From positions 288,218 to 352,217 of the forward strand of contig NZ_MUXT01000001.1 in the NCBI RefSeq assembly GCF_002014965.1: DNA of 64,000 nucleotides. The letters are read 5' to 3'. The stretch comes from Moraxella canis (GTDB taxonomy: Bacteria > Pseudomonadota > Gammaproteobacteria > Pseudomonadales > Moraxellaceae). The notes under the pieces were generated by a model. It was not told the DNA's origin. It was given only the letters and a program-made list of their open reading frames with translations, and searched no databases. This document shows, piece after piece, positions 1 to 64,000 of this stretch. The position numbers were made by a program, and so were the translations under genes. How positions within the stretch are numbered: the stretch's first letter is position 1; each line of letters opens with the position of its first letter.

Positions 1-140
1 TTTTTGAAAATTTAAATGAGTTTGATTGATCAAACCCCTCTTACACCGACAAAATCCGCTTTAAGTCTTTTAAAATGCTTGATTAACTGCTAATATGGTA
101 AAATTCCATTCAATAATAACAATCGCCTCAAAGGTTTGAT

Positions 141-1256
141 ATGTCTTTTACCTATGCTCTACCCAAAAATAGCCAAGCATGGCAAACTGCCCTAAATACC
201 GTTGCTCATCATTTGCCAAGCGAAGTGGTGGGTGAGGATTTTACCGCTAATGATATCGCCGCCAAGCTATCAAAGCTGCCTTTATTTGCCATCATCGTCA
301 TCACGCCGGCAGATCAAAATGCTGATATTGATACATTGATGCAAGCTTGGGTGGATACTCAAGCCAATTGGCAACTGGCAGTGGTTCAAGATGATGAAAT
401 CGCCAAAGCTCACGCACACCTGATCACTACCGACACCCCATTAACCAAAGTCGATATCCATCGCTATCTGCTGACGCCCAAGCATGATATGGGTCAGATC
501 AGTAAAACAGCGGCGGCGCATATCATCGATGACCAAATCACCAGCCATTTATCAAGCGCGATTACTGCCGATGTTCATATCTTGTCAGCAGATAAGATGC
601 TCACGCGCCATCGCTTGGCGTGTTTTGATATGGATTCAACGCTGATCGAAGAAGAAGTCATTGTTGAATTGGCAAAGTTTTGCGGTGTCGAAGAGCAGGT
701 TTCTGCCATTACCGAGCAAGCCATGCGCGGTGAAATTGATTTTGCCACAAGCTTTGCGCGCCGTGTATCTTTGCTAGAAGATGCACCAATCAGCATTATC
801 GATGAGATCATAGCCAAGCACATCCGCATCCAACCAGGCGCCCAAGCCACCATCCGCGCGCTCAAAGCCATCGGCTATCACACAGTGCTCGTTTCGGGGG
901 GATTTGAGCCATTTGCTCGATATGTCAGCCAGACTTTGGGCATGGATGAATACTATGCCAATCCCTTACTTGATGATGGCAGCCGCTTGACAGGCATGGT
1001 TGATGATAATATTTTAGATGGCAACCAAAAAGCTGCCATCGCTCAAAAAGTAGCTGAACGCTTGGGCTTGCCGATGCAGCAAGTCATCTGTATCGGCGAT
1101 GGCGCCAATGATTTGCCCATGATGGCGTTAAGCGATCTTGGCATTGCCTATCATGCCAAGCCCATCGTACAAGCCAAGGCATCAGCTGCCGTCAATATCA
1201 CAGGACTTGAGGGTGTGATTTATGCCCTAGGTCACCGTTTGGATCTTAACGCTTAA
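141..1256 (+). CDS. serB: Phosphoserine phosphatase SerB
   Basis: Cytoplasmic HAD-family enzyme that dephosphorylates O-phosphoserine in the last step of serine synthesis. The HAD core carries all expected motifs: the nucleophile motif DMDSTLIEEE (Asp163 and Asp165), a VSGGF motif, and GDGANDLPMM near the C-terminus. The roughly 150 residues in front match the regulatory ACT-type region of long proteobacterial SerB proteins; at 371 residues it is somewhat longer than the E. coli enzyme. The ATG is preceded by AAAGG about 5 bases upstream. An SCP2-domain gene follows 28 bases downstream on the same strand and is probably co-transcribed. Function is clear from the motifs; only the exact extent of the N-terminal domain is uncertain. 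Confidence 0.95.
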   Translation: MSFTYALPKNSQAWQTALNTVAHHLPSEVVGEDFTANDIAAKLSKLPLFAIIVITPADQNADIDTLMQAWVDTQANWQLAVVQDDEIAKAHAHLITTDTPLTKVDIHRYLLTPKHDMGQISKTAAAHIIDDQITSHLSSAITADVHILSADKMLTRHRLACFDMDSTLIEEEVIVELAKFCGVEEQVSAITEQAMRGEIDFATSFARRVSLLEDAPISIIDEIIAKHIRIQPGAQATIRALKAIGYHTVLVSGGFEPFARYVSQTLGMDEYYANPLLDDGSRLTGMVDDNILDGNQKAAIAQKVAERLGLPMQQVICIGDGANDLPMMALSDLGIAYHAKPIVQAKASAAVNITGLEGVIYALGHRLDLNA

Positions 1257-1284
1257 TTTACCCCACTCAGTTCAAGGATACGCC

Positions 1285-1773
1285 ATGTTTACCCTTCCGA
1301 TTATCAATGTCAAGACAGATCCATTAGACGCACTTTTGGCAGCGATCGGTCTGCGCTTACAAAATCTTGCCAAAACTCGTGATAACGATTCTTTTAATCA
1401 TCTTGTCAAAGACAAATCCGTTTGCATTCAATTCACCGCGCCAGATGTTGAGCGTTATTATCGTTTTGAGAACGGTCATTTTGGGCAAACCATGGGTAAA
1501 GCACAGCATCCTGATTTGACGATTGATTTTAAAGATTCTATGACTGGCGCTAAGCTTTTGACCAAAGGCGATGTTGCCGCTTTGATGACCGCCATTCAAG
1601 ATGGCGATGTCAAAGTCACTGGCGATTATAAATTGGTGCTTTGGTTTGCAGGTATCGCCAAACAAGCCGCCACCATTCCTGAAGAATATCGCGGCTATAT
1701 TGAGCAGGCCAAGCCCTATGCCAAGACCGCCAAAGACTTTATCGGCAGTATCAAACAAAAAATCTCCAAATAA
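1285..1773 (+). CDS. SCP2 sterol-binding domain protein
   Basis: A 162-residue protein with the pattern of a single SCP2 (sterol carrier) domain: the central stretch has the typical run of a hydrophobic strand, a PDLTIDF motif, then helix, then GDVKVTGD near residues 108-116. Small SCP2 proteins bind hydrophobic ligands; in proteobacteria some take part in ubiquinone synthesis (UbiJ, UbiT), but I cannot assign this one to either. No signal peptide is seen, so it is probably cytoplasmic. It has a good ribosome site (AAGGA about 7 bases before ATG) and lies 28 bases after serB, suggesting a two-gene transcript. The role is unknown. Confidence 0.8.
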   Translation: MFTLPIINVKTDPLDALLAAIGLRLQNLAKTRDNDSFNHLVKDKSVCIQFTAPDVERYYRFENGHFGQTMGKAQHPDLTIDFKDSMTGAKLLTKGDVAALMTAIQDGDVKVTGDYKLVLWFAGIAKQAATIPEEYRGYIEQAKPYAKTAKDFIGSIKQKISK

Positions 1774-1792
1774 TCTGCCTTGACAGATGCGG

Positions 1793-1821
1793 TTGCCATT
1801 TGGCAAATTTTTGGGTACAAT
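1793..1821 (+). promoter_or_regulatory. Predicted sigma-70 promoter of bioB
   Basis: TTGCCA at 1793-1798 and TACAAT at 1816-1821 are separated by exactly 17 bases, a good sigma-70 match, 32 bases before the bioB start. The -35 element lies inside a short inverted repeat (TTGCCA TT TGGCAA followed by ATTTTT), which may instead act as a weak terminator for the upstream SCP2 gene. Both readings are inference. Confidence 0.5.
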
Positions 1822-1852
1822 CGTTTACTAAATTCAAGCGAGACTCACAACA

Positions 1853-2893
1853 ATGATGACACATATTTCAAAGGAAGAAATTACACGCTTATTTGATCTG
1901 CCTTTGATGGATCTGCTGATGCAGGCGCAAACGGTGCACCGCGAGCATTTCAATGCCAACGAAGTGCAAATCAGTACGCTATTATCCATCAAAACAGGCA
2001 ATTGTCCCGAAGACTGCGGCTACTGCTCTCAATCAGGTCATTATCGAGACAAAACAGGTCTGAGTGCCGAAAAACGCTTGGAAATTCAAAAAGTACTGGC
2101 TGCTGCTCGCCGAGCCAAATCGCAAGGGTCATCGCGCTTTTGTATGGGGGCTGCTTGGAAGCATCCTAGCGACAAAGACATGCCTTATTTGGTCGACTTG
2201 ATCAGCGAAGTCAAGGCAATGGGTCTTGAAACTTGTATGACTTTGGGCATGCTAAAGCCTGAGCAAGCCAAGACTTTGGCGGATGCTGGGCTTGACTATT
2301 ATAATCATAATCTTGACACCTCGCGCAGCTATTATGACACGGTGACCAGTACGCGCACTTATGATGAGCGATTACAGACCATCGCCCATGTGCGCGACGC
2401 TGGGATCAATGTCTGTTCAGGCAGCATCGTCGGCATGGGCGAGAGCCGCAAAGATCGCATCGACTGGGTGTATGAGCTGACCCAAATGCCCATTCCGCCG
2501 CAGTCCATTCCGGTTAATTTGCTTGTACCGATTGCTGGCACGCCGCTTGGTGATAAAGTGATTGCTGAAGGTCGCTTATCGGTGATTGAGTGGATTCGCA
2601 CTATCGCAGTGACACGCATTTGTTGCCCAACAAGCTATGTCAGACTATCAGCTGGACGCGAAAGCTTGAGTGACGCAGAGCAGGCTTTGGCATTCATGGC
2701 AGGCGCCAACTCTTTCTTTTATGGTGATAAGCTTTTGACCACTGGCAATCAATCAACCTCACATGACGACCGACTGATGGCTGAACTTGGTCTTACGCCT
2801 GCCAAGCCCACACCAAAGCCCAAAATCATCGATGCCATGAGCGGCGCGGCGGTTAATACTGATTTGCCAGCAGAGTGTCCGCTATCAGCATAA
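1853..2893 (+). CDS. bioB: Biotin synthase BioB
   Basis: Radical-SAM enzyme that inserts sulphur into dethiobiotin to make biotin. The radical-SAM cluster motif is intact as CPEDCGYC (Cys51, Cys55, Cys58), preceded by the usual LLSIKTGN. The later YNHNLDTS and [10 protein letters not shown] motifs are those of BioB. The length of 346 residues is normal. The start is one of two adjacent ATG codons (1853 or 1856); no strong Shine-Dalgarno sequence is visible. It stands alone: the other bio genes are not in this window, which is common in Moraxellaceae. A likely promoter sits just upstream at 1793-1821. Confidence 0.96.
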
Positions 2894-3009
2894 GCGATAT
2901 ACAGAATGTAGGCAATATGGCAGGATGCCAGTGATGTTTGACTGATTGGACTGACAAGATCAGTCAAATCATCACATAAAGTTTCATTTTAATCACACAA
3001 GGACGTTAT

Positions 3010-4887
3010 ATGACCAAGCATTTTTATACTCCCAAATGTCGCTCTGTCGCTACCAAGCTTCGCCCCTTATCTGTCGCACTTGCTCTGCTAGGGATTAGCA
3101 CGATCGCATGGGCGCAAGAGTTTAGCCAAACCCTGTTTTTTGGCGACAGCCTGACCGATTCAGGCAGATTGGCACAAATTGGCAAAAACAGCTTGGCAGC
3201 GCCCCTGTTTCAAGATGCCCAAGCTGCTTTCACCACCAATCCTGATCCCACTTGGGCAGCAGTGCTCGCCGATGCCTATGGACACAAAGCCGATCCCAAT
3301 GATGGCAAGACGCTTACAGGTACCAATTATGCTGTCGGCGGTGCCAGAACGGCGACAGAAGTTGATCGGCTGGTTTTTAAGATTCCCTCTACCCAAACTC
3401 AAATTAAGAACTACTTAGCGCTTACCAATAACCAAGCCGATCCTAGCGCGCTTTATACTGTGTGGACAGGGGCAAATGATCTGTTTGCAGCGACAGAAGC
3501 ACTCAACCCAGAACAAGCCCTTGGCATCATCACCACTGCTGCTGCCCATCAAGCCGCCTTGGTTAAGCAGCTTGGGCAAGCAGGCGCAAAGTATGTCTTG
3601 GTGCCTAATATTCCTGATGTTGGTCTAACACCTGGATTTGTCAACGATCCTGCCAAATCCAGTAGCGCTACTTTGGCTGCTAACATATACAACCAGACTC
3701 TATATCAAGCATTGAATGATCAATCGGTTAATGTCATTGCGGCGAATACCTTTGGGCTGCTTCAAGAAGCCACCCAAAACCCTACGGCTTTTGGATTTAA
3801 GAATGTAACCGAGCCTGCCTGCCAAAACCTAAATTCCAACCTGTCCTCGTTAGGCTGTAAAGTAAGCGATTGGCAAGCCACTGCCGCCGACGCCAATGAA
3901 ACCTATGCCTTTGCTGATGGTATCCATCCGTCAGGTCGCACCCATCGTATTTTGGCTCAGTATTATCGCTCTTTGATTGATAGTCCAGTCCAAATGGGAC
4001 AATTGCTTAAGCTCATCATCCAACAAGGCAACCAAAACACCCAGCAGCTGTCACGCCGCTTAAATGGCTTAAGCAGTGACCAGTCATCTGTATGGATTGA
4101 CGGCGCTATCAGCAATCATCAGCTTGATGAGCAAAATAAATCGGATCAGCCCAATGTCATGCTTGGCTTTGATATCGCCAATCAACAGCGGCATTCAGGG
4201 GCATATTTGACTTATCAAAAGCAAGATCATACGATTAGCGATACTATCAATACCGATGTCAAACAAGTGGGTGTTGGTCTGTACCACCGTCATGACTTGG
4301 ATCGTCTGCGCATTACTGGCAATGTCGGACTTGATCGCTTAATTGTAGACAGTGATCGGCGCATCGCTTGGGATGGCGAAAGCCGCAATCATCAAGCTCA
4401 AACCACAGGTAAGCGGATTTATGCAGGACTACAAGGCAGCTATGATTTTATCCAAGGCAATGTCACCTATCGCCCTTATCTTGGCATCCGTGCCCAAGAA
4501 GTTAAGCTCAATACGCTGATTGAAAATCAGCCTACGCTGTCAACTGCCCTAAGCTATGAGCTACCCAAGCAGCAATCCTTCCAAGGCGACATCGGTATCA
4601 CGGTGGACTATGCGATGAATGACAAGGTCAGCGTTTTGGCGGGATTGGGCTATCAGCACGAATTCAAGGATGGTGATAAAACTGTACATTCAACCATCTT
4701 ATCCAATCAAAGTTATCATCAGAGCTATGCCATGCCTGTGTCATTTGATCAACAAAATAGCACACACGCCCATCTGGGTGCGACGGTCAAACTTGGCAAA
4801 ACCAACTTAACTGCTGGCATCAATGCCACGCATCAAGATAGCGATACCAATGTCGGTGGCTTCGTGGGTGCACAGATGGCATTTTAA
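3010..4887 (+). CDS. GDSL-family esterase autotransporter (McaP-like)
   Basis: Surface-exposed lipolytic enzyme exported by type V secretion. A cleavable signal peptide ends near AWA-Q (residue 35). The passenger starts at once with the GDSL block FFGDSLTDSGR (nucleophile Ser47), followed by the GAND block and the catalytic DGIHPSGRTH block near residue 300. From about residue 350 to 625 the sequence alternates polar and hydrophobic residues as in a 12-strand autotransporter beta-barrel, ending in a terminal Phe. Architecture and length match EstA of Pseudomonas and McaP of Moraxella catarrhalis, an adhesin and phospholipase; the McaP assignment is by recall. AAGGA precedes the ATG and a terminator follows, so it is monocistronic. 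Confidence 0.9.
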   Translation: MTKHFYTPKCRSVATKLRPLSVALALLGISTIAWAQEFSQTLFFGDSLTDSGRLAQIGKNSLAAPLFQDAQAAFTTNPDPTWAAVLADAYGHKADPNDGKTLTGTNYAVGGARTATEVDRLVFKIPSTQTQIKNYLALTNNQADPSALYTVWTGANDLFAATEALNPEQALGIITTAAAHQAALVKQLGQAGAKYVLVPNIPDVGLTPGFVNDPAKSSSATLAANIYNQTLYQALNDQSVNVIAANTFGLLQEATQNPTAFGFKNVTEPACQNLNSNLSSLGCKVSDWQATAADANETYAFADGIHPSGRTHRILAQYYRSLIDSPVQMGQLLKLIIQQGNQNTQQLSRRLNGLSSDQSSVWIDGAISNHQLDEQNKSDQPNVMLGFDIANQQRHSGAYLTYQKQDHTISDTINTDVKQVGVGLYHRHDLDRLRITGNVGLDRLIVDSDRRIAWDGESRNHQAQTTGKRIYAGLQGSYDFIQGNVTYRPYLGIRAQEVKLNTLIENQPTLSTALSYELPKQQSFQGDIGITVDYAMNDKVSVLAGLGYQHEFKDGDKTVHSTILSNQSYHQSYAMPVSFDQQNSTHAHLGATVKLGKTNLTAGINATHQDSDTNVGGFVGAQMAF

Positions 4888-4902
4888 GCTTCATATTTTC
4901 AC

Positions 4903-4935
4903 AAAAAGACGATATTTCATATGTCGTCTTTTTTT
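4903..4935 (+). terminator. Rho-independent terminator after the esterase gene
   Basis: The arms AAAAAGACGA and TCGTCTTTTT form a 10-bp stem with an 11-base loop, and the right arm runs directly into a T tract. It begins 16 bases after the esterase stop codon. Confidence 0.85.
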
Positions 4936-4991
4936 ATCATGGGAGGTTTGGTGGTAAAATAAGCTCATCAAACATCTAACAAGGTAGCACC

Positions 4992-5417
4992 ATGTTTTTA
5001 TACATCAAAGCTTTTCATATCATTTCGATGGTCTGCTGGTTTGCAGGGATTTTTTATTTGCCAAGGCTGTTTGTGTATCATGCCATGAGTACCGATACCC
5101 CAAGCCTTGAGCGATTTGCCATCATGGAACGTAAGCTGTATCGCGGCATCATGACGCCTTCGATGATCGCCACATGGTGCTTTGGGCTTTGGATGATTAG
5201 CCTTGCGCCCAGCGTGTATTTGTCCCAAGGCTGGCTACACGCCAAGCTGTTATTGGTGGTTTTATTAAGCATTTATCATCTGATATGTGGCAAATTTCGC
5301 CTAAAACTGATCGAAAATCCACACTATAAAAGCCATGTGTATTGGCGCTGGTTTAATGAAATTCCTGTGATTATTTTACTGATCGTGGTGATTTTGGCGG
5401 TCGTCAAGCCCTTTTGA
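4992..5417 (+). CDS. hemJ: Protoporphyrinogen IX oxidase HemJ
   Basis: Inner-membrane protein of 141 residues with four predicted membrane helices. The N-terminal block KAFHIISMVCWFAGIFYLPR is the family signature, with the conserved His and the LPRLFVYH motif; the PSMIATWCFGLW block follows in helix 2. HemJ oxidises protoporphyrinogen IX to protoporphyrin IX in heme synthesis in bacteria that lack HemG or HemY. Older annotations call the family UPF0093 or CopD-like. AAGGT lies about 7 bases before the ATG. It converges on truC, whose stop is 21 bases away on the other strand. Confidence 0.88.
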   Translation: MFLYIKAFHIISMVCWFAGIFYLPRLFVYHAMSTDTPSLERFAIMERKLYRGIMTPSMIATWCFGLWMISLAPSVYLSQGWLHAKLLLVVLLSIYHLICGKFRLKLIENPHYKSHVYWRWFNEIPVIILLIVVILAVVKPF

Positions 5418-5437
5418 TGTGCACCTTTAAAGTAAAA

Positions 5438-6172
5438 TCACTCTGTCAAATCAAGCTCATCCCAACCAAATGCGCTCATCACTTGACCAAACGCATCATC
5501 CAATGGCGCTGTCACGCAGATCGATTCGCCTGTCAAGGGATGCCGAAAGGTTAATTGATGCGCGTGTAACAGCAGTCTTTTGGTGCCGATGTGTGCCGTA
5601 AACGCTCGGTTTTGCACCTTATCGCCATAGGTCGTATCCCCGATGATCGGATGAAAAACATGTTTCATATGCCGGCGCAGCTGATGCATCCGTCCTGTGA
5701 TGGGAGTGAGCCGAACCAAAGAATAACGAGATGTCTCAAACCGCCGACAAGAGACAAAGGGCTGCTCGGTGGTCGCAAGATTTTGATAATCAGTGATGGC
5801 AGACTCAAGCACTTTGTCAGGGCTGGTGAATTTATCGGCGATCTTATCAAGTCGTGGCTTATACGCATAATCAATCCGTCCGCTGCCGATGATACCGCGC
5901 ACAACCGCTAAATAGACTTTTTGGACATGATGATGCTCAAACTGCTCTGTCAATGATCGCGCCATTTCACTATCTAGCGCAAAAACCAAAACGCCTGAGG
6001 TCGGTCTGTCAAGCCGATGTACAGGATACACATGCTGATTGATCTGATCGCGCAAGGTTTGCATCACAAATGTGGTTTCATGCTTATCCAGCCAAGAGCG
6101 ATGCACCAGCATACCAGCAGGCTTATTAATGACAATGATGCGCTCATCTTGATAAAGAATCGGTAGGGTCAC
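5438..6172 (-). CDS. truC: RluA-family pseudouridine synthase, probably TruC
   Basis: RNA-modifying enzyme that converts a specific uridine to pseudouridine. It has the RluA-family catalytic motif HRLDRPTSG (residues 52-60, catalytic Asp55), the INKPAGMLVH opening, and the GRMHQLRRH and HPIIGD motifs near the C-terminus. At 244 residues without an S4 domain it fits TruC, which modifies U65 of some tRNAs, better than RluC or RluD. The start is a GTG with AGGA about 8 bases upstream; no closer ATG exists. The specificity (TruC rather than RluA) is inferred from length and the short N-terminus. Confidence 0.82.
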   Translation of the reverse strand: MTLPILYQDERIIVINKPAGMLVHRSWLDKHETTFVMQTLRDQINQHVYPVHRLDRPTSGVLVFALDSEMARSLTEQFEHHHVQKVYLAVVRGIIGSGRIDYAYKPRLDKIADKFTSPDKVLESAITDYQNLATTEQPFVSCRRFETSRYSLVRLTPITGRMHQLRRHMKHVFHPIIGDTTYGDKVQNRAFTAHIGTKRLLLHAHQLTFRHPLTGESICVTAPLDDAFGQVMSAFGWDELDLTE

Positions 6173-6355
6173 AGGTCAAATCCTGGATAAAATTTTGGCA
6201 AATATACCAACTTGACCAAAAAAAGTCTAGCAATCTTGGTCAAGATTTTATAAGACGGCTCAGTCGTTTTTAGTGGATCACAGCTTGGCTAAGCTTTACC
6301 CATTTTTTGTCAAATATGCTATAGTAATTGGCATTAAGGGGCTATTAACTGTTTC

Positions 6356-6384
6356 TTGAAATCTAACTAAATCTATCTTATAAT
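6356..6384 (+). promoter_or_regulatory. Predicted sigma-70 promoter of tnpA, leaderless
   Basis: TTGAAA at 6356-6361 and a perfect TATAAT at 6379-6384 are spaced by 17 bases. Transcription would begin about 7 bases after the -10 element, which is at the tnpA ATG itself (6391). No Shine-Dalgarno sequence precedes that ATG, consistent with a leaderless transcript. Confidence 0.65.
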
Positions 6385-6390
6385 ATCCAA

Positions 6391-7005
6391 ATGAATAGAT
6401 TAATTAGTATCAACGAAGCTTCCAAACAACTTGGCGTGTCCATCTCAACATTACGCAGATGGGACGAAAGTGGTGTACTTGTTGCTGAAAGAACACCTAA
6501 AGGACACAGACGTTACGATATTAGTAAAATCAACCCAAACCTACTGCATGGCATAGGCAACAAAGACCGAAAAACCATTGCCTATGCACGAGTATCAAGC
6601 CATGACCAAAAGGACGATTTAGAGCGTCAAATCCAAGTTTTAGAAATCTACTGTACCAAACAAGGCTGGACTTATGAGATCATCAATGATTTAGGTTCTG
6701 GCATGAACTACCATAAAAAAGGACTTAAACAACTGCTTGACGGCATATTAAACAATGAAATCGGCAGATTGGTTTTAACCCATAAAGACCGCCTATTACG
6801 CTTTGGTGCAGAACTTGTCTTTGCTATCTGTGAAGCAAGAAACGTTGAAGTTATCATCATCAACCAAGGCGAAAACCTATCCTTTGAAGAAGAGCTTGCT
6901 CAAGATGTGCTAGAAATCATTACGGTATTTTCAGCAAGACTATATGGCTCACGAAGTCAAAAGAATAAAAAACTGCTTGAAGCCGTTAAGGTAGCATTGG
7001 AATGA
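6391..7005 (+). CDS. tnpA: IS607 serine recombinase TnpA
   Basis: Transposase of the IS607 element, 204 residues. Residues 1-45 form a MerR-like winged helix-turn-helix (ISINEASKQLGVSISTLRRW and GHRRYD). Residues 62-200 are a resolvase catalytic domain with YARVSSHDQKDDLERQ (catalytic Ser69 by the YxRVS rule) and the later LTHKDRLLRFG motif with the conserved arginines. The family cuts and rejoins DNA through phosphoserine links at GG sites. The reading frame is complete. Its last four bases overlap the start of tnpB (ATGA), so the two are translationally coupled. Confidence 0.93.
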   Translation: MNRLISINEASKQLGVSISTLRRWDESGVLVAERTPKGHRRYDISKINPNLLHGIGNKDRKTIAYARVSSHDQKDDLERQIQVLEIYCTKQGWTYEIINDLGSGMNYHKKGLKQLLDGILNNEIGRLVLTHKDRLLRFGAELVFAICEARNVEVIIINQGENLSFEEELAQDVLEIITVFSARLYGSRSQKNKKLLEAVKVALE

Positions 7006-8174
7006 CGGTTATTCGTGGACACATCATTCGACTTGACCCAACCAATAAACAAGCCACACATTTTAGCAAAGCCTGCGGTGTCGCACGTCTCGCCTATAAT
7101 TGGGCGTTGGCAGAATGGAAAAACCAATACGAACAAGACAAAAACTACCGTGATGACTGTCAAGCAAAAGGCATAACCCTTGACGAAAACCGACTTAACA
7201 AACCATCACAAGGCAAACTAAGAAAACAGCTTAACGCCATAAAACGTGAAAAATACCCATTCATGCTAGAAGTAACCAAGTGCAGTCCACAACTTGCTAT
7301 TATGCAACTAGGCGATGCCTTTAAACGCTTTTTTAAAGGGGAAAGCAAATATCCCCAATTTCGCAAAAAAGGCGTCAATGACCGTTTTAGCCTATCCAAT
7401 GACCAATTTAAACTCAAAACCATCAATAACAAACCACACATTCAAATCCCAAATTTAGGTTTGATAAGAATGCGTGAAAACTTGCGCCATCAAGGGAAAA
7501 TTTTATCCGCCAAAGTCTTTAAACAAGGCGAAAACTGGTTTGTATCAGTTGCCGTTGAACTTGATGAAATTAACAAACCATTAAACAAAACAGGCGAACA
7601 CGTTGGCATAGACTTAGGCATAAGTGATTTAGCCGTATTATCAGACGGCACAAAAGCACAAGCTCCTAAGCCATTAAAAACCAAACTCAAACAATTAAAA
7701 CGACTAAGCAAACAGCTCAGCCGAAAACAAAAAGGCTCTAAAAATCGTGAAAAAGCGAAAACCAAGCTATCACGATTGCATTACAAAATCAGTTGTATCA
7801 GAAAAGACTTTACTCATAAGCTCACAACCCAACTTGTCAAAAGTTATGACGTGATTTGCATTGAAAACCTTAACGTTAAAGGTATGGTTAAAAACCGTCA
7901 ATTAAGCCGAGCCATTAGCGATTTAGGGTTTTATGAGTTTAAGCGACAGCTGATTTATAAAGCCAACCAATGGGGCAAGACCATCAAAGCATTGAACAGA
8001 TTTTATCCAAGCTCTAAAACTTGTTCAAATTGCGGTTTTATGATGGCAAAAGAAAACTTGACACTTGCGGTTAGACATTGGATTTGTCCTAGTTGTCATG
8101 CCAATCATGACCGTGATATTAATGCAAGTATCAATATTTTAAATCAGGCAGATAAGGTTTTAACTTTATCTTAA
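7002..8174 (+). CDS. tnpB: TnpB RNA-guided nuclease of IS607 (OrfB)
   Basis: A 390-residue TnpB, ancestor-type relative of Cas12. The RuvC catalytic residues all appear present: Asp204 in GIDLGISDLAVL, Glu288 in ICIENLNVKGM, and Asp372 in HDRDINAS. A four-cysteine zinc ribbon (CSNC at 341-344, CPSC at 362-365) lies between the second and third motifs, as in active family members. The N-terminal region is of the OrfB_IS605 HTH type and the middle is rich in Lys and Arg, fitting RNA and DNA binding. TnpB proteins use an omega RNA made from the element's 3' end to cut empty donor sites and so help the element persist. Confidence 0.93.
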   Translation: MTVIRGHIIRLDPTNKQATHFSKACGVARLAYNWALAEWKNQYEQDKNYRDDCQAKGITLDENRLNKPSQGKLRKQLNAIKREKYPFMLEVTKCSPQLAIMQLGDAFKRFFKGESKYPQFRKKGVNDRFSLSNDQFKLKTINNKPHIQIPNLGLIRMRENLRHQGKILSAKVFKQGENWFVSVAVELDEINKPLNKTGEHVGIDLGISDLAVLSDGTKAQAPKPLKTKLKQLKRLSKQLSRKQKGSKNREKAKTKLSRLHYKISCIRKDFTHKLTTQLVKSYDVICIENLNVKGMVKNRQLSRAISDLGFYEFKRQLIYKANQWGKTIKALNRFYPSSKTCSNCGFMMAKENLTLAVRHWICPSCHANHDRDINASINILNQADKVLTLS

Positions 8175-8323
8175 TATTAATCTTTGGTGGGTAAGTTCTA
8201 TCCCCAATTAAAAACGCCTATGGAGTTGATATAAGTCCAAGTTCAAACGAATAAGGCAAGCAACGTTGAAGTAGGAATTAAACGCTAAATTTGCCTTTGG
8301 GTAGATTTAGGTAAGTTTTAAGG
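8175..8323 (+). ncRNA. Probable omega RNA scaffold at the IS607 right end
   Basis: Non-coding stretch between the tnpB stop and the inferred right end of the element. It contains complementary segments AAGGCAA (8253-8259) and TTGCCTT (8291-8297) that can form a 7-bp stem, as expected in the structured 3' region of a TnpB guide RNA. By family rule, the guide would be the host sequence directly after the right end, starting near 8324. The exact 5' end is unknown and may lie inside tnpB. Confidence 0.5.
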
Positions 8324-8334
8324 AACGGAATGCT

Positions 8335-9291
8335 ATGATTTATGATATTATTGGGGACATACACGGACAAGCAGACAAGCTGATTGGGCTGCTTGAGCAG
8401 CTTGGCTATCGGCATGATGGGCAATGCTATCAGCCGCCGAGCGATCATCAAGCGATTTTTATTGGTGATTATATTGATCGCGGCGCTCGTCAGCTAGACA
8501 CCTTGCAAATCATCTTTGATATGCTAGATCACGGTGCTGCACTCGCTGTGATGGGCAATCATGAATATAACGCCATCGGCTATGCCACACCGCATCCTGA
8601 CGGCGGTTATTGTCGCCCTCACACCAACCGAAATACCAAGCAGCATCAAGCATTTTTGGATGAAGCGCCGATCGGTTCTGACAGCTATTATTATTGGCTG
8701 TCTCGCCTTTATGAGCTGCCGTTGTGGCTTGAGCTGCCTGATCTGAACATCGTACACGCCTGCTGGGACGCCAAGGCACAAGCAGCACTTGCATCCTATC
8801 TCACCCCAGATCATCGCATCACCCAGCGCGGTATCATCGCAACCTCCATCGGTGACTCCACCGAATTTTACGCGCTTGAAAGACTCCTAAAAGGCATCGA
8901 AAGCCCCTTACCTGCAGGCGTGGTGCTCGTGGATGGGCATGACATCGTGCGCAAGCGTACTCGTGTCAAATGGTGGCAAAAAGATTGGCAAAATCGCCCA
9001 CTGTCTGAGATCGCGCAGCTTGGCACCAGAGCGACGATGAATTTGCCCAGCGACTCAGACATCAAGCCTTTGCCGATGGATTTTGAGCTGACCACCCATA
9101 AGCCGATTTTTATTGGTCATTATTGGCTCAATGGCACGCCAAGCATCTTATCACAGCAAGTGGTTTGTACTGATTATTCCGCAGGCATGAATGGCTATCT
9201 GACCGCTTATCAGTTTGACACCCAAAACCCCAAGCTGTCGGATGAGCATTTTGTGCAGTATATTCACACCAAAGATACGCCCAAAGAATAA
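8335..9291 (+). CDS. Metallophosphatase, calcineurin-like (PrpE/ApaH type)
   Basis: A 318-residue metallo-dependent phosphatase. The metal-binding motifs are complete: GDIHG (residues 7-11), GDYIDRG (about 44-50), and GNHEYN (about 76-81), with later single His residues. Relatives include bacterial serine/threonine protein phosphatases, bis-nucleoside tetraphosphatases and PrpE; the substrate cannot be read from sequence. AAGGA lies 11 bases before the ATG. The IS607 element ends only about 11 bases upstream, so the gene has lost its original 5' sequence; whether it is still expressed, perhaps by read-through from tnpB, is unknown. Confidence 0.85.
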   Translation: MIYDIIGDIHGQADKLIGLLEQLGYRHDGQCYQPPSDHQAIFIGDYIDRGARQLDTLQIIFDMLDHGAALAVMGNHEYNAIGYATPHPDGGYCRPHTNRNTKQHQAFLDEAPIGSDSYYYWLSRLYELPLWLELPDLNIVHACWDAKAQAALASYLTPDHRITQRGIIATSIGDSTEFYALERLLKGIESPLPAGVVLVDGHDIVRKRTRVKWWQKDWQNRPLSEIAQLGTRATMNLPSDSDIKPLPMDFELTTHKPIFIGHYWLNGTPSILSQQVVCTDYSAGMNGYLTAYQFDTQNPKLSDEHFVQYIHTKDTPKE

Positions 9292-9357
9292 ACCCAAAAA
9301 TTGCCATTTTTTAGCAAATGTGCTAATTTATTCGTTTACTCTTTTTAAGGAAAAATT

Positions 9358-9897
9358 ATGTCTCACCCAACTCAGCCTGCGCCCATCACTTCACCTGCTG
9401 GCACCCCAAAAGTCGGTATCATCATGGGCTCTCAATCAGACTGGGCAACGATGTCTGAAGCGGCGCAGATTTTGGCAGATTTTGGCGTGGCGTTTGAGTG
9501 TGAAGTGGTGTCAGCGCACCGCACGCCTGATAAGCTATTTGATTATGCCAAAGCCGCCAAAGACAAAGGCTTGCAAATCATCATCGCAGGCGCTGGCGGC
9601 GCAGCACACTTGCCAGGGATGTGCGCCAGCCAAACCCCACTGCCTGTACTTGGCGTGCCTGTCAAATCCAGCACATTGAGCGGCTGGGACAGTTTATTAT
9701 CCATCGTGCAGATGCCAAAAGGCGTGGCGGTTGGCACGCTTGCGATCGGCACCGCTGGCGCATTTAATGCTGGCTTACTTGCCCTGCAGATTTTGGCGCT
9801 GCACGACAGCCGCTTGGCACAGCTGCTTGATGAATTTCGCACCAAGCAAACCGATACCGTGCTTGCCAGTCCTACGCCTGGAATCATCAATCCCTGA
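9358..9897 (+). CDS. purE: N5-carboxyaminoimidazole ribonucleotide mutase PurE
   Basis: Moves the carboxyl group of N5-CAIR to give CAIR in purine synthesis, acting after PurK. The signature GSQSDWATM (residues 24-32), the SAHRTPD motif with the catalytic His, and the glycine-rich [11 protein letters not shown] segment are all present. Length 179 residues, slightly longer at the N-terminus than usual. AAGGA is 5-10 bases upstream of the ATG. purK follows after 92 bases that contain a strong hairpin, so the pair may not be simply co-transcribed. Confidence 0.95.
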
Positions 9898-9948
9898 TGG
9901 ATCGGTATTTGGCAAATTAACGCCCATTTTTTTATTAAAATATGCGAT

Positions 9949-9989
9949 AATATCCGAAATTTTTTTTGTAGATTTTTCGGATATTTTTT
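9949..9989 (+). promoter_or_regulatory. Terminator-like hairpin directly before purK
   Basis: AATATCCGAAA (9949-9959) and TTTCGGATATT (9975-9985) are perfect 11-base complements with a 15-base T-rich loop, followed by TTTT and then the purK ATG at 9990. It has the form of a rho-independent terminator, though AT-rich, and it takes up the place where a ribosome site should be. A possible extended -10 element, TGCGATAAT, overlaps its left edge (9943-9951). The role as attenuator, terminator for purE, or operator is undecided. Confidence 0.55.
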
Positions 9990-11111
9990 ATGAGTGATTC
10001 CATCAAAACCATCGGTATTCTTGGCGGCGGTCAGCTTGGGATGATGCTTGCTCAAGCTGCCCTAAAGCTCGGCTATCGCTGCGTCTTTTTAGAAGATGCT
10101 GACAATGCGCCAGCTGCTTTATATGGGCAAGTGTTTAAATACGATGAGCTTGATGATTTTATTGCTGTCAGCGATGTCTTTACTTTAGAATTTGAAAATA
10201 CGCCTGTCAAGACAGCCAAATCACTGGCAAACCTTGAGCATAAAGGCGGCTTATTCCCGCCCACCAATGCTTTGGAAGTCGCCCAAAACCGATTGGCAGA
10301 AAAAGCCTTATTTAATGAGTTAAACATCAACACCGTACCATTTATGGCGGTAAAAAGCTTGGATGAGTTACACACTGCCGCCAAAACCCTTGGACTGCCT
10401 TTGGTCTTAAAGACCAGCCGTGGCGGCTATGACGGCAAAGGACAATTTGTCATAAAAACTATCGATGAAATCGGCGCAGCTTGGGATGAGCTTGGCGGCG
10501 CGGTCACTGGCGATGGCGGTCTGACTGATACACCTGCACCACTGATTGCCGAAGGATTTATTAACTTTAGCCGCGAAGTCTCGATCATCGCCGTACGCGC
10601 TCAAGATGGCGACATCAGCTATTATCCACTGGTTGAAAATCATCACACCAATGGCATCTTATCAAAAACCATCGCGCCTGCTGCCGATGTCGATCATCTG
10701 ACCGAGCAAGCCCAATCCAACATCGGTAAAATTCTAAGCCATCTTGATTATGTGGGTGTGCTGACGCTTGAGCTATTTGTGACTGACTCAGGCTTAATCG
10801 CCAATGAGATTGCGCCGCGCGTGCATAACTCTGGTCACTGGAGCATTGAAGGCGCTCATTGCAGTCAATTTGAAAACCACATTCGCGCCGTCGTTGGCTT
10901 GCCGCTGGGCGACACCCAAGTGATCAAGCCATCGGTCATGCTAAATATCATTGGCACTTATCCAGATGCTCATTTGGTGCTGGCGCACTCTGGGGTGCAT
11001 TTGCATCATTATCATAAAGATGAGCGCGCAGGACGCAAAATCGGGCACATCACGGTGATGACCGATGCACTTGATCAAACCGTCGCAAACATCGAGCAGC
11101 TGCTTTCATAG
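9990..11111 (+). CDS. purK: N5-carboxyaminoimidazole ribonucleotide synthase PurK
   Basis: ATP-grasp enzyme that carboxylates AIR with bicarbonate, giving N5-CAIR for PurE. The N-terminal nucleotide-fold motif GILGGGQLGMML (residues 8-19) fixes the start near 9990. The ATP-grasp motifs are seen as LVLKTSRGGYDGKGQF and, near the C-terminal third, IANEIAPRVHNSGHW. Length 373 residues, normal. No Shine-Dalgarno sequence is visible because an 11-bp hairpin and T tract lie immediately before the ATG. Follows purE on the same strand, the usual order. Confidence 0.95.
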   Translation: MSDSIKTIGILGGGQLGMMLAQAALKLGYRCVFLEDADNAPAALYGQVFKYDELDDFIAVSDVFTLEFENTPVKTAKSLANLEHKGGLFPPTNALEVAQNRLAEKALFNELNINTVPFMAVKSLDELHTAAKTLGLPLVLKTSRGGYDGKGQFVIKTIDEIGAAWDELGGAVTGDGGLTDTPAPLIAEGFINFSREVSIIAVRAQDGDISYYPLVENHHTNGILSKTIAPAADVDHLTEQAQSNIGKILSHLDYVGVLTLELFVTDSGLIANEIAPRVHNSGHWSIEGAHCSQFENHIRAVVGLPLGDTQVIKPSVMLNIIGTYPDAHLVLAHSGVHLHHYHKDERAGRKIGHITVMTDALDQTVANIEQLLS

Positions 11112-11150
11112 CACCCGCTTGTCTGTCATCCACTGCCGCACTGATTTACC

Positions 11151-11600
11151 ATGAAAATACTCATTGATGCCGACGCCATTCCCAACATTGCCAAAGCGCT
11201 GATTGTCAAGACCGCCAATCGCACTCAGACGATGGCGGTATTTGTGGCAAATCGGATGACCAAACTGCCGCCGTCGCCGTTTTTATCGTCTGTGGTGGTC
11301 GGCACAGGGTTTGATGTGGCAGATGAGTATATCGTACAGGCGGCAGAGACTGGAGACTTGGTGATTACAAGCGATATTCCGCTTGCCAATGATGTCTTAA
11401 ATAAAGGCGCCAAAGTCCTCACAGCGCGCGGAGAAGAATACACCCTTCAAAACATCAAGCCCAAATTAAATGCGCGTGATTTTATGGACACGCTGCGTGG
11501 AACGGGCGTGCTCGATCCTGCCCAAATGGGCGGTCAAAAGCCCTATGGCGATAAGGATAAAATCGCCTTTGCCAACGCCTTAAATCGCTTGGTCAAATAA
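11151..11600 (+). CDS. YaiI/YqxD family protein (UPF0178)
   Basis: A 149-residue protein of the conserved UPF0178 family. The signature MKILIDADAIPNIAKALIVKTA opens the protein in two short segments (ILIDADA, then PNIAK), and the acidic VITSDIPLANDVLNKGA and LTARGEEY motifs follow. The fold is related to PIN/NYN nuclease-like domains with conserved Asp residues, but no activity is established. It lies 39 bases after purK and is probably read from the same transcript. Predicted cytoplasmic. Confidence 0.85.
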   Translation: MKILIDADAIPNIAKALIVKTANRTQTMAVFVANRMTKLPPSPFLSSVVVGTGFDVADEYIVQAAETGDLVITSDIPLANDVLNKGAKVLTARGEEYTLQNIKPKLNARDFMDTLRGTGVLDPAQMGGQKPYGDKDKIAFANALNRLVK

Positions 11601-11856
11601 GCAACTGCCGCCATGACCGCTCATTTAAGATGATTGAACCCAAACTTGCGCCTGCGATCTTGATCAGCACAACTACAGCAAGAAAAATCTTTAAAAATCA
11701 TCCAAATCCGACGAGATATTTTATTAATTTTGGTGCATAATAAGACTATTTATGACAGCCAAAACTAATAAAGCATCCAAACCATTTCACACTTGGCTGT
11801 ATGATATGTCATCAAACAACAACTAAAAATCGTTTTATGGGGATTGGCAGCGCGTC

Positions 11857-13047
11857 ATGATCGAACAGTGGACCAAAGAGCTTGTCGTACAGCGTTTACT
11901 TGCGTTTATCTTATTAACGATACTTATCATACTGTGTCTACAGGTGGTGAAATTCTTTATCTCGCCTGCCATTTGGGCAGCGATCTTGGCATATGTCACC
12001 TTTCCTTTGTATCGATTTTTTCATCAAAAAGTCCGCCTAAGTCCCACCATCAGTGCCTTAATCATGACCGCTGTCATCTCTTTGATCATCGGTATTCCTT
12101 TGGTGGTTGGGGTGTTTTTTTTGCAGCAAGAAGTCATCAGCTTTTATAGCATCGCGGTCAGACGACTGCAAGCAGGCTATGTGGATTTGCCTGAGAGCAT
12201 CAAAGATCTGCCTGTGATCGGTGAGCAAATCAAGAACATCCTATGGGAGATTAATAAAGACCCCGAAAGCTCCATGGCAGCGGTACGCCAGTGGGTGCAG
12301 TCGCATCTGTATTATGGCAAAATCGCTTTCGATGCCGCCCTAAAAAATCTCGCCAAGCTCGGTATGGCGCTGATGACGGTATTTTTCTTTTATCGTGATG
12401 GCTTAAGCCTGATCAGACAGATCCGCCAAGCGATGCGTAATATCATCGGTGATCGCATCGACGACTATATCAATGCGGTCGCCAGCACCACCCAAGCGGT
12501 CGTCTATGGCATCGGCTTGACGGCGCTGGCGCAAGCCCTGCTGGCTGGGATCGGCTATGCGGTGGCAGGTGCGCCAAACCCCATTTTACTGACCTTGATT
12601 ACCTTTATCATTGCCATGATTCCCTTTGGCACGCCCTTTGCTTGGGGGGCGGTGGCGCTTTGGCTGATCTCTCAAGGGCAGATGACCGAAGGCATTGGGC
12701 TTGGACTTTGGGGGATGTTGGTGATCAGCTGGGTGGATAATTTGATTCGCCCCATCGTGATCAGCGGCGCCACAAAGATTCCTTTTATTATCATTTTTAT
12801 TGGCGTGCTCGGCGGCTTGACCGCATTTGGCTTTGTCGGTCTGTTTATTGGTCCTGTGGTGTTGGCGATTGGATTGGCTGTGTGGCGAGAATGGATCAGT
12901 CAGCACAAAAATGAAATTTTTGCCAGTCGTCGCAGCGGCTTTGCGGTTGCCGATGGCAGAGCATTATTAGCCGATACCGACCCCGCCCCTGTACTCAATC
13001 ACGACGCCATCATGGGTACAGACGATCATTGTACTAAGGTGAAATAA
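11857..13047 (+). CDS. AI-2E family transporter / PerM-type permease
   Basis: Inner-membrane protein of 396 residues with about eight predicted helices: a pair near residues 12-50, one near 65-85, and a cluster from about 155 to 345. The order and the GLTALAQALLAGIGYA and SWVDNLIRPIVISG motifs are typical of the AI-2E exporter superfamily (TqsA, PerM). These proteins export small molecules or cations; the cargo here is unknown. Its stop codon overlaps the pdxB start by one base (TAATG), so it is translationally coupled to pdxB. The 256 bases upstream hold no gene. Confidence 0.85.
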   Translation: MIEQWTKELVVQRLLAFILLTILIILCLQVVKFFISPAIWAAILAYVTFPLYRFFHQKVRLSPTISALIMTAVISLIIGIPLVVGVFFLQQEVISFYSIAVRRLQAGYVDLPESIKDLPVIGEQIKNILWEINKDPESSMAAVRQWVQSHLYYGKIAFDAALKNLAKLGMALMTVFFFYRDGLSLIRQIRQAMRNIIGDRIDDYINAVASTTQAVVYGIGLTALAQALLAGIGYAVAGAPNPILLTLITFIIAMIPFGTPFAWGAVALWLISQGQMTEGIGLGLWGMLVISWVDNLIRPIVISGATKIPFIIIFIGVLGGLTAFGFVGLFIGPVVLAIGLAVWREWISQHKNEIFASRRSGFAVADGRALLADTDPAPVLNHDAIMGTDDHCTKVK

Positions 13048-14111
13048 TGCTGACTGTACTTGCTGATGAAAACATTGCCAATCTTGATGACTATTTGGCT
13101 CTTCATCCCATCAAGGTCATCAAAATGGCAGGACGCGCCATTAACCGTCAAAGCCTTGCCGATCATCGACCAGATGCGCTGTTTATCCGATCGGTCACTC
13201 AAGTAACTGCAGAAAATCTTGGTGACTTAAGAGACACCCCGCTTAAGTTTGTTGGCTCTGCCACCATCGGCACCGATCATGTGGATAGCACATATTTGGC
13301 TGAGCATCAAATCAGTTTTGCCAACGCCGCAGGATGTAGTAAGCATTCGGTTACCCAATATGTGGTCACCGCCATTTTAAATACCTACCTACAATTCAAC
13401 CAAAAACCGATCAAGCTGGGCATCATCGGACTTGGGAATATCGGCAGCACATTGGCGCGCTATGCTGATCAGCTCGGCTGGCAAATCGTTGGATTTGATC
13501 CTTTTTTAAGGGCGTCAAAGATCAATAACGCAAGCTTTGAAGAAGTGCTGACCGCTGATGTCATCAGCATTCACACCCCCTTGACGCACTCAGGCGCACA
13601 TCCAACATATCGGATGTTTAACGCGCAAACCTTTGAAAAATTACGCCCAAACACCCTGCTGATCAACAGCGCTCGCGGCGAGATTATCGAAGAAGAGGCA
13701 TTGATCGACGCGATCAATCATAAAAATTTGCAAGTGGTTTTGGATGTCTTTCCTGATGAGCCGACGATCAGCGCGCCTTTGTTTAACGCCCTAAGCATCG
13801 CCACACCGCACATCGCAGGCTATACGCTTGAGGGTAAAATTCGTGGCACTGATATGATTTATCAAGCCTTTTGTCGTAAGTTTAATTTGCCGATCATCCA
13901 AAGATTTGACGCTTTATTGCCGCCCAATCCGTATCATCTCTCCAAACTTTTGAGTGATCAAACCTTAGAGAATCTGAGACAGTTTTATGACATTAATGCT
14001 GATTATCACGACCTAAGAGCAGTCAATCAAGCAGGCGTGTCAGGCGCTGATTTTGATGCTTTGCGTAAGCATTATCGCCTGCGCCGAGAGTGGATTTTTG
14101 ACTGTGAATAA
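13047..14111 (+). CDS. pdxB: 4-phosphoerythronate dehydrogenase PdxB
   Basis: NAD-dependent 2-hydroxyacid dehydrogenase of the DXP-dependent pyridoxal phosphate pathway, oxidising 4-phosphoerythronate. The opening LADENIANLDDYLALHP and the FVGSATIGTDHVD block are diagnostic for PdxB. The Rossmann motif GLGNIGSTLARYADQLGW, the catalytic Arg in INSARGEIIEE, the catalytic Glu (PDEP) and the His (TPHIAGYT) are all present. Length 354 residues, slightly shorter than the E. coli protein at the dimerisation C-terminus. Overlaps the permease gene before it by one base, and epmA follows 9 bases later. Confidence 0.95.
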   Translation: MLTVLADENIANLDDYLALHPIKVIKMAGRAINRQSLADHRPDALFIRSVTQVTAENLGDLRDTPLKFVGSATIGTDHVDSTYLAEHQISFANAAGCSKHSVTQYVVTAILNTYLQFNQKPIKLGIIGLGNIGSTLARYADQLGWQIVGFDPFLRASKINNASFEEVLTADVISIHTPLTHSGAHPTYRMFNAQTFEKLRPNTLLINSARGEIIEEEALIDAINHKNLQVVLDVFPDEPTISAPLFNALSIATPHIAGYTLEGKIRGTDMIYQAFCRKFNLPIIQRFDALLPPNPYHLSKLLSDQTLENLRQFYDINADYHDLRAVNQAGVSGADFDALRKHYRLRREWIFDCE

Positions 14112-14120
14112 TGTCTAGAT

Positions 14121-15104
14121 ATGCTGAGTGATGATACCATGAGCAGTGACTTTACCCCTACCTTAACGCTGGCGGACGCCAAAAAAAGAGCTAAGCTGTT
14201 ACAAAAGATTCGTGCGTTTTTTGATGAGCGGGGCGTGATGGAGGTGACCACGCCGATTCTGTCGCACGCTGGCAATACCGATGTATATATCGAGTCGGTT
14301 CAGGCGCACTTTCACGCTCAAGGCGGAAAGGTCACAGGCTATCTGCACACTTCCCCTGAGTTTGCCATGAAACGGCTTCTGGCAAGCTATCAGGTGCCTA
14401 TCTATCAGCTATGCCAAGTGTTTCGTGATCATGAAAAAGGCGCTCGGCATAACATCGAATTTACCATGCTTGAGTGGTATCGCCCGCATTTTAGCTTAGA
14501 TGAGCTGGCGCAAGAGCTGGCAGCTTTATTGAGCACGGTTTATGACAGAGCCATTGAGCTTATTCATATGAGCTATGCTGAGGCATTTATAAAGCACGCA
14601 GGCGTGCATCCTTTTAGAAGCAGCATAGATGGGCTGCGCGCTTGTGCTTTGGCGCATGGGATTCACCTTGATATGGCAGACGATCAGCAAGGTTGGCTGG
14701 ATTTATTATTCAGTCATTTGGTTGAGCCGCATCTGGGACTTGATGCGCCCACGCTGATTATAAATTATCCACCTGCCACAGCCGCCCTTGCCAAGATGAC
14801 CACCGACGCTGATGGGCATCCGGTAGCCAGACGCTTTGAGCTGTATATTGATGGCATCGAGATCGCCAATGCCTATGATGAGCTTGCCAACAGCCAAGAG
14901 CTGCTAAAGCGTTTTAAAGCGGATAATGATGAGCGCAAGCGTTTGGGGCTGCCCATCATACCCATAGACACTCGCCTGCTTGATGCCTGTGATGCGCTGC
15001 CTGAGTGCTCTGGTATCGCACTTGGGGTAGATCGGTTATTTATGGTGCTCAGCGGTCATCACAGCATCAGCCAAGCCATCGCCATCACCACAGACCAAGC
15101 CTAA
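14121..15104 (+). CDS. epmA: Elongation factor P beta-lysine ligase EpmA
   Basis: Lysyl-tRNA-synthetase-like enzyme that activates (R)-beta-lysine and attaches it to a lysine of EF-P. It consists of the class II catalytic core only, without an anticodon-binding domain, as expected at 327 residues. Motif 2 is seen in FRDHEKGARHNIEFTMLEWY and motif 3 in GIALGVDRLFMVLSG. The start is ambiguous: ATG at 14121 or ATG at 14139, the latter preceded by GAGTGAT. It follows pdxB in the same operon, probably the last gene, and converges on the CitE-like gene. Confidence 0.92.
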   Translation: MLSDDTMSSDFTPTLTLADAKKRAKLLQKIRAFFDERGVMEVTTPILSHAGNTDVYIESVQAHFHAQGGKVTGYLHTSPEFAMKRLLASYQVPIYQLCQVFRDHEKGARHNIEFTMLEWYRPHFSLDELAQELAALLSTVYDRAIELIHMSYAEAFIKHAGVHPFRSSIDGLRACALAHGIHLDMADDQQGWLDLLFSHLVEPHLGLDAPTLIINYPPATAALAKMTTDADGHPVARRFELYIDGIEIANAYDELANSQELLKRFKADNDERKRLGLPIIPIDTRLLDACDALPECSGIALGVDRLFMVLSGHHSISQAIAITTDQA

Positions 15105-15114
15105 TTTATCAAAG

Positions 15115-15927
15115 TTAGTTTTTGGCGGTTTTAAGTAAACGATTTGCCCAATGAATCAGCGGCAGATCCACCATTTTACCATCAATGGCAAAGACCGTAT
15201 CACCTGTTTCTTGATGTTTTTGATAAATCGCTTGGGCAAATGCGAGCTCATCTTCGTCCATCTTAAGCACTTGGCGTACGGTCGTGATTTGTTTGGGGTG
15301 TATCAAAAGCTGCCCCCCAAAGCCAAAGTCGCTCCAATGACGCACGCACGCCCTTAAGCCTGCCTCATTATCAAACTCAGCAAAAATCGTCTCAATGGGC
15401 GAATTCAAGCCGTTTGCCACAGAATGGATCAATAAATCAGCGCGAATTTTATCAAAAATCAGCTCCGATGCTTGCGAGTCTAGTCGCACGCCCAGCTCAT
15501 GCATCAGATCCAGCCTACCAAAGCTCATCGCCCACAAGCCTTTAGATGTAGCGATATTGGCGATATTGGCTACCCCCACTGCTGTCTCGATCATGGCGAT
15601 CACAGGCGTGTTGATTTGATGATGCAGGCTTTCGACCTGCAGAGCGTTTTGGCATTTGGGTAGTAGCACGCCTGCCAAATTGTTTAGCTGTTTGATGCAG
15701 GCGATATCCAAGTGATACTCTGCAGTATGACTGGCATTGATCCGTAGCCAATAGCTGTGCTGAGCGGTAGCATCAAACGCCATCAAAGCGGTGCGCACAT
15801 CCTGCTTTTGGTCATCAGCCACCGCATCTTCTAGATCGATGATGATCTTATCTGCCCCAGAATCGCGCGCCTTTGGCACTCTGTCAAGTCGTGTTGCAGG
15901 CACAAATAAAAACAGTGTTTTTTGCAT
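15115..15927 (-). CDS. CitE-like HpcH/HpaI aldolase family lyase
   Basis: A 270-residue TIM-barrel protein of the citrate-lyase beta-subunit family. The motif DKIIIDLEDAVADDQK (around residues 26-41, with the metal-binding Glu-Asp pair), PVIAMIETAVGVANI and GGQLLIHPKQI mark the family. Stand-alone CitE-like proteins act on CoA esters such as malyl-CoA or citramalyl-CoA; no citrate lyase alpha or gamma gene is nearby, so a citrate lyase role is unlikely. AAGGA lies 9 bases before the ATG. It is downstream of pyrC' on the same strand but behind a strong terminator, so it has its own transcript. Confidence 0.85.
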   Translation of the reverse strand: MQKTLFLFVPATRLDRVPKARDSGADKIIIDLEDAVADDQKQDVRTALMAFDATAQHSYWLRINASHTAEYHLDIACIKQLNNLAGVLLPKCQNALQVESLHHQINTPVIAMIETAVGVANIANIATSKGLWAMSFGRLDLMHELGVRLDSQASELIFDKIRADLLIHSVANGLNSPIETIFAEFDNEAGLRACVRHWSDFGFGGQLLIHPKQITTVRQVLKMDEDELAFAQAIYQKHQETGDTVFAIDGKMVDLPLIHWANRLLKTAKN

Positions 15928-15982
15928 CGTTTACCATCCTTAGTTTTTTTCACTATAGCACCAATTTTCTGTCCGCTCAAGA

Positions 15983-16009
15983 CAAAAAAAGACCTGCAAA
16001 ACAGGTCTT
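15983..16009 (-). terminator. Rho-independent terminator after pyrC'
   Basis: On the minus strand the arms AAGACCTG and CAGGTCTT form an 8-bp stem with a 5-base loop, followed by a run of T. It lies 18 bases beyond the pyrC' stop codon and ends the pyrB-sel1-pyrC' unit. Confidence 0.9.
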
Positions 16010-16026
16010 GATTTTAAGATCTAAAC

Positions 16027-17184
16027 TTAGCCCTCAAAAAACACACGCTCAACCTTACCGACCAGCGTCTCACCCATAAACGGTGTATTTTTGCCTGCTG
16101 ATAGCATGGTGTCCTTGGTCACCGTCCAAGTCGCTTTTGGATCGATAAGCACCGCACCGCCGATGGCTTGATAGTCCTTGATGCCGGCGATTTTGGCAGG
16201 ATTTAGGCATATTTTTTCAACCAATTCTTCTGGCGTCAAAACACCGTCCGCCACCAGTTTCACCCCAAGCGACACAAAGGTATCAAAATTACTAATCCCT
16301 GGCGCACTCTCGGCAAATGGCGCCTGCTTAGCGCTCGATGACAGTGGCTCATGATGGCTACAGATGGCATCGATGGTGCCATCTTTTAGACCTGCGATGA
16401 GTGCTTTTTGGTCGGTGTTAGAGCGTAAAGGTGGTAGCACATAGACATTGGCATCATAGCCTTCGATATCATCATCGGTCAGATGCAGCTGATGCATCGC
16501 CACATCACAGGTGACTGGCAAGCCTTTTTGCTTGGCATGGCGAATCAGCTCTACCGAAGTGCGGCAAGTGATCTGGCTAAAATGCACGCTGATGCCTGTC
16601 TCTTCAGCCATCAAAATCTGCTTAGACAGCGCAATGGTCTCAGCCAGCCAAGGAATACCCTGCAAGCCATGAAAGGACGCAATGTAGCCTTCATGCGCCA
16701 CGCCGCCTTTTGATAGGCTTGGCTCGTCAGGATAAAAAAACACTTTTAGCCCAAAGGTCGCCGCATACTCCAAGCAGCGCAGCAGCACCAAATCATTCTC
16801 AAAGCCTGCGCCTGCATTCGTCACTGCGATCGCATTACCCTGCTTAAGTCCTGCCAAGTTCGCAGGCTGCTTACCTTCCAGACCCTGAGTCAATGCCCCC
16901 AATACATGCAAATGAATACCGCCATCCGCCCACGCCTTCTCACGCAGACCCTTTAAGAGCGAGCCGTTTTCGAGCACAGGATCGGTGTCTGGTGGCAGCA
17001 CGACATGCAGGATACCATTTTGGCGCGCCGCTCGCCCTTCGCTTGCTAGCGTACCATGTGACTGATGCCCAGGCTCCCTTAGGCGCGCGCACAGATCCAC
17101 GATGGGCGGTATCAGCCATTTATCCGCAGTGTCCGCCTCTGAGATGTGGGGCTGCTGCCAGTCTTGGGGAAGTAGGTTTTTCAT
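16027..17184 (-). CDS. pyrC': Inactive dihydroorotase homologue PyrC'
   Basis: Dihydroorotase-like TIM-barrel protein of about 385 residues that seems unable to catalyse. The metal-binding HxH of strand 1, normally D-x-HxH-x-R, reads DLCARLREPG here, so both His are missing. The loop usually TDHAPH reads SHHEPL, lacking the catalytic Asp. In Pseudomonas such a PyrC' binds PyrB and holds the aspartate carbamoyltransferase dodecamer together; the same role is inferred because pyrB lies upstream in the same direction. ATG at 17184 is chosen because AAAGAGA precedes it; a longer version from 17229 has no such site. A strong terminator follows. Confidence 0.88.
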   Translation of the reverse strand: MKNLLPQDWQQPHISEADTADKWLIPPIVDLCARLREPGHQSHGTLASEGRAARQNGILHVVLPPDTDPVLENGSLLKGLREKAWADGGIHLHVLGALTQGLEGKQPANLAGLKQGNAIAVTNAGAGFENDLVLLRCLEYAATFGLKVFFYPDEPSLSKGGVAHEGYIASFHGLQGIPWLAETIALSKQILMAEETGISVHFSQITCRTSVELIRHAKQKGLPVTCDVAMHQLHLTDDDIEGYDANVYVLPPLRSNTDQKALIAGLKDGTIDAICSHHEPLSSSAKQAPFAESAPGISNFDTFVSLGVKLVADGVLTPEELVEKICLNPAKIAGIKDYQAIGGAVLIDPKATWTVTKDTMLSAGKNTPFMGETLVGKVERVFFEG

Positions 17185-17235
17185 AACAGTCTCTTTCTTT
17201 GCTTGATTTAGGATAAACTGGGTACGCATCAGTGC

Positions 17236-18342
17236 CTAATACACCTGCTGATGAAGTATTCGATAACCATCACAGCCTTGCTGCAGCCCATTATCACATG
17301 CGCGACCAAAGTAAATTTTAGCGGTTGCTTTATTTTGGCGCACGCCTTGACCTTGAGCATACATCACACCCAGATTAAATTGAGCCTGTGCAACCCCTTG
17401 ATTGGCGGCTTTGGTGTACCATTCAACCGCTTTATGATCATCTTGGCGCACGCCTTGACCTTGAGCATACATCACACCCAGATTAAATTGAGCCTGTGCA
17501 ACCCCTTGATTGGCGGCTTTGGTGAACCATTCAACCGCTTTATGATCGTCTTGGCGGACCCCTTGACCTTGGGCATACATCAGCCCCAGATTAGTTTGAG
17601 CCCCTGAGTGACCTTGATTGGCGGCTTTGGTGTACCACTCAACCGCTTTATGATAGTCTTGGCGCACGCCTCGACCTTGGGCATACATCCAACCCAAACT
17701 AGTTTGAGCATCTGCATACCCTTGATTGGCGGCTTTGGTATACCAATTAAACGCTTGATAATAATCTTGGCGGACACCTCGACCGTTCTCATACATTAGA
17801 CCCAGATTATATTGAGCCTCTACAAGTCCTTGATTGGCGGCTTTGGTGTACCACTCAACCGCTTTTTGATCATCTTGGCGGACGCCTTGACCTTGGACAT
17901 ACATCACACCCAAATTATACTGAGCCTGAGCATACCCTTGATTGGCGGCTTTGGTGTACCATTCAACCGCTTTATGATCGTCTTGGCGGACGCCTTGACC
18001 TTCAGCATACAGCACACCCAGATTAGTTTGAGCATCTGCATGACCTTGATTGGCAGCTTTGGTGTACCACTCAATCGCTTTGTGATAATCTTGGCGCACG
18101 CCTTGACCTTCAGCATACAGCGCGCCTAGAACAGTTTGAGCCCATGCATACCCTTGATTGGCAGCTTTGGTGTACCATTCAGCGGCTTTTTGATAATCTT
18201 GCATATCATAATAATACTTTGCAAGCATCATCTGGGCTGCGACATCGCCTTGTGCGGCTTTTGACAGCTGTGCTGGATCTGCCGCCAGGGCACCGAGTGA
18301 TAAAGCCGAGGCGGCTATCAAGAGGGTCAGTTTTTTTAGCAT
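17236..18342 (-). CDS. Secreted Sel1-repeat protein
   Basis: A 368-residue protein with a Sec signal peptide (cleavage near LGALA-AD, residues 18-22), so it should be periplasmic or exported. Residues 53-340 are eight consecutive 36-residue Sel1-like repeats, each with the core WYTKAANQG followed by AQ.NLG.MYAQGQGVRQ, forming an alpha-solenoid for protein binding. A short C-terminal cap carries two Cys (CDNG and GCDG). Its binding partner is unknown. GGAGA precedes the ATG. The gene lies between pyrB and pyrC' with gaps of 53 and 51 bases, so it seems to have been inserted into the pyrimidine unit. Confidence 0.9.
   Translation of the reverse strand: MLKKLTLLIAASALSLGALAADPAQLSKAAQGDVAAQMMLAKYYYDMQDYQKAAEWYTKAANQGYAWAQTVLGALYAEGQGVRQDYHKAIEWYTKAANQGHADAQTNLGVLYAEGQGVRQDDHKAVEWYTKAANQGYAQAQYNLGVMYVQGQGVRQDDQKAVEWYTKAANQGLVEAQYNLGLMYENGRGVRQDYYQAFNWYTKAANQGYADAQTSLGWMYAQGRGVRQDYHKAVEWYTKAANQGHSGAQTNLGLMYAQGQGVRQDDHKAVEWFTKAANQGVAQAQFNLGVMYAQGQGVRQDDHKAVEWYTKAANQGVAQAQFNLGVMYAQGQGVRQNKATAKIYFGRACDNGLQQGCDGYRILHQQVY
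17323..18186 (-). repeat. Eight tandem 108-bp repeats (Sel1 units)
   Basis: The Sel1 coding region is a tandem array of 108-bp DNA units. The two units next to the 3' end of the gene (about 17343-17450 and 17451-17558) are almost identical at base level, while others differ more, as expected from recent unequal exchange or replication slippage. Confidence 0.85.
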
Positions 18343-18395
18343 GATTATTTCTCCAATAGTGTATTAAATTTGATCAAATGACGGCTTAGCAGGCG

Positions 18396-19397
18396 TTATC
18401 GAGCTTGTCCTGCCATCGCCATCGCCATCACCGCCATACGCACCGCGATGCCGTTATTGACCTGCTTTAGGATGACCGACTGCTCACCATCTGCCACACT
18501 TGAGGCGATCTCCACACCGCGGTTCATCGGACCTGGGTGCATGACCAGAGCATTGGGCTTGGCAAGCTTAACACGAGCATCCGTAATGCCATACATCTTA
18601 AAATATTCACTGGTGGACGGTAGAAGTGGCGAGCCGATGCGCTCATTTTGGATACGCAGACCGATGATCACATCAGCATCCGCCAGACCCGCCTCCATCT
18701 GCTCGTAGACACTGACGCCATAGCGCTCGATCCCTTTGGGCAATAAGGTCTTGGGCGCGATCACACGAATGTCCTTGACCCCCAGCGTCTGCAGCGCCGA
18801 GATGTCCGAGCGCGCGACGCGGCTGTGCTTGATATCACCGATGATCGCCACCGACAGATCATCAAAGGATTTTTGCTGCTTTAGGCACGCCTCTTTATGA
18901 ATGGTAAGCATATCAAGCATCGCCTGCGTGGGATGTGCATGCCAGCCATCGCCGGCATTGATGATGGCGACATTGGGCGTGACTTGAGTCGCCATAAAGT
19001 GTGCAGCGCCTGATGCACTGTGGCGCACCACAAACATATCCGCGCTCATCGCCTCCAGATTCCACAGCGTATCGCGCAGCGTTTCGCCTTTATTGGTGCT
19101 TGAACGAGCGATGTCGAGATTTAGCACATTGGCGCCCAAGCGTTTTTGGGCTGCCTCAAATGTGGTGCGTGTGCGCGTTGAATTTTCAAAAAACAAATTC
19201 ATCACCGTCTTACCAGACAGCTCTGTGGTGTTAATCAGCCTGCCATCTTCATCAAAATATCCCATCGCCTTATCGATGATGCTCTCAAGCTGCCGTCTGC
19301 TCAGCCCCTCCACCCCAATAAAATGACGGATACCGCCATCATCAGCGAGCTGAGGCTGTGCGAGCTGAGCATTTAGGCGAGCTTGAATGGTGATCAT
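18396..19397 (-). CDS. pyrB: Aspartate carbamoyltransferase catalytic subunit PyrB
   Basis: Joins carbamoyl phosphate and aspartate in the first committed step of pyrimidine synthesis. The carbamoyl-phosphate loop STRTRTTFE (Ser73 to Arg77) and the aspartate-side segment [16 protein letters not shown] are intact. About 333 residues. The ATG at 19397 is preferred because AAGGAAA lies 6 bases before it; the longer frame would need a TTG. The N-terminal extension relative to E. coli PyrB is typical of enzymes that assemble with PyrC'. No pyrI is present. The Sel1 gene and pyrC' follow on the same strand. Confidence 0.95.
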
Positions 19398-19732
19398 GGC
19401 GGTTTTCCTTATCAATTATCTAAAAAGTTTCATTTAAAATTTGATACCCAGTGGCGAGGCAGAACCCCTGATATACACTTGATCAAATAAAAAAAATAAA
19501 TTAAGCCATTTTAGCAAATTTCTAGGCTTGAAAACAACGATATTTTTCTTTGATCAATCCATTGAATCAATTTTTGATCGTTGGGCTATTTGTTAATTTT
19601 ACTAACAATAAAATTATTTATTTTTATCACGCATCGCCTGACACAGCCCCCAAAAATCATGTTAAAATAGCACAAAATCACAGCGCGCTCTTAGCCTTTT
19701 GCTAAGCCATGCCGTCACTCAAGGATACATTT
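19398..19732. other. Intergenic region between divergent pyrB and fbp
   Basis: 335 bases without a gene. Toward fbp there is an extended -10 like element TGTTAAAAT (19661-19668) with a poor -35 (CTGACA, 19-base spacing). No clear pyrimidine attenuator or terminator hairpin was seen on the pyrB side. The centre is very AT-rich. Confidence 0.5.
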
Positions 19733-20731
19733 ATGATAACTTTGACTCAATATTTACAATCACAGGCAAGCAGCGAACTTGCCAGTACTATCGATACCTT
19801 GGCAAAGAGCAGTATCGCCATCAGCGCACTGCTCGATAAAGGGGCACTGGCAGGCATTCATGGCGAAGCTGGCAATGAAAATGTGCAAGGCGAAGCCCAA
19901 AAAAAGCTCGATGTCATCTCTAATGATCTGCTGCTTGATGCACTCACCAAAAACCCGCACTGTGCAGGCGTCGCCTCCGAAGAGCTGGATGAGATCAGCC
20001 CTGCCAATGATCAAGGCACGCTGCTTGTCACTTTTGACCCTCTAGATGGCTCTAGTAATATTGATATCAATATGACTGTGGGCACGATTTTTTCTATTTT
20101 GCCACATCCGCGCGTGGGCAGCCAAGCCACCGAAGCTGATTTTTTACAACCAGGCGTTCAACAAGTAGCGGCAGGCTATTTTATTTATGGCACCAGCACC
20201 ATGCTTGCGATGACGCTGGGTCAAGGCGTCGTGATGTTCAGCTTTGATCCAACCAGTCAAGAGTATTTACTGATTAATGATCAAGTCACCATCAGCCAGA
20301 CGGCTGCCGAATATGCCATCAATGCGTCGAATTATCGCTACTGGCTTGATCCGATCAAAGAATACATTGATGGCTTGGTCGCAGGTGATCTGGGCGTGCG
20401 TAATAAAGATTATAATATGCGCTGGGTGGCGGCGATGATTGCTGATGTGCATCGGATTTTGATTCGTGGCGGCGTATTTATGTACCCATTTGACACCAAA
20501 ATCGCAGGTAAGGCAGGTAAGCTGCGCTTGATGTATGAAGCCAATCCGATGAGCTTTATCATTGAGCAAGCTGGCGGCGCCAGTACAGATGGCGTTGAGC
20601 GTATCATGGAGATTAAGCCTAGCCATATCCATCAGCGCATCCCTGTGGTGCTTGGCGCCAAAGAAGAAGTCGACTATGTCAAAGATCTGCACGCCAAGGC
20701 AGGCATTTTGGCGAATGGCGATCCAGCATAA
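19733..20731 (+). CDS. fbp: Fructose-1,6-bisphosphatase class 1
   Basis: Gluconeogenic phosphatase that hydrolyses fructose 1,6-bisphosphate. The metal-site motif [20 protein letters not shown] is complete, as are the upstream VASEE and the later GGVFMYPFD and [15 protein letters not shown] motifs of class 1 enzymes. The ATG at 19733 is chosen because AAGGA lies 7 bases before it; this gives 332 residues, the usual length. It stands alone, with no other glycolytic gene nearby. Confidence 0.96.
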
Positions 20732-20858
20732 CCCATCCAAAAAGTCGCCATCATGGCGGCTTTTTATTCACTGAAGGCTGTCGCTGCTTTGATGTTATTA
20801 ATGTTGGCGTTTTATGGTGCCATGACGCCCCTAACTTTTGAGTCAAATTTATCATACC

Positions 20859-21635
20859 ATGATCATCACCTCCCCCACTAATCCCACTGTCCGCCACGCC
20901 CAAGCCTTACTCACGCAGCACCGCGCCCGCAAAAAAAGCGGGCAGACGGTCATCGAAGGCGTGCATTTGCTAGATGCTTATGTTAAGCAAGGGCTCACGG
21001 TTAGTAAGCTTTTGGTTAGCCAAAGTGCCGCAAGCCACCACGAAGTCTTGCCTTTACTGAATCATGCCGAGCATAAGGACATTATTGTCATTGCCGATAC
21101 TCTCTACAAACAAATTCGCACCCTAGGCGATGGCATCGATATGATGGCGATTGTTGATATTCCTGATCGTGATTTGGTCAATATTCAGGCAGATTGCTTG
21201 ATTTTGGATGGGCTACAAGATACTGGTAATATCGGTACGCTGCTGCGCACCGCTTCTGCTGTCGGCATCCAATCGGTAATCACCACGCCACACACCGCCC
21301 ACCTTTGGTCGCCCAAGGTGCTGCGGGCAGGCATGGGCGCTCATTTTTCTTTATCGATTTATGAGCACATCACTGCCGATGAAATCTTACAAAAAGTGCA
21401 AACGCCCTTTTATGCCACCAGCTCTCACACCGACACGGTCATTTATGATCATGATTTGACTCAGCCCATCGCCTGGGTACTTGGGCACGAAGGTCAGGGC
21501 GTGAGCGATGACTTTTTAAAACAGGCAACGCCGATCGCCCTGCCACAGCCCGGCGGACAAGAAAGCCTAAATGTCAGTATCGCAGGATCCGTATGCTTTT
21601 ATGAAATGCTGCGCCAGCGGAGATACTCAAGATGA
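20859..21635 (+). CDS. TrmH/SpoU-family RNA 2'-O-methyltransferase
   Basis: SPOUT-class methyltransferase of about 258 residues with the knotted C-terminal domain. Motif 1 is NPTVRHAQALL followed by the substrate-binding N-terminal domain; the SAM-binding part shows LDGLQDTGNIGTLLRTA, then VLGHEGQG and LPQPGGQESLNVSIA, the three SPOUT motifs. Likely substrate is 23S rRNA (RlmB/TsnR-like), but tRNA cannot be excluded. The ATG at 20859 is used since the longer frame starts with TTG. Its last four bases overlap the next gene (ATGA), showing coupling. Confidence 0.88.
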   Translation: MIITSPTNPTVRHAQALLTQHRARKKSGQTVIEGVHLLDAYVKQGLTVSKLLVSQSAASHHEVLPLLNHAEHKDIIVIADTLYKQIRTLGDGIDMMAIVDIPDRDLVNIQADCLILDGLQDTGNIGTLLRTASAVGIQSVITTPHTAHLWSPKVLRAGMGAHFSLSIYEHITADEILQKVQTPFYATSSHTDTVIYDHDLTQPIAWVLGHEGQGVSDDFLKQATPIALPQPGGQESLNVSIAGSVCFYEMLRQRRYSR

Positions 21636-22477
21636 GTGTTGTCAAGCAGTGGCAGTTTTGGGTTCTTATTCTCTTTATGATTGGGGTTTTTGTGATTGCC
21701 AGCAGTACCAAAATTTTGGTGCAAAAATACACTTGGCAAGGTGCGCCCAGCTCGGCGACTAAGACTTTATCCGCTGCGATCATCACTGATTTGCACAGCT
21801 GTTTTTATGGTGATCATCAGCGTGAGATCATGGATATCTTAAGAGCACAAAAGCCTGATATCATTCTTTTGGGCGGGGATATTTATGACGATGATTTGGC
21901 GAACACCCACGCCGACATCCTACTGTCACAGCTTGGATCGGTCAGTCGCCATATTTATTATGTCAATGGCAATCATGAGCTGTATATGCCAAGCTTGGAG
22001 TACCAAACCGTCCTCGATAAAATCCAAAGCTATGGCATTCAAATTCTCCACGGAACAGGCGTTCAGCGATTAAACGATTCGCCAATCTCGGTCTGGGGTG
22101 TGGCTGATCCAGTCAGTGGCGAGTTTGACACTCAGCTAAACACTGTCGGCACGCTTGCCAATCCAGATCATATTAATATTTTGCTCAGTCATCGCCCTGA
22201 GCGTGTGAGCGACTATGTCCAATATCCCTTTGACATCGTGGTCAGCGGTCATGCCCATGGCGGTCAATGGCGATTGCCACCTTTGATGAATGGGCTGTTT
22301 GCGCCCAATCAAGGGTTATTTCCAGCCTATGCTGGCGGTCAATATCAACTTGATAATACAGACCCCAATAGATCAAGTGAGCTCATTGTCAGTCGTGGCT
22401 TAGCAAAAGAATCAACCCGATTTGTCCCACGCATTTTTAATCGTCCAGAAATTGTATTTTTGGACATTCATTATTGA
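21632..22477 (+). CDS. Membrane-anchored metallophosphoesterase (YaeI-like)
   Basis: A 281-residue calcineurin-like phosphoesterase with one N-terminal membrane helix (about residues 8-27). Metal-site motifs are ITDLHS (about residue 51), GGDIYDDD (about 85), NGNHELY (about 114) and SGHAHGGQW (about 208). Relatives include E. coli YaeI and LpxH-like lipid phosphatases; the substrate is unknown. The helix should place the catalytic domain on one face of the inner membrane, probably outside. It overlaps the methyltransferase gene by 4 bases, so the two form an operon. Beyond its stop begins the region of IS remnants. Confidence 0.85.
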   Translation: MSVVKQWQFWVLILFMIGVFVIASSTKILVQKYTWQGAPSSATKTLSAAIITDLHSCFYGDHQREIMDILRAQKPDIILLGGDIYDDDLANTHADILLSQLGSVSRHIYYVNGNHELYMPSLEYQTVLDKIQSYGIQILHGTGVQRLNDSPISVWGVADPVSGEFDTQLNTVGTLANPDHINILLSHRPERVSDYVQYPFDIVVSGHAHGGQWRLPPLMNGLFAPNQGLFPAYAGGQYQLDNTDPNRSSELIVSRGLAKESTRFVPRIFNRPEIVFLDIHY

Positions 22478-22506
22478 TATTTTATACCCTTGAATCGCCA
22501 AACCAA

Positions 22507-22627
22507 TTACAACACCTTTTGATAATAAACCTCATAAGGTGTTCGCCAGTTTAAACATTTTCTTGGTCGTAGATTAAGCCTAGCGACCTTTGTTTGTGTG
22601 TATTGATTATCCCATTGTTCAATGCCT
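22507..22627 (-). pseudogene. C-terminal remnant of an IS30-family transposase
   Basis: Reading the minus strand gives about 39 residues ending in the IS30 C-terminal signature: IEQWDNQYTQTK, then LRPRKCLNWRTPYEVYY and a stop. Upstream of that frame there is a stop codon and unrelated sequence, so only the 3' tip of the gene survives. The 120 bases between this and the IS3 remnant (22628-22748) match nothing I recognise. Confidence 0.8.
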
Positions 22628-22760
22628 TGTTACTTTGGAAAATATCCCCGAAGCAAACCACTGGTGTTTTCGTTACTTCTTCTTTGCCAAGGCTGGCTTG
22701 GTGGTGGAAAGTAAAAGTTTGCTTTTAGACTATACCGATCACCTATTTTCAAACACCCCC

Positions 22761-23069
22761 CTAAGAGGGCTTTATTAAAAAACTGTCGTTCTTTTTGGCA
22801 GGGCTTAGATAGTTATTAAAGCTGTGGGGTCTGATTTGACTGTAATAGCCAAGGAGATAACGTGCCAAATCTGTGTTTGCTTCATGAATGTTCTCATAGC
22901 CAAGTTTTGGCACCCATTCGGTTTTAAAACTTCGAAACAATCGTTCTGTTGGTGCGTTATCCCAGTAGTTGCCTTTTGTACTCATACTGTGTGTCATATT
23001 GCATTTAACAATAGCATCGGCAAATGCAGGACTGGTGTAGAAATCTTTGATCTGAATCAAATAACACAC
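22761..23069 (-). pseudogene. 3' fragment of IS3-family transposase OrfB
   Basis: Encodes the end of an IS3 OrfB integrase domain: MSTKGNYWDNAPTERLFRSF (with the catalytic Glu of the DDE triad) and YSQIRPHSFNNYLSPA near the end. The first two catalytic Asp residues are missing. Its apparent ATG lies inside unrelated or shifted sequence. The stop codon lies within the right inverted repeat. Confidence 0.85.
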
Positions 23070-23129
23070 CTGTTGGCTTAAGGCATACGGTATACGCCAC
23101 GGTTAATACTAAAGTCGTTCAAGCTCTCG

Positions 23130-23330
23130 TTATTCTGGTGTTAGGGCATGACCTGTGGGTAGTGGCTTGCCTTGAAGTTTAAGACGATAACGCTTAAGCC
23201 AGTTTTCTAAAGTAGATTGACCGATATCATATTGCTTAGCAACATTAACAACACGCTGATTTTGTTCTTCAATGAGTTTTACCATTTCTAATTTAAATTC
23301 GCTACTGTACTGCTTACGCTGTTTTGTCAT
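23130..23330 (-). pseudogene. IS3-family OrfA (helix-turn-helix), part of a dead element
   Basis: A 66-residue OrfA with the family N-terminus RKQYSSEFKLEMVKLIEEQ and the helix-turn-helix QYDIGQSTLENWLKRY. In IS3 elements OrfA binds the ends and is fused to OrfB by frameshifting. Here the frame ends soon after and the matching start of OrfB is deleted, so no OrfAB transposase can be made. The reading frame itself is open. Confidence 0.8.
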
Positions 23331-23561
23331 GAGAGATTACTCCTAATTTGGGATAGTATAACCTCTTATGGGGTGTCTGAGATGTTGTATTGGTGCATTA
23401 CTGGCGATGTCAATATAGGCTTGAGATGTCCTTTTAGACGATATTTTGCGGTATCTGATACAATCAAATCAAAATAAATTGCAAACATTATGTGTGTTAG
23501 TTCAGTCCAAACCCAATCTAACAACTCTTATTTTAAAAAATTCATCCATATAGGATAAAGG

Positions 23562-24245
23562 TGTCTAAACTCAACTTAGATGCACTCTGTCGCTATCAGA
23601 AATGGCAAGCCAAGGTGGCTTGTTGATGCGTTGATCAACCAATCAAAATGAGTACACAATCTTAAAAATCGAGTAGCTGAAGCAACCAAAGGTGCTGTCA
23701 TCAAATATGCCATGAATCATCCAGTGTATAGACAAGTCAGAGCGCCCAATGAACTATGCAAATTCGGTGTATTCTTGAGAAACCAAAGTCGTAACGGGTG
23801 GCATTATTCTCACAGAATCACAAGTCATTGCCCCTAAAAGCAAAAAGAAGATGATATTGCCTGCGGTGACATTGAAACGGCTCATCTTAGCCATCTTGAC
23901 TCCCAAGATGCCTTTTATGTAGGTAATGTAAAAGGCGTAAGACGTATTTACCAATAGATTTTTGTGGATGCTTATAGCAAAGCAGCTCTTGCAAGTGATA
24001 CACCACCAAAACGCCGATTACAAGTTATCTCTTGCGATTAATGATATTGAGCATACAAAGACAAAGCTTGCTCACCTCAAACTCATGGTATCTATGAGCG
24101 GTTTTATAAAATAATATTGCAGGAGCTTTATCAAGTGAGATATAGGAAAAATCTGTATAGTTTGCTTGACCAGTTGCAGTTTGATCTAGATATTTGGTTA
24201 ATCTTCCACAATAATGAGCGGACTCACCTACCTTTTTTATAGGTA
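23562..24245 (+). pseudogene. Degenerate IS481-family transposase
   Basis: Translating the plus strand across several frames gives successive pieces of an IS481-type transposase: AMNHPVYRQVRAPNELCKFG near 23710, then LDSQDAFYVGNVKGVRRIYQ near 23890, IFVDAYSKAALA after an in-frame stop, and ERFYKIILQELYQVRYRKNL plus LDIWLIFHNNERTH near 24100-24220. Many stops and frameshifts and a central deletion remove any function. This fills most of the otherwise gene-free stretch before 24431. Confidence 0.75.
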
Positions 24246-24304
24246 ACCAGATGAAGTCTGGATTGGTACAAAATCAGCAAGATTAAATACTCTGGACAGT
24301 CGAA

Positions 24305-24375
24305 AATGAGTGCCATTCATGCCATTTTTATGTACATATTTTGAAAAAACAGGTAAAATTTTAATGGCACTCATT
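24305..24375. repeat. Perfect 13-bp inverted repeat spanning 71 bp
   Basis: AATGAGTGCCATT at 24305-24317 and AATGGCACTCATT at 24363-24375 are exact inverted copies separated by 45 AT-rich bases. The unit has the size of a small palindromic repeat or of the ends of a miniature element. No second copy was noticed in this window. Confidence 0.7.
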
Positions 24376-24430
24376 AAAGCAGTCGCTGCTTTTGGTGCTT
24401 GTTACGTTGGCTAAAGCAAAAAGGTTGGTT

Positions 24431-24721
24431 ATGCGATTTGACTTATTACGGCGAGATCGTACCTTACGGCGACTGCTCATCACGTCATTTGTGATGTCAA
24501 TTTTGGTATTTGTCGCCAAAGCTTATGAGGATCGGACGGATCCTGTACCTACTGGATATTTGTACGACTTGTCGAGTCGATATTATCATCCTGATAGTGA
24601 TCCGACAGTGCTGCAAAAGCATCCAGAATTAAAACGCGCGCTCGAGGCGGCTTATGCCGATGGATTACTCACCAAGCCTGAGCTTAAGCGCATTGAACAG
24701 CTTGAGCGTGACGTAGATTGA
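24431..24721 (+). CDS. Small membrane protein of unknown function
   Basis: A 96-residue protein with one predicted membrane helix (about residues 14-31, LLITSFVMSILVFVAKAY) and a charged C-terminal helix rich in Leu, Glu and Lys. The ATG at 24431 has AAGG 7 bases upstream; an earlier TTG start is less likely. I do not recognise a family. It lies 46 bases before the M48 peptidase gene in the same direction and may be co-transcribed with it, which would suggest an envelope role. Confidence 0.6.
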   Translation: MRFDLLRRDRTLRRLLITSFVMSILVFVAKAYEDRTDPVPTGYLYDLSSRYYHPDSDPTVLQKHPELKRALEAAYADGLLTKPELKRIEQLERDVD

Positions 24722-24767
24722 GCATCTTAAGCTGGCATTATCAGATATCATCAAACAAGGAAAAATT

Positions 24768-25583
24768 ATGAAACGGAGACTCTTAGCCCCTTTGGCCATC
24801 AGTGCGGCATTACTTGGCTGTGTTAGCACGACCACAGGCACCGACATCAATCCTGAGCGCAAGCAGCTGCTTATTTATTCCAATGCCGAAATGCAGCGAA
24901 TGGCAGACAACTATTATCGCCAAACCTTAGCAGAATCACGCAGCCGAGGTGTGCTAGACAGCAATACTGCCCAGGTTAATCGTGTGCGTACTGTAGCCTC
25001 TCGATTGATTCCCCATGTGTCGTTGTTACGACAAGATGCCGCAGGCTGGGATTGGCGGGTTCATGTCATCACAGACGATACTGTCAATGCCTATGTCATG
25101 CCTAATGCTAAAATTGTCTTTTACTCGGGCATTATTGAGCGACTAAATTTGAGGGATGCTGAAATTGCTGCCATCATGGGTCATGAAATGGCGCATGCCT
25201 TGCGTGAACACTCACGTGAAAAAATCAGCCGGCGCGTTGCGACCAACGCCACCTTTGGCTTGGCAACCTCTTTATTTGGCTTGGGTGGCAGCGGTGTTCA
25301 GGCTTTAGGCTTGGCAGGCAACCTAGGATTAACCTTGCCTCACTCACGCTTTCAAGAAACTGAGGCGGATAAAATTGGGCTTGAGCTGATGGCACGCGCA
25401 GGCTATAACCCACAAGCTGCTGTCACTTTGTGGCAAAAAATGGAAGCCATGCAAGCAAATAGCGATGTGATCCGTGTTGGCTTTTTAAGCACGCACCCAA
25501 CCTCAACCAATCGTGTCAAGGAGCTGCAAGCCATGCAAGGGGCGGTTAAACCTTTGTATGAAGCGGCTCGTCAAGGTCGTTAA
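24768..25583 (+). CDS. M48-family metallopeptidase, lipoprotein (LoiP/YcaL type)
   Basis: Zinc peptidase of 271 residues anchored in the envelope by a lipid. The signal peptide ends in the lipobox LLGC (Cys18). The zinc motif HEMAH (about residues 140-144) lies in the usual M48 context AAIMGHEMAHALREHSRE, and the third zinc ligand is the Glu of ETEADKIGLELM about 60 residues on. E. coli homologues LoiP, YcaL and BepA degrade misassembled outer-membrane proteins. Asn after the lipobox Cys is absent (Val19), so outer-membrane retention is not excluded. Strong AAGGA site before the ATG. Confidence 0.9.
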   Translation: MKRRLLAPLAISAALLGCVSTTTGTDINPERKQLLIYSNAEMQRMADNYYRQTLAESRSRGVLDSNTAQVNRVRTVASRLIPHVSLLRQDAAGWDWRVHVITDDTVNAYVMPNAKIVFYSGIIERLNLRDAEIAAIMGHEMAHALREHSREKISRRVATNATFGLATSLFGLGGSGVQALGLAGNLGLTLPHSRFQETEADKIGLELMARAGYNPQAAVTLWQKMEAMQANSDVIRVGFLSTHPTSTNRVKELQAMQGAVKPLYEAARQGR

Positions 25584-25682
25584 ACTCATTCAAAAAGGCA
25601 GATTCACGCAACATTATGTGGACGCAAATCAGCCTGGGGTAGATAATGGTAACTAAACGAATTGTAAACAAATAGGGGCTTA

Positions 25683-26241
25683 ATGATGAAAGAATCAACA
25701 ACAGCACTCGCATTGTTCGTAATGCCTTTAGCAGCGGCTGCAACCATACCTGCTTATGCCAATGCTGGCGAAGTACAAGGTTACATGGTTGACATCTGCA
25801 AGCCTGCGGAAGCTGAGGGTGTAGAGTTTGCCGACGAGACGCTCAACAGAGATTTTTGTAGCGCTCAAGCGGCCAAAGCGTATAAAAAATTTGGCACTAA
25901 GGACATTAATTTTGCAAATAAATTCGTTTTGACAAGAATGTATGGCACAAGTTATGTCGCTATTGACCCTGCTAAAAAACAAGTCTATGTGATGCCCTTT
26001 GCCATTGAAAATTCGCGAAATAGTGGAAAACCGGGCAAAATCACGTTCAAAAAAAAATAGCCATAGAGTGTGTACTTACGGTGATGACACCTCTTTGCCT
26101 GCCTATAATGTTTTTTCTACCGGTGGCGACTCAAGCCATCCTGAGTACAACTTGTGTATAGAGTTTTACCCCACCGAGGGTTTTAGTCAGTATTACAATC
26201 CTGTGCATATCAAAACAGGTCGTATCGCTTCAAGACTATAA
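25683..26241 (+). pseudogene. Secreted Cys-containing protein split by frameshift at an A9 tract
   Basis: The first frame (25683-26060) encodes a signal peptide (cleavage near AYA-NA) and about 100 mature residues, then stops right after a run of nine A at 26049-26057. Removing one A joins it to the next frame, which continues with NSHRVCTYGDD to a stop at 26241, giving about 185 residues with four or more Cys. The joined protein aligns along its length with the intact paralogue at 28254-28868, for example KITFKKNSHRVC against KLSYGKNSNRLC. It may be a phase-variable gene, a pseudogene or a sequencing error. The function is unknown. Confidence 0.7.
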
Positions 26242-26512
26242 AAACCACCCTACCATCAGCATGTAAGCAATGTGATGTAATCCTCTCCCTAAAGTGAGGG
26301 GAGTAAGTCAATGATATATTTGTTAATGAGATTGAAACACAACATGCGGATATAGACTTTAACTTGCGGCGAAGCTAGGCTAAGGTGCGGACTTAACGGC
26401 TTGTTTAGGTTGGGTTTGTCTACGCTGGATCATATCGCGTCGGCGATTGACCTTTTTTGCACCCCAAAGGTGTGCTAAACTGTCAGTAAGTTTGCATATT
26501 TTAAGGATTTTT

Positions 26513-26851
26513 ATGAAAAAATTTATTTTGGCAGCGTCATCACTCCTTTTATTGACCGCCTACGCTTCTGAACAGCCTGCGGCGGCTACCAATCCACAAG
26601 CAACTCATGAGCCAACCGAAATGCTATACCCGGTTGTTACGGATTCAGGCATACTGTATTCTCATGATAACAGCACTGAAGAAGAAATAGAGGCTGAAAT
26701 CAACCGTGTGCCGCCTGGCACAGTAAGGTGTGGCAGTGCCTTTTACCCTTTATTTGATATCTTGCAGCAGGAAGAAAAAAGAATCCTGTATAACTTTACA
26801 ACCGGCCCTGAATGGATTGAATGTACTGATGAGCCGATTTTTATGGATTAA
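26513..26851 (+). CDS. Small secreted protein of unknown function
   Basis: A 112-residue protein with a signal peptide, LAASSLLLLTAYASEQ. The cleavage region looks like a lipobox (LLTAC) whose Cys is replaced by Tyr; as it stands, AYA-S fits signal peptidase I. The mature part is acidic, with two Cys (VRCGSAF and IECTDE) that could form a disulphide. I do not recognise a family. AAGGA lies 6 bases before the ATG, and a terminator follows 38 bases after the stop. The 271 bases upstream hold no gene that I can see. Confidence 0.65.
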   Translation: MKKFILAASSLLLLTAYASEQPAAATNPQATHEPTEMLYPVVTDSGILYSHDNSTEEEIEAEINRVPPGTVRCGSAFYPLFDILQQEEKRILYNFTTGPEWIECTDEPIFMD

Positions 26852-26889
26852 TTGAACTGATCTTGTCATCTCTATTTTTGTAGATCACT

Positions 26890-26912
26890 GCCCGCATTAT
26901 GCGGGCTTTTAT
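26890..26912 (+). terminator. Rho-independent terminator
   Basis: GCCCGCA and TGCGGGC form a GC-rich 7-bp stem with a 3-base loop, followed by TTTTATTTT. It ends the transcript of the small secreted protein gene before it. Confidence 0.88.
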
Positions 26913-27067
26913 TTTCCAAAAATTCACGGCAAGGCGTGGTGGTTTAAGGGTATGTTTAAAATCTACGTGCCTGCTGGGCTTGGGCGATAATATGGTTTGA
27001 CAGGTAGTTAACCCACCACATACACAGAGGTATTTTATACAAGCCAAGACCAAAAAAACTGTGAATT

Positions 27068-27096
27068 AAAAAAAACACCCTTTTTAAAGGGTGTTT
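27068..27096 (-). terminator. Rho-independent terminator
   Basis: AAACACCCTTT and AAAGGGTGTTT form an 11-bp stem with a 2-base loop. On the minus strand a long T run follows, so it serves the small gene at 27113-27295. Confidence 0.85.
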
Positions 27097-27112
27097 CGTT
27101 TCTTGCTAGATA

Positions 27113-27295
27113 TTAATAGCAGTCTATCTCATCGTTAGTGCCTGCACTAATTTCGGCATAGACCTGATTTTCCGCCTTATGTGAGCCAACATTTAACTCA
27201 AGACCATCCTCCAAAGTATCCAAAACAATCATCGCACATTGATCATTGTGATAATCTGCTTTGATGACCTTGCCTGAAATTTGCAACGTATTCAT
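27113..27295 (-). CDS. Small hypothetical protein
   Basis: Encodes 60 residues without signal peptide or membrane helix: a short beta-rich sequence (LQISGKVIKADYH, AMIVLDTL, LELNVGSH) ending with a CY pair. No family recognised. The start at 27295 is preferred, with GGAG 8 bases upstream; an ATG four codons earlier is possible. Support for it being real is the ribosome site and the well-placed terminator at 27068-27096. Confidence 0.5.
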   Translation of the reverse strand: MNTLQISGKVIKADYHNDQCAMIVLDTLEDGLELNVGSHKAENQVYAEISAGTNDEIDCY

Positions 27296-27360
27296 CTTTG
27301 ACTCCATCCAGCATTATCACTAATCAATTTGATATTTTTAGAAATCAAGCTGGTTCGTTT

Positions 27361-27972
27361 TTAGCCGTTTTCATCAATATATAAAGCAGTAAAATAATTA
27401 TCGTATGGGTATTTTTGAATATCGACATACGCACGATACTTGACAACAAAGTTACCGCGCTTATCTATAATCGCATATTGATCAGGGCGGTGGGCTGCAC
27501 CTTCCTCACGATAAATTTGTGCATCAGCAGCATGATTAATCACCGCCGCATAGCCATGAAAAAATGCACGACTGGATAAATGATCTTTGTTGGTATGACC
27601 AAAATTAAAAGGGATGGCGACCGCGCCGTTTGGATATAAGTAGCCAGCTTTGTAAGAGTTGGTCGCACGATCTTTGATAACCGCATAAATCAAACCGTCC
27701 GTTTCTTCACCCAAGTATTCATACTTGCGCACATCAAATTGATAACGCGATTGATCCGCAAGCGTGATCTTTTTATTATCAACAGCGACATACGGTTTTC
27801 TTGGATCGTCAATATAACGGCGTGCCGCATCTGTGCCAATTAACCACTCAAGCTTCTTAAAATTACTCACCTTTTTTTCATACGCTTGCTCTGGTGATAA
27901 ATTAGGATCAATGGTTGCACATGCTGAAAGGGCAAGTGATGCGCCGACAACCAATGGTAAATATTTTTTCAT
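27361..27972 (-). CDS. Lipoprotein with WG-repeat-like segments
   Basis: A 203-residue protein with a lipoprotein signal peptide, lipobox LSAC (Cys19). After a linker (residues about 24-60) the sequence contains repeated motifs of the form G-x-x-x-P-x-G-x-x-x-x-P-F and YAIIDKRGNFVVKY, which resemble WG/KWG repeats found in surface proteins. Ser or Ala follows the Cys, so outer-membrane sorting is likely. GGAGC lies 6 bases before the ATG at 27972; a longer frame starting at 28011 lacks a ribosome site. The function is unknown. Confidence 0.7.
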   Translation of the reverse strand: MKKYLPLVVGASLALSACATIDPNLSPEQAYEKKVSNFKKLEWLIGTDAARRYIDDPRKPYVAVDNKKITLADQSRYQFDVRKYEYLGEETDGLIYAVIKDRATNSYKAGYLYPNGAVAIPFNFGHTNKDHLSSRAFFHGYAAVINHAADAQIYREEGAAHRPDQYAIIDKRGNFVVKYRAYVDIQKYPYDNYFTALYIDENG

Positions 27973-28011
27973 AACAGCTCCTTTTGGTGTGTGAAAGTAA
28001 TGAATTAACAA

Positions 28012-28208
28012 TTACTGCCTTGCCTTGTATCCAAAAACCGTAGCCAGCATTGCAAAATTTTGTTTTAGTGTTTTGATATCATCTAAGTAGCGCTGTTTTG
28101 CTTTTTGTTTTGACTCAATAATTTCGATTAAATTGCTGATCAATGAGCTTATAAGAGGCGTTATCCAGCCCCATGATATCCGGATACTCCTCGTGTCTGT
28201 CTTTCAAA
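28012..28208 (-). pseudogene. Frameshifted coding remnant, family unknown
   Basis: The minus strand reads a coding-like peptide broken by one frameshift: YPDIMGLDNASYKL in one frame continues as LIEIIESKQKAKQRYLDDI and KQNFAMLATVFGYKARQ in another, then a stop. The charged helical composition suggests a decayed coiled-coil gene. No start or ribosome site is seen. It sits between a terminator and the lipoprotein gene. Confidence 0.35.
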
Positions 28209-28212
28209 GGCA

Positions 28213-28245
28213 ATAAAAACCCCTAAAGATGGCGAACTTTAGGGG
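28213..28245 (-). terminator. Rho-independent terminator
   Basis: CCCCTAAAG and CTTTAGGGG form a 9-bp stem with an 8-base loop and are followed on the minus strand by TTTTTATT. It lies just after the stop of the 28254-28868 gene. Confidence 0.9.
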
Positions 28246-28253
28246 GCGAAGCG

Positions 28254-28868
28254 TTAAGACCAGGCGGACCAATACGGTCCTTTTTTATCTTCTTTTAGCC
28301 AGTAACAGGTGTGATTTTCAATATCATACTCTTTTGACATGACATCAAACCCAAACTCAGAATCCCAAATTTGTAAACCAGAAGCGGTGTTAATGCACAA
28401 TCGGTTACTGTTTTTACCGTAAGAAAGTTTAGGCGGGTTCGCTGAGCTTGCCGATTGCCCAATAACGGGTAGTACAGACACTTTTTTTGATGACTTATGG
28501 ATTGCAAACCAGACTGTTTCAGTCCTGTTAGCATTGGGGTAAGTGTGTTGGTACAGGACGTAATTTGTATTAAAATTAGCAGGTTTGGCAAAAGCTTGGT
28601 TTAATAATTTGCCAGTACTTTTGGTATTGCAAAATTTAACACTGCGTGGATCTTTGGCAAGTCCACTGGCTTCAATGGCATGCTCTTCGGCGGCATAGCA
28701 ACGATCCACCCAAAAATTGCCAACTTTCTTAAAATCCGGGCGCATAAAATCATCTTCAACAGCAGCAATGGCTTCATAAGCAGGGTCAAACTCGTCCTCA
28801 TAATCCGCCAGTGCATTGTTTGAAACTACCAAGCCTGCCACTAGGGATAGAATCAAGACCTTTTTCAT
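28254..28868 (-). CDS. Secreted Cys-rich protein, intact paralogue of 25683-26241
   Basis: A 204-residue exported protein with a signal peptide (cleavage near NNALA-DY, residue 21). The mature part has four Cys (in DRCYAAEE, KFCNTK, RLCINTA and HTCYWLK), probably two disulphides. The central and C-terminal parts align with the frameshifted gene at 25683-26241 on the other strand. The N-terminal acidic stretch of about 25 residues is extra. Family and function are unknown. A ribosome site GGGAG is found upstream of the ATG and a strong terminator follows. Confidence 0.75.
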   Translation of the reverse strand: MKKVLILSLVAGLVVSNNALADYEDEFDPAYEAIAAVEDDFMRPDFKKVGNFWVDRCYAAEEHAIEASGLAKDPRSVKFCNTKSTGKLLNQAFAKPANFNTNYVLYQHTYPNANRTETVWFAIHKSSKKVSVLPVIGQSASSANPPKLSYGKNSNRLCINTASGLQIWDSEFGFDVMSKEYDIENHTCYWLKEDKKGPYWSAWS

Positions 28869-28901
28869 TAATAAGCTCCCTAAATTATCGTTAAATCAAG
28901 G

Positions 28902-29127
28902 TTATTGTAGCAAACCCAAATCAAAATAAGCAAGAATTAATGACAACTTGAGTTTGCCAGCACGCGCGGCATCTTCCATCATTTTCTCAAAGATGGCACC
29001 ATCCGCATTGTATTGGCATATTTTACCCCCCTCCCGAAGCGTTTGTATTACTTAAAGATGTAGAATTTGACCCTTGTGCCGCCGACAAATCACGATAAAT
29101 GGTAAAGTTTGTGCGCTGGCTGGCATA
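28902..29127 (-). pseudogene. Coding remnant broken at a G6 tract, family unknown
   Basis: The minus strand reads YASQRTNFTIYRDLSAAQGS and NTNASGGG, stops just after a run of six G, and continues in the next frame as KICQYNADGAIFEKMMEDAA and GKLKL to a stop at 28902. No start or signal is present, so this is the tail of a lost gene. It fills part of the 380-base gap left of the integrase-like gene. Confidence 0.35.
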
Positions 29128-29248
29128 AATTCAATCCCTGTACGCATCAATGGAATGACAATGGAAAATCATATTCGGTTCGCCATGAGGAGCTATTATT
29201 TTTGCATTTTAAGGGCTCTACATCAATGAATAGACAGCTAATCTTTAA

Positions 29249-30196
29249 AACAGTACCTATTTTCCATTTACCAATAAAGTCATGAATGATTTTTTGGGTG
29301 CTGGCAGAAATACCTCGGTTTTTCAGAAATATAATCTTGTTGAACCAGATGGTAGTGTTAGTAAATTGAGAACTCATATTCCAAGGCATAATATTAATAC
29401 CTTTTTGGCGATTGCTGGGGTTGAAGATCATTTGCAAGCTATGCTAATGGGTCGGCTCGATATCAGACAAAACCATCATTATCAACACCTAACAGAGAAC
29501 CTTTTAGCAAAAACTGTTAATGTATCTGCAGTTTCAACTGATGATGTAAAACTTGGTGAGATTGACTACATTACACCGCAAGAAATTGTGGAAAAAACAG
29601 GCTGCATTGCTTATAATCCAAATCTTGATTTGGATACAAACCTGAAGGTTGGCTTAGGTACTTTTGATGGTAGCAAAGATTTTGTCTCGTTTTTGCGAAG
29701 TGGTGCTGATGTTCTTTCTGATACTTTAGTGGGCTGTCAGGCTGCATTGGATGAACTGGATGAAGATATGGAGTTGGAAGAAGTGTCTCAGAAGAACTCC
29801 CAAGCCCTCCCCCTTTCGATTGGATTTTATGTAAAGCAAATGGTGAATTGGGGATGCGTTTATCGTTTAAAGTGTCAGTCTGGTGAGTTTTGCCCGCATT
29901 TTACATTAACAGGTCGCATGGATGAATATGCAAAGCTGCCCGCAAAACGGGGTCAGCTAGAAGACCAAATAAAAGTTTTAGAAGATTTACAAGAAACCAC
30001 ATCTGGTTATGATAAAGCATTGGTACGCATGAATCATTCAAAAGAAAATTTAACTCATCTTCAGGTATATCTGTCTCAATATTTAACGTCATTGAATGTT
30101 GTGAAAATTGAACAGATTCTTGATTCGACAACTTCATTCAAAGCATTAGCACAACTGTTTGCTCTGGAGCAACATAAAATTAACGAGGTATCATAA
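29249..30196 (+). pseudogene. Truncated integrase-like gene, probable gmtZ C-terminal part
   Basis: An open frame of 304 residues (from an internal ATG at 29282) encodes the C-terminal part of a tyrosine-recombinase-like protein. The segment LRTHIPRHNINTFLAIAG then GRLDIRQNHHYQHL matches the HxxR-H...GH...Y layout of integrases, with Arg in place of the second His. A coiled-coil region follows (about residues 225-265). The frame continues upstream in coding-like sequence to a stop at 29246-29248, so the N-terminal half is missing. Position directly before a 144-residue partner resembles the gmtZ-gmtX end of Gamma-Mobile-Trio elements; Tn554-type TnpB/TnpC is the alternative. Confidence 0.55.
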
Positions 30197-30630
30197 TGAG
30201 AGGCAAAGCATTTGATATAGAAATTGAAAAAGAATTGCAATTAATGCTGATGGAAGGAATTGAGCAATCCCCTATTAGCGCTTCAAGCTTATATACGCGA
30301 TTAAAAGCGAAGGGATTAATTAAAAGTAGCGGCTTAAGCATCCTGAGTACACATCGGAGCAAAGAGCTAATCGAGCGATATAAATACAAGCAGTTTATGG
30401 AGTTTGAGCCAAGTCCCAGTTCTCTTGAATCAGATGCTGGACGCAACTCTAAAGCTGCGCTAGTTAAGAGAAATAAAGAGCTTGGAGCTAGAAGTGCTGA
30501 GCTAGAAGATAGACTTGCTCGTAATTCAGCCACAATTATTGAGATTGCTAAATACATTCAGATAAACATCAACTATTCGGTGGCGTCTTTACTTGAGGGG
30601 TATCTAGTTAGGGAGATAAGACAACAATGA
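30196..30630 (+). CDS. Small partner of integrase-like protein, probable GmtX
   Basis: A 144-residue protein: an N-terminal winged-helix-like part (residues 1-60, SASSLYTRLKAKGLI and STHRSKELIERY), a polar linker, and a coiled coil (about 90-120). Its ATG overlaps the stop of the integrase-like gene, so it was part of that operon. Size, order and coiled coil fit GmtX of Gamma-Mobile-Trio elements, a protein of unknown biochemical role; Tn554 TnpC-like proteins are similar in form. A few codons of another frame begin at its stop (ATGA at 30627) and end at 30674, so a downstream gene is missing. Confidence 0.55.
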   Translation: MRGKAFDIEIEKELQLMLMEGIEQSPISASSLYTRLKAKGLIKSSGLSILSTHRSKELIERYKYKQFMEFEPSPSSLESDAGRNSKAALVKRNKELGARSAELEDRLARNSATIIEIAKYIQININYSVASLLEGYLVREIRQQ

Positions 30631-30711
30631 GTGTTGCTTCGAATTTGGGCTTTATCAAGCCACTGTTATTGTAAATATTGCTCGATATAGAGGTGATGAG
30701 CTTTGGATGGC

Positions 30712-31221
30712 TTATGGTATCTGCCAAGGTATTACCTTGTTTTGATTCAATAGTTTTTGATCTATCACCAATGGATGAGGATCAATCGCTTTTAATAAGC
30801 GTTTTAATTTATCTTTCAAATCTGATAAATTATAAATTTGCTTTTTGCCATTGGGTTGTTCAATATGTAAAACCACACGAATTTGTTCACATGCTAAAGC
30901 ATTGCATGCGAAGGAGCGTTCTTTTTCATCATTCGCACAAAATTTAGCAGATACCAACCCTGCCAAAGAATCACGAACTTTTTGTGCAATTTCTTGTTCC
31001 AATGGCGGTTTATCTGGGTTTCTGGTACCTATGCGAAAATCTTTGATTTCGCATAACCACACCATATCTTTTGATTTGCGATATGCAATAATATCCACTG
31101 CTTTATTATCAGCACTACATTTGTTTTGAAATTGGTTTCTGTAGTGGCTCCAATCATCGTATTTACTTGCAACAATATCGCTTTCAAAATGAAAACTTAA
31201 AGAATCTTCAGTAATAATCAT
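30712..31221 (-). CDS. Putative PD-(D/E)xK nuclease, partner of ATPase
   Basis: A 169-residue protein. Residues about 41-64 read KAVDIIAYRKSK then WLCEIKDFR, the spacing and hydrophobic pattern of a PD-(D/E)xK nuclease active site (Asp44, Glu-x-Lys at about 57-59). A helix with EQEIAQKVRDSLAGL follows, as in many restriction-like folds. The rest is mixed alpha/beta with two Cys pairs. No signal peptide. It starts 12 bases after the ATPase gene and is certainly its operon partner. ATPase plus small nuclease is a layout common in abortive-infection systems; the family here is not one I can name. Confidence 0.6.
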   Translation of the reverse strand: MIITEDSLSFHFESDIVASKYDDWSHYRNQFQNKCSADNKAVDIIAYRKSKDMVWLCEIKDFRIGTRNPDKPPLEQEIAQKVRDSLAGLVSAKFCANDEKERSFACNALACEQIRVVLHIEQPNGKKQIYNLSDLKDKLKRLLKAIDPHPLVIDQKLLNQNKVIPWQIP

Positions 31222-31233
31222 ATTTATCTCAAC

Positions 31234-32250
31234 TCATAACTGTAAATAACGTTCTGATTGTGCTAAATTTTCATCCAATGCAACAATGGTATCTAAATCA
31301 TCTAAACACTTACCTTGCTGTATTTGTATCAAGCCATCATCATCTTTTATTAGTGAAAAATAATGTGCTTGAGATTGGTTGTTTTGCAAAATTTCCAATT
31401 CTCGCAATAAAAATAATGAATGTGTTGCAATAAATACTTGAATATTTTGCTGAGATAATTCAAAAATAATTTTAGCAGCTACTTTAATTAATTTTGGATT
31501 TAAATTAGATTCAGGCTCATCCCAAAATAAATAACCTTTACCCAATAATGAACCGGTTGCAACCAAATGTGCAATCATCATGAATTTTCTCATGCCTTCG
31601 GCTACCAGTGGTGCTTCCACACTGCCTAAATAAAATCGACCACTATAGTTATCCATAATAACTTTGTCACCCATGGCTTCTTCCAATGACGTGAGCAGCT
31701 TTTTAGCTGTTTTTGCCCTAGGACCTTTGAGCACTGGGAAACGTAATAATTTACAAGTATCCACCCAGTTTTCCTCAAATGGTGTGGCGACATCATCATA
31801 AGCATCAGGTAGCCAGTGAGATAAGGTGATTAGCTCCCTGGTAGGAATAAAAGCAGGTATGTCATTATATTCATCAGGAATCTTTTTAATATTCACTTGG
31901 GTGCTAGCATGATTAGAAAAATCAAGATGGGTTGTGGATTCCGACCCTATGGTTAAAACTAGCTCCGCACGACTACTTTTATTTTGTCGTTTGACTAGTC
32001 TTCCTAGGGAATCGGGTCGAAAAACCGCCAATAATTTATCTGCAAATATTTTTTGCAAATCCGTTTTGTACAATCTGTTTTTCTGTTTTTTATCGGATGT
32101 GACCTCTAATAATACATAGAGTATTTTTAATAAATGACTTTTACCTGCAGCATTTTCTGCCACAATGACATTTAAATTAGGTGAAAAATATAATGTTTCG
32201 TTAGGTAAAATGGTAAAGTTTTCAATTTTGAGCGACTTAATATGGTTCAT
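31234..32250 (-). CDS. SMC/AAA-type ATPase of a two-gene candidate defence unit
   Basis: A 338-residue ATPase of the AAA_15/AAA_21 type. Walker A is AENAAGKS (residues 31-38), with Ala where the first Gly is usual. A middle segment of about 150 residues is followed by the signature-like EGMRKFMMIAHLVATGSL, Walker B YLFWDEPESNLNP, and the switch His in FIATHS. There is no coiled-coil hinge or Toprim domain, so it is not a complete OLD nuclease. Such short ATPases pair with toxic effectors in PARIS-, Septu- and AbpAB-like systems. The start MNHIKSLKIENF is set by homology; an upstream frame to 32355 is unlikely. Confidence 0.8.
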   Translation of the reverse strand: MNHIKSLKIENFTILPNETLYFSPNLNVIVAENAAGKSHLLKILYVLLEVTSDKKQKNRLYKTDLQKIFADKLLAVFRPDSLGRLVKRQNKSSRAELVLTIGSESTTHLDFSNHASTQVNIKKIPDEYNDIPAFIPTRELITLSHWLPDAYDDVATPFEENWVDTCKLLRFPVLKGPRAKTAKKLLTSLEEAMGDKVIMDNYSGRFYLGSVEAPLVAEGMRKFMMIAHLVATGSLLGKGYLFWDEPESNLNPKLIKVAAKIIFELSQQNIQVFIATHSLFLLRELEILQNNQSQAHYFSLIKDDDGLIQIQQGKCLDDLDTIVALDENLAQSERYLQL

Positions 32251-32462
32251 TTTAATACTCAATACAATAAATTGGTATTTTATTATAACATGGTTATTAG
32301 ATCCAGTGGTCACGTGAAGAGTGGAATGGGTGATCATTTGGAGTGCAATATGCACATATGCTTTAATGCTTCATTTTGTGTGGTAACTTAATAATACATT
32401 AAATTGATGAATACTTCTTTTTTATTTGGTGTTGCGACTGGGTTGTAAATTCAAGCTCAATA

Positions 32463-32497
32463 AAAAATACATCCAATCAAAGACTGGATGTATTTTG
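32463..32497 (-). terminator. Rho-independent terminator of etfBA
   Basis: AATACATCCA and TGGATGTATT form a 10-bp stem with a 9-base loop; on the minus strand TTTTTTATTG follows. It lies about 21 bases beyond the etfA stop codon. Confidence 0.88.
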
Positions 32498-32517
32498 GCT
32501 ATGAAAAATATGTTGAA

Positions 32518-33447
32518 TTATAATTTTTCAGTCAGCTCAGGAACGATATTGTACAAATCGCCTTCCAAGAAGTAGTCAGCAACTGACGCGATTGGCGACT
32601 CTGGATCGTTGTTGATTGCCACGATGGTTTTTGAGTCTTTCATACCCGCCAAGTGCTGGATCGCACCAGAGATACCGATTGCGATGTATAGATTTGGGGC
32701 AACGATTTTACCCGTCTGACCAACTTGCATATCATTAGGTACAAAGCCTGCGTCAACCGCAGCACGGCTCGCGCCCACCGCTGCACCAAGCTTATCAGCC
32801 AAAGGCTCGATGTATTTGGTGAAGTTTTCACCACTGGCAAGCGCACGACCGCCTGAAACGACGATATTAGCTGAGGTTAGCTCTGGGCGATCAGACTTAG
32901 CCAACTCTTCTTTCACAAAGCTTGACTTACCAGCATCTTCGGCGATGTCCACTGCTTCAACAGAAGCACTGCCTGTCAATTCTGCCGGCTCAAATGCGGT
33001 ACCACGCACCGATACCACCAATACATTTTCGCTTGATTTCACGGTAGCAATCGCGTTACCTGCATAAATTGGGCGCTCAAAAGTATTGGCATCTACCACA
33101 GCGGTAATGTCTGAGACCATGCTCACATCCAAAAGCGCTGCCACGCGTGGCAAAAAGTTCTTGCCAGTAGTCGTCGCAGGTGCCACGATATGGCTATAAT
33201 CACCTGCCAAATCTTTGACTAGCAAAGCAACATTTTCTGCCAACTGATTGGCATAGGCAGCGTTATCCGCGACCAATACCTTGCTTACGCCTGCCACTTT
33301 GGCAGCTTCTTCTGCCACAGCTTGGCAATCAGCACCTGCTATTAGCACATGGATATCACCGCCCATCTTCGCTGCAGCGGTTACGGTCGACAAGGTCGCT
33401 GACTTTAGTTCTTTATTATCATGCTCTGCATATACTAAAATTGTCAT
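32518..33447 (-). CDS. etfA: Electron transfer flavoprotein alpha subunit
   Basis: FAD-carrying subunit of the ETF heterodimer, which takes electrons from acyl-CoA dehydrogenases and passes them to ETF-ubiquinone oxidoreductase. The C-terminal FAD domain shows [44 protein letters not shown] and [12 protein letters not shown], the standard ETF-alpha motifs, then [15 protein letters not shown]. Length 309 residues, typical. etfB lies 31 bases upstream in the same direction; the pair share a promoter at 34275-34303 and a terminator. Confidence 0.97.
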
Positions 33448-33478
33448 AATTTTTTATCCTTAAACTTTGTAATGGGTA

Positions 33479-34228
33479 TTAAATAACGCGCGCTTCATTT
33501 TTTAGCTTGTCGATCAACTCATCAACCGATGACACCTTAACGCCTGCTGAACGCTCTTTTGGTGCAGATACTTTGATGGTTTCAAGCTTAGAAGTCATTT
33601 CCACCCCAAAGTCTGCAGGTGATTTGGTATCAAGTGGCTTTTTCTTAGCTGCCATGATATTTGGCAGTTTAGGGAAGCGTGGTTCATTCAGACGCAAGTC
33701 AGTAGTGATCACTGCAGGTAGTGATAGCGCCACCGTCTGAAGACCGCCGTCGATTTCGCGCGTGACATTCACTTTATCACCTTCAACCACAACTTCAGAA
33801 GCAAAGGTGCCTTGACCCACGCCCATCAGCGCTGCAAGCATTTGACCTGTTTGGTTATTATCGTCGTCAATCGCCTGCTTACCTAGTAGTACAATCTGTG
33901 CACCTTCAGCTTCTGCCACACCTTTTAGGATTTTGGCGACTTGTAGTGGCTGTGCTTTGGCGTCAGTTTCAACCAAAATACCGCGGTCAGCGCCCAATGC
34001 CAATGCTGAGCGGATTTGCTCTGAAGACTGGCTGGTGCCGATAGAGACAGCGATGACTTCGCTTGCGACGCCTTTTTCTTTTAGGCGTACCGCTTCTTCG
34101 ATAGCAATTTCACAAAATGGGTTAACGCTCATCTTAGCATTAGCAAGCTCTACACCTGACTCATCAGCTTTTACACGCACTTTTACATTGTGGTCAACGA
34201 CACGTTTTACCGCGACTAATATTTTCAT
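33479..34228 (-). CDS. etfB: Electron transfer flavoprotein beta subunit
   Basis: Second ETF subunit, which binds AMP and contacts the dehydrogenase. [20 protein letters not shown] opens the protein (split: [12 protein letters not shown]), with the ETF-beta signature [20 protein letters not shown] and [20 protein letters not shown]. Length 249 residues. The ATG at 34228 is preceded by GAGGA, and the longer frame to 34285 has no support. It is the first gene of the etfBA operon. Confidence 0.97.
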
Positions 34229-34274
34229 AGAATCCTCTTCTTTTGTTACATTAAATAAAAACACAGACCCTAAT

Positions 34275-34303
34275 ACAATACACATTCCGCGCGGTTTTGT
34301 AAA
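34275..34303 (-). promoter_or_regulatory. Predicted sigma-70 promoter of etfBA
   Basis: On the minus strand TTTACA (34298-34303) and TATTGT (34275-34280) are spaced by exactly 17 bases, 47 bases before the etfB start. Confidence 0.55.
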
Positions 34304-34475
34304 CTACAGAACGTAAATTTTCGTTCAAAAAATGATAACTTTGACCAATGGGTCATTTTTGTAACAATATTTTGCCTCTTTGCAGTTCAGGCTTAAATAT
34401 TTTTTGATGATTCATCGCTAGGGTTTGTAGATATCGCATGATACAATAGCGTTTTTGCCGTCTGCGCGGTGGTTT

Positions 34476-35366
34476 ATGACTGTATTTCGCTCTTTATCTG
34501 ATGAACAACAAGGCTATTTATTTACCTTTATCACCATGTGCATTTGGGGTGCGTTTGGGCTGATGGCTCGAATGAATGCCTATTGGCAGATTCAGATTTG
34601 GGATGTATTACTTCTTCGATTTGGTATCGCCGCCGCTGTGCTTTTACCCATTTTATGGTGGAAAAAAGACTATCGCTTTCTTTTTGATTTTAAAATGGTC
34701 GTACTGGCTTTGACCGGTAGTATTGGCTATTGCGTGTTTGTTTATAGCGGATTTTTTTATGCCCCTGTGGCGCATGGCGTGGTGTTTTTGAATGGTACAT
34801 TTCCGCTATTTGCCGCGCTCATCGGCTATCTGATGCTAAGACAGCCGATCGACAGACAGACCGGCATAGGTTTATCCATCATCGTGATAACTTTGCTATT
34901 TATGACCGTCAGCATGATCATTGGCGATGGACACTTTGGGCGCGGCGATTTGATGTTTATTGCCAGTGGGCTATGCTGGGGGCTGTTTTCGGTACTGCTT
35001 CGCAAATGGAGCTTTTCTGCCTGGCACATCATGTGCGGCGTCGCCATTTGGTCAGCGATCATTTATACGCTGATCTATGTCTGCTTTGTCACGCCTGCCT
35101 TCGATCAAGTCAAGCCTTTACACTTGGCATTTCAAGGGATATTTCACGGCATTTTTGTGGTCATCATCGCAACCTTAACCTATGCCAAAGCGGTGGCACA
35201 AATCGGCATCTTTAAAGCAGGCAGTATCGCCAATTTAGCACCCTTTATTGCCAGTATCATTGCGGTGCCACTGCTTGGAGAGCTGCTAAATACCACTCTA
35301 GTCATCGGCTTGATAGGCATGGCATTGGGCGCTTTGCAGCCTTGGCGCTGGTTTATTGGGCGCTAA
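34476..35366 (+). CDS. DMT-superfamily permease with EamA domains
   Basis: Inner-membrane transporter of about 296 residues with ten predicted helices in two EamA-type halves. The first starts at about residue 14 (YLFTFITMCIWGAFGL), the second at about residue 150 (GDLMFIASGLCWGLFSVLL). This family exports amino acids and other metabolites or imports small solutes; the cargo cannot be told. The ATG at 34476 is used since the longer frame starts with TTG. It converges with hutI, and the last 14 bases of the two genes overlap. Confidence 0.85.
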   Translation: MTVFRSLSDEQQGYLFTFITMCIWGAFGLMARMNAYWQIQIWDVLLLRFGIAAAVLLPILWWKKDYRFLFDFKMVVLALTGSIGYCVFVYSGFFYAPVAHGVVFLNGTFPLFAALIGYLMLRQPIDRQTGIGLSIIVITLLFMTVSMIIGDGHFGRGDLMFIASGLCWGLFSVLLRKWSFSAWHIMCGVAIWSAIIYTLIYVCFVTPAFDQVKPLHLAFQGIFHGIFVVIIATLTYAKAVAQIGIFKAGSIANLAPFIASIIAVPLLGELLNTTLVIGLIGMALGALQPWRWFIGR

Positions 35367-36591
35367 GATTATAAGCCTTGCCACCCACCAAAAGCGTTTG
35401 TAGGGTATTTTGACCAATCAAATAACTCAAATCTGCAGGGCGGCTGATATCCCAAAAGGCAATGTCTGCATCAAACCCCACTTTGAGCTGACCTTTATGA
35501 TGCTCAAGCCCCAATGCTTTGGCGGCGTGGCGTGTCGTCCCTGCCAGTGCTTCTTCTGGCGTGAGCTGAAATAAAGTACACGCCATGTTCATCGCAAGCA
35601 GTAAAGAGGTGGACGGTGATGTGCCAGGATTGCAGTCGGTGGAGACCGCCATAGGGACGCCCTGCTTACGCATACGATCTATCGGTGGCAGCTTGGTCTC
35701 ACGCAGGACATAAAATGCTGTCGGCAAAAGCACCCCCACCACGCCCTTATCCGCCATTTTTTCAATATTAGTGCCATTAAGATATTCAATGTGATCAGCG
35801 GACAGCCCCTCATAAGCTGACACAAGACCTGCACCGCCCATATCTGATAGCTGCTCGGCGTGTAGTTTGACAGGCAGACCCAAAGACTGCGCCACATCGA
35901 ACACTTTTGATACCTGCTCTGGGCTAAACGCGATATTTTCACAAAATGCATCCACCGCATCCACCAAGCCTTCTTCATATAAAATTGGCAGCCACTGGCA
36001 GACTTGATCGATATACTCATCAGGCTGATCTTTATACTCTGGTGGCAGCGCATGGGCAGCCAGATAGGTTTTTTTGACTGTGATACCGTAGTTTTTACCC
36101 AGTGCTTGGGCGACTAAGAGCATTTTTCTTTCATTTTCCAAATCCAGACCATAGCCAGATTTGATTTCAATGGTTGTCACACCTTGGTTGATCAAAGCTT
36201 GCAAGCGCTTTTCGCTGGCTTGATACAGCTCATCAAAACTCGACTGACGCACTGACTTGACCGTCGAGACGATGCCGCCGCCTTGGTTAGCGATGGTCTG
36301 ATAATCCACACCATTTAAGCGCATCTCAAATTCATTACTGCGATTACCTGCATAGACCAAATGTGTGTGGCAATCAATCAACGCGGGGGTGAGCCACTGA
36401 TGATTGGCGTCTATCACCTGATCAGCCGTCAGCCCTGTAGCCGAATGGGCGATATGCTGAATCTTACCTTCGCTGATTCCGATTGCGCCATCTAGGATCT
36501 GCCCATAAGGCACCTGCCCACCAAAACCAAACTCATCATTCATGGTCGCCAAATTTGCATGAATGATCAACGTATCAAAATGAGTCATCAT
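35353..36591 (-). CDS. hutI: Imidazolonepropionase HutI
   Basis: Third enzyme of histidine breakdown: hydrolyses 4-imidazolone-5-propionate to formiminoglutamate. Amidohydrolase with the metal motif LIDCHTHLVYAG, the GGGIVSTV substrate loop, KLHAEQLSD, and STDCNPGTSP with the catalytic Asp. Length 412 residues, normal. The start is one of two adjacent ATG codons after AGGGGAG. It is the last gene of the hut operon and ends inside the convergent DMT permease gene (14-base overlap). Confidence 0.96.
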   Translation of the reverse strand: MMTHFDTLIIHANLATMNDEFGFGGQVPYGQILDGAIGISEGKIQHIAHSATGLTADQVIDANHQWLTPALIDCHTHLVYAGNRSNEFEMRLNGVDYQTIANQGGGIVSTVKSVRQSSFDELYQASEKRLQALINQGVTTIEIKSGYGLDLENERKMLLVAQALGKNYGITVKKTYLAAHALPPEYKDQPDEYIDQVCQWLPILYEEGLVDAVDAFCENIAFSPEQVSKVFDVAQSLGLPVKLHAEQLSDMGGAGLVSAYEGLSADHIEYLNGTNIEKMADKGVVGVLLPTAFYVLRETKLPPIDRMRKQGVPMAVSTDCNPGTSPSTSLLLAMNMACTLFQLTPEEALAGTTRHAAKALGLEHHKGQLKVGFDADIAFWDISRPADLSYLIGQNTLQTLLVGGKAYNLSAQ

Positions 36592-36699
36592 CTCCCCTTT
36601 ATTACTATCTTTTTAGATTTAAAATTTGTAAAATAACTGACCGATCACGCATCAGACCATTGAGCTTAATTTATTTATCCATACCAAATAAATCAAGCA

Positions 36700-37704
36700 T
36701 CAGATTATGGGATCATGTTCTGTCAGCAATAGCTGTTCTACACATACAGCCAATAGACGAGCAGCCACTTTTGCGCCTCGATCGTCAATGTCATAAGCAG
36801 GATTAAATTCTGCAAAATCAAGCACCTTAACTTTATGTGTGTCAATGATCTTAGTAAGTAAAAACTCAAGCAAATCCAAATCAATGCCCTTTGGATTAAC
36901 AGCGCTGACCGCTGGCATCACACCCGCTGGCAAGCAGTCCAAATCGACGGTCACATACAGCACATCCACAGCCTCGATAAACTCCGCCAAGCGTTGCCAA
37001 ATCTCATCATACGACAGACGATGGCACTCATCATCACTAACGATGCCAACGCCAAGCTGATTGGCTTTATCAAACAAGCTTGCGGTATTACCAAAACGGC
37101 TGATACCTACACAAAAATACGCAAAATCCCGACCCAGCATCTCGCTGATTTGTAAAAATGGCGTACCTGAAGTGGCATACTCATCAGTGCGTAAGTCAAA
37201 ATGCGCATCAAAATTAATAATACCAATCTTTTGGGAAGTATTTTTGAGTTTCAAAAATTGATATAAGCCCAAAAAACTACCAAAAGCAATCTCATGCCCA
37301 CCACCCAAGCCAATGGCGACCGAGTTTTGAGCCAAAATTTCGGTCACTTTGTCAGCATGCAGTGCTTGGGCGGACTCAAGACTATGCGGCATGATTTCTA
37401 CAAAATCTTCACAAACGACCTCGCCTACATCCCCGACCAAGTGATTTAATTGACCATACGCATCTTGGATAGCTGGCGTTATGGGAAGCTTCGCGAAAAA
37501 TTGGCGGATTTTGGCAGGTCCAGAGTTTGCCCCAATGCGTCCAAGATTGCGCTTCACACCTTCATGACTGGCAAAACCAATCAATCCAATGCGCTGATAA
37601 TCAAAACCTTGCACCATCTGATGCCAGTATAACGACCTGTCCGACTCTAAAGGATCGCTGCGTCCAGTATAGCCACTGGCAACAAAAGAAACAAAATCCG
37701 CCAT
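36700..37704 (-). CDS. hutG: Formimidoylglutamase HutG (arginase family)
   Basis: Last enzyme of the four-step Hut route, splitting formiminoglutamate to glutamate and formamide. The binuclear manganese motifs of the ureohydrolase family are present: GGGHEIAFGS, NFDAHFDLR, and DLDCLPAGVMPAVSAVNPKG. Length 334 residues from the ATG at 37704 (a longer frame would start with TTG). Using this enzyme means the pathway does not need HutF. It sits between hutH and hutI on the same strand. Confidence 0.94.
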   Translation of the reverse strand: MADFVSFVASGYTGRSDPLESDRSLYWHQMVQGFDYQRIGLIGFASHEGVKRNLGRIGANSGPAKIRQFFAKLPITPAIQDAYGQLNHLVGDVGEVVCEDFVEIMPHSLESAQALHADKVTEILAQNSVAIGLGGGHEIAFGSFLGLYQFLKLKNTSQKIGIINFDAHFDLRTDEYATSGTPFLQISEMLGRDFAYFCVGISRFGNTASLFDKANQLGVGIVSDDECHRLSYDEIWQRLAEFIEAVDVLYVTVDLDCLPAGVMPAVSAVNPKGIDLDLLEFLLTKIIDTHKVKVLDFAEFNPAYDIDDRGAKVAARLLAVCVEQLLLTEHDPII

Positions 37705-37750
37705 GATAAATTTTTCCAAATTAAATTACAAAATGATCACAATCATCAAA

Positions 37751-39307
37751 TCATGCATTCACATACCAATCCGATCTTAGCTCCGACCAGCTCTCTAACA
37801 GCTCGCCTGATAACACCATTTGCTTGGCATGTTCGATATCACTGGCAAAGTAGCGATCTTTATCATAAAAATCAACCACAGCACGCAGCTGACTGTGCAC
37901 CTGAGAGATTTTTTGTGATGTTGATAAGCCATTTTGGATATGAAAATCCACACCTTGAGCAGCGGCAAGCAGCTCAATCCCCACCACTGTGGCGGTGTTG
38001 TGTGCCATCTCATACAGACGGCGAGCAGCAAAAGTCGCCATAGACACATGGTCTTCTTGGTTGGCACTGGTGGGTATGCTGTCCACGGAGGCAGGATGCG
38101 TCAAAGATTTATTTTCAATGACCAAAGCCGCTGCCGTGACATGAGCGATCATAAAGCCTGAGTTTAAGCCTGCATTTTTTACCAAAAATGCAGGCAGCCC
38201 GCCTGACAATGTCTGATCAATCAATAAAGAAACACGGCGCTCACTCATCGATCCAATCTCACTGAGCGCCAGCGCCAGCATATCAGCAGCAAAAGCCACT
38301 GGCTCAGCATGAAAATTACCCCCAGAGATCGCCACAGGCTCATCATCATGGAAAATCAGTGGATTATCAGTGACGGCATTGGCTTCAGTGAGTAAGGTTT
38401 TGCCTGCTTGGTTGATGATATCAAGACATGCACCCATGACCTGAGGCTGGCATCTTAAGCAATACGGATCTTGCACACGCTCATCATCTTGAGCATGGGA
38501 TTCTCGGATGGCGCTACCCTCAATCAGCCCTCGATGAGTTTTGGCGATTTGAATTTGTCCGTAGTGCCCACGAACTTCGTGTATGCGCGCATCAAAAGGC
38601 GCATCTGAACCACGCGCAGCATCGATAGACATACTGCCCACAACCGTCGTCGCCGCCAACAGATCTTGCGCCATAAAATAACCGCGTATCGCCAAAGCTG
38701 TCGAGACTTGCGTTCCATTAATCAGCGCAAGCCCTTCTTTGGCTGCCAGTTTGACTGGTGTTAAGCCGGCTTGAGCCAGTGCCTCTTTGGCAGATATGGT
38801 TTGACCATCCACCACCACCTGCCCTTCACCCAAAATTGCCAATGTCATGTGCGATAAAGGCGCCAGATCACCACTTGCCCCCACCGAGCCTTTGGCTGGG
38901 ATGATTGGCATGATGTCATGATTAATCAAGCCCATCAAAGCATCAATCACCTCGCGGCGCACGCCAGAGCAGCCTTGGGCTAGGCTTGATAATTTCATCA
39001 CAATGATCAAGCGGACGACATTGTCAGGCAGACGCTCGCCTGTGCCCACGCAGTGACTTAAAATCAAGTTTCTTTGTAAGAGTTCAAGCTCATCATCGGC
39101 GATGCGTGTTTTGGCAAGCAGACCAAAGCCTGTGTTAATGCCGTAAGCGGCTTTGTCTTTTTTGATAATTGCCTGAACCGCTTCATGCGATCGATCAATT
39201 TGAGCATAATTGTCAGGATCAAGCGTGATAGTCACTGGATTATTATAAATTTTGCGAAGCTGATCAAAGGTCAGCCGACCTGCTGAGAGAAACACGGTGT
39301 TTTTCAT
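37751..39307 (-). CDS. hutH: Histidine ammonia-lyase HutH
   Basis: First enzyme of histidine breakdown: removes ammonia to give urocanate. The tripeptide that forms the MIO cofactor is intact as Ala144-Ser145-Gly146 in [14 protein letters not shown]. Tyr of the YGINTGFG motif (residues 55-62) and the [10 protein letters not shown] motif are also present. Length 518 residues. The ATG at 39307 has AAGGA upstream. It follows a YjiH-type transporter gene by 18 bases. Confidence 0.97.
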
Positions 39308-39325
39308 AAGACTATCCTTAATCAA

Positions 39326-40642
39326 TTAATAGATCCAGCCCAAATGTATCGCCAAATGACCAAACGCACAAGCAAATAAAATACTCAATGCAACGCGTAT
39401 GAACCAGATTAAGACCATTTTAGCGACAGACAAAGGGATTTTGGTTGCCAATACACAAGGCACCATGCCCGAAAAAAAGACCACCGAGGAGACCGACACT
39501 ACTGCGGTCACATAACGGGTCAAGACATCGCTTTGAGCCAATAAAAGCGCAGGTAAAAACATCTCTGCCAGACCAGAAGACAAGCCTTTGGCAGCGCCCA
39601 TAGGATCGGACAATCCCCCCAGCCAAGTAAACGGCACCAACGCTAAGCCAAGAATGTCAAAAACGGGCGTGTACTTTTCTAATAATAATCCAAATAAGCC
39701 AATGGCAATGATGGCAGGCACGACCGCTGCAGACATTTGGATGCCATCCCAAAGATTTTGTCCCAAAACTCGATACAGCGGCGGCGCACTTTTGGCGGTT
39801 TGGACACCTGTTTGCCATGCGTGACTTAGGCGTGAATGATTAAACTCAATTTCATCAGCCATGGTTTTTTGATCATCCATATTTCTAATGGGCGGCAGGC
39901 GAGCTGTGATCGCTGTCACCAAAAAAGTAATGACCAGACACGACCAAAAATATACATTCCAAAACGGCATCAACTCCAAAGTCTTAGCGACAATCACCAC
40001 AAATGCTGTCGAAACCGTCGAAAATCCAGTGGCGATGATCGCCGCTTCTTTGGCAGAGTACGCCCCTTTGAGATACACACGATCCGTAATCAAAAGACCG
40101 ACAGAATAGCTGCCCACAAATGACGCCACAGCGTCTATCGCCGACGAGCCAGGAGTCCGCCAAATCGGTCTCATCACAGGCTGCATAATCACGCCCATCA
40201 TCTCAAGCAAGCCAAAAGCAATCAAAAAGGACAGCATGAGTGCGCCAATGGGAATGATCATACCAACTGGCAACGCTAATTTTTCAAACAAAAATGGCAG
40301 CATGTCTTTGGTCATCAGTATGTCAGGCGCAGTGCCTGTCACATACATGACCGCTAAGATCAAACCCAATACTTTAAACGCACTTAAAATCATATTGGTC
40401 GCATTTGAGCGCCATGTCCCAGAAACAAACGGCTTGGCAACGCCATAGATCATGAGTAAAAATAACAAAATGACAGCCAAGGTGCGCTGCTGGTTCACCA
40501 AGTAGCCAGCCATATGATCAAAAGCAATGGTGCGCTTGCCACCGATGGTGATCGGCACAAAAAACAGCGCGATGCCCAATAAGCTAAATCCAGTCATTTG
40601 TATGACGGCTAAGGTGTTTGACTTAAGAGGCTGATTAAACAT
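39326..40642 (-). CDS. YjiH-family membrane protein (nucleoside-recognition/Gate), copy 1
   Basis: A 438-residue inner-membrane protein with about ten to twelve helices. The AIDAVASFVGSYSVGLLIT segment with the downstream YSAKEAAIIATGFSTVS is typical of the YjiH group, whose Gate domain resembles nucleoside transporters. The substrate is unknown. Its place inside the hut operon, directly before hutH, suggests transport of histidine, urocanate or a product. It is closely similar to the next gene upstream, so the two arose by duplication or by repeated acquisition. Base use here resembles the hut enzymes. Confidence 0.82.
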   Translation of the reverse strand: MFNQPLKSNTLAVIQMTGFSLLGIALFFVPITIGGKRTIAFDHMAGYLVNQQRTLAVILLFLLMIYGVAKPFVSGTWRSNATNMILSAFKVLGLILAVMYVTGTAPDILMTKDMLPFLFEKLALPVGMIIPIGALMLSFLIAFGLLEMMGVIMQPVMRPIWRTPGSSAIDAVASFVGSYSVGLLITDRVYLKGAYSAKEAAIIATGFSTVSTAFVVIVAKTLELMPFWNVYFWSCLVITFLVTAITARLPPIRNMDDQKTMADEIEFNHSRLSHAWQTGVQTAKSAPPLYRVLGQNLWDGIQMSAAVVPAIIAIGLFGLLLEKYTPVFDILGLALVPFTWLGGLSDPMGAAKGLSSGLAEMFLPALLLAQSDVLTRYVTAVVSVSSVVFFSGMVPCVLATKIPLSVAKMVLIWFIRVALSILFACAFGHLAIHLGWIY

Positions 40643-40655
40643 CCTAGACCTAAAT

Positions 40656-41957
40656 TTAAATTAGAAAATGAGAGATTAACATAGCTAATGGTATAGATAC
40701 TAACATAGATAGCGCTGTACGAATAAACCAAATGAGTGTCAAGGCATAAAATGACAGTGGTATTTGTGTCGCCATAATACACGGGATCGATGCAGCGACA
40801 AACAAAATTGAGGAAATGGCAACAATTCCTGAAACCAAACGGGACACTATATCAGATTCCGCCATAATTAAGGCAGGCAAAAACATTTCTGAATAGCTTG
40901 TAGAAACGGCGGCGGATAATTCCAGCCCATTGTCTATGCCAAATATTAAAGTAATCGGATAAAAAGCATAACCAACCCAATCAAACACAGGTGTATATTT
41001 TTCTATCAGTAGGCTTAGCGTTCCAATAGATAAGATGGTTGGTAGGATAGTCATGGTCATGACCAGGCCGTCTTGCAATGTTTCTTTGATAAGTTCTCTG
41101 GGTCTTTTGGGCTGGTTGGCTACTCTAATCGCTTCATTTATTGCTGTTTTTAATCTTTCGCCCTTTTTTGCAATTATTTCAGAGTTAATTGCAGTTTCGC
41201 TCATCCTTGAAATAGGAGGTAATCGTGCACTAATGGCGGTAACAATAATCGTTGTGATCAATGTTGCGATAAAGAATACTGACCAGATATCCATTAAATC
41301 CAATGTTCTAGCAACAATCACCATAAATGCTACAGATACCGTAGAAAAACCTGTAGCGATAATTGCCGCTTCCTTGGCAGAATACTCACCATTTAAGTAA
41401 GCTTTATTGGTAATTAATAAACCAACTGCAAAGCTCGTTACGAAAGACGCCACTGCATCAATCGCAGACCTACCAGGGATATGAAAAAGTCGGCGCATAA
41501 ATGGCTGTGATAATCCACCTGCCAGCTCCACTAGACCATAGTTGACAAGTAAAGGCATAAATAATGCACCTATCGGCACAAGGATAGCGACAGGGATAAC
41601 TAATGCCTTCCATAAAAATTCAAGCATAAAAGGTTCATAAAGTACAACAGGCCCGGATTTTGTCATTACCATAGCCGCCATAATAATGCCAGCAAATTTA
41701 AATAGCGCGAATATAATTGAACCAATACCCTTTTGCCAGAATTTATTTTTTACAGAATGAACACATCCACCAATAATTAAAAACAGGGCATACCACCCAG
41801 CATAATCACCTAATAGCTTTTCAGCCCATATCACGAAATGATCCAATAAAATTGTATTTTTATCACCTATACTAACTGGAACAAAAAATATGGCTACGCC
41901 AAAAGTGCTAGGTATAAGCAATTGAAACCACTGTTTTACTGTATGCTGTTTTCCCAT
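40656..41957 (-). CDS. YjiH-family membrane protein, copy 2
   Basis: A 433-residue paralogue of copy 1, with the same key block (AIDAVASFVTSFAVGLLIT and YSAKEAAIIATGFSTVS) and the same helix layout. Unlike copy 1 it is AT-rich with many ATA, AAT and TTA codons, as is the flavin reductase gene next to it. This suggests that both came together from another genome. The gap to copy 1 is only 13 bases, so it is in the hut transcript. A two-component transporter (heteromer) or different substrates are both possible. Confidence 0.82.
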   Translation of the reverse strand: MGKQHTVKQWFQLLIPSTFGVAIFFVPVSIGDKNTILLDHFVIWAEKLLGDYAGWYALFLIIGGCVHSVKNKFWQKGIGSIIFALFKFAGIIMAAMVMTKSGPVVLYEPFMLEFLWKALVIPVAILVPIGALFMPLLVNYGLVELAGGLSQPFMRRLFHIPGRSAIDAVASFVTSFAVGLLITNKAYLNGEYSAKEAAIIATGFSTVSVAFMVIVARTLDLMDIWSVFFIATLITTIIVTAISARLPPISRMSETAINSEIIAKKGERLKTAINEAIRVANQPKRPRELIKETLQDGLVMTMTILPTILSIGTLSLLIEKYTPVFDWVGYAFYPITLIFGIDNGLELSAAVSTSYSEMFLPALIMAESDIVSRLVSGIVAISSILFVAASIPCIMATQIPLSFYALTLIWFIRTALSMLVSIPLAMLISHFLI

Positions 41958-42037
41958 AGTCTACTCCCTTAAACTTTAAATTGATTAAGCAGCAACATAG
42001 GAATCGCACCTGCATTACTGCTTTTAAAACAATAATA

Positions 42038-42694
42038 TTACCAGGAACGGCCTTCCAAACCCGCACTTTCCAAATCAGAGGCTTCAGGTATTCTCATTTC
42101 AAAGGTATCCTCAATTACAGCATAATCATAATAACCCATTCTAGCAATTGGTCTGATTTTTTTAATATCAAGTTTGCCATCAGGTGTAATAAATTCATCT
42201 TTGATATGAATTTTCATAACTTGTGCGTAGACAATATCAATTGTACCAACTTCTGAACTGCCAGGAATATGATGTGTTGCAATATATTTACACTCAAAGT
42301 GACATGGGCTTTCTGCAATCATAGGAACATCACTTAAGTCTGCCTTAATAGTTGTTAAACCTGCTCGCTCAATTTCACTTTCACCATAAGGGAGAGCCAT
42401 TGATGAGATATTCATTGCTTCACGCAAATCCCAAGTTGCCATATTCCATACAAACCAACCTGTTTTTTCAGCATTAATCACTGTATCTTTTTTTCTACCA
42501 TCAGGATATTGATTGGCAGCAAACATGACCATTGGAGGATCAAAAGTTAAATTTTGCCATTGGCTGTAGGGAGCCAAATTCTCAACACCTTCCGGGCTAA
42601 TTGATGATAGCCAACCTATAGGACGTGGTACTGTACAGCTTTTGAAGGGAGAGAATGGCAACGGGCATTTCTCTATATCAGGCATATATTTCAT
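42038..42694 (-). CDS. Flavin reductase family protein (FMN-binding split barrel)
   Basis: A 218-residue protein of the flavin-reductase-like family. RPIGWLSSISPEGVENLAPY is the usual FMN-contacting opening, followed by DPPMVMFAANQYPDGRKKD and the VGTIDIVYAQV strand. Such proteins bind FMN and may reduce it or act as accessory oxidoreductases. This is not a standard Hut enzyme. GGAG is 6 bases before the ATG at 42694. It is AT-rich like the neighbouring transporter copy 2, and lies between hutU and the transporters. Confidence 0.82.
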   Translation of the reverse strand: MKYMPDIEKCPLPFSPFKSCTVPRPIGWLSSISPEGVENLAPYSQWQNLTFDPPMVMFAANQYPDGRKKDTVINAEKTGWFVWNMATWDLREAMNISSMALPYGESEIERAGLTTIKADLSDVPMIAESPCHFECKYIATHHIPGSSEVGTIDIVYAQVMKIHIKDEFITPDGKLDIKKIRPIARMGYYDYAVIEDTFEMRIPEASDLESAGLEGRSW

Positions 42695-42789
42695 AACAAA
42701 CTCCATATTGTTCAGTGCAATTTACATACAGGGACAGGCACCCTTACTACTAAATCATTGCACAATAAATCTAGCAGCATTCTTAATAA

Positions 42790-44514
42790 TTATTCAAACA
42801 TCGGCAACTTTAATCCATAATTTTTGGCAGTTTCAATGGCAAGCTCATAGCCAGCATCGGCATGGCGCATCACACCACTGCCACAGTCATTCACGAGCAC
42901 ATTGGCTAAGCGCGCGGCGGCTTCATCCGTACCGTCAGCGACAATCACCATGCCAGAATGCTGAGAGTAACCCATGCCGACACCCCCGCCATGGTGCAAA
43001 GACACCCAAGTGGCGCCACCTGCCACATTCAGCATACCATTTAACAAAGCCCAGTCAGACACCGCATCCGTGCCGTCTTTCATCGATTCGGTTTCTCGGT
43101 TGGGGCTTGCCACAGAACCCGTATCTAGGTGATCTCGACCAATGACGATCGGACCTTTTAGTTCGCCGTTTTTCACCATTTCATTAAACGCCAAGCCTGC
43201 TTTGTCTCGCTCGCCAAGACCAAGCCAGCAGATACGCGCCGGCAAGCCCTGAAAATGAATGCGATCTTTTGCCATATCCAGCCAGTTATGCACATGCTGA
43301 TTATCAGGGAACAGCTCTTTGATCTTTTGGTCAGTCTTGTAAATGTCTTCTGGATCGCCAGACAATGCAACCCAGCGAAATGGACCTTTACCTTGACAAA
43401 ATAACGGACGGATATAAGCAGGGACAAAGCCAGGGAAATCAAAGGCATTTTTCACCCCTTCATCAAAGGCGACTTGACGAATATTATTACCATAGTCAGT
43501 GGCAGGCACGCCCATGGCTTGCAGATCGAGCATGGCTTGTACATGCACCGCACACGACTTGGCAGCTGCTTGGGTCAATTTTTCGTGTTGGCTTGGATCG
43601 GCTTGTGCCGCCTTCCACTCATCGACCGTCCAGCCGATTGGCAAATAGCCATTGATCAAATCGTGGGCAGATGTTTGGTCGGTGACAAAGTCAGGCTTAA
43701 AGTGTTTGTTGTCACCAGCGTTTTTGGCGCGCTCAACAATTTGTGGCAAAATTTCGGCGGCATTACCAAGTAAGGCAATCGATACCGCTTCGCCTTTGTC
43801 GGTATGCTCTTTGATGAGCTCATAAGCGTGGTCAAGGTCACGAGCTTGCTTATCCACATAGCCTGTGCGCAAGCGAAAATCAATGCTGGATTGCTGGCAT
43901 TCGATATTCAGTGACACAGCCCCTGCAAAGGTCGCCGCCAGCGGCTGAGCGCCGCCCATACCACCAAGCCCTGCGGTCAAAATCCAGCGACCCTTCCAAT
44001 TATCAGTGCTTTTATCTTGACCATGACCAAAATGCTGTCGTCCTGCTTCAGCAAAGGTCTCATAAGTGCCCTGCACAATCCCTTGTGTGCCAATATAAAT
44101 CCAGCTGCCTGCGGTCATCTGCCCATACATAAACAAATCTTTGCGGTCAAGCTCATTAAAATGCTCCCACGTCGCCCAGCGTGGCACAAGGTTTGAGTTG
44201 GCGATCAGTACACGCGGCGCATTCGCATGCGTATTAAACACGCCCACAGGTTTGCCAGATTGGATCAGCAAGGTTTGGTTATCTTCAAGTTCGGTGAGTG
44301 TCTCCAAGATTTTGTCATAACACTCCCAGTTGCGTGCAGCACGCCCAATGCCACCGTACACCACAAGGCTTTGGGGATTTTCGGCAACATCAGGATGTAG
44401 GTTATTTTGGATCATGCGATATGGCGCTTCGGTCAGCCAGCTTTTGCAAGTCAAGCTTGTGCCTGTGGGCGCTTGGATGACACGGCTGGTGTCAGTGCGA
44501 GTGAATTTGGTCAT
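42790..44514 (-). CDS. hutU: Urocanate hydratase HutU
   Basis: Second enzyme of the histidine pathway, adding water to urocanate with a tightly bound NAD. The NAD site [10 protein letters not shown], the catalytic-region Cys in [18 protein letters not shown] context and [15 protein letters not shown] near the C-terminus are typical. Length 574 residues, slightly longer than usual. AAAGGA lies 8 bases before the ATG. It is the first gene of the hut operon, behind the promoter and operator-like site at 44563-44603. Confidence 0.97.
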
Positions 44515-44562
44515 AATAATATCCTTTTTACTAGAATTTAACTTGATAAAAATGGCGTTAAG

Positions 44563-44603
44563 TTGTATATACTAATAATAGCAAATAATAATTGTCTATG
44601 CAA
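44563..44603 (-). promoter_or_regulatory. hut operon promoter with HutC-like operator
   Basis: On the minus strand TTGCAT (44598-44603) and TATTAT (44575-44580) are spaced by 17 bases. Directly after the -10 lies TAGTATATACAA (plus strand TTGTATATACTA, 44563-44574), one base away from the perfect palindrome TTGTATATACAA that resembles known HutC operators. A repressor there would block the start of transcription. No hutC gene is in this window, so the regulator is inferred. Confidence 0.6.
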
Positions 44604-44630
44604 ATTATTTTTTAAATTTTAAACGCAAAA

Positions 44631-44662
44631 AAAATACCGTCATCATCAGATAACGGTATTTT
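44631..44662 (-). terminator. Rho-independent terminator of acnB
   Basis: AAAATACCGT and ACGGTATTTT form a 10-bp stem with a 12-base loop, followed on the minus strand by a run of T. It lies 17 bases after the acnB stop. Confidence 0.88.
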
Positions 44663-44678
44663 GGATGGTTATGATATC

Positions 44679-47303
44679 TTAGCTAAGCTGAGCGACGTCG
44701 ATTTTGTCAGCTTTACCAGTATAGTCAGCCATCTGATCAAAGTTCAGATAGTTATATACCTCTGCTTGCATATTATCAAGCTTGCCTGCATATTTTTGAT
44801 ATTCTTCAACTGTTGGCAGCTTACCGATAACCGCTGCTACAGACGCAAGCTCTGCAGACGCCAAGTAAACATTAGCGCCTTGACCTAAGCGGTTCGGGAA
44901 GTTACGTGTCGAAGTTGAAACCGCTGTTGAGTTTGGAGCGATACGCGCTTGGTTACCCATACAAAGCGAGCAGCCTGGCATTTCTGTACGTGCACCGGCT
45001 TGAGCGTAAGTATTATAGTAGCCTTCATCCATCAACTGGCGCTCATCCATCTTAGTTGGTGGCGCAATCCACATACGAGTCGTCAAGCTACCTGCTGGTA
45101 CTTCTGATAGAAGCTTACCTGCAGCACGGAAGTGACCGATGTTAGTCATACATGAGCCGATGAATACTTCATCAACCTTATCGCCTGCCACTTCAGACAA
45201 TAGCTTAGCATCATCTGGGTCATTTGGGCAGCACAAGATCGGCTCTTTGATTTCAGATAGATCGATCTCGTAAACTTTAGCGTATTCAGCATCTGGATCA
45301 GCTTTCATCAGGCTTGGGTTATCAAGCCATTTTTGCATGTTTTCAGCGCGGCGAGACAAGGTACGCGCATCACCGTAGCCTTCAGCGATCATCCACTTAA
45401 GCATGACAATGTTTGAGCGCAAGTATTCAGCGACTTTTTCTTCTGATACCGTGATGGCACAGCCTGCAGCTGAGCGTTCAGCTGAGGCATCAGACAGCTC
45501 AAATGCTTGCTCAACAGTCAGGTCATTTTCCATTTCGGTCAGATCAATCTCAAGGATACGACCTGAGAAAATGTTTTTCTTACCTTTTTTCTCAACCGTT
45601 AGATCGCCTTCTTGGATGGCATAGTAAGGAATGGCATGAACCAGATCACGCAAGGTGATGCCAGGCTGCATTTTACCTTTGAACTTAACCAACACAGACT
45701 CTGGCATATCCAATGGCATCACACCTGTCGCTGCCGCAAAGGCAACCAAGCCTGAACCCGCTGGGAATGAGATACCGATCGGGAAACGAGTATGAGAGTC
45801 ACCGCCAGTACCCACAGTATCAGGCAGTAGCATACGGTTTAGCCATGAGTGGATGACGCCGTCACCTGGACGCAAGCTCACACCACCACGATTCATGATA
45901 AAGTCAGGCAAGGTATGATGCGTGACAACATCAATCGGCTTAGGATAAGCGGCGGTATGACAGAAAGACTGCATCACTAGGTCAGATGAAAAGCCCAAGC
46001 AAGCCAAATCTTTCAGCTCATCACGAGTCATTGGACCTGTGGTATCTTGCGAGCCAACTGTTGTCATCTTAGGTTCGCAATAGGTGCCTGGGCGGATACC
46101 TTGACCTTCTGGCAAACCGCAAGCGCGACCGACCATTTTTTGTGCCAAAGTAAAGCCCTTACCTGTATCAGCAGGTTGATCTGGGGTGCGGAACAAGGTA
46201 GAAGGCTCTAGACCCAATGATTCACGAGCTTTGGTCGTCAAGCTGCGACCGATAATTAGGTTAATACGACCACCAGCACGCACTTCGTCTAACAGCACAG
46301 GCGTTTTAAGTGGTGATTCAGCGATTTGCTGACCCTCTTTAAAAGCAGTCACTACAGCGGTTTCGTGATTGATTTTCAGGGTAACTTCATCACCCATGTT
46401 CATCTCGGTAACATCAATCTCAACAGGCAGTGCACCTGCATCTTCCATGGTATTAAAGAAAATTGGAGCAATTTTTCCGCCTAAGCACACGCCGCCATCT
46501 TTTTTATTTGGAATGTGAGGGATTTCATCACCAAAGAACCATAGCACTGAGTTGGTTGCAGATTTACGGCTTGAGCCTGTACCCACAACATCACCTACAT
46601 ACGCCACAGGATTGCCTTTAGCAATCAAGTCTTTGATCTGGGTAAGCGGACCTACAACACCTGGCTGCTCAGGCTCAATGCCATCACGCTCATTTTTTAG
46701 CATGGCGTTGGCGTGCAATGGAATGTCAGGACGGCTCCAAGCATCTTGTGCAGGTGATAGATCGTCAGTGTTGGTTTCGCCAGTCACTTTAAATACAGTG
46801 ATGGTGATTTCTTCTGGTACTTCAGGACGGCTAGTGAACCACTCAGCCTCTGCCCATGATTCTAGCACGGCTTTGGCGTTGGCATTACCTGCTTTGGCTT
46901 TTTCTTCGACATCATGGAAAGCATCAAAAACCAACAAGGTTTTTTTGAGTGCTTCAGCTGCCAAGCCGCCCAACTCTTCATTATCAAGCAATTCTACCAG
47001 TGGCGCAACATTATAACCGCCCAGCATAGTGCCCAATAGATACACGGCACGCTCTTTTGAGATCAGAGGAGAGGTGGTCTCACCTTTTGCAATGGCAGAT
47101 AAAAACGCAGCTTTGACATAAGCGGCTTGGTCAACGCCTGCTGGAACGCGATTTTCAAGCAAGTCCACCAAATAGTCTTCTTCGCCTGCTGGTGGATTTT
47201 TTAGCAGCTCAACCAAATCGGCAGTTTGTACATCAGTCAATGGCTGTGGTGGCACGCCTAATGCTGCACGCTCTTCAACATGAGCTCTATATTGTTCTAA
47301 CAT
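44679..47303 (-). CDS. acnB: Aconitate hydratase B
   Basis: TCA-cycle enzyme that converts citrate to isocitrate by way of cis-aconitate with a [4Fe-4S] cluster. The AcnB-type order is seen: N-terminal HEAT-like helical region (residues 1-160), the swivel domain, and the catalytic domains with the cluster cysteines in [10 protein letters not shown] and [12 protein letters not shown]. Length 874 residues, normal for AcnB. It is a single-gene transcript with a terminator and an upstream region rich in inverted repeats. Confidence 0.97.
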
Positions 47304-47716
47304 AGCATATCCTCTTTTAAACTAAACAATCTTAATCGGTGCTTGTAAGTCGATGACTGATCATTATACTTACAAGTGCCTAAAGATAACCTTACTTGTT
47401 TTTGAACATAAACAAGTGTTACTTTTCCACTTATAATAATAGCCCAAAACCGCGATAATTACAAAATATATCCCAAGATAATCGACATTTATTTAAAAAA
47501 TATCCCATTAAATTAATAAATATGTCTAAACATCTGATACAGTACTGTAGATTTGATGGATGATGTATCTTTAAGGCGACACCTTATTACTATTAAACTG
47601 GTGATGCGGCTTGCAATATCATATTGATGACCAAGCAATTCATTTTTAATAAATTTTTATTGTATATTGATAAATGGTGTGGCAAAATGAGCACTTTTAA
47701 TTTTTTGGATAAGTTT
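47304..47716. promoter_or_regulatory. Divergent region between acnB and pilin gene, with inverted repeats
   Basis: 413 bases without a gene. Toward acnB a perfect minus-strand -10, TATAAT (47363-47368), lies between inverted copies of CTTGTAAG (47342-47349 and 47369-47376). Further out are ACTTGTTT (47394-47401) and AAACAAGT (47410-47417), another inverted pair with the same core ACTTGT. The -35 for acnB is poor, so the promoter may depend on a regulator. Toward the pilin gene no clear promoter could be defended. Confidence 0.45.
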
Positions 47717-48172
47717 ATGAAGGCACAGCAAGGTTTTACCCTGATAGAGCTGATGATTGTCGTATTGATTATTGGCGTTTTGGCGATGTTTGCCATACCT
47801 CAATATCAAAAGCATACCATTACCGCTCAAGTTAATCGTGTGATGATGGAAACCAGTCAGCTGCGCGCTGCTGTTGAGATGTGCTTGCTTCAAGGTCTCA
47901 ACGCTGAAAATTGTAAGGCAGATACAATAAATAGTGACTTGATGCAAGACAACAAGCCAACTGTTACTTTACCAAATGAAGGCAATACTGAAAGCACCAT
48001 TAAAGCTGTTTTTAGTGGTAACGCCGCCAGCGCCCTACATAATAAACAGCTAATCTGGAAGCATTCATCTGAAAAAGGTTGGATATGCGAAACCGATGTA
48101 GATGATGATTTTAGACCAAAAGGCTGTGAACTAAGCACTACGACATCTCAAGCAACTCCAGGACTTAATTAA
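47717..48172 (+). CDS. Type IV pilin (PilA-like)
   Basis: A 151-residue pilin with a short leader MKAQQG and the prepilin peptidase site G-FTLIELMIVVLIIG, including the Glu5 of the mature protein. The N-terminal helix continues with AMFAIPQYQKHTITAQVNRV. Two Cys pairs are present (EMCLLQGLNAENC and ICET...KGC); the second pair fits the C-terminal D-loop of type IVa pilins. The start at 47717 is fixed by the leader; a 31-residue upstream extension in the same frame is not plausible. It may be the major pilin PilA or a minor one. A two-way terminator follows. Confidence 0.88.
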   Translation: MKAQQGFTLIELMIVVLIIGVLAMFAIPQYQKHTITAQVNRVMMETSQLRAAVEMCLLQGLNAENCKADTINSDLMQDNKPTVTLPNEGNTESTIKAVFSGNAASALHNKQLIWKHSSEKGWICETDVDDDFRPKGCELSTTTSQATPGLN

Positions 48173-48180
48173 GCAAATAA

Positions 48181-48212
48181 AAATCCCCAAGCCTGAACTT
48201 GGGGATTTTTGG
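48181..48212. terminator. Bidirectional terminator between pilin gene and rplS
   Basis: AAATCCCCAAG and CTTGGGGATTT form an 11-bp stem with a 6-base loop, with T runs on both strands. It ends the pilin transcript on plus and the rpsP-rplS operon on minus. Confidence 0.9.
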
Positions 48213-48229
48213 ATATGGTAGAGAGCAGA

Positions 48230-48601
48230 TTATTCTGCGTCTTTACGCGCACCCAATTTTTCTTTGATACGCGCAGATTTACCTGAACGCTCACGCAAGT
48301 AGTACAATTTGGCACGGCGAACATCACCACGACGCTTCACTTCGATGCTAGCGATCAATGGTGAATGTAGTTGGAATGCACGCTCAACACCAACACCGCT
48401 TGAGATTTTGCGAACGGTGAATGCAGAGTTTAGACCGCGATTACGCTTAGCGATGACAACGCCTTCAAAAGCCTGTAAACGCTCACGATCGCCTTCACGA
48501 ACCTTCACTTGAACAACAACAGTGTCGCCTGGTGCGAAAGCTGGGTGGTCTTTTAGTTGTGCATTTTCAACAACTTGTACTAAAGGATGTTTGTTACTCA
48601 C
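48230..48601 (-). CDS. rplS: 50S ribosomal protein L19
   Basis: Large-subunit protein at the 30S-50S interface. The sequence from [16 protein letters not shown] through [20 protein letters not shown] to [20 protein letters not shown] is that of bL19. The start is a GTG at 48601 with AGGAGA upstream, giving 123 residues; a longer frame from 48670 would add non-homologous residues. It is the last gene of rpsP-rimM-trmD-rplS. Confidence 0.96.
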
Positions 48602-48725
48602 AAGATTTCTCCTGATAATCATGGCAGAGGCTAAAACTTTTTTGCTAATGCAATGGTTAAAAAGTCGCATACCATCGTTAATAAAGCGGCATCACGCGCG
48701 CTGTCTCTGAACCATACAGATTTAA

Positions 48726-49487
48726 TTAATCTTCCAAGTCTTTTAGCCACTTGGCTTGCTGTTTATTGGGTGTAAAGTTTTTCCAAAGCTCTGGGCGACG
48801 TGCCTTAGTACGCTTAACTTGTTCTAAAAACCGCCATTTGGCAATATTGGCATGATGCCCAGAAAGTAAGACAGATGGCACCGCTTCGCCATGAAACTCA
48901 AGTGGCTTAGTATAATGAGGGCAATCCAAAAGCCCATCCACAAAAGAGTCTTGCTCAGCCGACAGATCATCACCCATGACCTTAGGTAGTCGACGAATCA
49001 CGCTGTCCATCAAGACCATGGCAGGCAGCTCACCGCCCGTTAGCACATAGTCGCCAATGGAGATTTCTTTGTCCACATAGCGCGCAATGAGCCGCTCATC
49101 AATCCCCTCATACCGACCGCATAACAATATCATGCCATCCAAGCTTGGCATGCTAGCCACCAAAGGCTCGCTCAAAGTCTCTCCTTGAGGTGAGAGATAT
49201 ACCACAGGGCATTGACCATTGTGGATGTCACAGCCTGCCTGCTTAGCCAAATCTTGAGCATGTATGATCGCTTTTTCAAGTGGCTCTGCCATCATGACCA
49301 TACCAGGACCACCGCCAAATGGGCGTTCATCAATCCGACGGTAATTATCGGTGGTAAAATCCCTTGGATTAATCACATGGATAACCACTTGTTCATTTTT
49401 GACCGCGCGACCTACCACGCCAAAGTCTTTGATGGCGCTAAACATCTCTGGCAGAATACTGATCACCGCAAAAAACACAGCAGCCAC
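48726..49487 (-). CDS. trmD: tRNA (guanine-N1)-methyltransferase TrmD
   Basis: SPOUT methyltransferase that makes m1G37 in tRNA to prevent frameshifting. The motifs [34 protein letters not shown] and [15 protein letters not shown], including the SAM-binding knot, are complete. Length 253 residues. Only GTG codons are available as start, at 49487 or 49478; the second has a better spaced G-rich site. Follows rimM in the usual operon order. Confidence 0.96.
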
Positions 49488-49538
49488 CCCAAATGCTGAT
49501 CAGTTTCAATCCCCAAAAAGGATTAAAACGACAAATAA

Positions 49539-50096
49539 TTAATAATCAGATCCCCAAGCGACAAGCATGGTTTTATTAGGTAGATCAACCAAGAGCACCA
49601 CATCACTATGCCAAGGAATCAAGCGTGCCTCATCATCAATGCTTTGAGGGGTTGGCTTTAGCGAGATAATTTCGTGCGCACCCGTCTCAAACATCTCTTT
49701 GATGATGCCAAGATTTTCACCTTGTTCATTAATGACGGTAAGCCCGATCAAATCCGACCAGTAATACTCATCTTCCTCAAGCTTAGGAAAGCTGTCTTTA
49801 GAAACCCAAATGGTTGCACCATTCATGGTTTCAGCGACATTACGATCAGTAATCTCATGAAAACAAGCCACCAACCCCTGACCTTGCACACGCCAATCTT
49901 TCACGGTGATCGGCTTAAAGCCTGTGGCAGTTTTCATCCACCAAGGCTGCATCTCAAAGATACTGTCTCTTTGATCCGTCTCACTAAAAACCCAAAGCCA
50001 ACCTTTGATACCGTAAGGCTTTTTTAAAGTGGCAATCTTAACCAGTTCTGAAGCCTCAGGGGCGACGGTTTTAGAAGAGTTTGCTTTTATAGTCAA
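49539..50096 (-). CDS. rimM: 16S rRNA processing protein RimM
   Basis: Ribosome maturation factor that binds uS19 and helps assemble the 30S head. Typical opening KPYGIKGWLWVFSETD with the PRC-barrel C-terminal half (EEDEYYWSDLIGLTV, then IIKEMFETGAHEII and LIPWHSDVVLLVD). Length 185 residues. The frame has a stop only five codons before the TTG at 50096 and no ATG near the N-terminus, so a TTG start is likely. Poor ribosome site; probably coupled to rpsP. Confidence 0.94.
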   Translation of the reverse strand: MTIKANSSKTVAPEASELVKIATLKKPYGIKGWLWVFSETDQRDSIFEMQPWWMKTATGFKPITVKDWRVQGQGLVACFHEITDRNVAETMNGATIWVSKDSFPKLEEDEYYWSDLIGLTVINEQGENLGIIKEMFETGAHEIISLKPTPQSIDDEARLIPWHSDVVLLVDLPNKTMLVAWGSDY

Positions 50097-50186
50097 GGTG
50101 GTGATCGCTTACTGTAAAATTGTGATAATAAATAACACAAAACGGTTTACGCTCCCATGAACGCAAACCGTAAAATCAAAGCGCGA

Positions 50187-50435
50187 TTAAGCTGCTTTGT
50201 TCAATGCTTTAACAATTGAAGCAACACGCTCAGTTGGCTGTGCACCTTTAGCAATCCACGCATTGTAAGCTTCTAGATCAATGCGAGTTTCAACTTCTTG
50301 ACCACGTGCCATTGGGTTGAAAAAACCAATCTTTTCGATAAAACGACCATCGCGTGAAGCGCGCTTATCGGCAACAACAACTTGATAGAATGGACGCTTT
50401 TTTGAACCGCCACGAGCTAGACGAATAACTACCAT
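50187..50435 (-). CDS. rpsP: 30S ribosomal protein S16
   Basis: Small ribosomal protein bS16 of 82 residues: [20 protein letters not shown] and the [13 protein letters not shown] block are the family signatures. It is first in the rpsP-rimM-trmD-rplS operon, with an ATG preceded by AGAGAG. An extended -10 promoter lies about 115 bases upstream. Confidence 0.97.
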
Positions 50436-50549
50436 GATAACTCTCTTTTGTAAAATAAAAATCTAAAAATCATTTGCAAGAATTAGAGCATGATACAGAT
50501 TCGATAAAGATGAGGATGAGCCGTTCGAACCTGAACCACTAAAAGCGTA

Positions 50550-50558
50550 ATTATAGCA
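50550..50558 (-). promoter_or_regulatory. Extended -10 promoter of the rpsP operon
   Basis: Minus strand TGCTATAAT is a perfect extended -10 element. No good -35 is found at 17 bases, which is acceptable for this promoter class. It would give an untranslated leader of about 105 bases. Confidence 0.5.
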
Positions 50559-50667
50559 AGAAATTACTCAAGTTAAAAGCAAAAAATGAATTTTTACAAA
50601 AATTTGCTCAAAAAGCTCAGCTCAAGCTGTGCTAAAATAACTTTGGGAAAATCACAGGCTGCTCACC

Positions 50668-52086
50668 ATGAATAAAACTTTTCGACTTTTTTTATCCAAA
50701 TTGCATTATAAGCTGTATTCTAACACCTTGCAAACCTTGATTATGGTGTGTTTTATTGTGTTTGTCAGTGTGACGCTATCCATATGGTTGTTTTGGCGCA
50801 GCCTATATTTGCCTGAGCTAAAAAACCATGCCAGTTATTTATCAACAGAGATCAAATTATTAACTTCCATTGAAGATGATTGGCAAAATAACCCTGAGTT
50901 TATGCACTGGCTAAAAAGCAATACGCACATTGAGATTGTTAATACCCCAAGTGATTTTCCTGATATCAATGATAAACCCGTCGTGACTCGCCTGACTGAC
51001 ATCATGGCAGAAGAAATATCAAGGTCGCTTGGTCGAGAAGTTAAGGTGTATTTTAAGTTCAAACCCACGCCAAAGCTTTGGATTCATGATAGCGCCCATC
51101 CTGATATCTGGATTCGAGAGCCGATGATGCACTACTCTCAGTACAGTACCGGCGTTATTTTTGGATTTTTGTTTGGCATTCCTTTGCTGACAATTTTTAC
51201 CATTTGGGTATTGGTGCGGGGGCTCAATCGTCCGCTCAAAAAACTTGAGCGAGCGGCTAATGACTATATCACCCATGGGCACGCGACCACCCTACCTACC
51301 CAAAAAGGACCCAACGAAATTCGCAAAGCCAATACGGCATTTAATCGGCTGTTTACCACACTCAATCAAGCTCAAAAAGAACGTACAATTATGCTTGCAG
51401 GGATCAGTCATGATCTGCGCACGCCTTTAACTCGTATGCGATTGACTGCTGAGATGCTGCCAGATGAGTTTTTTCGTGAAGGACTGGTTTATGATATTGA
51501 AGATATGGACGCCATTTTAGAGCAATTCATATCTTTTATGAAAGATGGCTCAGATGAGCCTGTCAAGCCAACCAATTTGGATGCCATATTCAAAGAAATC
51601 ATGGTGCAGTTTGATGGCGTGTCGTTCTTATATGAATCTACAGTGACTCAATCGGTTCCTGTCAGACCCCTGTCAATCAAGCGCCTCATTGTCAATTTGG
51701 TCAATAACGCCATTCGCTATGGGGAGCCGCCGATACATCTGATGGCCACTATCACACCGCCACCTCAAGACCCTCAAAACGAGAGCATCTTTGATCTCTA
51801 TCCGACGCTGATTTTATGCGTCAAAGATGAAGGCGAGGGTGTGGCAGAAGATCAGCTTGAGCGGATCATGCAGCCTTTTGAGCGCGGTGAGTCTGCTCGC
51901 ACCACACAAGGTAGCGGTCTGGGATTAGCGATTGTCAGCCGTATTGCTCATCTTCATCAAGGCGTGGTTGAGGCCATCAATCACCCCAATGGCGGATTGC
52001 AAGTTTGTGTCAAAATCCCTTTGATGACTCAAATTAATGATGCATCAAGCGAGGATATTGACGCTGCGCCAGTCAATCCAGCGTAG
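50668..52086 (+). CDS. EnvZ-like sensor histidine kinase
   Basis: Inner-membrane kinase of 472 residues laid out as EnvZ: membrane helix 1 (about residues 22-43), periplasmic part (about 44-160), helix 2 (about 161-184), HAMP, then the dimerisation domain with the phospho-accepting His248 in GISHDLRTPLTRMRL. The ATP-binding N box (NLVNNAIRYG), G1 (KDEGEGVAEDQ) and G2 (GSGLGLAIV) follow. EnvZ senses osmolarity and phosphorylates OmpR. No ompR is next to it: the neighbouring response regulator belongs to bfmS. It may pair with a regulator elsewhere. Its last 14 bases overlap the end of bfmS on the other strand. Confidence 0.87.
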   Translation: MNKTFRLFLSKLHYKLYSNTLQTLIMVCFIVFVSVTLSIWLFWRSLYLPELKNHASYLSTEIKLLTSIEDDWQNNPEFMHWLKSNTHIEIVNTPSDFPDINDKPVVTRLTDIMAEEISRSLGREVKVYFKFKPTPKLWIHDSAHPDIWIREPMMHYSQYSTGVIFGFLFGIPLLTIFTIWVLVRGLNRPLKKLERAANDYITHGHATTLPTQKGPNEIRKANTAFNRLFTTLNQAQKERTIMLAGISHDLRTPLTRMRLTAEMLPDEFFREGLVYDIEDMDAILEQFISFMKDGSDEPVKPTNLDAIFKEIMVQFDGVSFLYESTVTQSVPVRPLSIKRLIVNLVNNAIRYGEPPIHLMATITPPPQDPQNESIFDLYPTLILCVKDEGEGVAEDQLERIMQPFERGESARTTQGSGLGLAIVSRIAHLHQGVVEAINHPNGGLQVCVKIPLMTQINDASSEDIDAAPVNPA

Positions 52087-53773
52087 TGCCTTTTTGATGG
52101 ATGGTTTTTTCTACTCTGTCTTGGGTTAGCTCATCGGCTGCGACCACGACGCCCACTTGTTTAACAGGCCATGTCATGATAAATCTTGCGCCATGTAAAG
52201 TTGGGCTTTCGTCTACCGATAGATTTGCATTGAACCAAAAAGCAATTCGGCTAACGATGGACAAGCCCAAGCCATATCCGCCCGATGCCCGAGTTCTGCT
52301 ATCGTCCAATCTGGCAAATGGGATAAAGACTTTTTCACGATTTTCTTCTGCGATGCCATGCCCATCATCTTCAACGCTGATAAACGCTTCACCCTTGATA
52401 ACGCCAGCGCTTAGCATGACAGTTGATTGCGCGTAGCGAAGCGCGTTACCCACCAAATTTTGAACCACGCGATGCAGATATCTACGATCAGCCATGGCAA
52501 CCGCTTTAGCAGGTGGTAATTTACAAACAAGCTTGATAGGCTTACCCAAGGCATTGGTTTCACGCTCAATCTGCCCAATCAGATCGCGTAAATTTACCAT
52601 TTCCCAATCAAGTTTCGGAGAACCTTCCTCAAGCTTAGCATAAGTCAAAATTTCATCAATCAGTTCATTCAATGACTCGATATCTTCATCAATAAACTTC
52701 TTTTGAAGCTGCCGAGAGTCTTCGTCGTCTGTATCAGCAAGCATATCGACAGCGAAGCGGATGCGTGCAACTGGTGTGCGTAATTCATGCGAAACGGCAC
52801 GAGTCAATTCCCTTTGTGCCTCAATCAAACGCTTAATATGCGCAGTCATGGCATTAAATGTCATTGATAGTCTGGCAATGTCATCCTGCCCCACCACTTG
52901 AACTTTGGTATCAAGATTGCCTTGGGTTACCCGATTTACACCAAGCTGTAGCAGCTGAAGTCGTCTTTCTAAAGGGAAAATCAGCGCATACACACCAAGC
53001 GCGATCAACAGAACACAGATTAGCGCGACGCTTGCCAAAAGATTCAGCGGAAACCAATTAAATAAAGCCAAAGGACCGACCACGATCACCTCATCTTCAA
53101 CTTCTGAAGCGACAATGAATGAGATGGTCGAATCTTGACCTCGAATCCCGTCTTGGTAAGAAATGACCAACTCATCCCGTTTTAATCTGGCAATTTGATC
53201 ATGATCAAGACGCAAATTATTGATGGACTGCTGATATATCGGGTAGCTGAATTTTTCGCTCAGATATTCAAGGCGAGCTTTTTTTTGCTCATAGCCATGA
53301 AAATGAGACAGATCATCTAACAAAAAAATCGTCATTGCGCGCACTTGGCGCTCACCAACCTGAGACAATTTGACTGTTAAAACCTCGTCAGTACCCTCAA
53401 GATGATGGTAAAATGTCGATTGATTGGTGTGGGGATCATACCGTACGACAATTTTCGCCTCTTCAATGCGGCGCATTTCTCTGGCTTTAAATTCAACAGA
53501 ATTCATGGGAATAATTTCAAAATTACTCCCAAACAAAGCACTGATGTCATTTAGCCAATAATTTTTTTGAGCTTCAGTTTCCTGGTGGATGGCGCCTTGA
53601 CCAATCAAATAAAAAACGCCCGTTGCCACTGTTTCTCGGTAGGATTGGGCTCGCTCTTGGTTGATGGTATCTACCAATAGATACGCAAAAAAAGCAATAG
53701 ATAAGCAGACAAGCAAAAGCCCTGCATAAATTCTAAAAAAGATACTTCTTTCTGTAAAACTAACCAAAGTCAT
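52073..53773 (-). CDS. bfmS: Sensor histidine kinase BfmS (RstB-like)
   Basis: Inner-membrane kinase of 566 residues, partner of BfmR. Membrane helix 1 spans about residues 12-34, a large periplasmic domain about 35-240, helix 2 about 241-266, then HAMP, the His329 box (RAVSHELRTPVARIRF), an N box (NLVGNALRYA), and G boxes (EDDGHGIAEEN, GGYGLGLSIV). In Acinetobacter BfmRS controls biofilm, capsule and envelope stress; the same role is inferred from the very similar regulator. Start at 53773 fits the helix position; an extension to 53842 is unlikely. It lies 80 bases after bfmR. Confidence 0.88.
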   Translation of the reverse strand: MTLVSFTERSIFFRIYAGLLLVCLSIAFFAYLLVDTINQERAQSYRETVATGVFYLIGQGAIHQETEAQKNYWLNDISALFGSNFEIIPMNSVEFKAREMRRIEEAKIVVRYDPHTNQSTFYHHLEGTDEVLTVKLSQVGERQVRAMTIFLLDDLSHFHGYEQKKARLEYLSEKFSYPIYQQSINNLRLDHDQIARLKRDELVISYQDGIRGQDSTISFIVASEVEDEVIVVGPLALFNWFPLNLLASVALICVLLIALGVYALIFPLERRLQLLQLGVNRVTQGNLDTKVQVVGQDDIARLSMTFNAMTAHIKRLIEAQRELTRAVSHELRTPVARIRFAVDMLADTDDEDSRQLQKKFIDEDIESLNELIDEILTYAKLEEGSPKLDWEMVNLRDLIGQIERETNALGKPIKLVCKLPPAKAVAMADRRYLHRVVQNLVGNALRYAQSTVMLSAGVIKGEAFISVEDDGHGIAEENREKVFIPFARLDDSRTRASGGYGLGLSIVSRIAFWFNANLSVDESPTLHGARFIMTWPVKQVGVVVAADELTQDRVEKTIHQKGTTLD

Positions 53774-53853
53774 ATCAAACAGCGCCTGATAAAATGAAAG
53801 CCAGCAATAGCTGGCTTCACACGAATCACTCCGTCGAAACAAAATGCCATGAA

Positions 53854-54573
53854 TTAATTGCCTTCTTTGACAAACAAATAGCCCTTGCTACGAACAGTTT
53901 TGATCCGCTTAGGATTTTCAGGATCATCGCCAATTTTCGGACGAATTCGAGAAATTCTAACATCAATAGAGCGATCTTGGCCATCGTATTCAATACCACG
54001 CAGACGCTCAAAGATATCTTCACGCGATAAAATTCGACCTGCATTAGATGCCAGCAACCATAATAGATCGTACTCAGCACTGGTAAAATCAACCAAATCA
54101 TCATTCAAAGTGACAGAGCGGCCACCGTTATCAATTACCAGATCACCAAATTCTAAGCGCTGCGGAGAGGTCTCAGATGGTACAGTATCAGAACGGCGCA
54201 ATAAAGCACGAATACGCGCTAATAGCACACGTGGCTGAGCTGGTTTTGCAACATAATCGTCCGCACCCATCTCAAGTCCTAATACTTGGTCCATGTCATC
54301 AGTTCGTGCAGTCAGCATCAAGATAGGCTGCTGATAGTGCGCGCGCACTTCACGGCAAACTGTTAGGCCATCACTTCCAGGCAGCATGACATCTAACACA
54401 ACCAAATCAGGCTGCTCACTGATAATGCGACGAATGGCGCGAGTGCCATCTGTCTCAATGGCTACATCAAGCCCATTTTTTCGCAAATAATCTTGCGTAA
54501 GTATCGCCAATCTTTCATCGTCTTCGACGATTAAGATTCGGGGCATATCTTCTTTTTCAGGGGTAGCAGTCAT
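53854..54573 (-). CDS. bfmR: Response regulator BfmR (OmpR family)
   Basis: Transcription factor of 239 residues with an N-terminal receiver (phospho-acceptor Asp61 in LVVLDVMLPG, acidic pair EDDE, conserved Lys in VAKP) and a C-terminal OmpR-type winged helix (SAEYDLLWLLASNAG, then REDIFERLRGIEYDGQDRS and VRSKGYLFV). It agrees almost word for word with what I recall of Acinetobacter BfmR. AGGATA precedes the ATG. First gene of bfmRS; it is read in the same direction as the atp operon that ends upstream of it, with 89 bases between. Confidence 0.92.
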   Translation of the reverse strand: MTATPEKEDMPRILIVEDDERLAILTQDYLRKNGLDVAIETDGTRAIRRIISEQPDLVVLDVMLPGSDGLTVCREVRAHYQQPILMLTARTDDMDQVLGLEMGADDYVAKPAQPRVLLARIRALLRRSDTVPSETSPQRLEFGDLVIDNGGRSVTLNDDLVDFTSAEYDLLWLLASNAGRILSREDIFERLRGIEYDGQDRSIDVRISRIRPKIGDDPENPKRIKTVRSKGYLFVKEGN

Positions 54574-54662
54574 AATTATCCTAAAGTGATGTCGTCACCA
54601 CAATAACCTAAACAACCTAAACTGATTTTATTTTATCACAATTTAATCATATAAATCGCGCA

Positions 54663-55082
54663 TTAAGCACGATTTTTATATTTTTGAATGGTTTGTAGCT
54701 GAGCTACCGATTCTGCCAATGCAGCCAATGCAGCATTTGTTTGCAGGGTATCTGTTTGATTAACAAGCATCTGCTCAGCAGCACGACGAGCCTCAGCGAT
54801 TTTAGCTTCATCTAAATCATGTGCGCGTTCTGCAGAGTCAGCCAACACTGTAACTAAATGAGGCTGCACTTCAAGCACGCCACCCGACACATAAACCACT
54901 TCTTCGCTTGATCCGTCGGCAGATTTCATACGCATAGGACCTGGTTTTAGCAAAGTAATGAATGGTGTATGGCCTGCCAAAATGCCAATCTCGCCAGAGT
55001 GACCATTTGCAATCAACATGCTAATGTCACCAACATATAACTCTTCTCTAGCACTCACAACTCGGCACTTAAAAGTTGCCAT
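54663..55082 (-). CDS. atpC: ATP synthase epsilon subunit
   Basis: Rotor and regulatory subunit of the F1 part. The N-terminal beta-sandwich shows TFKCRVVSAREELYVGD and GEIGILAGHTPFITLLKPG, then YVSGGVLEVQPHLVTVLADS; the C-terminal two-helix arm (residues about 88-138) can inhibit ATP hydrolysis. Length 139 residues. It is last in atpIBEFHAGDC, separated from atpD by 75 bases that hold a strong hairpin. No rho-independent terminator was seen after it. Confidence 0.96.
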   Translation of the reverse strand: MATFKCRVVSAREELYVGDISMLIANGHSGEIGILAGHTPFITLLKPGPMRMKSADGSSEEVVYVSGGVLEVQPHLVTVLADSAERAHDLDEAKIAEARRAAEQMLVNQTDTLQTNAALAALAESVAQLQTIQKYKNRA

Positions 55083-55118
55083 ATCATTCTCCCAATAGAT
55101 CAGCAGTCGTTAGATCAT

Positions 55119-55147
55119 GCCACAGCCAGATCCCTATCTGACTGTGG
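55119..55147 (-). promoter_or_regulatory. Intercistronic hairpin between atpD and atpC
   Basis: GCCACAG-C-CAGAT and ATCTG-A-CTGTGGC form a 12-bp stem with one mismatch and a 4-base loop. No T run follows, so it is not a standard terminator. It could protect the atpD messenger end or tune atpC levels. Confidence 0.6.
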
Positions 55148-55157
55148 CTGCAAAAGT

Positions 55158-56588
<1,431 letters not shown>

Positions 56589-56609
56589 CTATTATCTAAA
56601 ATTAGTCAA

Positions 56610-57482
56610 TTAAGAAACAGCGGCAGCACCGCCAACGATTTCCGAGATTTCTCGTGTAATCGCCGCTTGACGCAGCTTGTTATAAACCAACTGTAATTCT
56701 TTAATTAAGTTACCAGCATTATCTGTCGCCGCCTTCATTGCTACCATACGAGCCGACTGTTCGGAGGCAACGTTTTCACGAACGGACTGGTAGACCACAG
56801 ATTCAATATAGCGTAGGAGCAAGCTATCAATGAGCGTTTTAGTATCCGGCTCATAAATATAATCCCAACTGTGCGCCTGAAGCTCACTGTCATTAAACTC
56901 GCCCTCTGCCAATGGTACAATTTGATCAACTACTGGTTTTTGCGCCATGGCGTTGATAAACTGGTTATACACCAAGTAAATGCGATCTAATTTTCCATTC
57001 AAGTAGTCATCAAGCATGGCTTGAACTGGCGTGTTGATTTGCTCAAGTGAGGGATTGTCACCATAATCAGTTACAGCTGAGGTTACTCTACCACCAAAGT
57101 TCTTAAAAAAGCCTACGCCTTTTGCGCCTATCACTGCAAATTCAATTTCAACTGACTGCTCTTGATAGCTTTTGACTGTTTTTAACAAGTTTTTGAATAG
57201 GTTGATGTTCAAACCACCTGCCAGACCACGGTCAGAAGTTACAACCACAAAACCAACACGATTGACCGGACGGTTAACCATATAGGGATGCTTATAATCT
57301 GATTGCGCTTGCACTAAATGTGAAATGACACGGCGCATACCGTCCGAATACGGACGACCCGATTCCATTCGCTCTTGGGCACGGCGCATCTTACTGGCAG
57401 CCACCATCTGCATTGCACGCGTAATTTTTTGCGTACTTTTAATGCTGGTTACTTTAGCACGAATTTCTTTTAAGCTTGCCAT
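56610..57482 (-). CDS. atpG: ATP synthase gamma subunit
   Basis: Central shaft of F1 that turns inside the alpha-beta ring. N-terminal helix [20 protein letters not shown] with [14 protein letters not shown], and the C-terminal helix [20 protein letters not shown], are the family signatures; [10 protein letters not shown] lies in the middle. Length 290 residues. Between atpA and atpD, 30 bases before the latter. Confidence 0.97.
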
Positions 57483-57566
57483 AATTATTCCAATACTGGA
57501 CTTATTATAAAAAGGGTTATGGTGCGTTAAAACAAACCCTTAACACACCATATTTCTTTGCTACAA

Positions 57567-59111
57567 TCAGTAGCTTGCTGATGCCTTGAATGACTCAACC
57601 GCAGCTTTTAGACGACCTTCGATGTCATCGTTATAGTTGGCAGTTTCATCAATTTCATTCATCAATGCAGCGTGTTCTGTGCGAAGATAGCGCAAGAAAG
57701 CTTCTTCAAACGCACCAATCTTCTCTACAGGCACATCAGACAGATAGCCTTCGTTTGATGCATAAATAACTGCTGCTTGATCAGCAATAGACATAGGTGC
57801 ATATTGCTTTTGCTTCATCAGCTCAGTAACACGTACACCATGCTCTAGCTGCTGCTTAGTAGCATCATCTAGATCCGAGGCAAACTGAGCAAACGCAGCA
57901 AGTTCACGATATTGAGCAAGTGCTGTACGAATACCGCCTGATAGCTTTTTGATAATCTTCGTTTGAGCTGCACCACCAACACGAGATACTGAAATACCTG
58001 CGTTGACCGCTGGGCGAATACCTGAGTTAAACAAGTTTGACTCAAGGAAAATCTGACCATCAGTAATAGAAATAACGTTCGTTGGTACGAATGCTGATAC
58101 GTCACCAGCTTGAGTTTCAATGATTGGCAATGCTGTCAAAGATCCAGTTTTACCTTTTACTTCACCATTAGTAAATGCTTCGACATAATCTGCATTAACT
58201 CTTGACGCACGCTCTAGAAGGCGTGAGTGTAGATAAAATACGTCGCCTGGATAAGCTTCACGTCCAGGTGGACGGCGTAGCAGCAAGGAAATCTGACGAT
58301 AAGCTACAGCTTGTTTTGATAGATCATCATAAACAATCAGTGCATCTTCACCACGATCACGGAAGTACTCACCCATCGTACAACCTGAGTAAGGTGCGAT
58401 ATACTGAAGCGCTGCTGGCTCAGATGCAGAAGCAACCACAACGGTTGTATAAGCCAATGCGCCTGTTTCTTCCAGCTTACGTACGACGTTAGCAATGGTA
58501 GAACGTTTTTGGCCAACCGCAACATACACACACTTAATGCCTGAGTTTTTCTGAGCGATGATCGCATCGATTGCCAAGGCAGTTTTACCAGTTTGACGGT
58601 CGCCAATGATCAGCTCACGCTGACCACGACCGATAGGAATCATGGTATCTACTGCTTTATAGCCAGTCATTACAGGCTCATCAACAGATTGACGAGCAAT
58701 AACACCTGGTGCAATTTTTTCGACTTTATCAGTCAATTTTGCATTAATTGGACCTTTACCATCGATTGGGTTGCCCAGCGCATCGACGACACGACCTAAT
58801 AGTTCAGGACCTACTGGTACTTCCAAAATACGACCTGTGCAATATGCTTTTTGACCTTCTTGCAAGCTAAGATATTCACCCAGTACAACTGCACCGACTG
58901 AATCTTGTTCAAGGTTAAGTGCCATACCGTACACACCACCTTCAAACTCGATCATCTCGCCATACATAGCTTCTTCTAGGCCATGGATTTGCACAATACC
59001 ATCAGAGACACTGACGATAACGCCTTCAGTTTTTGCAGTTGCGCTTACGTCAAGGTCTTGAATACGCTGCTTAATCAGATTGCTGATTTCGGCTGGATTC
59101 AATTGTTGCAT
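57567..59111 (-). CDS. atpA: ATP synthase alpha subunit
   Basis: Non-catalytic nucleotide-binding subunit of F1. P-loop [16 protein letters not shown] (about residues 170-185), [15 protein letters not shown], and the sensor Arg region [17 protein letters not shown] are present. Length 514 residues, normal. Located after atpH with a 34-base gap. The ATG is preceded by AAGGAAA. Confidence 0.97.
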
Positions 59112-59145
59112 TGCCTTGTTTCCTTTGATTTAGACAGCTCACTAC

Positions 59146-59694
59146 TTACGCAGTTAGCTGAGTCTTTAATTGTTTTAACTTGCCACGCACTGAGCCATCA
59201 GTAAACTTGTCACCCACCTTGATCGTAGCTCCACCCAACAAGCTTGGGTCTACAGATTCATGCAAAATAACGATAGAACCTGTTGAGAGCGCTAATCGCT
59301 CTTGAAGCTGCTTACTTTGAGCTTCGGTTAGTGGAAAGGCTGAAGTTACGTAAGCATCAACCTGTTTAAGCTCTTGTGATTTTAGCTTGGTGTAATGAGC
59401 ATTGATCTCAGGCATCAGTGCCAATCTGTCATGCTCTGCCAACTGTTTTGTAAAGTTGGCCAACGCTTGAGATGCTTGCTCTGCTGTTAATTTGCCATAG
59501 GCATCCATCAGAATATCTGCTTTTTGTTGTGCAGAAATGGCTGGATTGTTAAGCAGTGAAGCAAAATCTTCATTGCGTACAACATCGCTTGCAATCGACA
59601 AAAAGGCTTCCCAATTGCTGATTGCATTATGCTCTTTAGCGTAATCAAATGCTGCTTTGGCATATGGTCTAGCTAAGGTAGTAAGTTCAGCCAT
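59146..59694 (-). CDS. atpH: ATP synthase delta subunit
   Basis: Part of the peripheral stalk, binding the top of F1 to subunit b. N-terminal helical domain starts TLARPYAKAAFDYAKE; the C-terminal strand-rich end VDPSLLGGATIKVGDKFTDG and SVRGKLKQLK is the conserved signature. Length 182 residues. Only 12 bases separate it from atpF. Confidence 0.96.
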   Translation of the reverse strand: MAELTTLARPYAKAAFDYAKEHNAISNWEAFLSIASDVVRNEDFASLLNNPAISAQQKADILMDAYGKLTAEQASQALANFTKQLAEHDRLALMPEINAHYTKLKSQELKQVDAYVTSAFPLTEAQSKQLQERLALSTGSIVILHESVDPSLLGGATIKVGDKFTDGSVRGKLKQLKTQLTA

Positions 59695-59706
59695 GATATC
59701 CTCTAA

Positions 59707-60174
59707 TTACAGCTTAGCCGCCAACTGTTCAAGCATGCTGGCGTGTTCTTGTTCATTGATTTTGTCTTGCAAAATCTTTTCAGCACCGAGTACAGCAAGA
59801 CTAGCCACTTGTGAGCGTAGTTGTTCACGAGTCTGGGCAGCTTCTTGCTCTACAGCTGCATGAGCTGCAGCGATGATGCGCTCGCCTTCAAGACGGGCTT
59901 GTTCTTTGGCATCTTCAATCATTTGGTTGGCGGTTTTATTCGCACGCTCAATGATAGATGCAGCTTCAGTCTTAGCAGCTGCAAATTCCGCTTCTACTTG
60001 CTTTTCAGCAGAAACCAAATCCGCTTTTGCTTTTTCTGCGGCATTTAAGCCTTCTTCGATTTTACGTTGACGCTCATTAATCGCGCCGATCAGTGGTGGC
60101 CATACAAACTTCATGCAAAATAGCACAAAGATTGCAAAAGCAATCAGCTGACCGAAAATGGTTAAATTGATCAT
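59707..60174 (-). CDS. atpF: ATP synthase b subunit
   Basis: Peripheral-stalk subunit with one N-terminal membrane helix (about residues 4-25, [20 protein letters not shown] with the conserved VWPP next) and a long Ala- and Glu-rich coiled coil to the end. Length 155 residues, typical. GAGGTGATT precedes the ATG. It lies between atpE and atpH. Confidence 0.97.
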
Positions 60175-60261
60175 CCAATCACCTCGTTGTTAGTGAAAGT
60201 CAGGTGATGCCCACCTTTGTTTCTAAGACCCAAAGGTGGTCGTTAAACTGACGGTTTCAGC

Positions 60262-60516
<255 letters not shown>

Positions 60517-60555
60517 TTATGACCTAAAATCAAGGGTTATTAAAAAAGGTTGAAA

Positions 60556-61974
<1,419 letters not shown>

Positions 61975-62373
61975 TCATTTCATCTTTATGAGTGCCAAAT
62001 TTTGGCTGAGAATCAAGATGATATACCCCACAATCACTGACGCTGCGCTGATTGGCTGAATCTTTAAAAATACAAAGGCAAATAAAACCAAGGTGACCGC
62101 CCATTTGATGGCAAAGCCCAAATAAGTATTAAGCATGATTTGGCGTGAGTGCTTAGCACCTACGGTATGATAAGCGATTCGAGTAAAAATCGATTGACCA
62201 ATAAAAGCAATCAAAGCGCCGATCGACAGACCTTTGGCGATCAGCCTATCGGCATCTGCCATCACATAGCTTAGCACCAAGCCAAAGATCATGACGCCCA
62301 AAACTGCCCAAATTTGGCGCATTTGGGCTTTATAGATGGCAGATTTTTTATTACGTTGGGCAGGACGGCTCAT
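61975..62373 (-). CDS. atpI: ATP synthase subunit I
   Basis: Small inner-membrane protein of 132 residues with four helices, starting after a basic N-terminus (RPAQRNKKSAIYKAQMRQIW). AtpI helps assemble the c ring and may carry magnesium. The family is weakly conserved; the call rests on the helix pattern, the FAIKWAVTLVLFAFVF helix, and position upstream of atpB. The large gap to atpB is unusual for this pair. Confidence 0.82.
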   Translation of the reverse strand: MSRPAQRNKKSAIYKAQMRQIWAVLGVMIFGLVLSYVMADADRLIAKGLSIGALIAFIGQSIFTRIAYHTVGAKHSRQIMLNTYLGFAIKWAVTLVLFAFVFLKIQPISAASVIVGYIILILSQNLALIKMK

Positions 62374-62434
62374 AATCTTAAAGATGTTGGTTGAAAGGCT
62401 TGATTATAAAGAGCCGCCTTCTGCTAAGCAAGAA

Positions 62435-63325
62435 TTATTTAATGCCAGCACATTTTTGGAGCGCATCCACCTGTGCTAGCCACGCACTGACAAAATCCTC
62501 GCCCATCCCACTCATGTCTTCTTGGATGACAGCCACGCTCACATTGCCAAGCTTATTTTTAATGCCATCTGAGACCACCCCTTGAGACGCAAGGCACATG
62601 GACGGCTGCGGTCTTGTTTCATTCAGTCGCTTAAATTGACTGGCTTTTGGATTGAGATGATGGTCAGGCGTCAGCGCCCCTGCAAATTTCAGCCCTGCCG
62701 CCTGTTCGATGTACTGAAACGCATCATGATACGCCCAATAAGGTGTCATGCCATTCACCTGCACGCTTTGAGCAGCCTCATCCATGCGCCGTTCAAAATC
62801 TGCCGCATTTTGGGCATATTTGGCTTTATATTCTGGGTTGGCATGACCGTGCACTACAGCCAATGCACGCACGATGGCTTTGGCATTTTCTGGATCAAGC
62901 CAAATATGCGCATCTTCTGAATCTGGTTTTTGGCTGCCGTCAATATTTCTTAAGGGCAGACGATGAAAGGCATTAAATTGCAGCAATGAAATTGCATTAG
63001 GCGCATCTGCCAGTGTTTTCACCAAATTTTGCTCAAGCGATTCCCCAAACCAAATGACATAATCACTGTCTTCAACCAGTTTGACTTTACTGGGTGACAG
63101 CGAGCCATGATGCCCCACATCTCCAGCGCTCAGCAGCACTTCGGCATCGTGCTGACCTTGGGTCACTTCATGACTTAAGAGCGCAAGCGGATAATTGCTG
63201 ACACTGACCACGCCAGCCATCGCAGAGACTGAAAAAATCGCAGTAATAGGCAAGGCAATCACCGCTTTTAAAGATCGATATAGCATAGAGTTTTTAAACA
63301 GCGTTAGTGTTTTGAATGTCATCAT
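62435..63325 (-). CDS. znuA: Zinc ABC transporter substrate-binding protein ZnuA
   Basis: Periplasmic zinc-binding protein of about 296 residues. A signal peptide ends near VSAMA-GV. The three zinc-ligand His regions are seen: GDVGHHGSLSPSKVKL, AHIWLDPENAKAI, and YWAYHDAFQYIEQ. The His-rich loop common in other ZnuA proteins is very short here. The ATG at 63325 has TTGGGA upstream; a second ATG follows at once. znuB and znuC are not downstream on this strand, where atpI lies instead. Zur-box palindromes cover its promoter. Confidence 0.92.
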   Translation of the reverse strand: MMTFKTLTLFKNSMLYRSLKAVIALPITAIFSVSAMAGVVSVSNYPLALLSHEVTQGQHDAEVLLSAGDVGHHGSLSPSKVKLVEDSDYVIWFGESLEQNLVKTLADAPNAISLLQFNAFHRLPLRNIDGSQKPDSEDAHIWLDPENAKAIVRALAVVHGHANPEYKAKYAQNAADFERRMDEAAQSVQVNGMTPYWAYHDAFQYIEQAAGLKFAGALTPDHHLNPKASQFKRLNETRPQPSMCLASQGVVSDGIKNKLGNVSVAVIQEDMSGMGEDFVSAWLAQVDALQKCAGIK

Positions 63326-63357
63326 TAATAAGCATCCCAAATTCTAAAAACGATTCA

Positions 63358-63397
63358 ATTATAGCACAGCTGATATCAAAATGTTATTTTATAACAT
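63358..63397 (-). promoter_or_regulatory. znuA promoter with Zur box
   Basis: Minus strand TGCTATAAT (-10 at 63358-63363) is a strong extended -10. Exactly 17 bases further out begins the perfect palindrome ATGTTATTTTATAACAT (63381-63397), which closely resembles the Zur consensus and covers the -35 region. Zinc-loaded Zur bound there would repress znuA. Confidence 0.8.
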
Positions 63398-63414
63398 GAA
63401 ATCTGCCATTAAAA

Positions 63415-63429
63415 GTGTTAGATAACATC
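63415..63429. promoter_or_regulatory. Second Zur-box-like palindrome
   Basis: TGTTAGATAACA within 63415-63429 is a near-perfect inverted repeat with the same TGTTA/TAACA arms as the first box, 18 bases away from it. It may serve the zur side of the divergent region or co-operate with the first box. Confidence 0.6.
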
Positions 63430-63636
63430 TTGGTTTTATTTGAAATATGACCTGAAATGATGGTCTTCATTGACAATTACTGCTATAATATAACTGATAA
63501 AGTTAAAGTCAATCAACAGTCAAATTGATAAATTTATGGACGAAATCAATTTGCTGGGGTGGTTGGCTTATTTTATACCTATTGATCGGATATGATTTAC
63601 GATTATTGACTTTACGCCTAATTTTAAAAGGTTATT

Positions 63637-64000
63637 ATGCATTCAGCTCATCATCATTGCCATAGCCATCATCATAGCGGCTATCATCAAAATCCCGAGC
63701 AGCGCTTGGCTGATGCTAAAGCCTACTGCGCCAAACGCGGAGCTAGATTTACACCGCTGCGCGAAGAAGTGTTTAGGCTGATTTTGCAGGCAGACAAACC
63801 GATGGGGGCATATGACCTGATCAGCGCACTTCAGCAAAGCCGCTTGTCTGATGTCAATGCAAAAAAAACCAATATTGCACCGCCGACCGTATATCGCTCA
63901 TTGGAGTTTTTGATTGAAGAAGGTTTGATTCATCAGCTTAGCTCCATGAATGCGTATGTGCCTTGCTGTCATCCCAGAGATCAACATGCAGCAGCGTTTT
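63637..64000 (+). CDS. zur: Zinc uptake regulator Zur (partial, runs off the end)
   Basis: Fur-family repressor; 121 residues are visible and the frame is still open at the end of the window. After the start at 63637 (AAAGG upstream) comes an unusual His-rich tail, HHHCHSHHHSGYHQ, followed by the winged-helix domain: RLADAKAYCAKRGARFTPLR, then APPTVYRSLEFLIEEGLIHQ with the Fur-family recognition helix. Being divergent from znuA and next to Zur boxes supports Zur rather than Fur. The dimerisation domain and the structural zinc cysteines lie outside the window. Confidence 0.88.
   Translation, partial: MHSAHHHCHSHHHSGYHQNPEQRLADAKAYCAKRGARFTPLREEVFRLILQADKPMGAYDLISALQQSRLSDVNAKKTNIAPPTVYRSLEFLIEEGLIHQLSSMNAYVPCCHPRDQHAAAF

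What the first reader, a model, noticed from the sequence alone, without database searches (positions are those of the whole stretch)
30712..32250. Candidate two-gene anti-phage system: short SMC-like ATPase plus small PD-(D/E)xK nuclease
The sequence shows a compact operon: a 338-residue ATPase with Walker A (AENAAGKS), Walker B (WDEPESNLNP) and switch His (ATHS), then 12 bases later a 169-residue protein with a D...ExK nuclease-like core (VDIIAY, CEIKDF). Known defence systems such as PARIS, Septu and AbpAB pair an ATPase sensor with an effector nuclease, but they use Toprim, HNH or other partners. I do not recognise this exact pair. It stands beside what looks like a mobile-element terminus known for carrying defence cargo, which strengthens the guess.
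Basis: partly seen in the sequence, partly recalled or inferred. Interest (0 to 1): 0.8.

Follow-up and report, generated by a model that had tools for sequence, protein, structure and literature searches.

The report
Known-type ATPase–nuclease phage defence pair
This is a compact two-gene module, an ATPase plus a small nuclease-like protein, that belongs to an already catalogued candidate anti-phage family (HEC-02) and here sits next to the remains of a mobile genomic island in a Moraxella catarrhalis-like bacterium.

The parts
31234..32250 (-). HEC-02 ATPase (PADLOC label HEC-02B, PDLC04146), 338 aa, OLD/SMC-like ABC ATPase head
   Evidence: PADLOC 1.3e-126; Pfam AAA_15 and AAA_21 above cut-off; model close to PtuA, SMC and Rad50 heads
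30712..31221 (-). HEC-02 nuclease (PADLOC label HEC-02A, PDLC04145), 169 aa, PD-(D/E)xK type
30196..30630 (+). ginD/srap-like small recombination gene of the adjoining element, 144 aa
29282..30196 (+). C-terminal remnant of a ginC-like gene (304 aa left; the E. coli plasmid relative is 787 aa)
   Evidence: tblastn matches in 108 plasmid records, 83 of them covering 80% or more of the query; annotated operon
29116..32302 (.). [not shown]
22487..32461 (.). [not shown]

Best explanation
A member of the HEC-02 candidate anti-phage family: a tightly linked gene pair in which an OLD-type ABC ATPase is the sensor and scaffold and the small PD-(D/E)xK protein is the effector nuclease. Inferred working cycle: the ATPase dimerises or oligomerises through its ABC heads, binds the nuclease and keeps it quiet; a phage-made cue changes its ATP state; the nuclease then cuts nucleic acid, most likely DNA, so that the infection fails. 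Shown here: motifs, modelled folds, constant gene pairing, embedding in Hma defence loci in part of the family, and mobility. Inferred by analogy with PARIS and Septu/retron PtuAB: complex formation, sensing, substrate and outcome for the cell.
For: HEC-02 models hit both proteins and, for the ATPase, score far above every other system listed. 81 of 81 nuclease loci have the ATPase upstream. In the reverse direction 26 of 30 fetched ATPase loci have a small gene starting from 103 bases before to 12 bases after the ATPase stop, most with an E-x-K or E-x-R motif. In a draw of 398 genomes 6 have the nuclease and in 6 of 6 the ATPase lies beside it. HmaB lies on the same strand within the held flank in 18 of 81 loci, 14 of them also with HmaC, against 15 of 398 genomes having HmaB anywhere at E 1e-100; HmaA, HmaB and HmaC labels come. 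Pairwise tree distances of the two proteins correlate (r 0.38, 0 of 2000 permutations as high, 76 loci). Structure matches.
Confidence: 0.78

Rival explanations
1. Addiction (toxin-antitoxin-like) module of the mobile element: the nuclease harms cells that lose the island and the ATPase restrains it; any phage effect is secondary.
Against: Repeated placement near HmaB (18 of 81 loci) is not expected of a pure addiction module; the ATPase does not resemble a small labile antitoxin.
Confidence: 0.12
2. DNA-repair pair like a reduced Rad50/Mre11 or RecF-type unit: a head-only ABC ATPase directing a structure-specific nuclease in host DNA repair.
For: SMC and Rad50 heads are among the best structure matches of the ATPase; Hjc-type resolvases are among the weaker matches of the nuclease.
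Against: Sporadic distribution of the nuclease: 2 of 57 relatives and 6 of 398 genomes of the phylum draw; location in variable DNA here and in Hma loci elsewhere.
Confidence: 0.05
3. Auxiliary part of the Hma system rather than a separate defence.
For: hmaB upstream and hmaC downstream on the same strand in 14 of 81 loci.
Confidence: 0.05

Closest known systems
PADLOC-DB HEC-02 (Hma-embedded candidate; Payne et al. 2024 preprint, known here only through citing papers)
   Same: Both proteins match its models over nearly full length; ten sampled proteins of wider relatives also match HEC-02 models; embedding in Hma reproduced for part of the family
   Different: Here stand-alone and next to a GInt-type remnant rather than in an Hma locus
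OLD-ABC ATPase + PD-(D/E)XK REase dyads of BREX and BREX-related systems (PMC12839542, section 35 part 1)
   Same: Same two-component logic, found in defence loci
   Different: The text read names no accession for this pair; placing the window's ATPase in the OLD family is my inference
PARIS AriA-AriB
   Same: ABC ATPase sensor plus separate small effector nuclease (PMC12409363, passages)
   Different: AriB is a Toprim tRNase; the partner here is of PD-(D/E)xK type
Septu and retron PtuA-PtuB
   Same: Best or near-best structure matches of the ATPase
   Different: PtuB is an HNH nuclease; a PtuAB pair can sit as a separate insert in the same Hma locus as HEC-02 (L009, L049)
Lamassu LmuA/LmuB
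   Different: LmuB is a long coiled-coil SMC (recalled); this ATPase is a head of 338 aa

Membership tests
HEC-02 | Small protein matches a HEC-02 small-subunit model | tested here: met
   PDLC04145, 3.6e-52, residues 3-167 of 169
HEC-02 | ATPase matches a HEC-02 ATPase model | tested here: met
   PDLC04146, 1.3e-126, residues 4-337 of 338
HEC-02 | Two genes adjacent, same strand | tested here: met
   12-base gap in the window; 81 of 81 related loci
HEC-02 | Family found embedded in Hma loci | tested here: met
   HmaB in the held flank of 18 of 81 loci, 14 also with HmaC; not so for the window's own copy
HEC-02 | Anti-phage activity | not testable with these tools
   Needs plating assays; no published test of HEC-02 seen
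PD-(D/E)xK nucleases | D...E-x-K residues conserved | tested here: met
   E58 and K60 in 76 of 76, D43 in 75 of 76
PD-(D/E)xK nucleases | PD-(D/E)xK fold | tested here: met
   [not shown]
PARIS | Toprim effector AriB | tested here: not met
   Small protein matches only HEC-02 models at E 1 or better and carries the D...E-x-K motif
Septu | HNH effector PtuB | tested here: not met
   No PtuB match for the small protein at E 1 or better
GInt element | Complete ginABCD operon | tested here: not met
   [not shown]

The most novel reading that the evidence does not exclude
HEC-02 is an autonomous defence built on a conserved ATPase chassis whose PD-(D/E)xK partner diverges until little more than the catalytic core is shared, and in M. 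catarrhalis it travels as the sole cargo of a small GInt: a minimal defence-carrying mobile element.
Probability: 0.3. Interest if true: 0.5.

Novelty: new member of a known kind. Interest (0 to 1): 0.3.

Why it matters
If HEC-02 defends by itself, this pair of about 1.5 kb is a handy model for how an ABC ATPase controls a PD-(D/E)xK effector, to set beside the Toprim (PARIS) and HNH (PtuAB) versions that have solved structures. It also shows HEC-02 outside Hma loci, next to GInt-type recombination genes, in a human airway species.

Tried and rejected

Rows dropped: neighbour clustering and the +1/-1 PADLOC scans leave out 5 of 80 genome loci in which the ORF-choosing step lost the nuclease and neighbours under 120 aa; 64 and 65 neighbours were scanned, long ones cut at 700 aa. 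Tree and residue counts use 76 of 81 loci. The genome-contig scan kept the best 80 of 193 relatives. Of 31 ATPase places, 30 were fetched.

Full report
Observation. The two genes are as described: ATPase 31234-32250 and nuclease 30712-31221, both on the minus strand, 12 bases apart.

Identity. PADLOC-DB names the pair: HEC-02A for the small protein (3.6e-52) and HEC-02B for the ATPase (1.3e-126), far above the AriA, AbiLi, GajA and PtuA models for the ATPase. Pfam sees AAA_15, AAA_21 and AAA_23 above cut-off in the ATPase and nothing above cut-off in the small protein. HEC stands for Hma-embedded candidate in PMC12988326 (passages), which says that several HECs, naming HEC-06, showed antiviral activity; PMC11411939 (passages) discusses HEC-05 and HEC-06. 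Both cite Payne et al. 2024 (doi 10.1101/2024.01.29.577857), which is not held. A main-text search for HEC-02 found one paper, on hydroxyethyl cellulose. PMC12839542 (passages; section 35 part 1) reports 594 taxa in which OLD-ABC ATPases are paired with HNH, PD-(D/E)XK or PIN nucleases instead of Toprim in BREX and BREX-related loci. So the kind is in print.

Family test. A scan of public genomes with the nuclease profile found 193 relatives, of which the best 80 were kept, plus 1 viral contig. In 81 of 81 the ATPase gene lies directly upstream on the same strand, often overlapping by 4 bases. In an even draw of 398 genomes of the phylum, 6 had the nuclease and in 6 of 6 the ATPase lies beside it; 26 genomes had an ATPase match at 1e-40. 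Of the 30 ATPase loci fetched, 26 have a small downstream gene of 112-214 aa. The exceptions are L091, L101, L109 and L114; L114 ends 227 bases after the ATPase. Most of the 26 carry E-x-K; L096 reads E-x-T (sequence), L107 and L116 read E-x-R, and L119 is short. Ten proteins sampled from these loci, seven small partners and three ATPases, all match HEC-02 models. Over 76 pairs the nuclease is slightly less conserved than the ATPase (mean pairwise identity 48% against 52%).

Context. hmaB lies on the same strand in 18 of 81 loci, usually directly upstream (in L031 about 3.7 kb away), and 14 of the 18 have hmaC downstream; three of the other four loci end shortly after the pair. PADLOC labels these neighbours HmaB (13 of 64 upstream neighbours scanned) and HmaC (10 of 65 downstream). 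HmaB occurs in 15 of 398 genomes of the phylum draw. On the ATPase tree the states with and without HmaB need at least 11 changes, so the module has probably moved in or out repeatedly. Outside Hma the immediate neighbours give few defence matches, which weakens a general defence-island argument.

Mechanism. In PARIS an AriA hexamer holds three AriB until a phage protein triggers it (PMC12409363, passages). By analogy I propose that the ATPase senses and the PD-(D/E)xK protein executes. Motifs, modelled folds, pairing and context are shown; binding, trigger, substrate and cell fate are inferred. DNA is favoured as substrate because most PD-(D/E)xK enzymes in the VIA list cut DNA (recalled), but retron-Eco7 PtuB and AriB cut tRNA, so RNA is possible.

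Verdict. A well-supported member of a published candidate family; novelty is limited to its stand-alone, GInt-linked setting. Interest 0.3.

Noticed in passing
[not shown]
   Followed up: partly
PADLOC-DB models PDLC04145/04146 against PDLC04213-04230: Subunit letters are swapped inside HEC-02: nuclease is 'A' and ATPase 'B' in the first two models, the reverse in the others that appeared.
   Followed up: partly
P0011, P0012, P0023, P0040, P0072, P0081, P0095: Several relatives of the nuclease are named cysteinyl-tRNA synthetase by a public source, although the family looks like a PD-(D/E)xK nuclease; probably a propagated misannotation.
   Followed up: no
L048 (Neisseria weixii) 9535-10491: The pair appears broken into short frames (151 and 72 aa).
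   Followed up: no
[not shown]
   Followed up: partly
[not shown]
   Followed up: no
window 6391-8174: Serine recombinase plus TnpB-like gene, resembling an IS607-type element (recalled; ORFs).
   Followed up: no
L088/L096 (G120:C50): Nuclease partner reads LIEVTDY, E-x-T instead of E-x-K, possibly an inactive version.
   Followed up: no
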